Assembly (NCBI GenBank): GCA_003249785.1
Contig: QKIB01000047.1
Location: 1-43,919, forward strand
Source: Acholeplasmatales bacterium
Lineage (GTDB): Bacteria > Bacillota_I > Bacilli_A > Acholeplasmatales > Acholeplasmataceae
Reading direction: 5' to 3'
DNA length: 43,919 nt
The notes beneath the pieces are model-generated. The model worked only from the letters and a program-made list of their open reading frames with translations. It was not told the DNA's origin and ran no database searches. How positions within the stretch are numbered: the first letter of the stretch is position 1; the number at the start of each line of letters is the position of its first letter. Positions 1-43,919 of the stretch are shown here, piece by piece. A program made the position numbers and the translations under genes.

Positions 1-169
1 ATAGCACAAGCAATAAATATAAAAATCTTCCTATCCATTTCAATCGAATCACATCCTTCTCAATTATGATACTAGAAAAATCTTTATTAGACAATAAAAA
101 CTTTTAATTTACATAATTTCACTTTACAAATAATCAAAAAAATGTATAATAGTAAATGCGCTAAGAGAT

Positions 170-246
170 GGCGGCTGTGGCGAAGCGGTGAACGCATCGG
201 ATTGTGGCTCCGACATTGGAGGGTTCAACTCCCTTCAGCCGCCCCA
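170..246 (+). tRNA. tRNA-His (GTG)
   Basis: Cloverleaf with extra 5' G (G-1), anticodon stem TCGGA/TCCGA, loop TTGTGGC, T-arm GGGTTCAACTCCC, encoded CCA. Confidence 0.95.
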
Positions 247-262
247 TTCATTAATATCTTTC

Positions 263-291
263 AAAAAGAAAGGCTACAAGCCTTTTTCTTT
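263..291 (+). terminator. Rho-independent terminator after tRNA-His
   Basis: AAAAAGAAAGGCT-ACA-AGCCTTTTTCTTT hairpin with T-rich 3' arm. Confidence 0.6.
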
Positions 292-350
292 TATAAAGTA
301 TTTGTTTATTCATAAAGAATAAATTCAGTAGGAAAATAACGTGTTAATGG

Positions 351-379
351 TTGCATTTATGATATATGTATGCTAAAAT
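351..379 (+). promoter_or_regulatory. SigA-type promoter for tRNA-Gln genes
   Basis: TTGCAT - 17 nt - TAAAAT about 44 nt upstream of the tRNA. Confidence 0.6.
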
Positions 380-422
380 CATTTATGCGAATTACGAATA
401 GATTTGCACTATAAAAATAGAT

Positions 423-496
423 AGGCCCATAGCCAAGGGGTAAGGCAAGGGACTTTGACTCCCTCATCGTTGGTTCAAATCCAGCTGGGCCTGCCA
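423..496 (+). tRNA. tRNA-Gln (TTG)
   Basis: Acceptor AGGCCCA/TGGGCCT, anticodon loop CTTTGAC, T-arm GGTTCAAATCC, CCA encoded. Confidence 0.93.
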
Positions 497-523
497 TATT
501 TATCTTTTTAAGCTCATTGTTGT

Positions 524-597
524 AGGGCTATAGCCAAGCGGTAAGGCAAATGGCTCTGACCCATTCATCGTTGGTTCGAATCCAGCTAGCCCTGCCA
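524..597 (+). tRNA. tRNA-Gln (CTG)
   Basis: Acceptor AGGGCTA/TAGCCCT, anticodon loop CTCTGAC, T-arm GGTTCGAATCC, CCA encoded. Confidence 0.93.
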
Positions 598-651
598 TGA
601 TTTACAAAACCTTATACAATGAGTACCTTTCGCAAGAAGAGAATAGAAATG

Positions 652-672
652 GAAGCGGATGCTTCTTTTTTT
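652..672 (+). terminator. Rho-independent terminator after tRNA-Gln pair
   Basis: GAAGC-GGAT-GCTTC followed by TTTTTTT. Confidence 0.7.
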
Positions 673-873
673 ATTAATTTTAGACATCATCGCAAATATT
701 CTTATAATTTATGATTTGTATGCATATACAACCTGCAAAGTTTTCAGAAATGTTATAATAATTACAAACAACCTTGTTCAGTTGAAGTGTTTTGCATTTC
801 AAATCCTTTTTCGTATGTTATAATTTAGGTGTATTTTTTAATTTTATGTAATAAAGTTACTTGGAGGAGCGCT

Positions 874-2043
874 ATGTTAGAGATTCTAAGCCGTATACAG
901 TTTGCATTTACTGTTGCATTTCATTTTTTATTTGTTCCATTCACGATTGGACTTGTCCTGTTCATGCTCATTTTCGAGCACGTTTATTATAAAACAGATG
1001 ACTTGAGATATAAGAAGTTGTCTGATTTTTTCGGAAACATCTTTATTATCAATTATGCTTTTGGTATTGTGACAGGCATCGTCATGACCGTGCAATTCGG
1101 AACGAACTGGGCTGAGTATTCCAGAGCGATGGGCGATGTATTCGGTTCTCCACTGGTCATTGAAGCACTCTTAGCCTTTTTCTTGGAGGCAACTTTCAGT
1201 GGGATTTGGGCATTCAGAAAGAATAAGATCAGTAAAACATTCAGAGTCGTTACGGTTTGGATGATTTTCATTGGTGTCTTACTTTCTGCTTTATGGATTA
1301 TTTCAGCCAATGGCTTTATGCAGAATCCAGTAGGAGCAACCTGGCTACCAGATGAAGGCCGTGTGATCTTCTCCAGTTTCAGCGAATTGATTTTCAATCC
1401 TTATTCATGGTACATGTTCTTGCATACGAATTTGGCTTCCATTCTATTGACCGGATTTATCGTTCTAGCGATTTCTATGTATCACATACAAAAGAATCAT
1501 CATGCAGATACCTTCAAGATTAGTGCAAAGATTGCTGCTTGGGTCATTTTGATTTCTTCGATTTTAATGCCAATCACTGGTTATGTCTATATGAACTTTA
1601 TTGCAGGTGTTCAACCTGATAAACTCAATATGATCAATAATGGTCTTTCAAGTTCACCTGATATCAGTGCTGGATTGCCGATTGTGGTCAAGACGGCATT
1701 CCATACAATGACTATTTTGGGATCGATATTTATCTTGTTTGGTTTGTATCTGGTACTTTTCAGAAATAAGATCAACGATTCACCTACACTTAAGAAGATT
1801 ACTTATTACATGATTCCACTTCCTTATATTGCAATTATCACAGGGTGGATGGTTACCGAAATGGGCCGTCAGCCATGGATTATCTATAATATGATGAAAG
1901 TCAGTGAAGGTATTTCATCTGTACCTGTATCGCAAGTCTGGTTCAGCATCATCTTGCTTGTTGTCTTCTATGTCTTGCTGTTCTTCATGGACTACTATTT
2001 GTCACTGAAAACCATCAGAAAAGGTTTTGAAGGAGAATTCTAA
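874..2043 (+). CDS. cydA: Cytochrome bd-type oxidase subunit I, with shortened Q-loop
   Basis: RIQFAFTVAFHFLFVPFTIGL (heme b595 His), FGSPLVIEALLAFFLEATF, WYMFLHTNLAS (heme b558 His) and GRQPW motifs. ATG at 874 has GGAGG upstream; the ORF start at 829 lacks one. Confidence 0.93.
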   Translation: MLEILSRIQFAFTVAFHFLFVPFTIGLVLFMLIFEHVYYKTDDLRYKKLSDFFGNIFIINYAFGIVTGIVMTVQFGTNWAEYSRAMGDVFGSPLVIEALLAFFLEATFSGIWAFRKNKISKTFRVVTVWMIFIGVLLSALWIISANGFMQNPVGATWLPDEGRVIFSSFSELIFNPYSWYMFLHTNLASILLTGFIVLAISMYHIQKNHHADTFKISAKIAAWVILISSILMPITGYVYMNFIAGVQPDKLNMINNGLSSSPDISAGLPIVVKTAFHTMTILGSIFILFGLYLVLFRNKINDSPTLKKITYYMIPLPYIAIITGWMVTEMGRQPWIIYNMMKVSEGISSVPVSQVWFSIILLVVFYVLLFFMDYYLSLKTIRKGFEGEF

Positions 2044-3062
2044 TGCACGAAACTCTAGGAATCATCGCGTTCGGTTTGATTGGACTATCTTATTTGATTT
2101 ATCTCGTTCAAGAGATTCCAATCATTGGCGTAGGGATCTTAAATATCTTTATTGCCTCAACAAATGAAGAAAAAAAGAAGTTGCAATCGATTGCTGGACT
2201 TTACTCTGATGGTGTTGAAGTTTGGTTGATTGTTGCAGTTGGTTTGACATTTGCAGCATTTCCTTTGGCATTCGGACAAATCTTCAGTGGTATTTATGTT
2301 CCTGCATTTTTACTTCTGATTGCATTGATCTTTAGAGGGTTGAGCGTCGAATTGCTTTTTAAGGATGATACACCCAAATGGATCAAATACATGAGCTTGG
2401 CTTGGAGTATTTCAGGCATGCTTTTGATGTTTGTATTGGGTGTCTATTTTGTGACTCTTTTTTACGGATTCCCTTATGAAAATGGTTCGATGGGATCCAA
2501 CATCTTTTCAATCTTCTCAACAGCAACCATTAGTGGTGGCTTATTGATGATTGCCCTCGCGTTCATTATTGGTGCAGTCTGGATTAAGTTCAATCGTTTG
2601 ACAGAACTTGCTGATAAAGCATTTAACTTGATCAAAAAGTATGGCATCATCTATTCTGTTCCTTTGCTGTTTGCATTGGTTCTGATGGGTATTAACAACA
2701 ATCTTGTTTCCATTATTTCCGGACAATTATTTGTTGCACATCCTTATTTGATTGCTTTACCGCTAGCTAGTCTGTTTTTCTTAATATTAGTCACTGGCTT
2801 TGGACACTTTAAGAAACCAGCATTCATTTATGTTTCATTCCTTTTAGGGATGATCTTGTTCTTTGTCAGTGGTTTTCTAGGCACATATCCTTATGTCCTT
2901 TTTTCACATGTCGCATTTAATGAAGGCATCTTGATCTATGATGCGATGTCATCGGAGACTGCACTAGTCGTGATGGGGGTTGTCATTCTTATTGTGCTTC
3001 CAATCGTGCTTTTATATCAAGGATATAAATATGTTTATTTCTTTAGAAAGGATCAAGAGTAA
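2043..3062 (+). CDS. cydB: Cytochrome bd-type oxidase subunit II
   Basis: Polytopic membrane protein immediately downstream of and overlapping cydA; CydB-like start MHETLGIIAFGLIGLSYLIYLVQE. Confidence 0.88.
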   Translation: MHETLGIIAFGLIGLSYLIYLVQEIPIIGVGILNIFIASTNEEKKKLQSIAGLYSDGVEVWLIVAVGLTFAAFPLAFGQIFSGIYVPAFLLLIALIFRGLSVELLFKDDTPKWIKYMSLAWSISGMLLMFVLGVYFVTLFYGFPYENGSMGSNIFSIFSTATISGGLLMIALAFIIGAVWIKFNRLTELADKAFNLIKKYGIIYSVPLLFALVLMGINNNLVSIISGQLFVAHPYLIALPLASLFFLILVTGFGHFKKPAFIYVSFLLGMILFFVSGFLGTYPYVLFSHVAFNEGILIYDAMSSETALVVMGVVILIVLPIVLLYQGYKYVYFFRKDQE

Positions 3063-3064
3063 AC

Positions 3065-4564
3065 ATGGATATACAAACAAATCGGTTTGATCGCACAACC
3101 TTGGTTGATGCTAAAACATTGAAGTTCATAGAAAAAGCACTGTTCATCATTGTTTCATACTTGGTATTGATGACGATTTTTCAGCAAGGCTTTATCTTTG
3201 GGGTTCAACAAGCTTTTAACGTTTTCGTGATAGTTACGATTGTTAGAGAAGTGGAAATTCTGTTTTATGCAAGTGAGAAGAAGTTGCATCGTGCAGAAGC
3301 TAAAGCATTTGTCCAGTCAGATTATGCGAAGATTACTGCATTATCAATGGGTATCTTAATACCTTCCAACACACCAGTTGTTTTGGTGTTGATTGTCGCT
3401 GGATTATCAGTGTTCATTGCAAAGATTTTATTTGGCGGGTATGTCTACAAGGTGTTCTCACCAGCACTCTTTAGTTATTTGCTCATTCAATTGGGATTTA
3501 AAAATGCAATTGGAGCATCCACATTCGATAATCAATTGTTTACCGCATTATCCAACACGAATCTATTTTCTAAATATTTGAATTTCTCGATTAATTATGA
3601 CTTTTCCAGTGGATTTGGTCTTGCTATATCCAGTGGAATCTTCATTTTTGGTCTGATTGCTTTTATCTTGATCATCAAACACTTTAAGCAAGCGTTATTA
3701 CCTGTTCTTTTTGTTTCAACTTACGTGATTGGTTATTTGGCTATTCTTGGATCCTCTGGATTCTATGAAAGTTTCATGAGTGTACCTTTCTGGTTTGTGA
3801 CGGTCTTTATTTTATTCGATCGTACACTCATACCTACAGGTCGTACAGGACAAGTCCTTGCAGCACTTTTATTGTCTGTGATGATGGTTATCTTCCATGC
3901 AGTCGGACAAACAGAAGCCGTTGTTTTTGGTGCACTGTCAGTCCAAATGCTCACACCATTTATTAATCAGTGCAAATGGATTACATCCGAGGATGGAACC
4001 GATCAAGGTCATCAAGCATCAACATTCAAGAAATCCATGAATTATCTTCTGGTTGTTTTAGTGCTTGCCGTCGGCATTCAATTAGCATGGCAGCATTATG
4101 GTCCAATGATTGGTGTACCTAAGGTTGATGTCATGCAATATTTAACTGATACCTATGATCCTGCAAATTATACACAGAATTTAACACCAACCAGAGATTA
4201 TAATGTTGGTCAATATCAAACCATCAAAGGTGTTTATGAAATTTTGAATAATTCGGATTCATCAATTGCTGGAATTGTTTATGATATTGTGACAGAAGGT
4301 CGAAATGGTCCAATTCATATTGTCATAGCGATCGATCCTTATACAGATACCATTGTTAATTATGTCGTTGTTTCACAGAGTGAAACAGAAGGGGTCGGAG
4401 CCCTTTATACGGAACCTAATGTCATTAACGCAATCATTAATGAACAAATCAGTAACTTCAATATCGACAAGATTGCTGGAGCTACCATTACATGGGATGC
4501 TTTGGAGCAAATGATCAGTGATGTTGTAGCGAATTATACGAATGAGGGGGTGAGCCTCAAATGA
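3065..4564 (+). CDS. Fusion protein: NqrB/RnfD-like membrane domain plus C-terminal NqrC/RnfG-like FMN-binding domain
   Basis: N-terminal polytopic domain alignable by eye with the 317-aa NqrB/RnfD at 5797 (IFGGYVYKVFSPALFSYLL vs VFGGLGRNIFNPALVGYLF). C-terminal GPIHIVIAID...ETEGVGA...DKIAGATIT resembles the RnfG/NqrC FMN-binding domain. Confidence 0.82.
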   Translation: MDIQTNRFDRTTLVDAKTLKFIEKALFIIVSYLVLMTIFQQGFIFGVQQAFNVFVIVTIVREVEILFYASEKKLHRAEAKAFVQSDYAKITALSMGILIPSNTPVVLVLIVAGLSVFIAKILFGGYVYKVFSPALFSYLLIQLGFKNAIGASTFDNQLFTALSNTNLFSKYLNFSINYDFSSGFGLAISSGIFIFGLIAFILIIKHFKQALLPVLFVSTYVIGYLAILGSSGFYESFMSVPFWFVTVFILFDRTLIPTGRTGQVLAALLLSVMMVIFHAVGQTEAVVFGALSVQMLTPFINQCKWITSEDGTDQGHQASTFKKSMNYLLVVLVLAVGIQLAWQHYGPMIGVPKVDVMQYLTDTYDPANYTQNLTPTRDYNVGQYQTIKGVYEILNNSDSSIAGIVYDIVTEGRNGPIHIVIAIDPYTDTIVNYVVVSQSETEGVGALYTEPNVINAIINEQISNFNIDKIAGATITWDALEQMISDVVANYTNEGVSLK

Positions 4565-5187
4565 TGAACGATTTCAAAAATGAAATGAAAGATATTCTGA
4601 ATCAAGGTGTCATCAAGCGCAATCCAGCATTCGTTCTAACAATTGCATTAACTCCGATGCTTGCTGTCACAGATTCCATGGATAAAGCCATCAGTTTGGG
4701 ATTGACGGTCTTGTTTGTCATGATTCTAGTCAATTTTGTTGTTTCCATCTTTAAATCAAAGATTTCTGATACCGTGATGCCAATCTTCACATTGGCGATT
4801 GTTGCATTCTTTGTTTCAGTTGCACAGATGATTGTTCAAGTGCGCAACTTAGAACTCTATCAGAACTTAGGGATTTATCTGCCACTCACTGCAGTCAGTG
4901 CTCTAGTTTTGCAAAGAGCTCTAGCTTATTCAAAAGAAAACAATGTCATCAAGAGTGTCGTTGATGGATTTGCATATGGTGCAGGCTATTTGTTTGCTTT
5001 AATAATCATTACCATTGTGCGTGTTATCATCAGCACTGGAAGTATCACATTGTTTGGTATTCCCATGCGTTTATTTGATACGATCTATTCATTTGATCTT
5101 GCAACATCAGCATTTGGTGCCTTGCTCATTGTAGGCTTGCTTTTAGGCATCTTCAAATCCTTTCAGCAAAGAGGTGAATCCAAATGA
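4561..5187 (+). CDS. NqrD/RnfE-like membrane subunit, paralogue lacking the [2Fe-2S] cysteines
   Basis: Alignable with the 205-aa NqrD/RnfE at 7352 (NPAFVLTIALTPMLAVTDSMDKAISLGL vs NPVFVAALGLCSALAISNTVENAIAMGL); contains no Cys. Confidence 0.82.
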   Translation: MMNDFKNEMKDILNQGVIKRNPAFVLTIALTPMLAVTDSMDKAISLGLTVLFVMILVNFVVSIFKSKISDTVMPIFTLAIVAFFVSVAQMIVQVRNLELYQNLGIYLPLTAVSALVLQRALAYSKENNVIKSVVDGFAYGAGYLFALIIITIVRVIISTGSITLFGIPMRLFDTIYSFDLATSAFGALLIVGLLLGIFKSFQQRGESK

Positions 5188-5786
5188 TTGAATTTACAAC
5201 TTTAGCGCAATTGATTGTTGCGACCATCTTAATCAACAATATCTTGTTGTTTTCATTCCTTGGAATAGAATCACTACCTACCGTTGAACAGAAGCCTAAG
5301 CATGCTTTGAAATTAAGTGTTGCTCTGCTCTTTGTTTTGCCACTGGTCAGTGTCATCAGTTATCTCATTTATCATGGACTGCTTTATAAAGTCAATGATA
5401 CAGGAGATGTCATTAAGAATTTGACGTATCTTCAAACGTTTGTGTTTGTGATCACGATTTCAATCGTTGTCGTCATGTTCAATGTCTTCATCAAGAAGAT
5501 CTTTCCTAAGTTTTATGCATACATTGGCAAGTACACCATTGAACTGGTTGCCAATACCGTTGTCTTAGGTGCCTTACTCATTAATATCGCGAGTGTTGAT
5601 ACACTGGCTAATAGTTTTTATTTCAGTATTTTCGCGGCATTTGGTTATGGACTCATTTTGATGATTTTAACCTTCATCGAAAAGCATCTGAAAGATGCAC
5701 CAGTCCCCAAAGGATTCAAAGGATTGCCTATGCAACTCATTATCCTTTCAATCATTGCCCTGATCCTTTTTGGATTGAATGTTTAG
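5184..5786 (+). CDS. NqrE/RnfA-like membrane subunit, paralogue lacking the [2Fe-2S] cysteines
   Basis: Alignable with the 189-aa NqrE/RnfA at 7981 (INNILLFSFLGIESL vs SNNIALTLILGMCPL; VANTVVLG vs TVNCVVLA); contains no Cys. Confidence 0.82.
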   Translation: MIEFTTLAQLIVATILINNILLFSFLGIESLPTVEQKPKHALKLSVALLFVLPLVSVISYLIYHGLLYKVNDTGDVIKNLTYLQTFVFVITISIVVVMFNVFIKKIFPKFYAYIGKYTIELVANTVVLGALLINIASVDTLANSFYFSIFAAFGYGLILMILTFIEKHLKDAPVPKGFKGLPMQLIILSIIALILFGLNV

Positions 5787-5796
5787 GAGGAAAAAG

Positions 5797-6732
5797 ATGC
5801 AAAAAAATGGAACGAACCCACAAGAATTAAATCAGAAAAACCCAGGTGTGTCGTATAGAAACCTCCTGATCATGTCGGTTTTGATGTTTGCACTGCTTTT
5901 GGTTGGGGCATTTGTCTATACCTTTTATGTCTTACTCATGGGGGCTGTTGCTGTAGCAACTGCACTCTTGGTTGAGTTTGCATTTGCTAAAATCAGAAAA
6001 ATTGAATATGGTAAAGATATTTATGGGGCATTTGTGACGCCACTCATCTTTACTTTGCTCATGCCACCTCATCTGCCTTTATATATGGTTGTTGTTGGCT
6101 CTGGGTTTGCCGTATTCTTCGGCAAGAGCGTCTTTGGTGGTTTAGGCAGAAACATCTTTAATCCAGCACTGGTGGGGTATTTGTTTTTGCTGGTAACTTT
6201 TCCGGTTGAAGTCGGACAATCATTTATTGATCCACTGACTGGAACGGTTTTACAATCTACCAATTTGGCTGATTTGACATTTACAGGAACAACACAGCAT
6301 ATCTTTGGCTTATTGCTTGGACAATATGCCAATACCATAGGATCAACCGTGATGTTAGGCGTGTGGATCGTCGGTGCAATTTTGTTGTTCTTGAAAATTG
6401 CCGATTGGCGTATTCCACTCACTGTTTTACTATCATCTGTTGTCTTTACTTATGTATTAGGTAGATTCTATCCTTCACAATTCCATGATGCCTTCATTTC
6501 ATTGTTCTTAGGACAATTGATGTTTGCTGCATTCTTTGTTGCAACAGATCCTATATCTGGACCACAGACATCAAGAGCAAAAATCTTTTATGCGATTGGG
6601 ATTGCCTTGATCACTGTTGTGATCAGAGGCTTAGCTGATGCGGCAGAAGGTGTGGTTTATGCCATCATCATTATGAATGCTGTTTCACCTATGTTAGAGA
6701 AGAGTCCTAAAAAGGAGGATGAAGTCGTATGA
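5797..6732 (+). CDS. NqrB/RnfD family membrane subunit
   Basis: Multi-TM protein with FFGKSVFGGLGRNIFNPALVGY and IADWRIPL motifs, and a candidate FMN-Thr in QSTNLADL. AGGAGG precedes ATG 5797. Confidence 0.88.
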   Translation: MQKNGTNPQELNQKNPGVSYRNLLIMSVLMFALLLVGAFVYTFYVLLMGAVAVATALLVEFAFAKIRKIEYGKDIYGAFVTPLIFTLLMPPHLPLYMVVVGSGFAVFFGKSVFGGLGRNIFNPALVGYLFLLVTFPVEVGQSFIDPLTGTVLQSTNLADLTFTGTTQHIFGLLLGQYANTIGSTVMLGVWIVGAILLFLKIADWRIPLTVLLSSVVFTYVLGRFYPSQFHDAFISLFLGQLMFAAFFVATDPISGPQTSRAKIFYAIGIALITVVIRGLADAAEGVVYAIIIMNAVSPMLEKSPKKEDEVV

Positions 6733-7355
6733 AAAACTACATTCGATTAGTCGTCTTCGTCGCAATCTTGGGATTCATCACATCGCTTGCATTCGTCGGA
6801 ATGGACTTGCTGTTTTCAGCAAGAATCACTGCCAACGAAAATGCAGCATTGTATGAAGCGATCTTATCGCATAACAACGAAACCTATACAACTTCAACAG
6901 TTTTTGATGCATTCACAACCAATATCACAGTTCACGATTACACCATCCATGGACAGGATGTTAAGATTTATGTCGACAACAATACCAACAATATTTCATT
7001 TGTCTTTGGTATCTTTGCTGCGAGTGGTTACATCGGCGATATCGTTGGTGTCATGACAATGGAAAGTGACTTTGAAACGATTGTGAATATCACCATCCTT
7101 CAACAGGGAGAAACTCCAGGGTTGGGTGGTAAAGTCGTTCAAAGAGACTTTCTGGATCAGTTTGTCGGACTCAAAGTTGACCCGACATCACAAACTCCAA
7201 TCATCATTGGACCTTTGGGTTCAACCGGTAATTTACCCAATGAAGTCGATCAGATTGCTGGTGCTACCAACACATCAAATGGATTTGAAAACATTCTAAA
7301 CGAAAGTTATTTTATTTATAAAGGACTCTGGGAAAATGGAGGTCAGTCATCATGA
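6729..7355 (+). CDS. NqrC/RnfG family FMN-binding subunit
   Basis: N-terminal TM; GETPGLGGKV and flavinylation-type motif DQIAGATNTS. Confidence 0.9.
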   Translation: MKNYIRLVVFVAILGFITSLAFVGMDLLFSARITANENAALYEAILSHNNETYTTSTVFDAFTTNITVHDYTIHGQDVKIYVDNNTNNISFVFGIFAASGYIGDIVGVMTMESDFETIVNITILQQGETPGLGGKVVQRDFLDQFVGLKVDPTSQTPIIIGPLGSTGNLPNEVDQIAGATNTSNGFENILNESYFIYKGLWENGGQSS

Positions 7356-7969
7356 AATTAATTCGTGTAAAATATACCAAATGGTTTAATATCATCAAGA
7401 GTGGTATGAAAACCAGCAATCCAGTTTTTGTTGCAGCGCTTGGTTTATGTAGTGCACTTGCAATCAGTAACACCGTTGAAAATGCGATTGCGATGGGTCT
7501 TGGTGTGACCTTTGTTACGATGATCAGCTCGATGTTTATTTCGATGTTTAGAAATTTCATTCCTGCAAAGCTGAGAATCGTTACCTACATGGTTATTATT
7601 TCAACCTTTACCATCTTTGTTGAAAAGTTTTTACAAGCTTATTATCCTAGCATCTACAGTGCGCTCGGTGCTTATGTAGGGCTTATCATTACCAACTGTA
7701 TCGTCATGGGACGTGCTGAAGCGTTTGCCGTTAAGAATCCATGGAGATACTCCATCATTGATGGATTTGCAAGTGGTATGGGGTATACGTTTGTTCTTGT
7801 GTTGGTTGCTTTGATTCGTGAACCTTTGGCATTTGGTACCATTTTAGGTTATCAAGTGATGCCAGCTGGTTTCACAACATGGGCATCCATGAAGATTGCT
7901 CCAGGCGGATTCTTTATCTTAGGTATCATGATATGGATTCTAAGAAGCTGGGCAAAATCTTATGAATAG
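7352..7969 (+). CDS. NqrD/RnfE family membrane subunit (canonical cysteines)
   Basis: NPVFVAALGLCSALAIS and GLIITNCIVMGRAEAFA motifs. Confidence 0.92.
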   Translation: MKLIRVKYTKWFNIIKSGMKTSNPVFVAALGLCSALAISNTVENAIAMGLGVTFVTMISSMFISMFRNFIPAKLRIVTYMVIISTFTIFVEKFLQAYYPSIYSALGAYVGLIITNCIVMGRAEAFAVKNPWRYSIIDGFASGMGYTFVLVLVALIREPLAFGTILGYQVMPAGFTTWASMKIAPGGFFILGIMIWILRSWAKSYE

Positions 7970-7980
7970 GAGAGATCAAC

Positions 7981-8550
7981 ATGTTACAATTACTCATTAG
8001 CTCCATCTTAAGCAATAATATTGCTTTAACCCTAATTCTAGGGATGTGTCCACTGATTGCGATATCAACCAATGTCAAGAATGCTAGAGGCATGGGGATT
8101 GCTGTCGTGCTGGTCGTTACCATCACAGCAGTGATCAATTATCCAATCTACCAGTTGCTCAAAGCAACCGGTACAGAGGACATCAGCTTGTTGGTTTTCA
8201 TCATTACGATTGCTGCAACTGTTCAGATTTTAGAAATCTTACTTGAAAAATATATTCCATCACTTTATTCAGCATTTGGTATTTACTTACCACTGATTAC
8301 CGTCAACTGTGTTGTGCTTGCTGTCAGTTTGTTCTTTGTCAATAGAGAATACAATTATGGACAAACCGCAGTCTTCGCATTTGGATCATCCGTAGGGTGG
8401 TTATTAGCGATTGTCTTGGTTGCATCCATTCGTGAAAAACTGGCAGTTTATGGCAATTTACCCAAAGGTCTCAGAGGGAAAGCCATTGTCTTTATGATTT
8501 TAGGTATTTTGGCACTTGCTTTTGCCGGATTCAAAGGTTTAGCATTCTAG
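7981..8550 (+). CDS. NqrE/RnfA family membrane subunit (canonical cysteines)
   Basis: SNNIALTLILGMCPLIAIS and IYLPLITVNCVVL motifs. Confidence 0.92.
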   Translation: MLQLLISSILSNNIALTLILGMCPLIAISTNVKNARGMGIAVVLVVTITAVINYPIYQLLKATGTEDISLLVFIITIAATVQILEILLEKYIPSLYSAFGIYLPLITVNCVVLAVSLFFVNREYNYGQTAVFAFGSSVGWLLAIVLVASIREKLAVYGNLPKGLRGKAIVFMILGILALAFAGFKGLAF

Positions 8551-8562
8551 GAGGGTGACAGT

Positions 8563-9642
8563 ATGTATGTGTTTTTACCATTGATCATTTTAGGAGTTCT
8601 CCTTTTGATCACGGGCATTTTAATCTTGCTTGACTATATCTTTGGCGGCAGCGCTGAAAAAACAATCATCCTAAATGGTGATACTGAACTTGTTGTTACC
8701 GGAGATGATACCGTTCTATCCACCTTATCACAAAACCAGATTTTCATTCCATCTGCTTGTGGTGGTAAAGCAACCTGCGGGCTATGTAAGTTTCATATGG
8801 AAGGCGATGTGCCACCGGTCAAGCCAACGGAAGAACCTTTTTTGACGAACAGTGAAATCGAAGAAGGTATCCGCTTATCATGCCAAGTCAAAGTCAAAGA
8901 CAAGATGAAGATTTTATTACCCCCAGGCTTGCTTACTGCAAAGGAATTTCATTCAGAAGTCACTGAAATCGAAGAACTTACATATGATATCAAACGTGTT
9001 CGTTTTGAATTAAAGTCACCAAATCATGTAGAATTTAAACCTGGACAGTTCATGCAAATCAAAGTACCTGGGATTGATGTCATTCGTGCGTATTCACTCG
9101 CATCAGATCCAGCGCATACTGATTATGTTGAAATGCTGATTCGTCTTGTCCCAAAGGGACAGGCTACAACTTATGTCCATAAAGCACTTCAAGTTGGTGA
9201 TAAAGCGATTTTGATTGGTCCATTTGGCGAATTCTATTTGCGTGAAGCATCAGATCGTCCGATTGTTTGTATTGCTGGTGGTTCAGGAAAAGCGCCAATT
9301 CGATCGATTTTATTCAGACTTAAGGCGTTGGGTATGCCAAGAAAAGTCAAATATTTCTTTGGTGCGAAATCTGTCAAGGACTTATATTACACAGAAGAAT
9401 TCATGGAACTGCAAAAAGAATTCCCGAATTTTGAATATATTCCTGCTTTATCTGCACCTGATGAAAGCGACAACTGGAAAGGTGAAGTCGGATTGATCAC
9501 AGATGTCCTTGATCGTCATTCTGGAGATTTATCCGGTGCTGAAGCTTATCTTTGTGGGTCACCAGGGATGATTAATGCATGTATTAATGTTTTGAATAAG
9601 CATCAGATCAAGACAGAAAACGTTTATTACGATAAATTCTGA
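8563..9642 (+). CDS. nqrF: NqrF-like NADH-oxidising subunit (TM + [2Fe-2S] ferredoxin + FAD/NAD domains)
   Basis: SACGGKATCGLCKF...LSCQ 2Fe-2S motif, IRAYSLAS FAD motif, AGGSGKAPIRSILF, YLCGSPGM; N-terminal TM. Confidence 0.92.
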   Translation: MYVFLPLIILGVLLLITGILILLDYIFGGSAEKTIILNGDTELVVTGDDTVLSTLSQNQIFIPSACGGKATCGLCKFHMEGDVPPVKPTEEPFLTNSEIEEGIRLSCQVKVKDKMKILLPPGLLTAKEFHSEVTEIEELTYDIKRVRFELKSPNHVEFKPGQFMQIKVPGIDVIRAYSLASDPAHTDYVEMLIRLVPKGQATTYVHKALQVGDKAILIGPFGEFYLREASDRPIVCIAGGSGKAPIRSILFRLKALGMPRKVKYFFGAKSVKDLYYTEEFMELQKEFPNFEYIPALSAPDESDNWKGEVGLITDVLDRHSGDLSGAEAYLCGSPGMINACINVLNKHQIKTENVYYDKF

Positions 9643-9670
9643 TTGTTTGTCAAATGAAATCATCAAAATC

Positions 9671-9700
9671 AAATAGGAACTTCGGTTTCTATTTTTTTTG
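9671..9700 (+). terminator. Rho-independent terminator of the cyd-nqr-like operon
   Basis: AAATAGGAAC-TTCG-GTTTCTATTT then T-run; 10-bp stem with UUCG tetraloop. Confidence 0.85.
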
Positions 9701-9753
9701 TTTTTAGAGTAAATAGAATGGAGAGCCTCTACTATAGGGCAGGAGGACTCACT

Positions 9754-11301
9754 ATGAAAAAAATATGTTTGATTTTGATGATGTTAGGAATAGGGATCTA
9801 TATTTCGCAGTTTGATGTCAAAGCATCAGAAGCAGATGGCTATCCAGTTGGAAAGAATTATTTAGATTTGCATAATTTGATCATCAAATCCGATAATTCT
9901 TATTATGCATACACGAAAGATCCAATTTTGTTGAAAAGCAATCTGCTTTACACCATCGTCTTGGATTTTGATTTTTTGGGTCAACAAAGCGATGATTTAG
10001 GCAATATCTTTGTTGGAATTGAATCACTGCCATCACATGATATACAGACAATGATCATGATTGGTGATATAGAACATGAACGCGCGTATGTCGAATTTGC
10101 GATTGATGACACATATATTCAAATCACAGATCTACCGATGATGGCTACGGGGTATAATGCCATTTTGTATGAAGGATCTTATGATGATTTTACTGGTTTT
10201 GAACCATATTTGGACATGAATGAAGTCCTTACCTATCAAGGTGTGCTTCCGATGGATTATGATGCATTAATGGATATGAATGAAATCGAATCTTACCTTC
10301 ATGTCACAGATCCTTATGGGACACCTATTGGAATGACAATCGAAAGTGATGGATACTCATCAAGTTCAAAATTACCTGGAGTATATCAAGTGGTCTTCAT
10401 GTCAACATTCAATCAGATCACGAAAAGATTTTATTTAGAAGTACGGGTTTTTGATCAAACAGCACCTGTGATTCACGATCCTGGAAGATTAACTATTCCC
10501 TTGAGTGAGAAAGTACCCGTTGAATCGATCATTGACACACTTATTGTCACGGATAATGTCGATACGTTTTCCTCTGCGGATTTAACCATTCTTTCGGATA
10601 CGTATTCATCAAAGACAACCGTAGGTTCAGCATCTATAGCAGTTGAAGTGACAGATTCCAGCGGGAATGTCAGTTCATTGATCATCCCGATTGATCTGAT
10701 TGATCTGAAAGGTCCTGATATTACTGGCCCAGAAGCTTTATTCATTTATACAACGGATACACCGATGACACAAAGTGACATTTTGAGTTATTACACGATT
10801 ATTGATGATGTTGATGGAACCAATGTGTTTGTCACCTTCTTATCTGATCAGTATCATCAAACTCAAGTCCCTGGTGTTTATGTCATTACGATTAAATCTG
10901 CCGATTCGCAAAATAACATCAAGACCAAGACTGTGTCCATTCATGTCATTGAAAACAGAGGACCTAGCTTTTCTACTGAAGCACTGATTTTAAATACAGA
11001 TACGGCAAATCAGATGTCAGATGAAGCATTGATTGATTGGTTTTCGAATCATGCACTGTCTTCAGGTTTGAGTGTTTCTAATGTCAGTATACGTTTTAAT
11101 GAGTATGCCAATCATCAGTCAGAAGATGGAACATACTATGTCTATCTAATCTATGAAGAACAAGGAGAAATGAAAACATCAAGAATATTGATAGAAGTTA
11201 ATGACGAAGAAAAAACTTTAAATATCATGCCTTATGCAATCTTCGGTACAATTGGTGTGATCGGTTTAGCTGTCTTCATCATTATCAAAAAGAAAAAATA
11301 A
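9754..11301 (+). CDS. Secreted, C-terminally membrane-anchored surface protein with Ig-like/cadherin-like repeats
   Basis: Signal peptide MKKICLILMMLGIGIYISQF; two or more repeats such as DGTNVFVTFLSDQYHQTQVPGVYVITIKSADSQNN; C-terminal TM then KKKK. AGGAGG before ATG 9754. Confidence 0.75.
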   Translation: MKKICLILMMLGIGIYISQFDVKASEADGYPVGKNYLDLHNLIIKSDNSYYAYTKDPILLKSNLLYTIVLDFDFLGQQSDDLGNIFVGIESLPSHDIQTMIMIGDIEHERAYVEFAIDDTYIQITDLPMMATGYNAILYEGSYDDFTGFEPYLDMNEVLTYQGVLPMDYDALMDMNEIESYLHVTDPYGTPIGMTIESDGYSSSSKLPGVYQVVFMSTFNQITKRFYLEVRVFDQTAPVIHDPGRLTIPLSEKVPVESIIDTLIVTDNVDTFSSADLTILSDTYSSKTTVGSASIAVEVTDSSGNVSSLIIPIDLIDLKGPDITGPEALFIYTTDTPMTQSDILSYYTIIDDVDGTNVFVTFLSDQYHQTQVPGVYVITIKSADSQNNIKTKTVSIHVIENRGPSFSTEALILNTDTANQMSDEALIDWFSNHALSSGLSVSNVSIRFNEYANHQSEDGTYYVYLIYEEQGEMKTSRILIEVNDEEKTLNIMPYAIFGTIGVIGLAVFIIIKKKK

Positions 11302-11358
11302 GATAAGTTTAAAAAAAGAATTGACTCTGGTGATAAAAAAGGGTATAATTCTTTTTGC

Positions 11359-11443
11359 GCGGGTATGGCGAAATTGGCAGACGCACTAGACTTAGGATCT
11401 AGCGCCGCAAGGCGTGCAGGTTCAACTCCTGTTACCCGCACCA
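11359..11443 (+). tRNA. tRNA-Leu (TAG)
   Basis: Acceptor GCGGGTA/TACCCGC, anticodon loop CTTAGGA, long class II variable arm, CCA encoded. Confidence 0.95.
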
Positions 11444-11451
11444 AATCAAAG

Positions 11452-11477
11452 AAAAGACGACTTTGTCGTTTTTTTAT
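11452..11477 (+). terminator. Terminator after tRNA-Leu
   Basis: AAAAGACGA-CTTTG-TCGTTTTTTT. Confidence 0.6.
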
Positions 11478-11600
11478 TTGAAACACCGTTTTTAGAACTT
11501 ATCTAAAGTCATGTGAAAATGTAAAAAGCACTTAAAATCTTTCTGAAAATGATGTATAATGAAAATGTTGGAAAAATCGAATCAAAATAGGAGGGATCAA

Positions 11601-12056
11601 ATGCTCGAAAAAGGAACCAAAGTCAGAGACTTTTCACTACCTGACGCCTTTGGGAATTTGCATCATTTATCCGATTTCACTGGACGAAAAGTAGTCATCT
11701 ATTTTTATCCTAAAGATGATACACCTGGATGTACGACTCAAGCATGTGCGTTTCGCGATGCATATGATGATTTCAAGAGAAAAGACATCATCGTCATAGG
11801 AATCAGTAAGGATTCTCCAAAAAGTCACGAAAAATTCATCAAGAAATATCATTTGCCATTCTTGATCTTAAGCGATGAAGACCTCAAGGTGATTGAATAC
11901 TTTGGCGTTTATGTCGAAAAGAGCATGTATGGAAAAAAATATATGGGTGTCCAACGCTCGACGTTTATTTTAGACGAATCAGGGGTTGTAACACATGTGT
12001 TTGAAAAGGCATCTCCAAGTGAGAATGCAGACGATATATTGAAAGTACTTAAATAG
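11601..12056 (+). CDS. bcp: Thiol peroxidase/peroxiredoxin, Bcp/PrxQ family
   Basis: VVIYFYPKDDTPGCTTQACAFRD with both Cys; GAGG before ATG 11601. Confidence 0.92.
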   Translation: MLEKGTKVRDFSLPDAFGNLHHLSDFTGRKVVIYFYPKDDTPGCTTQACAFRDAYDDFKRKDIIVIGISKDSPKSHEKFIKKYHLPFLILSDEDLKVIEYFGVYVEKSMYGKKYMGVQRSTFILDESGVVTHVFEKASPSENADDILKVLK

Positions 12057-12074
12057 ATATTGGAGGTATTATTT

Positions 12075-15000
12075 ATGGTAGCAAAAAAAGTGATTAAATC
12101 CATGGATGGAAATGAAGCTGCGGCATATTGTGCCTATGCGTTCTCCGAAGTAGCTGGGATTTACCCAATTACACCATCCTCCCCAATGGCTCAATATGTT
12201 GACCTTTGGGCATCAGAAGGCAAAAAGAATTTATTCGGAATGCCAGTTAAAGTTGTAGAAATGCAGAGTGAAGCCGGTGCTGCAGGAACCGTCCACGGTT
12301 CGTTGCAGATGGGTGTCTTGACAACAACCTTCACAGCATCTCAAGGGTTATTGTTGAAGTTGCCAAACATGTACAAAATTTCTGGTCAATTGTTGCCAGG
12401 TGTCATCCATGTTGCTGCACGTAGTATTGCTGCACAGGCATTATCGATCTTCGGTGACCATCAGGATGTTATGGCTGCACGTCAGACAGGATTTGCGATG
12501 CTCGCATCCACTGGTGTTCAATGTGCCATGGACTTAGCAGGTATTGCACATTTATCCGCAATTAAAACCAGTGTACCTTTCTTACACTTCTTTGACGGAT
12601 TCAGAACATCTCATGAAGTCCAATCCATCGAAGTGATGGATTATGAAGTCTTCGATCGTCTTTTAGACAAAGAAGCAGTTGCTAAATTCAGATCAAAAGG
12701 ACTCAATCCTGCGCATCCAGTCACACGTGGTAGTGCACAATCTGATGATGTCTATTTCCAGACAAGAACTTTACAGAATTCACATTATGCAGGTGTACCT
12801 GATGTTGTTGCTGAATACATGGAAGAAATTTCTAAAGTCACTGGAAGACCTTATGCACCATTTGTTTATTATGGTGACAAAGAAGCAACTGATGTCATCA
12901 TCGCAATGGGTTCCGTAATTGAAACAGCACAACAGACAGTTGACTATCTTTTGGAACAAGGCAAGAAAGTCGGATTGTTATCCGTTCATCTCTACCGTCC
13001 ATTCAGCGCTGAATATTTTCTAAAGGCAATGCCAAAGACGGCAAAGAGAGTCACTGTCCTTGATCGTACGATCGAACAAGGCGCTCCTGGCGATCCATTA
13101 TACTTGGATGTCAAGTCTGTCTATTACACACAAGCAAATCAACCTGTTATCTTAGGTGGACGTTATGGTTTATCATCCAAAGATACAACACCAGCAATGA
13201 TTCTTTCTGTTTATGAAAACATGGCTGGCGAACAAAAAGACCAATTCACCATCGGTATTGAAGATGACGTCACACATACCTCCTTAAAATATGCATCAAA
13301 CAACGACATCACAGATAAAGATACAACCGAATTGTTGTTCTTCGGTCTTGGTTCTGACGGAACCGTTGGAGCAACCAAGAACATTACGAAGATTATTGGT
13401 GACCACACATCTCTTTACTCACAAGCTTATGCATCATATGACTCTAAAAAAGCTGGTGGGGTCACGCGCATGCACGTGCGTTTCTCAAAGAATCCTATTA
13501 AATCGACCTATTTAGTCAACTATCCACACTTCGTTTCCTGTTCAACAGACAGTTACTTGACGAAGTACGATATGCTGAAAGGTTTGAGACAAGGTGGAAC
13601 ATTCTTATTAAACACACAAACACCTAAAGAAGACGTTGAAAACTTGTTGCCAAACAAAGTAAAACGTCAACTCGCTCAGAAAAAAGCCAAGTTCTATATC
13701 ATCAATGCTGTAGACTTAGCTTATGAAATCGGATTGGGCAGAAGAATCAATACCATTATGCAATCTGCATTCTTCAAACTCAATGACAACTTGCTCCATG
13801 CTGATGATGCCAACAAGTATATGAAGGCTTATGCTGAAAAGACTTATGGTCGTAAAGGTGATGCCATCGTTCAGATGAATGCTGCAGCTATCGATGCAGG
13901 ATACATCAACTTAGAAGAAATCAAAGTCAATCCTGACTGGGCAGTTCTTGAAGATGAAGTTGTTGTGGAAGATCAAAACCGTCCTGATTATGTCAGAAAG
14001 ATTGCTGATATCGTCAATGCAATCGAAGGTGATTCACTCCCTGTCTCTGCATTCTTAGGCTATGAAGATGCACACATGGAAAATGGGTCAACCGCTTATG
14101 AAAAGCGTGGTGTAGCAAACTATGTTCCAGAATGGAGAAGTGAAAACTGTATCCAATGTAACCAATGTGTCTTTGCATGTCCTCATGCTGTCATTAGATC
14201 CTTCTTGGTAGATGAAACTGAACAAGCAAATGCGCCAGAAGGTGCTAAATTATTAGATGCCAAAGGTAAAGGCATGGAAGGTATGAAGTTCACCATTCAG
14301 GTATCGACATTAGATTGTACAGAATGTGGCGTTTGTGTTCAGGTATGTCCTACACCTAATAAATCATTGGCTATGGTTCCAATCGGAGACGAACTTGCTA
14401 AGAATTCTCAACAAACAGCTGATTATTTCTTCAATGAAGTGACTTATAAAGACCTAGGTTTCGATAGTGCGAAGAATCTTGCATTCCATCAACCACTCTT
14501 TGAATTCTCAGGCGCTTGTGCTGGTTGTGGTGAAACACCTTATATCAAGGCACTTACACAACTTTACGGTGATCATATGGTCATCGCTAATGCAACCGGA
14601 TGTTCATCCATCTATGGTGGATCATTCCCAGCAACACCTTATACAAAGAATAAAGAAGGTTTTGGTCCTGCTTGGGCAAACTCATTATTCGAAGACAATG
14701 CTGAATTCGGTTTTGGTATGAGAGTCGCTTATGAAACCATGAGAGACAGAGTACAAACACTCCTTGCTGATCATTTAGATGAAATGCCAGAATCACTCAA
14801 GGTCTTGGCTGAAGAATGGTTAGCAAACCGCAAGTCAGCTGAAATCACTAGAAAGATCAACAATGACTTGGTTGCTGAACTTGAAAAGGTCAACAAACCT
14901 TATGCAAAAGAACTTCTAAGCATCAAAGACTACTTCGTCAAAGTTTCCCAATGGATCGTTGGTGGAGATGGTTGGGCTTATGATATCGGCTTTGGTGGTA

Positions 15001-15614
15001 TCGACCATGTCATCGCAAATAGCGAAGATGTCAACATTCTTGTTTTGGATACAGAAGTTTATTCCAACACTGGTGGTCAATCCTCTAAATCAGCACCATC
15101 CGGATCTATTGCCAAGTTTACTGCAGCAGGTAAGCCAGGTAAGAAGAAGGATTTAGGTGCCATCGCAATGAGCTATGGTCATGTCTATGTCGCACAGATT
15201 TCACATGGTGCTTCTCAAGCTCAAGTGCTTAAAGCGATGAAGGAAGCTGAAAGTTATGATGGACCATCCATCGTGATCGCCTATGCACCATGTATCGAAC
15301 ATGGTATCAAGGGTGGTTTAACTAATTCATTCTCTCAAGCGAAACTTGCAACACACTGTGGTTACTGGCCAACATATCGTTTTGACCCAAGAAGAGAAGT
15401 AGAAGGACTCAATCCTTTCCAACTTGATGGTAAAGCACCATCTTGGGACAAATATCATGACTATCTCTTGAGTGAAGCAAGATATGCTCAGCTTGCACAG
15501 ATTAATCCTGAACATGCTGCCCAACTTCTTGACAAGAACTTAAGTGATGCCAAGAGAAGATACAAGATGTACTTGAGATATGCAGCGATGGATTATTCCA
15601 AATCAGAAGAATAA
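12075..15614 (+). CDS. nifJ: Pyruvate:ferredoxin (flavodoxin) oxidoreductase
   Basis: 1180-aa protein; YPITPSSPMAQYVD, ferredoxin motifs CIQCNQCVFACPHA and CTECGVCVQVCPTP, TPP region GDGWAYDIGFGGIDHVIA. Confidence 0.97.
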   Translation: MVAKKVIKSMDGNEAAAYCAYAFSEVAGIYPITPSSPMAQYVDLWASEGKKNLFGMPVKVVEMQSEAGAAGTVHGSLQMGVLTTTFTASQGLLLKLPNMYKISGQLLPGVIHVAARSIAAQALSIFGDHQDVMAARQTGFAMLASTGVQCAMDLAGIAHLSAIKTSVPFLHFFDGFRTSHEVQSIEVMDYEVFDRLLDKEAVAKFRSKGLNPAHPVTRGSAQSDDVYFQTRTLQNSHYAGVPDVVAEYMEEISKVTGRPYAPFVYYGDKEATDVIIAMGSVIETAQQTVDYLLEQGKKVGLLSVHLYRPFSAEYFLKAMPKTAKRVTVLDRTIEQGAPGDPLYLDVKSVYYTQANQPVILGGRYGLSSKDTTPAMILSVYENMAGEQKDQFTIGIEDDVTHTSLKYASNNDITDKDTTELLFFGLGSDGTVGATKNITKIIGDHTSLYSQAYASYDSKKAGGVTRMHVRFSKNPIKSTYLVNYPHFVSCSTDSYLTKYDMLKGLRQGGTFLLNTQTPKEDVENLLPNKVKRQLAQKKAKFYIINAVDLAYEIGLGRRINTIMQSAFFKLNDNLLHADDANKYMKAYAEKTYGRKGDAIVQMNAAAIDAGYINLEEIKVNPDWAVLEDEVVVEDQNRPDYVRKIADIVNAIEGDSLPVSAFLGYEDAHMENGSTAYEKRGVANYVPEWRSENCIQCNQCVFACPHAVIRSFLVDETEQANAPEGAKLLDAKGKGMEGMKFTIQVSTLDCTECGVCVQVCPTPNKSLAMVPIGDELAKNSQQTADYFFNEVTYKDLGFDSAKNLAFHQPLFEFSGACAGCGETPYIKALTQLYGDHMVIANATGCSSIYGGSFPATPYTKNKEGFGPAWANSLFEDNAEFGFGMRVAYETMRDRVQTLLADHLDEMPESLKVLAEEWLANRKSAEITRKINNDLVAELEKVNKPYAKELLSIKDYFVKVSQWIVGGDGWAYDIGFGGIDHVIANSEDVNILVLDTEVYSNTGGQSSKSAPSGSIAKFTAAGKPGKKKDLGAIAMSYGHVYVAQISHGASQAQVLKAMKEAESYDGPSIVIAYAPCIEHGIKGGLTNSFSQAKLATHCGYWPTYRFDPRREVEGLNPFQLDGKAPSWDKYHDYLLSEARYAQLAQINPEHAAQLLDKNLSDAKRRYKMYLRYAAMDYSKSEE

Positions 15615-15636
15615 AAAACGAACCAAATTCAATCTC

Positions 15637-15676
15637 AAAAGTTGATTTCACTACACCGTGGAATCAACTTTTTTTA
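15637..15676 (+). terminator. Rho-independent terminator after nifJ
   Basis: AAAAGTTGATTTCAC...GTGGAATCAACTTTTTTT. Confidence 0.85.
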
Positions 15677-15887
15677 TGAAGTGAACTTGAATTTCATGCT
15701 TTTGCTTTTTAGAGACTATCTGTTTAAGAAAGGGGTCTATTGTAAATATAGAGTTTCAAATCATTTGAATTTCAAACCTTACTACTTTGTATTTTATATC
15801 ATCTATAATCAATAAAATTAAAAAAAACATAAAAGACTTATAAAGAGGGTTTATCAAGAGTAAAGCACCCAATATTAAGGTTAAAAA

Positions 15888-15901
15888 TGAAAACGATTTC
15901 A
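15888..15901 (+). promoter_or_regulatory. Candidate CcpA cre site
   Basis: TGAAAACGATTTCA matches TGWAANCGNTNWCA at every position. Confidence 0.55.
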
Positions 15902-16022
15902 TTGATAAAAAATAAAATACTATGTATTTTATTATTTAATATCTTAAATGCTATATGCTTTCATAAAACATAGTTGATTTTTAAAATCATGCATTTTTAT
16001 TGAAAATCATCAAGTGGTGAGG

Positions 16023-16051
16023 TTGACAAAAATAGGTCTAGAGTGTATAAT
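16023..16051 (+). promoter_or_regulatory. Consensus SigA promoter for oppA
   Basis: TTGACA - 17 nt - TATAAT. Confidence 0.9.
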
Positions 16052-16063
16052 AACTTCTAAATC

Positions 16064-16081
16064 CCTTATGCAATCATAAGG
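16064..16081 (+). promoter_or_regulatory. 5'-UTR hairpin of oppA mRNA
   Basis: CCTTATG-CAAT-CATAAGG just downstream of the promoter and before AGGAGG. Confidence 0.5.
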
Positions 16082-16102
16082 TAATAAAATAGGAGGAGTA
16101 AA

Positions 16103-18253
16103 ATGAAGAAGATTATTAGTGTTTTGCTGCTAGTGATTCTTGCTTTCGGTGCTAGTGCATGTCAAAATGACACAGGTACTACTATCGAAAAGATGTATGA
16201 TCAAGTCACTGTTCTTGCTGATGGATTTACATCACTAGAAAATACGCATTCCAATCCATTACTATCGGATGGAACGTACACAGTTGGCGATCAAGTGTTT
16301 ACTGTTGCTGACAAGTACAAGACTTATTACTTATCAGAAGTGACAGAAGAAAAATTCAACTATTTAGCAGCGAATAGTCAATGGAATTCAAGATTTTATA
16401 CCAACATGGTTGATGGACTTGTAGAAAATGACAAGTACGGTGCAATCGTTGGTGCATTGGCTATTGGTTATAAAGTCGTTGAAAACAATGATGGTACACA
16501 AACCTATACTTTCCAATTGAAGGAAGGCGTACAATGGGTTGACAACCAAACTGGACAACCTTACGGTGCAGAAGTAGTTGCTGACGATTTCGTTGCTGGT
16601 CTTGAATATGTATTGAATCCAGACAACGGTTCTCAAACTGCTACCATCGTTATGGGTTTCATTAAAGGCGCTGCAGACTATTATGATGCATTAGTCGCTG
16701 GAGATCCTGCTGATTTCACTACTGTTGGTGTTGAAGCTGTTTCTAAGTATCAGGTTTCTTATACACTTGCTGAACCTGCTCCTTATTTCCTTTCAGCTCT
16801 TACTTATTCACCATTCTTACCAGTGAACAGAGATTATCTTACTAGTGTAGGTACTGCATTTGGTGTTACTGAAAATTATATTTTGGTTAATGGCGCATTC
16901 AGAATTACAAGCCACATTTTCCAAAACAAATTTGAAATGGTCAAGAATGCTTACTACTATGATTTCGATCATGTTTATGTAAACAATGTTGAATTGACTT
17001 ATGTACCAAATACTGCTACACCATCCACACTTCGTGAATGGTATGAAGCTGGATTAATTGATGGCTTCACAGTAAGTAAAGATGACGAAACCGGATGGGA
17101 AACTTATGTAGCTGGTACAGCTGGTACTGGTACAGTTAAGAATCCTGCTAATCCTAATACAAATGGCGTTCTAACCATTGGTGACGTTGTTTATGCAGGT
17201 GTTTGGAATTTTGACCGTGATACTTATGAATACGGTACAGACTTCACAACCAATGCAGACGTTCCAGCTAAGACAGCTGCTCAAGCTGCTGCAACTAAAG
17301 AAGCAGTATTGAACACAAACTTTAGATTAGGCGTTCTTTATGGTTTAGACTTCATGGCTAGATTAGCTTCTCAACCAGATCCTTCAATGTTGATCATGAG
17401 AGCTTACACAAACCGTGAATTGACAGCTTACAATGGTAAAGACTATTCAGACTATGTTGATGAAGTATACAACACTCAACAAGGTACAACAGGCGTTTCA
17501 TTGTCTGGTTCAGTACAAGGTGGAGATGCAGTATTTGATATCAGCCAAGCTGTAACTTACTTTGAAACTGCTAAGACTGAACTTATGGCTGCTGGTTTAA
17601 CTGCTGCTGACTTCCCAATTACAATTGACTACACTGCAAGCAGAAGCGTAACTACAGAAGGTTATGAATTAGCAATGTGGACACCAATTCTTAATGCTGT
17701 TGGTCCAAATAGTTCAAATCCAATCATCGACGTCAGATTTAATGTTGCAAGTAGTGATGCTCTCCGTTCTGAATGGAACTGGGAATCAATTAACTATGAC
17801 ATTTCATTTGGTGGAGGATGGGGTCCTGACTATGCCGATGCTAAGACTTATCTTCATACATTAGCAATCGGTGGTGACTTCAGAGATAACTTCGGTTTGA
17901 CTGGAGATGCTACGACTCAAGCTGCTAAAGATGCAATTGCTCAACAAGTATTTGGTGCTTACCAAACACTTTACGAAGCTGCTATTGCAATCACTGACCC
18001 AACTCAAATTGATGCTAGATACCAAGCTGAAGCTCTTGCTGAATACAATGCAATCTTTGTTTCTGCATTAACAATTCCATGGTATACTACAACTTCAATT
18101 AGCCCAGTTGTATCCTATGTCATTCCTTATCAAGCTGGTAAAGCTGCTTATGGTTTGACTAGTGACAAGTTTAAGAATGTTGTTGTATCTGATACAGCAA
18201 TGACTCAAACTACAAGATCTGCAGTTGTCGCTGCATACGAAGCTGGCAGATAA
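16103..18253 (+). CDS. oppA: Peptide ABC transporter substrate-binding lipoprotein
   Basis: Lipoprotein signal MKKIISVLLLVILAFGASAC; OppA-like sequence (YTFQLKEGVQWVDNQTGQPYGAEVVADDFVAGLEYVLNP); followed by oppBCDF. Confidence 0.9.
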   Translation: MKKIISVLLLVILAFGASACQNDTGTTIEKMYDQVTVLADGFTSLENTHSNPLLSDGTYTVGDQVFTVADKYKTYYLSEVTEEKFNYLAANSQWNSRFYTNMVDGLVENDKYGAIVGALAIGYKVVENNDGTQTYTFQLKEGVQWVDNQTGQPYGAEVVADDFVAGLEYVLNPDNGSQTATIVMGFIKGAADYYDALVAGDPADFTTVGVEAVSKYQVSYTLAEPAPYFLSALTYSPFLPVNRDYLTSVGTAFGVTENYILVNGAFRITSHIFQNKFEMVKNAYYYDFDHVYVNNVELTYVPNTATPSTLREWYEAGLIDGFTVSKDDETGWETYVAGTAGTGTVKNPANPNTNGVLTIGDVVYAGVWNFDRDTYEYGTDFTTNADVPAKTAAQAAATKEAVLNTNFRLGVLYGLDFMARLASQPDPSMLIMRAYTNRELTAYNGKDYSDYVDEVYNTQQGTTGVSLSGSVQGGDAVFDISQAVTYFETAKTELMAAGLTAADFPITIDYTASRSVTTEGYELAMWTPILNAVGPNSSNPIIDVRFNVASSDALRSEWNWESINYDISFGGGWGPDYADAKTYLHTLAIGGDFRDNFGLTGDATTQAAKDAIAQQVFGAYQTLYEAAIAITDPTQIDARYQAEALAEYNAIFVSALTIPWYTTTSISPVVSYVIPYQAGKAAYGLTSDKFKNVVVSDTAMTQTTRSAVVAAYEAGR

Positions 18254-18294
18254 AAAAATAACTTTGTAAAGTTATAATTTATGACAGAAAATAG

Positions 18295-18322
18295 ATGGGG
18301 AACATATTATTTGTTCCCTTTC
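18295..18322 (+). terminator. Possible weak terminator/attenuator after oppA
   Basis: GGGAACA-TATTATT-TGTTCCC with short TTTCT tail. Confidence 0.4.
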
Positions 18323-18751
18323 TAGCCTGTTATATCACCTATTTTACTGTTTGGAGTCATCAATTAACTCTGAAAATAGAAGTAAATATGTGATTTTTAA
18401 GATATTTTAGTGTTTTATGATATTCATAGATTGATTGATGATCAATTTATGTGGTTTTGTTTTGTAACTTTGATTAAAGACCATTTGCCACATACTTGAT
18501 TCGAAGATGTTTGATTGGTGTAACCAATTAAGATGACCATATTCGATTTCAATCGTAGAATTGTAGTAATAATCTCTCTTTTTTGAAACTGTTTTTTTAT
18601 GTAAAAAACAGAATGATCAATTGATAACAAATGATATAGACCAAATATCAGTTATAATACAAAGCTAGCAACAAGATTTTTTAAAGAATTATAGAAAGGA
18701 AGTTGTATTCGGTAATCAAGAAAAACCACATGAATACACAATGAAGTTTAG

Positions 18752-19930
18752 ATGGATAATGAGAAGAATAAGGTTTCTTTCGGTTCAATTGCAAAAGGAA
18801 TCTTAAATGCAATTACAAAAATCTTCATGGTCGTGATAGGAGTTTTTAAAAACGAAACTTTTATCTATATTTTAAAACGCGTTGGCCGCTCATTCATTAC
18901 ACTCGTTTTTTTAATGATGGCTGTCATCAGTTTGATACGAGCTATTCCTGATAAGCAGTTATATGATATCAGTGTGTATAGCAGATTGGCGGGTCAGAGT
19001 GTTGCTGTTGCTGAATCTTACAAAGCTAAGCAGCTCTTCAAATATGGCCGTTATGATATTGATGGTAATCCAATTTCATTAATCCAAACCATTGGACAAT
19101 ATCTCTATTGGATGTCACCTATTCCAAAGAGTGTACCTATTGCTTGGGATCTTAATTATGATCATCCCATTGAATTTTGGCAAGGTACGATTTTCCTTGG
19201 AATCTCCATGGACAGCAATCAACCTGTTGGAGATGTACTTAAGGAACGTATAGGTATCTCTATGTTTATCTCGTTAACATCTGTATTCTTTATTTACTTA
19301 TTGGGTTATCCATTAGGCGTATCGATGGCTAAAAAGCCCGGAGGTACGGTTGATAAAATCGGTGGTGCGTTCATCGTACTCAACTATGCAATTCCAGCCT
19401 TGGTATTCTTCCTTTTGATGAATAATATCTTAGGTCGACCAGATGGTCCATTCGGATTTGCAAACTTTACGTACTTTTATCAGGCGGATCGACCGATTAC
19501 ATTGTTTCCAGCTATTTTTTCTATTGTTTTCTTATCTATTCCGGGTACAGCTTTATGGGTCCGTCGTTTCATGGTGGATGAATTGTCGAATGATTACGTC
19601 AAATTTGCCAGATCCAAGGGCCTTTCTGAAACCCGTATCATGTACACGCATGTCCTTAAGAATGCGATGGTTCCTTTGATTCGTAATATCCCTGCAGTCT
19701 TTATCGTTTCAATTATCGGTTCATACTTTGTTGAAATGATTTGGTTGATTCCAGGAACTGGGAACCTCATGGTCTCTGCTCTTCGAGCAGCTCGTCCAAA
19801 TGTTCCAATCATTCAAGGGTTAACCGTTGTTTATAGCTTGTTGTCTATGACAGCATTCTTATTAGGTGACGTAGCGACCGCACTTTATGACCCACGTGTC
19901 AAACTTGTACGCAAGAAGGGGGATATCTAA
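18752..19930 (+). CDS. oppB: Peptide ABC transporter permease
   Basis: Permease signature DELSNDYVKFARSKGLSETRIMYTHVLKNAMVPLI. Confidence 0.9.
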   Translation: MDNEKNKVSFGSIAKGILNAITKIFMVVIGVFKNETFIYILKRVGRSFITLVFLMMAVISLIRAIPDKQLYDISVYSRLAGQSVAVAESYKAKQLFKYGRYDIDGNPISLIQTIGQYLYWMSPIPKSVPIAWDLNYDHPIEFWQGTIFLGISMDSNQPVGDVLKERIGISMFISLTSVFFIYLLGYPLGVSMAKKPGGTVDKIGGAFIVLNYAIPALVFFLLMNNILGRPDGPFGFANFTYFYQADRPITLFPAIFSIVFLSIPGTALWVRRFMVDELSNDYVKFARSKGLSETRIMYTHVLKNAMVPLIRNIPAVFIVSIIGSYFVEMIWLIPGTGNLMVSALRAARPNVPIIQGLTVVYSLLSMTAFLLGDVATALYDPRVKLVRKKGDI

Positions 19931-19932
19931 TT

Positions 19933-20973
19933 ATGAAAAAAGAAAATCCTCAAAAACTAACGAAACTTGAAGCAAGTCAAGTGATGGACGAAATTAAAAA
20001 TAATATCAATCCTAATGAACCTGTCATCAATGATCCAAAAGAAGTAGTGAATGAAGATGAATTGTTCGTTCTCGTCGATTTGGATGTCTTGAAGTCGGAA
20101 CAAATTAAGAGTGAACCGTATTCTTATTTCAAATCGGTCTTTGCAGCTTTCTTAAGAAAACCATCTGCATGGATTGCTATGATTTCCTTGTTGATTCTTG
20201 TCTTATGTATCATTATTATTCCTATGTTTACACCTGAAGGGTTCTTTGATTTCAACATCGCGAATAAGAATATTCGTCCAAACGATGTACATCTTTGGGG
20301 AACTGACCCTGTTGGTCGTGACCTATTCTTCATGGTGTGGACTGGCGCTAGAAAATCCTTGGTTCTTGCCTTGATTAATAGTGCGATTGTCGTCTTTGTC
20401 GGTACCATTTTCGGATTGATCTGGGGTTACTTCAGAAGACTCGACTTCTTGTTTGTTGAAATTTACAACTTGATCATCAATATTCCAAGTTTGTTGATCT
20501 ATATGTTATTGTCCTACATCTTCTCATTCACATTCCCAGAAATTCCAACAGATATCCGTTTGATTATCTCACTGACACTGTTGGGTTGGATCGGTATGGC
20601 AAGATTGGTTAGAAATTACGTGCTCATTATCTCTAATAGAGAGTATAATATTGCATCTAAAACATTAGGCACACCAGGTAAACGTATCATGACTAAAAAC
20701 CTTTTACCTTATCTGTTGGGCATTATCATTACGGAAACGTCACTGATTATTCCTGGTATGATTTCCAGTGAAGTCACACTTTCCTACTTTGGTCTGGGCT
20801 TGCCATCAAGTTCAGTTTCTATTGGTGCGCTTCTTGACTTAGGTAGAACAAACTTTGTTCTCTACCCATTCCAATTGCTTGCACCTGCTGGTGTCATGGC
20901 GGCAATCATCTTTGTCTTCTTCCTGTTAGGTATGTCGATTAGTGATGCGCTAGATCCAAAGAAACATCGCTAA
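19933..20973 (+). CDS. oppC: Peptide ABC transporter permease
   Basis: HLWGTDPVGRDLFFMVWTGARKSL and NREYNIASKTLGTPGKRIMTKNLLPYLLG. Confidence 0.92.
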   Translation: MKKENPQKLTKLEASQVMDEIKNNINPNEPVINDPKEVVNEDELFVLVDLDVLKSEQIKSEPYSYFKSVFAAFLRKPSAWIAMISLLILVLCIIIIPMFTPEGFFDFNIANKNIRPNDVHLWGTDPVGRDLFFMVWTGARKSLVLALINSAIVVFVGTIFGLIWGYFRRLDFLFVEIYNLIINIPSLLIYMLLSYIFSFTFPEIPTDIRLIISLTLLGWIGMARLVRNYVLIISNREYNIASKTLGTPGKRIMTKNLLPYLLGIIITETSLIIPGMISSEVTLSYFGLGLPSSSVSIGALLDLGRTNFVLYPFQLLAPAGVMAAIIFVFFLLGMSISDALDPKKHR

Positions 20974-20983
20974 GGAGGCCAAA

Positions 20984-22150
20984 ATGATGAAATTAAAAGA
21001 TAAATTCGTGTCTTTGAAGCAAAGAAAAAAAGACCAAACAGAACCAAAAGAAAATAAAGTTCAAACCTTGGAATCCAATGCACATTTGAAACCAGGTGAA
21101 ATCATCATCTCCATGAAAAACATCGAAGTACAATTCGAAGTCAGAAAACGTTTCTTGACAGCGATTCGTAATGTTTCATTGGATATCAAGAAAAACGAAA
21201 CACTTGCTATTGTTGGTGAATCAGGTTCCGGTAAATCCGTATTGACCAAGTGCTTGGTTGGTATGCTTGATGAAAACGGACGTATTTCAAACGGTAACAT
21301 CTATTATTCTGGTATTGATTTGACGAAATATGAAACCAATGAAGATTGGATGAATATTCGTGGTAAGAGAATTGCAACGATTTTCCAGGATCCAATGACC
21401 TCATTGAATCCACTGAGAAAAATCGGATCTCAGATCACTGAAGTCATTAGACTTCACCGTGGTTTGGATAAAGAAGAAGCGAAAGCTGAAGCGATCAACT
21501 TGCTTGAACGCGTTGGAATCAGCAACGCTGAATCGCGATTCTATGATTATCCATTCCAGTATTCAGGTGGAATGAGACAACGTGTTGTTATTGCGATTGC
21601 ACTTGCGTGCAGACCAGATATTCTGATTTGTGACGAGCCTACAACTGCACTAGACGTGACCATCCAAGCTCAAATTTTGGAATTGATCAAATCCCTTAAG
21701 GAAGAGTACGGATTCACCGTCATTTTCATTACGCATGACCTTGGTGTTGTTGCTGAAATCTCTGACCGTGTGGCAGTTATGTATGCTGGACAGATTGTTG
21801 AATTAGGTACTGCAAATGATATTTATTATGATCCAAGACATCCTTACACATGGGCACTCTTGTCATCTTTACCACAGTTAGGCGCGAAAAACGAAGATCT
21901 GTTTTCTATCGCTGGTACACCACCATCTCTTTATACAAAGGTTGTTGGTGATGCGTTTGCACCTAGAAGCAGTGTTGCGATGAAGATTGACTTTGTCAAA
22001 GAAGCACCTGTCTTTAAGATATCAGAAACCCATTATGCTAAAACATGGTTATTAGATCCACGTGCACCTAAAGTACCTCGTCCAAAGATTATCGGTGAGA
22101 TTTCACAACGTGTTGCGGATATCTATTCAGGAGGAAACAAAGATGAGTAA
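20984..22150 (+). CDS. oppD: Peptide ABC transporter ATPase
   Basis: GESGSGKSV Walker [34 protein letters not shown]. Confidence 0.95.
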
Positions 22151-23147
22151 ACTTTCAGAACTGTTCAATAAGAAGCAACCCGTCGATGCATTGATTTATC
22201 CTGATGAAGTCCCAACAATTGATGCTGCAAATGGCAGAGAGATTCTACTCGAAGTCAAGGATGCAGACATTCACTTCAAAGTTGGACATAATATCGTTAA
22301 AGCATGTAATCACCTTAACTTCAAGATTTATAAAGGTGAAACCTTTGGATTGGTTGGAGAATCCGGTTCAGGTAAAACAACCATCAGTAGAGCCATTATT
22401 GGGATTAACCATTTAAAAAATGGTGCCATCTATTTCCATGGAAAAAAGATTTCTACCAAATTGCCTAAAGCGGAAAAAAGAAAAGTCAAACATAGTATTC
22501 AGATGATTTTCCAAGACCCTGCAGCATCACTTAATGAACGTGCAAATGTCGACTACATCATCTCTGAAGGCTTATACAATTTCAAACTGTTCAAAAACAC
22601 TGAGGATCGCTTGGAAAAAGTGTATAAGATCTTAAACGAAGTTAGTTTGTTACCAGAGCATTTATCCCGTTATCCTCATGAATTTTCTGGTGGACAAAGA
22701 CAGAGAATCGGTATAGCGAGAGCTTTGGTTATTGAACCAGAACTTGTTTTGGCTGATGAACCAATTTCTGCACTTGACGTTTCGATTCGTGCACAGGTTT
22801 TAAATCTTCTAAAGAAATTGCAACATGAACATGATTTAACTTATCTGTTTATTGCACATGACTTATCCATTATCAAATACATTTCCGATCGAATTGCCGT
22901 CATGCATCAAGGCTATATCGTTGAACTGGGTAATGCTAATGACATTTATCAAAATCCAATTCACCCATATACAAAAGCATTACTTACTGCAATTCCACAA
23001 CCGGATCCTAAATCGAAGAACGATCGTGTCAAAGTTGTCTATCAAAAAGGCGATATTAACTACGAAGAAAACACATTTATTGAAGTTTCACCCAATCGAT
23101 ATGTGCTCGGTAATGAGGAACTAATTCAGAAATGGATGAAAAATTAA
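22143..23147 (+). CDS. oppF: Peptide ABC transporter ATPase
   Basis: GESGSGKTT Walker [36 protein letters not shown] 22143 preceded by AGGAGG. Confidence 0.95.
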
Positions 23148-23174
23148 AAGTACTCGAGCAGAGTACTTTTTTAT
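23146..23174 (+). terminator. Terminator after oppF
   Basis: AAAAGTACTC-GAGCA-GAGTACTTTTTT. Confidence 0.8.
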
Positions 23175-23186
23175 AGGGAGGAACTT

Positions 23187-23507
23187 ATGAAAAAAAATTG
23201 GATTACATTTGGCGTTTTGATACTCATTCCTAATGTTGTGGGTGGGTTACTGTTTTTGCTCTTACAACAAGAAATCGCTTGGGAATTGGCAACCTTCATC
23301 TTCGCTTTGTTTACCTTGATTGTCTGGTTGGCAAAGTATAATCGAAACGATAAAAAGAATATGCACACATATGGAACAACACGCGTTGACAAAACGACCA
23401 TGGAATATCAAGTATTTAGAGCATCACAGCGTGTTTTGTTTTGGGCTGGAGCATTGAATATCGCAATATCTTATATCGTATTTATTCTCTTTGGAGGTCA
23501 AGCATGA
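23187..23507 (+). CDS. Small membrane protein of unknown function
   Basis: 106 aa, three hydrophobic stretches, AGGGAGG upstream, stop overlaps next start. Confidence 0.65.
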   Translation: MKKNWITFGVLILIPNVVGGLLFLLLQQEIAWELATFIFALFTLIVWLAKYNRNDKKNMHTYGTTRVDKTTMEYQVFRASQRVLFWAGALNIAISYIVFILFGGQA

Positions 23508-25561
23508 AATTAGCAATGAGTCATTATATCATCGGTTTTCCAATCCAGCTTTACGGTATTGAAGACACACCTGAAGGATATAAAGTCACATTCATCAATC
23601 CGAGTCTAAAGCATATAGAACACATTCGTTTCAAGTTGGATAAATCAGAAGTTAAGCAAGAAATCAATCAAAGCAGTCGATTGATTGATTGTTTTGTTCA
23701 AAGTGAAATTCATCTGATTCAAGGCAATTTTGCACAAATTATAGCAGCTACTATTGACGGAAAGACTTATGAAGCCAAGGCATTCGAAGCAATCATTGTC
23801 AGTCCACATAAGAGCGTTCATGGGATGGGTTATGAAAAGAGCTTATATCAACATGATCTTGCTGAACTTGTGGGCAGACCAAAAAAGGAAGTTGAATTTG
23901 TTGCAGAAAACAATCCCTATTATTGGAATTGTGTTTGCGGTCATACCAATTTGGCTGAAGATCTAGAATGCCAGAACTGTGGCATCAATAAAGAAAAACT
24001 GTTTTCGAAACAGATCTCGGTCTCAAGAGAAGCGAAACAAACTCAACGGATGATGCTGATACTTAGAAATCTCCTCATTTGGATGATCGTTATAATTTTT
24101 TCACAAACAGCTTATCAATCTTTGACTGGAGACTTTTTATTCACCAATAACCTAAAAAATCAGTTTTTAGGTGTCATGAATCGTATCGTTCTGCCTTCAC
24201 TTTTGATTGTGCTCTTGGTGACAGCAATGGTTTCCAAGTTGCGGTATAAAAAGACATACTTCATCTTGAGTATCATTGGTACCTTGGCGATCTATTTCTA
24301 TTTAAACATTATGACAGCCGTCTATTTTGTAGGTAGTAGCTACAATTTCATTTTGGTAGTTGCAATGAATATCGGAATTGCTGGCATCTTCATCTATAAT
24401 TACCGACAAAAAATCAAGAGTTTGCTCATCAGCGCCTTGATGCTAAGTGCCATCATTTTTTCAATTAATGGCATTTTGCAGTATCAAGTCTTTGGTCAAT
24501 ATAACATTACCATTGAAAATGATGGAATTCATTTGACGGTTCAAACCACTGAAACAACCTATACTATTCCAGAAACAATTGGTGGGATTGAAGTTACAAG
24601 CATCATCTTCCCAAAATCGCAATCGTATCCCATTCAAGATCTGATTATTAGTCAATATGTTCAACATGTTTATTATTATTCTGCACTTGTTTTAGGTGAG
24701 TTGCAAACCATCAGCGTGGTTGACAACAACCCTTATTTCTATGTCGAAGACAACATCTTGTATAAAGAAGATGGAACCATTGAAATGGTTCCAATCAGTA
24801 TTCAATCTTTATATATTGATGATGATACGATTGCTGAAGGACCATTTAAGAATCTGGTTAACCTCAAGTCACTGACCATTGGAAAAGATGTCTATGAAAT
24901 CGAAATGGAAGCATTCATTGGAGCTACAAGCCTTGAATCCATTACATTTGAAGATCATAGCACCATCAGAATCATTGGTGATCGTGCATTTGCAAATGCC
25001 GCATCATTGGTTGAAATCGAATTCCCGGTTTCTCTTAGAACCTTAGGTATTGGAGTCCTTGAAGGTGCAACATCACTTGAAAGATTGACAGCACCTTTCA
25101 TTGGTCATGAGCGTGAAAGATCTACGGATCTGGCATCCAGCACGGATATCCTCGTTTATTTCTTTGGCAGCAATACCTACTTACACAATAATTTGGTACC
25201 AGCATCACTAACTTATGTGGAATTTTATGATATCACAATGATTCATAATGTCACTTTCTACAGAGATTCCTATTTAGTCAATATTGTCCTTTCCTCACCA
25301 CTCACACAACTTGGTGTGAGAAGTTTCTATGGAACGACAAGTTTGGTATCCTTCTCCATTCCGTCAGGGGTTACATCCATTCCTGAGTATTGTTTTGAAG
25401 GCAGCGGCATTCAATCCATCATCATTCCAGCAACAGTGACTTATGTTAGTGCCAATGCTTTTAAAGATACCAATCTGCAGTCCATTATTTATCTTGGAGA
25501 TTATAACAATCTCGTTGTTGAGCCAACGGGAAATGACAGTTTGATACAACTCTTACCATAA
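23504..25561 (+). CDS. Zinc-ribbon / transmembrane / BspA-type leucine-rich-repeat protein
   Basis: CVCGHTNLAEDLECQNCG, then several TM helices, then LRR_5-like repeats (LKSLTIGKDVYEIEMEAFIGATSLESITF). Confidence 0.75.
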   Translation: MKLAMSHYIIGFPIQLYGIEDTPEGYKVTFINPSLKHIEHIRFKLDKSEVKQEINQSSRLIDCFVQSEIHLIQGNFAQIIAATIDGKTYEAKAFEAIIVSPHKSVHGMGYEKSLYQHDLAELVGRPKKEVEFVAENNPYYWNCVCGHTNLAEDLECQNCGINKEKLFSKQISVSREAKQTQRMMLILRNLLIWMIVIIFSQTAYQSLTGDFLFTNNLKNQFLGVMNRIVLPSLLIVLLVTAMVSKLRYKKTYFILSIIGTLAIYFYLNIMTAVYFVGSSYNFILVVAMNIGIAGIFIYNYRQKIKSLLISALMLSAIIFSINGILQYQVFGQYNITIENDGIHLTVQTTETTYTIPETIGGIEVTSIIFPKSQSYPIQDLIISQYVQHVYYYSALVLGELQTISVVDNNPYFYVEDNILYKEDGTIEMVPISIQSLYIDDDTIAEGPFKNLVNLKSLTIGKDVYEIEMEAFIGATSLESITFEDHSTIRIIGDRAFANAASLVEIEFPVSLRTLGIGVLEGATSLERLTAPFIGHERERSTDLASSTDILVYFFGSNTYLHNNLVPASLTYVEFYDITMIHNVTFYRDSYLVNIVLSSPLTQLGVRSFYGTTSLVSFSIPSGVTSIPEYCFEGSGIQSIIIPATVTYVSANAFKDTNLQSIIYLGDYNNLVVEPTGNDSLIQLLP

Positions 25562-25574
25562 GAACAGATGAAAA

Positions 25575-25610
25575 TGAGGTTAAATTCTATTTAGGATTTA
25601 ACCTTTTTTC
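25575..25610 (+). terminator. Terminator after LRR protein
   Basis: AGGTTAAAT...ATTTAACCTTTTTTC. Confidence 0.75.
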
Positions 25611-25893
25611 TTGATATCAAATTGAAATCTGTTTTTATGGAAGTATAGATCATAGAAAACAAAAATGAGGGGAGTAGATTATGAAAAAAATTGTGTCAAT
25701 TGTTAGGATTTTAACTGTAGAATTTTTTTCTTTGATATAACTTCATTTCTTTAATGTGTGAGATGTTATCTTTTACAATGACCTCAGACCCATTAATTTA
25801 TATCAATCCATATTGTCTATGCTTGCGTATGTATAGATTAACATAGTTCTTCTTGAATCGATCAATCATAACAAATAATGTGTTGTTCAGATG

Positions 25894-26058
25894 AAAAAAA
25901 AGAGCATCGTTAGAAGCTCATTTTCTTAAGTAACCATTTATGCAATTTCAGAGCGGATGGCAGTCCAGAGAAAGTGCAATGCGAGGTTGCGCGTATTTTT
26001 TGGGAGAAAAATACTTGACGAGCAAGGGTTCAAATAAAAGGTGAACCTTACTTCACAT
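25894..26058 (-). ncRNA. Candidate structured small RNA, unknown family
   Basis: On minus strand: several local hairpins (GGUUCA/UGAACC, GUAUUUUU/AAAAAUAC), closing AAGUAA/UUACUU, ending in GAGC-UUCUAACGAU-GCUC plus U9 terminator; TTGACT and GATAAAAT upstream (spacing short at 15 nt). Confidence 0.4.
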
Positions 26059-26127
26059 TCATTTTATCATAAGAAAATGTAAGTCAATGTAAATTTACAC
26101 ATATTTTTCATTGAAAACGTTTCCCGA

Positions 26128-26156
26128 TTGTCTTTGTTTATAAATTAGCATATAAA
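26128..26156 (+). promoter_or_regulatory. Candidate SigA promoter for suf operon
   Basis: TTGTCT - 17 nt - TATAAA. Confidence 0.5.
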
Positions 26157-26212
26157 TAGCATTTAGTTATCTATTGTTATATAATAGATATGGAAAATTC
26201 AAGGAGGTCTAT

Positions 26213-26977
26213 ATGGCAAAATTAGAAATCAAAAATCTTCACGTTGGCGTTGAAGACAAAGAAATATTAAAAGGTGTTGATCTCATCGTCAATTCGGGTG
26301 AAATTCATGCAATCATGGGACCCAATGGAACAGGTAAATCAACTTTAGCAAGTGCCCTGATGGGAAACCCTAAGTTTAATATAACAGAAGGTGAAGCTTG
26401 GCTGGACGGTTCGAATTTATTGGAAATGGAAGTGGATGAACGTGCACGTGCTGGTTTATTCCTCGCTATGCAATATCCAGCTGAAGTTCCAGGTGTTACA
26501 AATTCTGATTTTATGCGGCAAGCGCTTCGTGCAACATCCGGCAAGGATGTTGGTTTGTTTGAGTTTGCTTTAAAATATGAAAAAACCATTGAAGAGTTGA
26601 AAATGCGTCCTGATCTGGCACATCGTTATCTCAATGAAGGCTTTTCTGGCGGTGAAAGAAAGCGCAATGAAATTCTCCAGCTTAAAATCTTAAGACCAAA
26701 ATTCGCCATTCTTGATGAAATTGACTCCGGTTTGGATGTTGATGCCCTCAAAGTTGTCGGTGAAAATGTCAATGATTTAATTGACGAATCTTTTGGTTGT
26801 ATCTTGATTACACACTATCAAAGAATTTTGGATCACATCAAACCCACACACGTTCATATCATGATTGATGGTAAAATCGTGCTTAGTGGTGGTAAGGAAC
26901 TGATTCCAAAGATTGATAAGAATGGATATGAATGGGTCAAAGAAGAACTTGGTATCGATTTTGTTGAAGGCGAATAA
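26213..26977 (+). CDS. sufC: Fe-S cluster assembly ATPase SufC
   Basis: IMGPNGTGKSTLASALMG, FSGGERKRNEILQ, LDEIDSGLDVDALKVV; AAGGAGG before ATG 26213. Confidence 0.97.
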   Translation: MAKLEIKNLHVGVEDKEILKGVDLIVNSGEIHAIMGPNGTGKSTLASALMGNPKFNITEGEAWLDGSNLLEMEVDERARAGLFLAMQYPAEVPGVTNSDFMRQALRATSGKDVGLFEFALKYEKTIEELKMRPDLAHRYLNEGFSGGERKRNEILQLKILRPKFAILDEIDSGLDVDALKVVGENVNDLIDESFGCILITHYQRILDHIKPTHVHIMIDGKIVLSGGKELIPKIDKNGYEWVKEELGIDFVEGE

Positions 26978-26979
26978 TC

Positions 26980-27855
26980 ATGAGAGATATTGTGATTAAA
27001 AACCATGAGGTCCAAACCAAATTACCCAAAGACTTCATCTACGAAAATCAAAAACTTGTGATTCCCAAGAATATTCATTACTCAGATCCAATCAAAGTGA
27101 CCATCCAAGATGATAACAACGAATCCTTGGAAATCGTTGTTTCAGAGAATACAGGGATCAAGATCATCCTCGAACTGCAAAGCGAAGATGTGGTTGATCA
27201 AACATACAAATTAAATCTGATTGCCAAGCAGAATGCACAAGTGAAATATTTGCTTGTGTCAGAACTTGCAAGCACCAATGCAGTCGTTGAACATTATTTT
27301 AAAGCCGAAAGAGATGCAAAATTGGATCTGATCGGCGGATTCGTTTCTAATATTTTAGAAGCGAAAATGCATGTCGATCTGATTGGAGAAGGTGCTGAAG
27401 TCAAAATGAGAGCAGTCGCTGTTTCATCTGATGATCATCATCAAAACATCGATGTCTTGATTGTGCATCAAGCACCAGAGACCATCGGAGATATGACGAA
27501 TATCGGAATTGCCAACAAAAGAGGCAAGATTAAGCTAAACGGTGTCGAAAAAATAGAAAAAGGAATGAAGCATGCCAATGCTTTCCAAACGCTCAAAGGG
27601 ATTATCACATCGGATCAAGCCAATATTGAAGTCAATCCAATCTTACTGATTGACGAGTATGATGTCAAAGCAGGACATGGTGCTACCATCGGTAAAATTG
27701 AAGAAGATGTACTCTTCTATTTGAGAAGTAGAGGATTGACACTCAAAGAAGCTGAAAAACTCATCATCAATGGTTTCTTGAAACCTGTTGTTGATGAAAT
27801 CGATGATCTACCGCTTAAGGAAAGATTTGAGCATCTCGTCAACTCAAGAATATGA
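26980..27855 (+). CDS. sufD: SufD-like Fe-S scaffold subunit (short)
   Basis: C-terminal GHGATIGKIEEDVLFYLRSRGLTLKEAEKLIINGFLKPVVDEI; between sufC and sufS. Confidence 0.88.
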   Translation: MRDIVIKNHEVQTKLPKDFIYENQKLVIPKNIHYSDPIKVTIQDDNNESLEIVVSENTGIKIILELQSEDVVDQTYKLNLIAKQNAQVKYLLVSELASTNAVVEHYFKAERDAKLDLIGGFVSNILEAKMHVDLIGEGAEVKMRAVAVSSDDHHQNIDVLIVHQAPETIGDMTNIGIANKRGKIKLNGVEKIEKGMKHANAFQTLKGIITSDQANIEVNPILLIDEYDVKAGHGATIGKIEEDVLFYLRSRGLTLKEAEKLIINGFLKPVVDEIDDLPLKERFEHLVNSRI

Positions 27856-29057
27856 TTAATGTCGAAAAAATCCGCGAGGATTTTCCAATTTATCAAAAAC
27901 AACCGAATATGACATACCTTGACAGTGCTGCATCCTCACTTAAGGTCAAACCTGTGATTGAACAAATCAATCATTACTATACGACATTAGGTGTCAATGT
28001 GCATCGTGGCGCTTATGATCTCGCATACGAAACAACGGTTTTGTTTGAAGAAGCGAGAGCAAATGTTGCACACTTTATCCATGCGGAATCTGAAGAGATT
28101 GTGTTTACCAGAGGTGCAACCAGTGCACTCAATATGATCGCCAATGCATATCGAGATGTGCTGAAACCTGGTGATGAAATCATCACTAGTGAGCTCGAAC
28201 ATCATTCATCCATCTTGCCGTGGATGATGATTGCCAAGAAAACTGGAGCAAAACTGATTTACATTCCATTGACTGAAACTGGCCGAATCACTGTAGATGG
28301 TTTTAAATCTGTTCTATCAGATAAAACCAAGATCGTTGCGATTACACATGTATCCAATGTTCTGGGCTATTTGACTCCGATTGAAACAATCGTCAGCCTT
28401 GCTCATGAAAAAAAGGCTTTGGTCGTTTTAGATGGGGCACAATCTGTTCCGCATTTGAAAATAGATGTCAAAGCATTAGATGTCGATTATCTTGCTTTTT
28501 CAGGACATAAAATGTTCGGACCTTCAGGTGTAGGTGTCCTTTATGGCAAAAAGCATTTACTGGATCAACTTGAGCCTTTTGAATATGGTGGTGAAATGGT
28601 TGATCAAGTGACAAAAACAGATGCAACTTGGAAAGAAGCACCGATGAGACTCGAAGCAGGAACACCTGTCATCAGTGGTGCAATCGGACTTAGTGCAGCC
28701 ATTGGATATATTGAACGGATTGGACTAGAAGTCATCCATGAACACACAAAGGCATTACACAAGTATACATTAGAAAAACTCAAGAATGTTGAAGGGATAA
28801 CAATCTATAATCCAACAGCAGAAAATCCTGTAATTGCATTCAATGTAGAAGGTGTACATCCACATGATATTGCAACTATGCTTGACCAATATCAAGTGAG
28901 TGTTCGAGCAGGACATCATTGTGCTCAACTTGTTTCACAATTTCTAGGTGTCAGTTCAACATTACGTGCATCATTTCATGTATACAACACCTATCAAGAC
29001 TGTGACAGATTCGTTGAATCTGTGATTGCAGCAAAATCATTTTTTCTATCATTTTAA
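27852..29057 (+). CDS. sufS: Cysteine desulfurase SufS
   Basis: YLDSAASSLKVKPV, FSGHKMFGPSGVGVLYGK (PLP Lys), RAGHHCAQ. Confidence 0.96.
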   Translation: MINVEKIREDFPIYQKQPNMTYLDSAASSLKVKPVIEQINHYYTTLGVNVHRGAYDLAYETTVLFEEARANVAHFIHAESEEIVFTRGATSALNMIANAYRDVLKPGDEIITSELEHHSSILPWMMIAKKTGAKLIYIPLTETGRITVDGFKSVLSDKTKIVAITHVSNVLGYLTPIETIVSLAHEKKALVVLDGAQSVPHLKIDVKALDVDYLAFSGHKMFGPSGVGVLYGKKHLLDQLEPFEYGGEMVDQVTKTDATWKEAPMRLEAGTPVISGAIGLSAAIGYIERIGLEVIHEHTKALHKYTLEKLKNVEGITIYNPTAENPVIAFNVEGVHPHDIATMLDQYQVSVRAGHHCAQLVSQFLGVSSTLRASFHVYNTYQDCDRFVESVIAAKSFFLSF

Positions 29058-29069
29058 AAGGAGTTCGTC

Positions 29070-29516
29070 ATGAACATAGAACATCTCTATAGACAAGTAA
29101 TCATGGACCATTATAAAAATCCTAAAAACAAAGGCATTTTAGCTGACAACAGTTATATGACGGTTCATTTGAATAACCCAAGCTGTGGGGATGAAATGAC
29201 AGTTCAAGTCAAAGTCAAAGATCATCAGATCATCGACGTAAAACATCAAGGAACTGGGTGTTCAATCTGCTGCTCAAGTGCAAGTGTTATGAGTGTCACA
29301 CTCAAAGACAAATCCCTTGAAGAAGCATTTTCTATCCTTCATGAATTTTATGAACTGATCAAAGGATATCCTTTTAATCCCGACATATTGAAAGGAGATG
29401 CTGTGGTTTATCAAGGCGTTTCACAATTTCCAGCGCGCATCAAATGTGCCACATTGGCATGGAAGGCAGCTGAACAAGCCATCTTGAACATAAAGGAGGA
29501 CAAATCGAATGGATGA
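29070..29516 (+). CDS. sufU: SufU-type sulfurtransferase/scaffold
   Basis: [51 protein letters not shown]. Confidence 0.95.
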
Positions 29517-30918
29517 CAATAAGAAGAAAATTGATGAGATCGTTGGTGAATACCAATACGGTTGGCGTACAGAATCCCAAACTGTCTTTTCGACAGGGAA
29601 GGGCATCAATGAAGACATCATTAGAACCATCAGTAAACAGAAAAATGAACCAGAATGGATGACTGAATATCGCTTAAAGAGTTATAAAATGTTTGTCAAA
29701 CTCAATAATCCATCTTGGGGACCTGATCTGTCATTTATAAACTTTGACGATTTTACTTATTTCATCAAAGCAAGTGAAAGAGCGGAAAACAACTGGGACG
29801 AAGTGCCAGAAGCAATCAAGGACACTTTCGAAAAATTAGGTATTCCTGAAGCGGAAAGAAATTTCTTAGCCGGTGTATCTACGCAGTTTGAAAGTGAAGT
29901 TGTGTACCACAACACACAAAAGGAACTGGAAGCACTTGGTGTGATTTACGTTGATACGGATACCGCACTGCGTGAATACCCAGAATTATTCAAGAAGTAT
30001 TTCGGAACTGTGATTCCTTATGCAGACAATAAATATGCAGCACTGAATAGTGCAGTATGGAGTGGAGGATCATTCATTTATGTACCAAAAGGTGTCAAAG
30101 TGGATAAACCCTTACAATCCTACTTCAGAATCAATTCTGATCAAATGGGTCAATTTGAAAGAACACTGATTGTGGTAGACGAAGGTGCATATGTCAACTA
30201 TGTAGAAGGCTGTACGGCACCTGTCTATTCAAAGGATTCACTCCATGCAGCGATTGTTGAAATCGTTGTTGAAAAAGGTGCAACCTGTCGGTATACGACC
30301 ATTCAAAACTGGTCGACCAATGTCATCAATCTTGTTACCAAAAGAGCGTTTGTTTATGAAAACGGACTCATGGAATGGATTGATGGAAACATTGGATCTG
30401 GCGTTAATATGAAGTATCCATCATGTATCTTATTAGGTGAAAGAGCGAAGGGAACAACCATCTCAATCGCTTTTGCAGGCAAAGATCAGATTCAGGATGC
30501 TGGTGCTAAGATGATTCACGTTGCACCAAATACCACATCAACCATCATCTCTAAATCTATATCTAGAGGCGGAGGATCAGTGAATTATCGTGGTAAAGTT
30601 GATTTTGGAAAGAAAGCAAAAGGTGCAAAAGCGCATGTTGAATGCGACACGATTATTTTAGATGATGTCTCAGTTTCTGATACCATCCCTACAAATATCG
30701 TGAAAAACTCAGAAGTGTTCTTGGAACACGAAGCAACCGTTTCAAAGATTTCAGAAGATCAATTATTCTATCTAATGAGTAGAGGATTGACTGAAGCAGA
30801 AGCAACCGAAATGATTGTTATGGGCTTTATTGAGCCATTTACTAAAGAACTTCCTATGGAATATGCCATTGAACTCAATCAATTGATTAAGCTTGAAATG
30901 GAAGGATCCATCGGATAA
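29509..30918 (+). CDS. sufB: Fe-S cluster assembly protein SufB
   Basis: [47 protein letters not shown]. Confidence 0.97.
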
Positions 30919-30937
30919 TCACTTACTTAAATATAGA

Positions 30938-30977
30938 AAGATATTTGCTAAATTTGGTAAATATCTTTTTTATTTTT
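30938..30977 (+). terminator. Terminator of suf operon
   Basis: AAAGATATTT...AAATATCTTTTTTATTTTT. Confidence 0.75.
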
Positions 30978-31011
30978 GCAAATTAGCGTAAAATATCAAT
31001 AAGGTGATCTT

Positions 31012-31809
31012 ATGAGAAAACTTATGATTTTTCTTGTATTGCTCTTTGCTGTATTGTCGCTTCAAAGCTGTAAATCACAGCAAAGCTATAATGACCTATA
31101 TGCGACATACTTTGATTATGTTGCCAATAATCAATCCGTCTACCAAGATGACATTGAATACTTTAACCATGTTTCAATGATCTCTTTGCAGAGTGTTGTG
31201 CTGGTTGAAAAACTAGTTTATAATGCACCAGGATCAGCAACTGGTTCCGGTGTGATCATTGATGAAAATACCGATTATTATTATGTGCTTACCAATCAAC
31301 ATGTCGTGGATTCTAGCACATGGCCACAGATCAATTACATCATCGGGGATTATCTTGGCAATCAATATCAAGCAACTTTATTTGCTCATAGTGTTGATTA
31401 TGATCTAGCCATCTTGAAATTCATGAAATCAACCACTGTTCTATCACCTATTCCACTTGCTATTCGCAATGTTCCTGTTGACCAGAGAATTGCAATTCTC
31501 GGATACCCATATGCTCAGATTAACGCCATCACATTAGGTAAGACCTTGAACTATCAATTTGTTGAAGTTGATAATTCTGATGGTGATGAAATTGGTGTAT
31601 TGTTTCCTATTTTAATTACAGATGCACCAGTAAAATCAGGTAGCAGCGGCAGCTTGGTTGTGAACAATCAATTTGAAATGGCAGGTCTTGTATTTGCTGG
31701 AAGTTTCATCCCAGGACAAGAAAGTTCTCTGAGATCTTACGTGATTCCTGTTGAAAAGATCAAAGAATTCATCCTTTCTTCACACTTGGAAGAGGAGGTC
31801 AATTCATGA
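31012..31809 (+). CDS. Trypsin-like serine protease lipoprotein (intact catalytic triad)
   Basis: Lipobox LSLQSC; TNQHVVD, DYDLAILKF, KSGSSGSLVV. Confidence 0.85.
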   Translation: MRKLMIFLVLLFAVLSLQSCKSQQSYNDLYATYFDYVANNQSVYQDDIEYFNHVSMISLQSVVLVEKLVYNAPGSATGSGVIIDENTDYYYVLTNQHVVDSSTWPQINYIIGDYLGNQYQATLFAHSVDYDLAILKFMKSTTVLSPIPLAIRNVPVDQRIAILGYPYAQINAITLGKTLNYQFVEVDNSDGDEIGVLFPILITDAPVKSGSSGSLVVNNQFEMAGLVFAGSFIPGQESSLRSYVIPVEKIKEFILSSHLEEEVNS

Positions 31810-32567
31810 AAAAACAATTGATTTTCTTATTTGCAGGACTTTTGTTCCTCTTATCAGGGTGTACCTTTAGCAGAGAACTATCAGTTCAATATAGCGATTT
31901 ACTTGTTCAATACCATACATATTTGGAAAACGATATTTCTGATGAACAAGTCTTTAGATATTTTATTAATGATGTGACACAAGTCACGACGAAATCAAAT
32001 GTCATGATTCGTGTAGAATCCTATGATACCAATAACATATTAAATCAAGTGTCTCATGGATCTGGTTCAATCTTCTTTGGTACAGATGCCTATCAGTATC
32101 TCATCACATCTTACTCACTGGTTCACGCTTCTGAACATGATATCTATACGGTTTACGATTATCAGGGCAGAACACATATTGGTTATTTGTTCATGGAATC
32201 CGAAAAAGATAACTTGTCTGTCTTGCGTTTTTTGACGGATTCACAGTATGTTTTACCAAGCATCAGTGTTGGTTCGATGCTGCCTATTCAAGGTGAACCT
32301 ATCGTATTGATTGGTTATGTCAATCAAGTCATGAACGCATTATCGATGGGTACCATGAAAGCATCCACTATCCCCAATATAGACAATACTGTCTTTTTTG
32401 ACACAAGCATTCCCTCGGATATTTATGGGAATGGAGGAGCCATTATAAACACGAATTTAGAGTTGATTGGTATTCAAATTTTGACTCAAAATGGTTATGC
32501 ATTTGCTGTGTCCATAGAGAGCATCTTAAATACAATCGAACTATTTTACGATCAGCAAATCTTCTGA
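31806..32567 (+). CDS. Trypsin-like lipoprotein paralogue, predicted catalytically inactive
   Basis: Lipobox LLSGC; positions matching the triad read TSYSLV, KDNLSVLRF, YGNGGAII. Confidence 0.78.
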   Translation: MKKQLIFLFAGLLFLLSGCTFSRELSVQYSDLLVQYHTYLENDISDEQVFRYFINDVTQVTTKSNVMIRVESYDTNNILNQVSHGSGSIFFGTDAYQYLITSYSLVHASEHDIYTVYDYQGRTHIGYLFMESEKDNLSVLRFLTDSQYVLPSISVGSMLPIQGEPIVLIGYVNQVMNALSMGTMKASTIPNIDNTVFFDTSIPSDIYGNGGAIINTNLELIGIQILTQNGYAFAVSIESILNTIELFYDQQIF

Positions 32568-32614
32568 TCGATTGTTATCATTTTTAATGTATAAAAAGAA
32601 CACGAGGTTTGAGC

Positions 32615-33190
32615 ATGATTCGTTATTTGATTATTGAAAGTAAAAATTGGATCCAATCCGATGAAGACATGATCATATCGCTATTTTCGGAATTCATTCA
32701 TTTTACCGGAAAAGAGAATGACGACAATGCCATTCATCTGTTCTATGAACATGAAACTGAAATATCACTTTCAGATATCATATTGAATGTGATGAGCGAT
32801 ACATTGCTGGATTTAAGACTCTATGTATCTCATCATTTCGAAAAAACGAGTGAGATGAAAGAACATCTCAAAATGACCAAAAAACTGTTGAAAGGAATTC
32901 CATTTTATAAATATGCATATCTGGACGATCAGATCATTCTGAATCATTTCATCACACAAACGACACCAGAGTTCAATGATCATTTCTTAAGGAAGTACCA
33001 AAAAGATCAAATGATGCTTGAAAGTATCAAGACATTCTTAGAGTGTAATCAAAATACGAGTATTGCTGCAAAAAGGCTTTATATCCATCGAAACACTTTG
33101 ATTCAACGTCTAGACAAGTTCATGATTGTCACAGGTTTTGATGTCAGGCAGTTCAAGGATGCTTATCTCATCTACCATCTACTCAAATAA
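32615..33190 (+). CDS. PucR/CdaR-type C-terminal HTH regulator-like protein
   Basis: C-terminal TFLECNQNTSIAAKRLYIHRNTLIQRLDKF. Confidence 0.75.
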   Translation: MIRYLIIESKNWIQSDEDMIISLFSEFIHFTGKENDDNAIHLFYEHETEISLSDIILNVMSDTLLDLRLYVSHHFEKTSEMKEHLKMTKKLLKGIPFYKYAYLDDQIILNHFITQTTPEFNDHFLRKYQKDQMMLESIKTFLECNQNTSIAAKRLYIHRNTLIQRLDKFMIVTGFDVRQFKDAYLIYHLLK

Positions 33191-33192
33191 AA

Positions 33193-33218
33193 ATATGTGC
33201 ACGATGCACATTTTTTTT
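33193..33218 (+). terminator. Terminator
   Basis: ATGTGCA-CGA-TGCACAT followed by T7. Confidence 0.85.
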
Positions 33219-33270
33219 ATGATGAGGGATTGTTATAATAGGTTTAGAATGAAATAAAAAGGAGAAATAT

Positions 33271-34437
33271 ATGGCGACTTTAAAACTCAAAGATATCAAC
33301 AAAATCTATCCAAATGGCGTCCAAGCTGTCTTCGATTTCAACTTGGATATCAGAGATAAGGAATTTATTGTTTTCGTTGGCCCATCAGGATGTGGGAAAT
33401 CAACGACACTCAGAATGATTGCAGGTCTTGAAGAAATTTCTTCAGGCGAACTTTACATTGATGAAGAACTCGTTAATGACAAAGCACCAAAAGACAGAAA
33501 TATCGCAATGGTGTTCCAATCTTACGCTTTGTATCCTCATATGACAGTGTTTGACAATATGGCTTTTGGTCTCAAACTGAGAAAAATGCCAAAAGATGTC
33601 ATCAATGAAAAAGTCAATGAAGCAGCTGAAATTCTTGGTTTGACACCTTACTTGAAGCGTAAGCCAAAAGCACTTTCTGGTGGTCAAAGACAACGTGTTG
33701 CTTTAGGTAGAGCGATCGTTCGTAACGCAAAAGTATTCCTCATGGACGAACCTTTATCAAACCTTGATGCGAAACTCCGTGTTCAAATGCGCGGCGAACT
33801 GATCAAACTGCACAACAAGATCAATACAACCACCATCTATGTCACCCATGACCAGATTGAAGCGATGACCATGGCTAGCCGCATCGTCGTTATGAAGGAC
33901 GGTTATATCATGCAAGTTGGCGCACCAAAAGAAATTTATGACAATCCGAACAATATGTTTGTTGCTGGATTCATTGGAACACCACCTATGAACTTTATTC
34001 GTGGATCAGTAGACACAAAAGGTGTCTTCACTGCAGGAACACACACAATCAAGATTCCAGATGACAAATTTGAAATCATCACTGAAAACAACATGGTTGG
34101 CAAAGAAATCGTTTTAGGTATTCGTCCAGAAGACATTCATGATGAACAAGTCGTAATGGATGCATATCCAGGCGCAGTTCTTCAAATCGTTGTTGACGTT
34201 GCCGAATTGTTAGGTGCTGAAACAAATATCTATACAAACATCGAGGGCAGCAACATCTGTGCATCCATCAATGCACGCACTGGCGTTCATATTGGAGATA
34301 AGATGAAGCTTGCGTTAGATATGAACAAATGTCACTTCTTTGATCCTTCAACAGAACAAAGATTAGTCATCGATTTAAACAGGGTTGCAAAGAAGACTCA
34401 AAAGAAAGCAGTTAAAGAAACAGAAGAGGAAGCATAA
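33271..34437 (+). CDS. msmX: MsmX/UgpC/MalK-type carbohydrate ABC transporter ATPase
   Basis: GPSGCGKSTTLRMIAGLE, LSGGQRQRVALGRAIVRNAKVFLMDEPLSNLDAKLRVQMR, C-terminal regulatory domain. Confidence 0.92.
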   Translation: MATLKLKDINKIYPNGVQAVFDFNLDIRDKEFIVFVGPSGCGKSTTLRMIAGLEEISSGELYIDEELVNDKAPKDRNIAMVFQSYALYPHMTVFDNMAFGLKLRKMPKDVINEKVNEAAEILGLTPYLKRKPKALSGGQRQRVALGRAIVRNAKVFLMDEPLSNLDAKLRVQMRGELIKLHNKINTTTIYVTHDQIEAMTMASRIVVMKDGYIMQVGAPKEIYDNPNNMFVAGFIGTPPMNFIRGSVDTKGVFTAGTHTIKIPDDKFEIITENNMVGKEIVLGIRPEDIHDEQVVMDAYPGAVLQIVVDVAELLGAETNIYTNIEGSNICASINARTGVHIGDKMKLALDMNKCHFFDPSTEQRLVIDLNRVAKKTQKKAVKETEEEA

Positions 34438-34439
34438 TC

Positions 34440-34461
34440 AAAGGCCAATCGGCCTTTTTTT
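34440..34461 (+). terminator. Terminator
   Basis: AAAGGCC-AATC-GGCCTTTTTTT. Confidence 0.88.
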
Positions 34462-34474
34462 ATTCGATAAAAAC

Positions 34475-34888
34475 ATGATAGATTACATCATTAATAACGC
34501 CTTTGGTTGTCTTGTTTTTCAAAACGGTCAATCGACACAAAGTCCTAGAACCAATCTTTCCTATGTAAAACACCTTTGCATTGAGCGTTTATTCACATAT
34601 GAAGGTTATCTCAAAGCGGTACAACATGTGTTTGAGAAAAGGTACCGCATTCCCCTCTATTTAGATGAAACCTTGATGCTCGTTCCCACACAAAGAGTTC
34701 GTGATCATGAAAACATCTGGATCAATTATGCATCTGTGGTTGATTTAATCGTGGCAGAGGATCAGCTGACTTTGATCTTTAGTCATGAGAAAAAACTGAT
34801 GATCAATCTAAAGATTGAATCATTTCAAAGTCAAATTCAACTTCTAAATCAGATTCGGAAGCACAAAGTAAAACACTTTCATTTCTAA
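34475..34888 (+). CDS. ComK-like competence transcription factor family protein (short)
   Basis: FTYEGYLKAVQHVFEKRYRIPLYLDETLMLVPTQRVRDHENIWINYASV resembles the ComK core. A terminator inside the longer ORF supports the ATG at 34475. Confidence 0.65.
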   Translation: MIDYIINNAFGCLVFQNGQSTQSPRTNLSYVKHLCIERLFTYEGYLKAVQHVFEKRYRIPLYLDETLMLVPTQRVRDHENIWINYASVVDLIVAEDQLTLIFSHEKKLMINLKIESFQSQIQLLNQIRKHKVKHFHF

Positions 34889-34966
34889 AATGATAGAAAT
34901 TAATAGGGAGTGTGATATAATAATCATGGTTAAATCAAAGACGATTACATCATTAAAGGAGGAAAA

Positions 34967-36166
34967 ATGATGGCTAAGAAAACAGTAAGAGATATTGATG
35001 TTAAAGGCAAAAAAGTCCTGATTAGAGTCGATTTCAACGTGCCGCTCAAGGATGGACAGATCAGCGATGAAAATCGAATTGTCCAAGCATTACCAACCAT
35101 AGAATATGTTTTAAGTCATGGCGGAAGAGCGATTGTCTTCTCACATCTCGGCAGAGTCAAAGACGAATCAGATAAAGCGAGCAACAGCTTGAGAGTGGTT
35201 GCAACAAGATTAAGTGAATTATTGAATCAGAATGTGATTTTTGTTCCTGAAACTCGAGGACAAGCACTAGAACAAGCAATCAACACTCTTAAAGACGGTG
35301 AAGTTCTGATGTTTGAAAATACCCGTTTTGAAGATTTGAATGGTAAAAAAGAAAGTAAGAATGATCCAGAACTCGGTAAATACTGGGCATCACTTGGAGA
35401 TGTTTTCGTCAATGATGCATTTGGTACAGCCCATCGTGATGCAGCATCCAATGTTGGGATTGCATCCAATATCAAAGATACAGTTGCTGGATTCCTTTTA
35501 GAAAAAGAAATCAACTTCATTGGTGGAACGCTTGAAAATCCAGAAAGACCTTTCATCGCCATTCTTGGAGGAGCGAAAGTATCTGATAAAATCGAAGTCA
35601 TCAAGAACTTGCTAAAAGTTGCTGATAAAGTCTTAATTGGTGGCGGTATGGCTTATACCTTCTTCAAAGCTCAAGGCATGGAAATCGGTAACAGTTTACT
35701 TGAAGCTGATAAACTTGATCTTGCCAATGAACTTTTGGCGCTAGCCAATGGAAAGATTGTTTTAGGTGATGATGTTATCACAGCAAAAGCATTTGATCCA
35801 GAAAGTGAAAAGCACGTCAGAAATGTCACAGACATTCCAGCCGACGAAATGGGAATGGATATTGGTCCAAGAACCATCGCGCTATTTGAATCATACATTG
35901 CGACTGCAAAAACTGTAGTCTGGAATGGACCACTTGGCGTCTTCGAATTCCCAAGATTTGCTGAAGGTACACGCAGTGTTGCTCAAGCACTCACGGAAAT
36001 CAAAGATCATGCAACAACCATTATCGGTGGTGGAGATTCCGCTGCTGCAGTCATCCAATTTGGTATGGCTGACGGATTTACACATATTTCAACAGGTGGT
36101 GGAGCATCACTTGAATACCTCGAAGGCAAATTACTTCCAGGCATTGAATGTGTTGACGACAAATAA
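34967..36166 (+). CDS. pgk: Phosphoglycerate kinase
   Basis: [54 protein letters not shown] upstream. Confidence 0.97.
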
Positions 36167-36705
36167 TGGACATTGGAAAGAAAATCAGAAATCTTAGATT
36201 ATCTCACAATCTGACGCAAGAAGAACTTGCACGTCAGCTTGAACTGACTAAAGGCTACATTTCACAAGTGGAAAACAATTTGACCTCACCCTCACTACAA
36301 ACCTTATTTTCCATTCTTGCAGCTTTAGGGACAGATGTTCACGAATTCTTCTCAAATGAACAAGAACAAGTTTTTGTTTATAAGAAAGAAGACTTCAAAC
36401 AAGAAACCAATGATGTTTTGAAGCATATGATTAGTTGGATTGTACCAAATGCTTTAAAATATGAAATGGAACCAATCCTGATAGATATGGAACCCGGTGG
36501 ACAGTCACCAATCAATGACCCACATCCCGGTGAAGAATTCGGTTATGTACTCGAAGGCCAGATTGTTTTGGTGCTCAATAAAAAAAGACAAATTGTTAGA
36601 AAAGGTGAAACCTTCTATTACTTGGCAAATAAAGAACATTATTTGATTAATAGTTCAAATCAACACGCCAAAGTTCTTTGGATCAGTTCACCTCCAACGT
36701 TTTAA
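36166..36705 (+). CDS. XRE-family HTH plus cupin transcriptional regulator
   Basis: KIRNLRLSHNLTQEELARQLELTKGYISQVENN HTH; C-terminal HPGEEFGYVLEGQIVLVLN cupin. Confidence 0.9.
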   Translation: MDIGKKIRNLRLSHNLTQEELARQLELTKGYISQVENNLTSPSLQTLFSILAALGTDVHEFFSNEQEQVFVYKKEDFKQETNDVLKHMISWIVPNALKYEMEPILIDMEPGGQSPINDPHPGEEFGYVLEGQIVLVLNKKRQIVRKGETFYYLANKEHYLINSSNQHAKVLWISSPPTF

Positions 36706-36722
36706 TGGAAAAGAGGAATAAT

Positions 36723-36968
36723 ATGGAAAAAGAAATTTTAATCAAAAGCACAGCAGGACTTCATGCAAGTCTCGCAGCAAAAGTCGTTCAGACAGCATCC
36801 AAATACGCTGTTGAAGTTGAACTTCAATATCAAGACAAGGTTGTCGATTTGAAATCGATTTTGGCTTTAATGTCACTCGCAATCCCCTATGGTAAAAACG
36901 TGAAAATCGTTGCTAAGGGATCACGTGCTGAAGAAGCGATTAGAGATATCTCATCGATTTTAGGTTAA
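36723..36968 (+). CDS. HPr-family phosphocarrier-like protein (non-canonical active-site loop)
   Basis: GLHASLAAKVVQTASKY and VDLKSILALMSL vs B. subtilis HPr GIHARPATVLVQTASKY and VNLKSIMGVMSL. Confidence 0.88.
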   Translation: MEKEILIKSTAGLHASLAAKVVQTASKYAVEVELQYQDKVVDLKSILALMSLAIPYGKNVKIVAKGSRAEEAIRDISSILG

Positions 36969-36972
36969 ACGT

Positions 36973-37746
36973 ATGGGAAGAAGACCAATCATTGCCGGTA
37001 ATTGGAAGATGTATAAGGTCAAAGATGAAGCCTATGCATTTATTTATGCCGTCAATTTAGAACTACCTGATAAAGAACTTGTTGAATCTGTTATTTGTGC
37101 ACCTGCTATCTTCCTCAAGGATCTCGTCAAACGTGAAGGTGAAAATCTACGCATCGGTGCGCAAAACATGCACTATGCTCAAGAAGGAGCCTATACAGGC
37201 GAAATTTCAGCAGCAATGCTTAAATCCTATGGTGTTGATTATGTTGTGATCGGACATAGTGAAAGACGCGCTTATTTCAATGAAACCGATGAAACAGTCA
37301 ACTTAAAGTTATTGGCAGCTGTCAATCAGGAAATCACACCTATCGTTTGTGTTGGTGAATCTTTGGAAATCAGAGAAGCAGGAACGACAGACGAAGTTGT
37401 CAAGAAACAAGTTGAAAAAGCATATTTGAATGTCAGTAAGGCAGAAGCTTTAAAAACAGTGATTGCTTATGAACCTATTTGGGCAATTGGAACTGGAAAA
37501 ACCGCAACACCAGAACAAGCAAACGACACCATCAGATCTATCCGCAATGTCTTATCGACTTTGTATGGAAAAGAAGTTGCAGAACAGGTTCGTATTCTTT
37601 ACGGCGGATCAGTTAACACAAAAAACGTGGAAAGCTTATTAGCAACTTCAGACATCGATGGCGCACTTGTAGGCGGCGCATCCTTGGATCCCACTTCCTT
37701 TTTGACACTCGTGAATGCAGCTTTCAAAAAAGTAAAAAACCAATAA
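36973..37746 (+). CDS. tpiA: Triosephosphate isomerase
   Basis: RPIIAGNWKMYK, VIGHSERRAYFNET, AYEPIWAIGTGKTAT, ILYGGSVN. Confidence 0.97.
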   Translation: MGRRPIIAGNWKMYKVKDEAYAFIYAVNLELPDKELVESVICAPAIFLKDLVKREGENLRIGAQNMHYAQEGAYTGEISAAMLKSYGVDYVVIGHSERRAYFNETDETVNLKLLAAVNQEITPIVCVGESLEIREAGTTDEVVKKQVEKAYLNVSKAEALKTVIAYEPIWAIGTGKTATPEQANDTIRSIRNVLSTLYGKEVAEQVRILYGGSVNTKNVESLLATSDIDGALVGGASLDPTSFLTLVNAAFKKVKNQ

Positions 37747-37757
37747 AAATAAATACC

Positions 37758-37785
37758 GGCAAGAGACAAAGCTCTTGCCATTTTT
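37758..37785 (+). terminator. Terminator after tpiA
   Basis: GGCAAGAG-ACAAAG-CTCTTGCC-ATTTTT. Confidence 0.85.
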
Positions 37786-37788
37786 ACC

Positions 37789-37807
37789 TTTCACATAATA
37801 TGTGAAA
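37789..37807. promoter_or_regulatory. 19-bp palindrome, candidate operator
   Basis: TTTCACATA-A-TATGTGAAA, just upstream of TTGCCG-16-TATAAT. Confidence 0.4.
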
Positions 37808-37905
37808 TTAAAAAAAACCATTGCCGAATCCAATAAATATGTTATAATAATTGTACATTATATGACGATATGATTCATATGAATAGAAAGACATGGGAGG
37901 GAATC

Positions 37906-38421
37906 ATGTTTGCAGATCAACTTAGAAAAAATCACCAGAAAGATCTATTAAAACTTGCAATTGTTGCCGTAGCGACAACCATTGTTTTTATGATTGTTAT
38001 TGCTGTGGATCCACAGTTTCTTAGAACTGGTATGTATGTTTTAGCTATGATATTACTCGTTATGATTATCAGTTTTGTCATCATCGTTAATATTAAAAAT
38101 AGACGATTGGGACATCTGAAGTATCGTGTAAAGAATTTGGAGTATAAAATTCCATTTCCATCATCATTCAAAAAACAACAACGTACACTTTTGATTGACG
38201 GAAAAAGAGGCTATACCATCAACGGGAATGTCATTCCAGCAAGATTTGTTGAATTTGTCGAAGGCAAAAGAGCTTACCTAATCAAGGAAGTTGAAGAGAT
38301 CAATCCAGTCAATGAGTATGTTGTTTTATTCATTCACAAACATACATACGCTTTAATCGAGGATATCGATAAGAAAAAGTGGATCATCCACTTGAATTGT
38401 TTAGAACCCATCAAAGCATAA
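37906..38421 (+). CDS. Two-TM membrane protein of unknown function
   Basis: GGAGG before ATG 37906; two hydrophobic helices then soluble domain. Confidence 0.7.
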   Translation: MFADQLRKNHQKDLLKLAIVAVATTIVFMIVIAVDPQFLRTGMYVLAMILLVMIISFVIIVNIKNRRLGHLKYRVKNLEYKIPFPSSFKKQQRTLLIDGKRGYTINGNVIPARFVEFVEGKRAYLIKEVEEINPVNEYVVLFIHKHTYALIEDIDKKKWIIHLNCLEPIKA

Positions 38422-38424
38422 AAA

Positions 38425-38457
38425 AAGATGATTCCGCGGAATCATCTTATTTTTTTA
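38425..38457. terminator. Bidirectional terminator between convergent genes
   Basis: Perfect AAGATGATTCCGCGGAATCATCTT with A-run before and T-run after. Confidence 0.88.
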
Positions 38458-39057
38458 TTATCTGTTGTAGAATTCAACAATCAACTGTTCATTAACTTCT
38501 TGCAAGAATTCATTGCGTTCTGGGTAGCGTACAAACGTTCCAACGCCATTGTCCTTGTCGAATGAAACATATTCAACAGTTGCATATTGGCTTTCCAAAG
38601 CTTCTTGAACAATCTTCAAGTTCTTTGACTTTTCACGAAGTGCAAGCTTTTGACCTGGGACTAAACGATAGGATGGAATATCCACTTTCTTTCCATCAAC
38701 TAGGAAATGTCCGTGGTTTACCATTTGACGAGCTTGAGCTCTTGTCTTGGCAAGTCCTAAACGATAGACGACATTATCAAGGCGAGATTCGAGCAAACGC
38801 AAGAAGTTTTCACCATGCTTACCCTTCATCTTGTCCGCTTCGTTGAAAGTCTTTCTAAATTGTTTTTCCGATACGCCATAAGTAAATCTGACTTTTTGCT
38901 TTTCATGCAATTGGGTACCGTAATCACTAACTTTAGAACGACGTTGTCCATGTTGGCCAGGTGCATATGGGCGCTTTTTTAATTCTTTTCCGGTTTCGGA
39001 AATGGAATAGCCCAAACGACGAGAAATTTTCCAAGTTGGTCCAGTATAACGTGACAT
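38458..39057 (-). CDS. rpsD: 30S ribosomal protein S4
   Basis: [39 protein letters not shown]4 domain [31 protein letters not shown]. Confidence 0.98.
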
Positions 39058-39213
39058 AATTTTTACCTCCTTTATAGTTTGGTGGCAAAAACTTACAAAT
39101 GACTTCGATCATGCGATCCCGATGTTCTGTTCGCCTTAAAGCAGAAAGGTTACTAAGGGCTCTAATGGTAGGGATCAAATATGTTCAAATCGTTTGCCTG
39201 CTTTTTACCGACG
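39058..39213 (-). promoter_or_regulatory. Probable structured rpsD (S4) mRNA leader
   Basis: About 155-nt untranslated GC-richer leader between a strong promoter and rpsD; S4 autoregulatory leaders are known in Firmicutes. Confidence 0.5.
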
Positions 39214-39219
39214 CTTCTC

Positions 39220-39248
39220 ATTTTACCCTATAGGGTATTAAATGTCAA
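39220..39248 (-). promoter_or_regulatory. SigA promoter of rpsD
   Basis: On minus strand TTGACA - 17 nt - TAAAAT; -35 lies within the 3' end of the upstream CDS. Confidence 0.85.
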
Positions 39249-39687
39249 TTGTTTTCACCAATAACGTAACGAATTCTTCGAGAAAGGATACAGTATCCTG
39301 ATCGAAGCGGTCATAAATGGGGCTATCGGCATCTAAAACGCCGTATAAGACGTTTTTAATAAAAATAGGAACAACCACTTCAGATCTGCTATTGGAGTCG
39401 CATGCGATGTGATTATGATAAGTAAGCACGTCACCGACAACCATGGTTTTTTTGAATGAAACAGCTTCCCCGCAAACACCTTTTCCGATTTCAATGGTCG
39501 AACATGCGACTTTACCTTGAAAAGGACCTACGGTCAGTTTTTCTCCATCATAAAGATAGAATCCAATCCAATTAAGCTGATCAAGCGTCTCATTGAGAAA
39601 TGCAGAGGCATTGGAGAGTTTGGATAAAGTATTGGGTTGAATTTCCAAGAGTGCTTTTGCTGATTCTAGAAGTTCAATATTTTTCAT
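39238..39687 (-). CDS. GAF-domain free methionine-(R)-sulfoxide reductase
   Basis: WIGFYLYDG..LTVGPFQGKVACSTIEIGKGVCGEA...HIACDSNSRSEVVVPI, conserved Cys residues. Confidence 0.9.
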   Translation of the reverse strand: MKNIELLESAKALLEIQPNTLSKLSNASAFLNETLDQLNWIGFYLYDGEKLTVGPFQGKVACSTIEIGKGVCGEAVSFKKTMVVGDVLTYHNHIACDSNSRSEVVVPIFIKNVLYGVLDADSPIYDRFDQDTVSFLEEFVTLLVKTIDI

Positions 39688-39744
39688 GATATCACCGCCG
39701 CCATTATTATATCATATATGTTAAAATAGTAGTGGTGATTGAAC

Positions 39745-40995
39745 ATGAAGAAGAAAATCATAATTCGTTTCGGCGATATGATGCTTAAAGGCAAAAATAT
39801 TGGATTTTTTATCAAAAGAGTTAGAAAACATCTCATAGAAAAATTAAAAGATCTAGATGTGGCGTATGAATTCACACATGATCGTATTTTTATTGATTTC
39901 AAAAATTATGAAGAAAAAGAGATTATGTTTAGATTGCACATGATTCCTGGACTCCATTCGTTTCATGTCGCATATGTGGCATCTCCTGACATACAAGATA
40001 TCATCAAGGTCGGATGTCAGGTTCTAGATGAAGAAATAGATCAAGACAATGTTCATTTCAAGATTGAAACCAAAAGACATGATAAGTCATTTCCAATGAC
40101 AAGTTTGGAAATCACACAGAAGATTGCAAGCCCAATCTTAAGTGGAGCAAAAAGACCGTTTACCGTTGATGTTAAACATCCTGAAGAAACATTGCATGTC
40201 GAATTAAGAAAAGATGTTGCTTATTTGTATTTAAGAAGCATCAAAGGCATGGGTGGATTCCCTTATGGGACTGCAGGTAAAGGCTTGCTTATGATGAGTG
40301 GAGGGCTAGACAGTCCTGTCGCAGGGTTCTTATCCATGAAGCAAGGGATTGAAGTCGAACTGGTTCATTTTGAATCAACACCGATGACACCACTTGAATC
40401 CGTTCAAAAAGTGATAGATTTAGCCAAAGTTCTCACTGCATATACACCAAATGCAAGCATCCGTTTGTTTTTGGTTCCTTTCACACAGATTCATGAACAG
40501 ATTCTAGCCAATGTTTTTGATCCTTATATCATTACGGTGATGCGCCGGATGATGTATCGGCTTGCTGAACGACTTGCCAAAAAACAAAAAGTACTTTGTC
40601 TAATCAACGGAGAATCCGTTGGACAGGTTGCTAGTCAAACTTTAAATAGCATGCAAGTTGTCGAATCTGTGACACGCATCCCAATTTTAAGACCATTGAT
40701 CACTTATGACAAAATTGATATCATTGATCTAGCCAATCAAATCGGATCTTATGATATATCCACGCGACCATTTAATGATTGTTGCAGCATTTATGTACCT
40801 AAATCACCGGTGACCAAACCGATGGAAGTCTATGCATCAAAGTATGAAAATACATTTGATTATGAACCAATGATCAAAGAAGCATTGGAAAAAACACAGA
40901 TGATTGTCATTGACAAAGCATCAGTTTCCAATATTCAGGAATATGGATTTTCAACCTATGAGGCTATCCTTAATTGGAGAAAGGAAAACCAATGA
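39745..40995 (+). CDS. thiI: tRNA 4-thiouridine synthase ThiI
   Basis: THUMP region, LLMMSGGLDSPVAGFLSMKQG PP-loop, FNDCCSIYVPKSPVTKP. Confidence 0.93.
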   Translation: MKKKIIIRFGDMMLKGKNIGFFIKRVRKHLIEKLKDLDVAYEFTHDRIFIDFKNYEEKEIMFRLHMIPGLHSFHVAYVASPDIQDIIKVGCQVLDEEIDQDNVHFKIETKRHDKSFPMTSLEITQKIASPILSGAKRPFTVDVKHPEETLHVELRKDVAYLYLRSIKGMGGFPYGTAGKGLLMMSGGLDSPVAGFLSMKQGIEVELVHFESTPMTPLESVQKVIDLAKVLTAYTPNASIRLFLVPFTQIHEQILANVFDPYIITVMRRMMYRLAERLAKKQKVLCLINGESVGQVASQTLNSMQVVESVTRIPILRPLITYDKIDIIDLANQIGSYDISTRPFNDCCSIYVPKSPVTKPMEVYASKYENTFDYEPMIKEALEKTQMIVIDKASVSNIQEYGFSTYEAILNWRKENQ

Positions 40996-41693
40996 ACATC
41001 ACATCCAGACAAAATCGTTCATTGAAAAACTGGATCAAACTCAAACAAAAGAAACATAGAGATCAGATGGGTCTGTTTTTGGTTTATGGTCCCCATTTGA
41101 TTTTAGAAGCAAAAAAACATGATGCCATTGTTGAAATCTTGACATCCAATCCTGAGCATGAAGGTATATTGCTCTCTAAAGAACTCATGATGGAGTTACA
41201 ACAAGCTGAAACTTTTTTTGAAGATCTTGCAGTCTGCAAGAAGACCAATCCTAAAAGACAGAGCACTAAGATTCTGATGCTTGATGATGTACAGGATCCC
41301 GATAATGTCGGTGCACTCATTAGAAGTGCGGTAGCTTTTGGTTTCAATCATATCATCGTGAGTCCTAAATCTGCAGATTTCTATAATGAGAAAACTATCA
41401 GAGCATCCAAAGGCGCTTTGTTTGAAGCTTATTTGGAAAGATGTCCTTTGGATTCTTCGATTTCTGAACTAAAAACACAAGATTATCAAATCATTTATGC
41501 AGATGCACATCAAAAAGGTTTTTCAAACCAAAGTAAAAAAGTAGTCTTGATCTTGGGAAACGAAGGGCATGGTGTTTCTGAAGAAGTCAAAACACTAGCG
41601 GATGCTTCAGTCACCATCGAGACACAAAATGTTGAAAGTCTCAATGTCAGTGTTGCAGGTGGGATTTTGATGTATGAATGGAGGCACTTATGA
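40992..41693 (+). CDS. SpoU/TrmH-family RNA 2'-O-methyltransferase
   Basis: LDDVQDPDNVGALIRSAVAFG, LILGNEGHGVSEEV, NVESLNVSVAGGILMYEW. Confidence 0.93.
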   Translation: MNITSRQNRSLKNWIKLKQKKHRDQMGLFLVYGPHLILEAKKHDAIVEILTSNPEHEGILLSKELMMELQQAETFFEDLAVCKKTNPKRQSTKILMLDDVQDPDNVGALIRSAVAFGFNHIIVSPKSADFYNEKTIRASKGALFEAYLERCPLDSSISELKTQDYQIIYADAHQKGFSNQSKKVVLILGNEGHGVSEEVKTLADASVTIETQNVESLNVSVAGGILMYEWRHL

Positions 41694-42595
41694 AAGCAAC
41701 AATTACCGGATATTTTGATCTTGACGGCAAAGCAACTTTTGAAGAACAGGTTGATACTGCAGAACGACATGGGTTGACCTATCTCTGCTTGCGCAGTTAT
41801 GACCATCAACCTTTGATCGAACTTAATGATTCCGAACATAAGAAAATACTTTCTTTACTTAAAGACAAGAAAATGAAAATCGCAGCGATTGATACAGCGA
41901 TACCAAGTTATGATCTCAACAGTGATAGCAAACATACAGAAGCATTGGATGCATTCAAGTATATGCTGAAGCTAGCAGATAAATTCAAAGTCAACACTTT
42001 GTTTTTTAGATTGCCTGTTTTTCATGATGTGATTGAAGAATTTGAAAACATCAAGACACGACTTGAGCCTTTTGTAGATGCAGCGATGAGAAGTGGAAAG
42101 AAAATCATCTTATTGCCTGTTAATCACTACAAGGCAAATGTTTATGCCTTCATCCTCAAGAAAATGAAATCCAATGTCCTCAGTGTTTATTTTGATCCTG
42201 TTGAACTCATGATGAATAATGAATCAACAACAACTGCCTATCGACTTTTAAAGAAGAACATTGGTGCATTTGCAGCCATTGATGCTGATCATCAAAATGT
42301 TCCACACCTCATGGGGTATGGAAAAACGGATTTATTGTCAATTTTCAAGAAAATGATCAGAGATCGTTATGATGGATTGTTCATGATGGATAATCGTTTC
42401 AATGAGGAAGTCTTTTTCTTAGAAAAGAAAAAAGCTGGATTCTTTGCAAAAATCATGAAAAGAAATCAGAAAAAGAAAGAATCCATGCTTTCTGATTTAT
42501 CTAAGAAGATTTTTCCAAATGAGCAAACAAAAAATGTCACCATCGATGACATTTTGGATAATCAAATTAAAGTTCTTAATGTAATTTTTAAATAG
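41690..42595 (+). CDS. TIM-barrel (xylose isomerase/sugar epimerase-like) protein
   Basis: Pattern of TIM-barrel strands, e.g. VLSVYFDPVELMMNNESTTTAYRLLKKNIGAFAAIDAD. Confidence 0.6.
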   Translation: MKATITGYFDLDGKATFEEQVDTAERHGLTYLCLRSYDHQPLIELNDSEHKKILSLLKDKKMKIAAIDTAIPSYDLNSDSKHTEALDAFKYMLKLADKFKVNTLFFRLPVFHDVIEEFENIKTRLEPFVDAAMRSGKKIILLPVNHYKANVYAFILKKMKSNVLSVYFDPVELMMNNESTTTAYRLLKKNIGAFAAIDADHQNVPHLMGYGKTDLLSIFKKMIRDRYDGLFMMDNRFNEEVFFLEKKKAGFFAKIMKRNQKKKESMLSDLSKKIFPNEQTKNVTIDDILDNQIKVLNVIFK

Positions 42596-43166
42596 TATCG
42601 TTTTCTTCAGGCATTTGGAATGCAGGTTCTGCGTTGGGTAATGAACTGAAAAGTTTGGTTGTAAACATGATGCCGTTGATATGATCGAATTCATGTTGAA
42701 AAACAATACCTACATAACCTTCCAGATTGAGTTCAACAGGAATCAGCTCACCACTTGCGATATCATAGCTGAGTGCTTCAAATGTCACACGCTTGTATCT
42801 TGGTGTGATACCTTCAGTTAGTCGATCGACTGAAAGACATCCTTCCCCACCAGGAACGTAGATGATTTCAGTACTTTTCTTGGTTAGAACTGGATTGACT
42901 AGAGCAAACGAGTAGAGTGTTCCATCAAAATCAGTGACATGGCATGCAAACATGCGCTTTGAAACGTTGACTTGTGGAGCAGCGATACCAACAGCAGGAC
43001 GCAGTCCGTATTTTTCTACCATTTCATCATCTTGAGAATTGATGACAAATTCAAGCATTTCTTTGAGTAATTTCTTATCTGCGCCAGATAATGGAAGTTT
43101 GACCTCTTTGGCGACGGTTTCTAATGTTTTGTGTCCTTCGCGGATGATATTTTTCATGAGAATCAT
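42588..43166 (-). CDS. def: Peptide deformylase
   Basis: AVGIAAPQVN, GGEGCLSVD, VFQHEFDHINGIMF; start set at MILMKNI (43166). Confidence 0.95.
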   Translation of the reverse strand: MILMKNIIREGHKTLETVAKEVKLPLSGADKKLLKEMLEFVINSQDDEMVEKYGLRPAVGIAAPQVNVSKRMFACHVTDFDGTLYSFALVNPVLTKKSTEIIYVPGGEGCLSVDRLTEGITPRYKRVTFEALSYDIASGELIPVELNLEGYVGIVFQHEFDHINGIMFTTKLFSSLPNAEPAFQMPEENDTI

Positions 43167-43208
43167 AGTATTACACCTCACCTTTATTATATCACAAGGA
43201 GCGTCTTC

Positions 43209-43898
43209 ATGCGTATTGATAAATTTCTATCGAACCTCAAATATGGATCACGCAGTGAAATCAAAACTTTTTTAAAAGATCATGTCGTTAAAGTTGATCA
43301 ATTGCGTGTTTTCACACCGAGTTTTGAAGTAGATCCAAACATTGAGAAAGTGATGATAGACGATGAACTGGTTTTCTACAAGTATCCCATCTATTTGAAA
43401 CTTTATAAACCTTCAGGCTATCTTTCAGCAAATACAGATGAATTGCATCCGTGTGTCACACAGTTAATTCAAGCACCTTATGACCGATTTGATTTTGCTA
43501 TTGCCGGACGTTTGGATCTGGATGCAGAAGGATTGATGATTTTAACAACGGATGGTGGGTTTGCACATCAGATTACGATGCCAAGATCCCATGTTCCTAA
43601 AGTCTATGAAGTTGAACTGGATCATGACTTTGATGCAAACGAAACACTCATGAAAGGCGTCATGATCAAAGATGGAAAGAATCAGATGTATCTCGCTAGA
43701 GCACTTCATATCGAATCTTACGGTAAACTTGTCAAAATCACCATTGATGAAGGGAAATTTCATCAAGTCAAGCGGATGTTTGAAGCTACGGGACATTTGG
43801 TGTTAAAATTAAAGAGAATTCGAATTGGTAATCTTGAACTTGGCGATTTGACCATCGGATCTTATGAACCTTTTAGGAAAGAAGAAATCTATGACTGA
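43209..43898 (+). CDS. rsuA: RsuA-family 16S rRNA pseudouridine synthase
   Basis: S4-like N-terminus MRIDKFLSNLKYGSRSEIKTFL; AGRLDLDAEGLMILTTDGGFAHQITMP; GKFHQVKRMFEATGH. Confidence 0.93.
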   Translation: MRIDKFLSNLKYGSRSEIKTFLKDHVVKVDQLRVFTPSFEVDPNIEKVMIDDELVFYKYPIYLKLYKPSGYLSANTDELHPCVTQLIQAPYDRFDFAIAGRLDLDAEGLMILTTDGGFAHQITMPRSHVPKVYEVELDHDFDANETLMKGVMIKDGKNQMYLARALHIESYGKLVKITIDEGKFHQVKRMFEATGHLVLKLKRIRIGNLELGDLTIGSYEPFRKEEIYD

Positions 43899-43919
43899 AA
43901 TTATTATGCAGGCATACGA
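43891..43919 (+). CDS. Start of a truncated downstream CDS
   Basis: ATGACTGAAATTATTATGCAGGC... overlaps the rsuA stop and runs off the window. Confidence 0.4.

Follow-up and report, generated by a model that had tools for sequence, protein, structure and literature searches.

Organization of the locus

We analyzed a window of 43,919 nt (contig QKIB01000047.1, Acholeplasmatales bacterium) in which cydAB, two successive Rnf/Nqr-like membrane modules (hereafter set 1 and set 2) and nqrF constitute a series of ten genes (positions 874–9642) that overlap or lie nearly adjacent to one another (Table 1). The seven reading frames of set 1 and set 2 are all open over the positions given. Together, set 2 and nqrF supply NqrB, C, D, E and F with the [2Fe-2S] ligands and an NADH module, and the domain content of NqrF suggests that this protein is the electron input from NADH. 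Neither RnfB nor RnfC is encoded in the operon based on its ORFs and a profile search, and nqrA is also absent from the operon. The RnfB of this genome is located on contig 90, in a separate rnf cluster.

Table 1. Features of the cydAB–set 1–set 2–nqrF region of the window.
Feature	Position	Strand	Evidence and remarks
Candidate sigma-70-like promoter, TAGACA-16-TATAAT	681..708	+	Consensus scan 11/12, best of the region; 5' of cydA; pattern match only, use not implied
cydA, cytochrome bd subunit I, 389 aa	874..2043	+	Pfam PF01654 2e-116
cydA Q-loop junction, residues 250–279	1621..1710	+	Heme ligands retained, Q-loop missing; this loop is skipped in the PDB alignment
cydB, cytochrome bd subunit II	2043..3062	+	PF02322 3.3e-52; TIGR00203 over cut-off
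Set 1 RnfD-RnfG fusion	3065..4564	+	PF03116 2.2e-17; PF04205 1.6e-10
Set 1 RnfE/NqrD-like	4561..5187	+	T31 and A114 at cluster-Cys positions; zero Cys
Set 1 RnfA/NqrE-like	5184..5786	+	E29 and T125 at cluster-Cys positions; zero Cys
Set 2 NqrB/RnfD-like	5779..6732	+	PF03116 2.6e-70; FMN-Thr motif degenerate (QSTNL)
Set 2 NqrC/RnfG-like	6729..7355	+	PF04205 1.8e-14; FMN motif AGATNTS at aa 177
Set 2 NqrD/RnfE-like	7352..7969	+	Cluster ligands C33 and C116 retained
Set 2 NqrE/RnfA-like	7981..8550	+	Cluster ligands C23 and C110 retained
nqrF	8563..9642	+	N-terminal TM, 2Fe-2S ferredoxin, FAD and NAD domains; PF00111, PF00970, PF00175; TIGR01941 2.7e-72

Set 1 lacks the ligands of the membrane cluster

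The E and A proteins of set 1 both pass the cut-off of the Rnf-Nqr family PF02508 (respectively, 1.4e-36 and 1e-23). No cysteine was found anywhere in the whole sequence of either protein, whereas their set 2 counterparts contain two each (C33 and C116 in the E-type; C23 and C110 in the A-type). When aligned to solved chains (9eri, 7zc6, 8ahx and 7xk3), T31 and A114 of set 1 E and E29 and T125 of set 1 A fall on the cluster cysteines, and the alignment is gap-free around these positions. In a broader alignment (21 RnfE/NqrD-type and 21 RnfA/NqrE-type proteins), every sequence outside set 1 has Cys at the corresponding columns, barring one truncated sequence with no residue at one column. In set 1, all four are missing in all three species that carry the module: they are replaced by Thr and by Ala or Gly in E, and by Glu and Thr in A in 3/3 species. 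These results bear out the earlier note on this DNA, which described set 1 as devoid of the four [2Fe-2S] cysteines and set 2 as carrying all four; the alignment to NqrD/NqrE and RnfE/RnfA that it proposed as a check places no ligand Cys elsewhere in set 1.

The Glu found at the former cluster position of A is invariant across the three species, and the location of E29 at the membrane centre could mean that it takes part in ion conduction and is not purely structural. Set 1 E/A might thus be an ion-translocating unit conformationally coupled to the flavin or the oxidase, with E29 (and T31 and T125) as an ion site in place of the cluster, and with CydAB fed by set 2 NqrC. We consider this unlikely: although A is under strong purifying selection (see below) and, for A. 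woodii, RnfA-E has been suggested as a path for Na+ (review PMC12174285), E and A have no redox cofactor to drive transport, the matching position in E has no conserved acidic residue, and the fused FMN domain and the linkage to cydAB suit an electron relay better.

Flavin domains of set 1

The first ORF of set 1 encodes an RnfD fused to an RnfG, and the FMN-attachment motif is retained. In the window species, the RnfD/NqrB-like membrane domain of the fusion lacks the FMN-Thr motif, hydropathy indicates an extra transmembrane segment (aa 323–343), and there is a single extracytosolic FMN_bind domain (aa 412–487; AGATITW at aa 471). The fusions of the two other species contain three (genome G014) and four (genome G009) such domains with GAT motifs. 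Both would be classified as multi-flavinylated when at least two FMN_bind domains with a GA[ST] motif are counted, and the window species has one, which indicates that a multi-flavin relay is not essential. The motifs of set 1 predict flavinylation in the G domain and not in D, and ApbE is encoded in 12/12 genomes tested. Because of these one to four predicted covalent-FMN domains, set 1 as a whole would not be the cofactor-free module that it had first been taken for.

The FMN-Thr motif was lost in D of set 1, in D of the cyd-linked Rnf of other Mollicutes and in D of set 2 in the species with cydA (QSIGI and QSISI in the two relatives, degenerate like QSTNL); set 2 D of four relatives without cydA retains it. 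This loss is expected if electrons stop returning through D in the systems associated with cydA. Published one-way outward NQR/RNF-like systems likewise lack this Thr (PMC11334425; PMC8238504).

Multi-flavinylated proteins have been tied to extracellular electron transfer (PMC8238504; PMC10339131), and one multi-FMN protein was measured at -184 mV (PMC10339131). With its one to four FMN domains, set 1 might be an outward flavin relay to external acceptors, in which case the neighborhood of cydAB would reflect co-regulation only. However, set 1 and cydA co-occur perfectly in one operon of overlapping or near-adjacent genes and the congeners without cydA have no set 1, which makes this alternative very unlikely.

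A cytochrome bd without Q-loop and the supply of quinone

CydA of the window retains the equivalents of all heme b558, b595 and d ligands (H19, H186, M393, E445, E99 and E107), but its Q-loop segment is limited to 30 residues relative to 74–112, with the Lys retained and the Glu lost. Our comparison set consisted of the matches listed by a CydA profile search of genome contigs, which are mostly ordinary CydAs from other phyla. The segment between K252 and M393 spans 19–30 aa in ten Mollicute genomes and 74–112 aa in 78/80 of the other CydAs among the matches listed. The main alignment includes eight Mollicute sequences, and all of them have lost the quinol-site Glu257. In an AF2 model of CydA (pTM 0.89; top PDB match bd-II, TM 0.92), a 12-residue linker joins a short helix to TM7.

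No UbiA-type quinone prenyltransferase exceeded the cut-off in any of 61 relatives or of six additional genomes in which cydA lies beside rnf genes (14/14 controls positive). The sole cydA genome with a UbiA match (G090) has a cydAB with no nearby rnf gene and retains Glu257. The few wall-less bacteria with this operon appear unable to make quinones, judging from their gene content. Since no UbiA exceeds the cut-off in the 61 genomes, the quinone substrate of a Na+-NQR is not accounted for, and quinone uptake from outside could happen. Ferrochelatase is missing from 14/14 genomes tested and, therefore, at least heme must be imported. The search for CydC and CydD yielded generic ABC matches only, all below the cut-off. 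Both the cytochrome bd without Q-loop and the missing prenyltransferase lie outside the coordinates that the earlier note covered.

Alternatively, the operon might encode an ordinary NQR-type chain running on environmental quinone, in which CydAB would have a different site for quinol oxidation and set 1 would be an accessory stabilizer. The import of heme implied by the absence of ferrochelatase provides a parallel, and the bd of mycobacteria may have its quinol site outside the Q-loop (PMC8951039). This reading is nevertheless quite improbable, considering that the Q-loop is gone and Glu257 lost, that a quinone path of the NqrB type depends on an FMN for which set 2 D has a degenerate Thr motif in these species, that the operon has no NqrA, and that quinones were not detectable in a cultured member of the Acholeplasmataceae (PMC11122141).

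Distribution, ancestry and selection

Set 1 is present and intact in three congeneric genomes. We found cydA in 3/61 relatives, the very three that carry set 1. Absence from close relatives, which had been named as evidence against the initial reading, was indeed observed for 17/20 congeners, but those also lack cydA, and the other 3/20 retain set 1.

Set 1 is under purifying selection: dN/dS between G014 and G009 is 0.13 for E and 0.075 for A (dS < 1), and the overall range for set 1 is 0.075–0.17. Together with the frames open in three species, these values agree with the initial description of set 1 as intact and selected rather than decaying. The lost cofactor ligands and the long branches could be those of a decaying relic, an explanation already disfavored and, in view of the dN/dS values, the open frames and the multiplied FMN domains, hardly credible. 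A pseudogene or frameshift was ruled out by the open frames in three assemblies and by dN/dS.

In five genomes of two other families, we observed the gene order cydA-cydB-rnfD-G-E-A followed by a short rnfB, with the cysteines retained and rnfC absent. In the D tree, set 1 D joins the D of this cyd-linked Rnf with a support of 91/93 (other value 89/85), which is not maximal. A clade of set 1 and set 2 was rejected for D (AU test, P = 0.0026), and so was the grouping of set 1 D with set 2 D of the same species (P = 0.0002); both tests speak against a tandem duplication of set 2 as the origin of set 1. The E and A trees, in which set 1 sits on very long branches, do not resolve its position, so we trace its ancestry from D, the order of the genes and the motifs in common. 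According to these, set 1 descends from the Rnf module that adjoins cydAB in other Mollicutes, where the cysteines are still present. A cytochrome bd and two Rnf complexes have been reported in Ca. Izimaplasma (Skennerton 2016, via PMC6256511; PMC7761423, PMC8397711), and this Rnf is probably the cyd-linked, Cys-containing Rnf that we observed in other families. PMC8397711 describes the cytochrome bd as working with the quinone pool, and no mention of Q-loop loss or of an Rnf-cyd operon was found in the parts of this literature that were available.

A proposed quinone-free respiratory chain

We consider it probable that the ten genes from 874 to 9642 specify a single NADH:O2 respiratory chain that works without quinone. 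NqrF would oxidize NADH, and set 2 NqrD/NqrE, with its [2Fe-2S] intact, would carry the electrons to the outer face and to the FMN of set 2 NqrC. From there, they would pass laterally, outside the membrane, to the covalent FMN domain or domains carried C-terminally by the set 1 RnfD-RnfG fusion and then to heme b558 of the CydA without Q-loop, with CydAB reducing O2. A flavin protein at -184 mV would easily reduce the heme of cytochrome bd. Set 1 would act as a docking and relay adaptor, a role that was among the options of the earlier note and that we also favor. The anatomy of the operon, the ancestry of set 1 and its co-occurrence with cydA are observed, and from them we infer the docking, the flavin-to-heme transfer, the direction of flow and the structural role of set 1 E/A.

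Set 1 would then be what remains of an Rnf complex that formerly fed CydAB alone, as its Cys-containing counterpart in other Mollicutes probably still does. It would have lost its own input (RnfB) and the membrane-crossing cluster, and kept the parts docking to CydAB (D/E/A) and the output flavin carrier (G). RnfB and the crossing cluster would have become redundant because set 2 and NqrF were placed alongside, with set 2 doing the crossing. On balance, we lean toward an aerobic chain operating without any quinone, in which an NADH-driven NQR core would deliver electrons through covalent outer-face flavins to a bd without Q-loop, held by a cluster-less module derived from Rnf. Other Mollicute families have a simpler form, in which an Rnf that retains its cluster lies next to cydAB.

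By definition, cytochrome bd oxidizes quinol, and the RNF/NQR membrane cores possess an intramembrane cluster through which electrons cross. This operon departs from both definitions, and the two departures are correlated. Should the proposed path be true, covalent flavins would stand in for the quinone pool in a respiratory chain, O2 respiration by quinone-less Mollicutes would be explained, and a natural Cys-free RnfA/E pair would allow the disputed role in ion translocation to be studied separately from electron transfer.

Comparison with known systems

Set 1 resembles RNF (RnfABCDGE; Clostridium, Acetobacterium, Azotobacter) by its D, G, E and A in operon order and by matching fold families, but it has no RnfB, RnfC, A/E [2Fe-2S] ligands or D FMN-Thr, its D and G are fused and it is linked to cydAB. 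Set 2 and NqrF present the B, C, D, E and F of Na+-NQR (NqrABCDEF), and D and E score highest against NqrD/NqrE, whereas nqrA is absent from the operon and UbiA from the genome, and the FMN-Thr of B is degenerate in the species with cydA. CydA/CydB possess every heme ligand of S- and L-type cytochrome bd, but the Q-loop is essentially deleted (19–30 aa) and the quinol Glu lost.

One-way NQR/RNF-like systems (Meheust 2021; Huang 2024) share the proposed transfer from NAD(P)H to extracytosolic FMN and an NqrB/RnfD-like subunit without the flavinylation Thr. They differ in having two subunits and no NqrD/E pair, and the available parts of these papers do not connect them with cytochrome bd. The literature searched, with most subscription papers outside its scope, described neither an Rnf-cydAB operon nor RnfA/E proteins without Cys. 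Finally, tandem covalent-FMN domains are found in the multi-flavinylated FMN_bind proteins (SaFMN3, FMN4; 8p2b). The set 1 domain matches 8p2b (phmmer) but, unlike in those proteins, the domains of set 1 are fused to an Rnf membrane subunit.

Operon organization and cofactor ligands

The operon has the order cydA, cydB, set 1 D-G fusion, set 1 E, set 1 A, set 2 B/D, C/G, D/E and E/A, and nqrF (D, G, E and A denoting RnfD/NqrB-, RnfG/NqrC-, RnfE/NqrD- and RnfA/NqrE-like proteins), and its genes mostly overlap by 1-8 bases or are separated by gaps of at most 12. The four small membrane proteins (E and A of both sets) are all PF02508 members, and their frames are open where an earlier note on this DNA had placed them. 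We confirmed its claim that the Fe-S ligands are lost in set 1 and kept in set 2: the only cysteines are C33 and C116 in set 2 E and C23 and C110 in set 2 A, whereas set 1 E and set 1 A contain none. Alignment with phmmer to solved RnfE/NqrD and RnfA/NqrE chains places T31 and A114 (E) and E29 and T125 (A) of set 1 on the cluster cysteines. Set 1 of three species was the sole group without these cysteines in an alignment that also included eight set-2-type, five cyd-linked (beside cydAB) and five other Rnf operons.

The same note had described set 1 as cofactor-free, which does not hold: in its first ORF, an RnfD/NqrB-like domain leads into an additional hydrophobic segment (aa 323-343) and then into an FMN-binding domain (PF04205) bearing the flavin motif AGATITW. 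The losses of set 1 are confined to the cluster and the D-type flavin. Given that RnfD has ten membrane helices (PMC12174285), the one extra segment suggests that this flavin domain would be external. Neither set 1 D nor cyd-linked D has the flavinylated Thr motif of RnfD/NqrB, and in the three species with cydA the set 2 D protein has a degenerate form of it (QSTNL, QSIGI and QSISI). Set 2 D of relatives without cydA (G013, G018, G004 and G026) presents GATPL or ATPL.

Coordinates of the operon and of other features (L numbers are loci in other genomes or contigs)
Feature	Position	Remark
Operon	874-9642	cydA start to nqrF end, ORF coordinates
Promoter-like match	681-708	best in region
Secreted protein, 527 aa	window:9718-11301	C-terminal membrane anchor, without Pfam family
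BspA-type LRR_5 protein	window:23441-25561	N-terminal zinc-ribbon-like segment
Canonical rnfA, contig 90 of the window genome	L002:2130-2691	split across two frames, frameshift or assembly error
Ferric-reductase-like membrane protein (PF01794, weak), 208-217 aa	L076:6970-7605, L079:5439-6065, L170:9786-10439	directly upstream of cydA

Distribution and ancestry of set 1

Set 1 is found in 3 of the 20 genomes of the genus. Looking for the doubled operon in other genomes recovered the same cydAB-set1-set2-nqrF layout in two relatives, G014 and G009, whose fusion orthologues carry three and four FMN domains, respectively. A PF01654 search of 61 relatives detected cydA in exactly the three genomes bearing set 1; in the congeners without set 1 whose operon was read, set 2 and nqrF are located elsewhere, with no cydAB alongside. 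For the pair G014 and G009 (dS no higher than about 1), dN/dS is 0.13, 0.075 and 0.17 for E, A and D of set 1, relative to 0.06, 0.04 and 0.10 in set 2 and 0.07 for cydA. Judging from these ratios, set 1 is under selection rather than decaying, in line with the earlier note, with somewhat weaker constraint than set 2.

We searched 397 genomes of the class with a set 1 D profile, which matched family f16 (G129, G287, G104 and G071) and, more weakly, family f6 (G061). In each of these five genomes, cydA-cydB-rnfD-rnfG-rnfE-rnfA is accompanied by a short rnfB; rnfC is absent from the operon, and the four cysteines are all present. In the D tree, set 1 clusters with these cyd-linked proteins (support 91/93 and 89/85); it shares an FDN signature with f16 members and the flavin motif GAT-x-TW with most of them. 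A clade of set 1 and set 2, as expected of the tandem paralogue previously suggested, was rejected for D (AU test, P = 0.0026), and so was a pairing of set 1 with its own species' set 2 (P = 0.0002). The E and A trees give no decision on the placement of set 1, which lies on long branches. The simplest history is that an NqrF-driven set 2 was added to a cluster-bearing, cyd-linked Rnf; RnfB and the set 1 cluster would then have been lost, and D-G fusion and multiplication of FMN domains would have come last.

Cysteine-bearing Rnf-cydAB operons with a Q-loop-less cydA also occur in other Mollicute families (L076, L077, L078, L079, L083 and L170), and possibly represent the ancestral quinone-free system. 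At L170 (genome G062), cydAB lies downstream of an rnf/nuo-like cluster. In f16 operons a ferric-reductase-like protein precedes cydA; none was found there in the window's genus.

CydA and the proposed electron path

The 389-aa CydA of the window aligns with solved bd oxidases except for one segment, with ~22 residues where E. coli bd-II has ~133. All heme-ligand positions are conserved in Mollicute CydAs, which we compared with 80 CydAs of other phyla among the matches listed. The Lys252-Met393 segment spans 19-30 aa in 10/10 Mollicute genomes, compared with 74-112 aa in 78 of those 80. In the main CydA alignment, the eight Mollicute rows have Asn, Thr, Gln or Ser in place of the quinol-site Glu257. 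In the AF2 model (pLDDT 88.7, pTM 0.89; TM 0.86-0.92 to bd oxidases), a 12-residue linker replaces the Q-loop. According to a review, every bd oxidase has a Q-loop, whose conserved Lys and Glu serve quinol binding and oxidation (PMC8951039). The loop is also short in G090, which is the exception in that it has a UbiA match, keeps the Glu and has no rnf gene near its cydAB. Actinobacterial CydA-like proteins (L153 and L161; 386-395 aa) have no Q-loop (12-14 aa segment) and no rnf genes near.

No UbiA-family prenyltransferase passed the cut-off in the 61 relatives, nor in G071, G104, G129, G287, G061 and G062, while 14/14 control genomes were positive. In Mollicutes without cydA (L030, L031, L034, L035 and L036), NqrBCDEF is encoded with no nqrA, and the genome is UbiA-less. 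ApbE is encoded in 12/12 genomes tested; ferrochelatase is absent from 14/14, so heme must be imported.

We infer that electrons would pass from NADH through NqrF to the [2Fe-2S] cluster and then the FMN of set 2, on to the FMN domain(s) of set 1, and from there to heme b558 and O2, with set 1 D/E/A acting as a dock. Heme b558 adjoins the Q-loop, which lies over the periplasmic face of CydA (PMC8951039), on the flavin side, and a multi-FMN protein has a measured potential of -184 mV (PMC10339131). Topology and energetics would thus allow FMN-to-heme b558 transfer, making this step plausible. Loss of the Thr motif in D is expected if electrons exit from the outer flavins to CydA without returning through D; this Thr is likewise missing from published NQR/RNF-like systems for which one-way outward flow has been proposed (PMC11334425; PMC8238504). 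The best reading of set 1 is an adaptor of Rnf origin that links an NQR core to a quinone-independent cytochrome bd. This retains the selected module and, among the structural, ion-translocating or adaptor roles offered by the earlier note, the last, for a module that is neither a copy of set 2 nor devoid of cofactor. There is a realistic chance that the operon represents a new kind of respiratory chain. Downstream of nqrF, a protein similar in size and start to the secreted protein of the window is found in G014 and G009 (L028 and L029).
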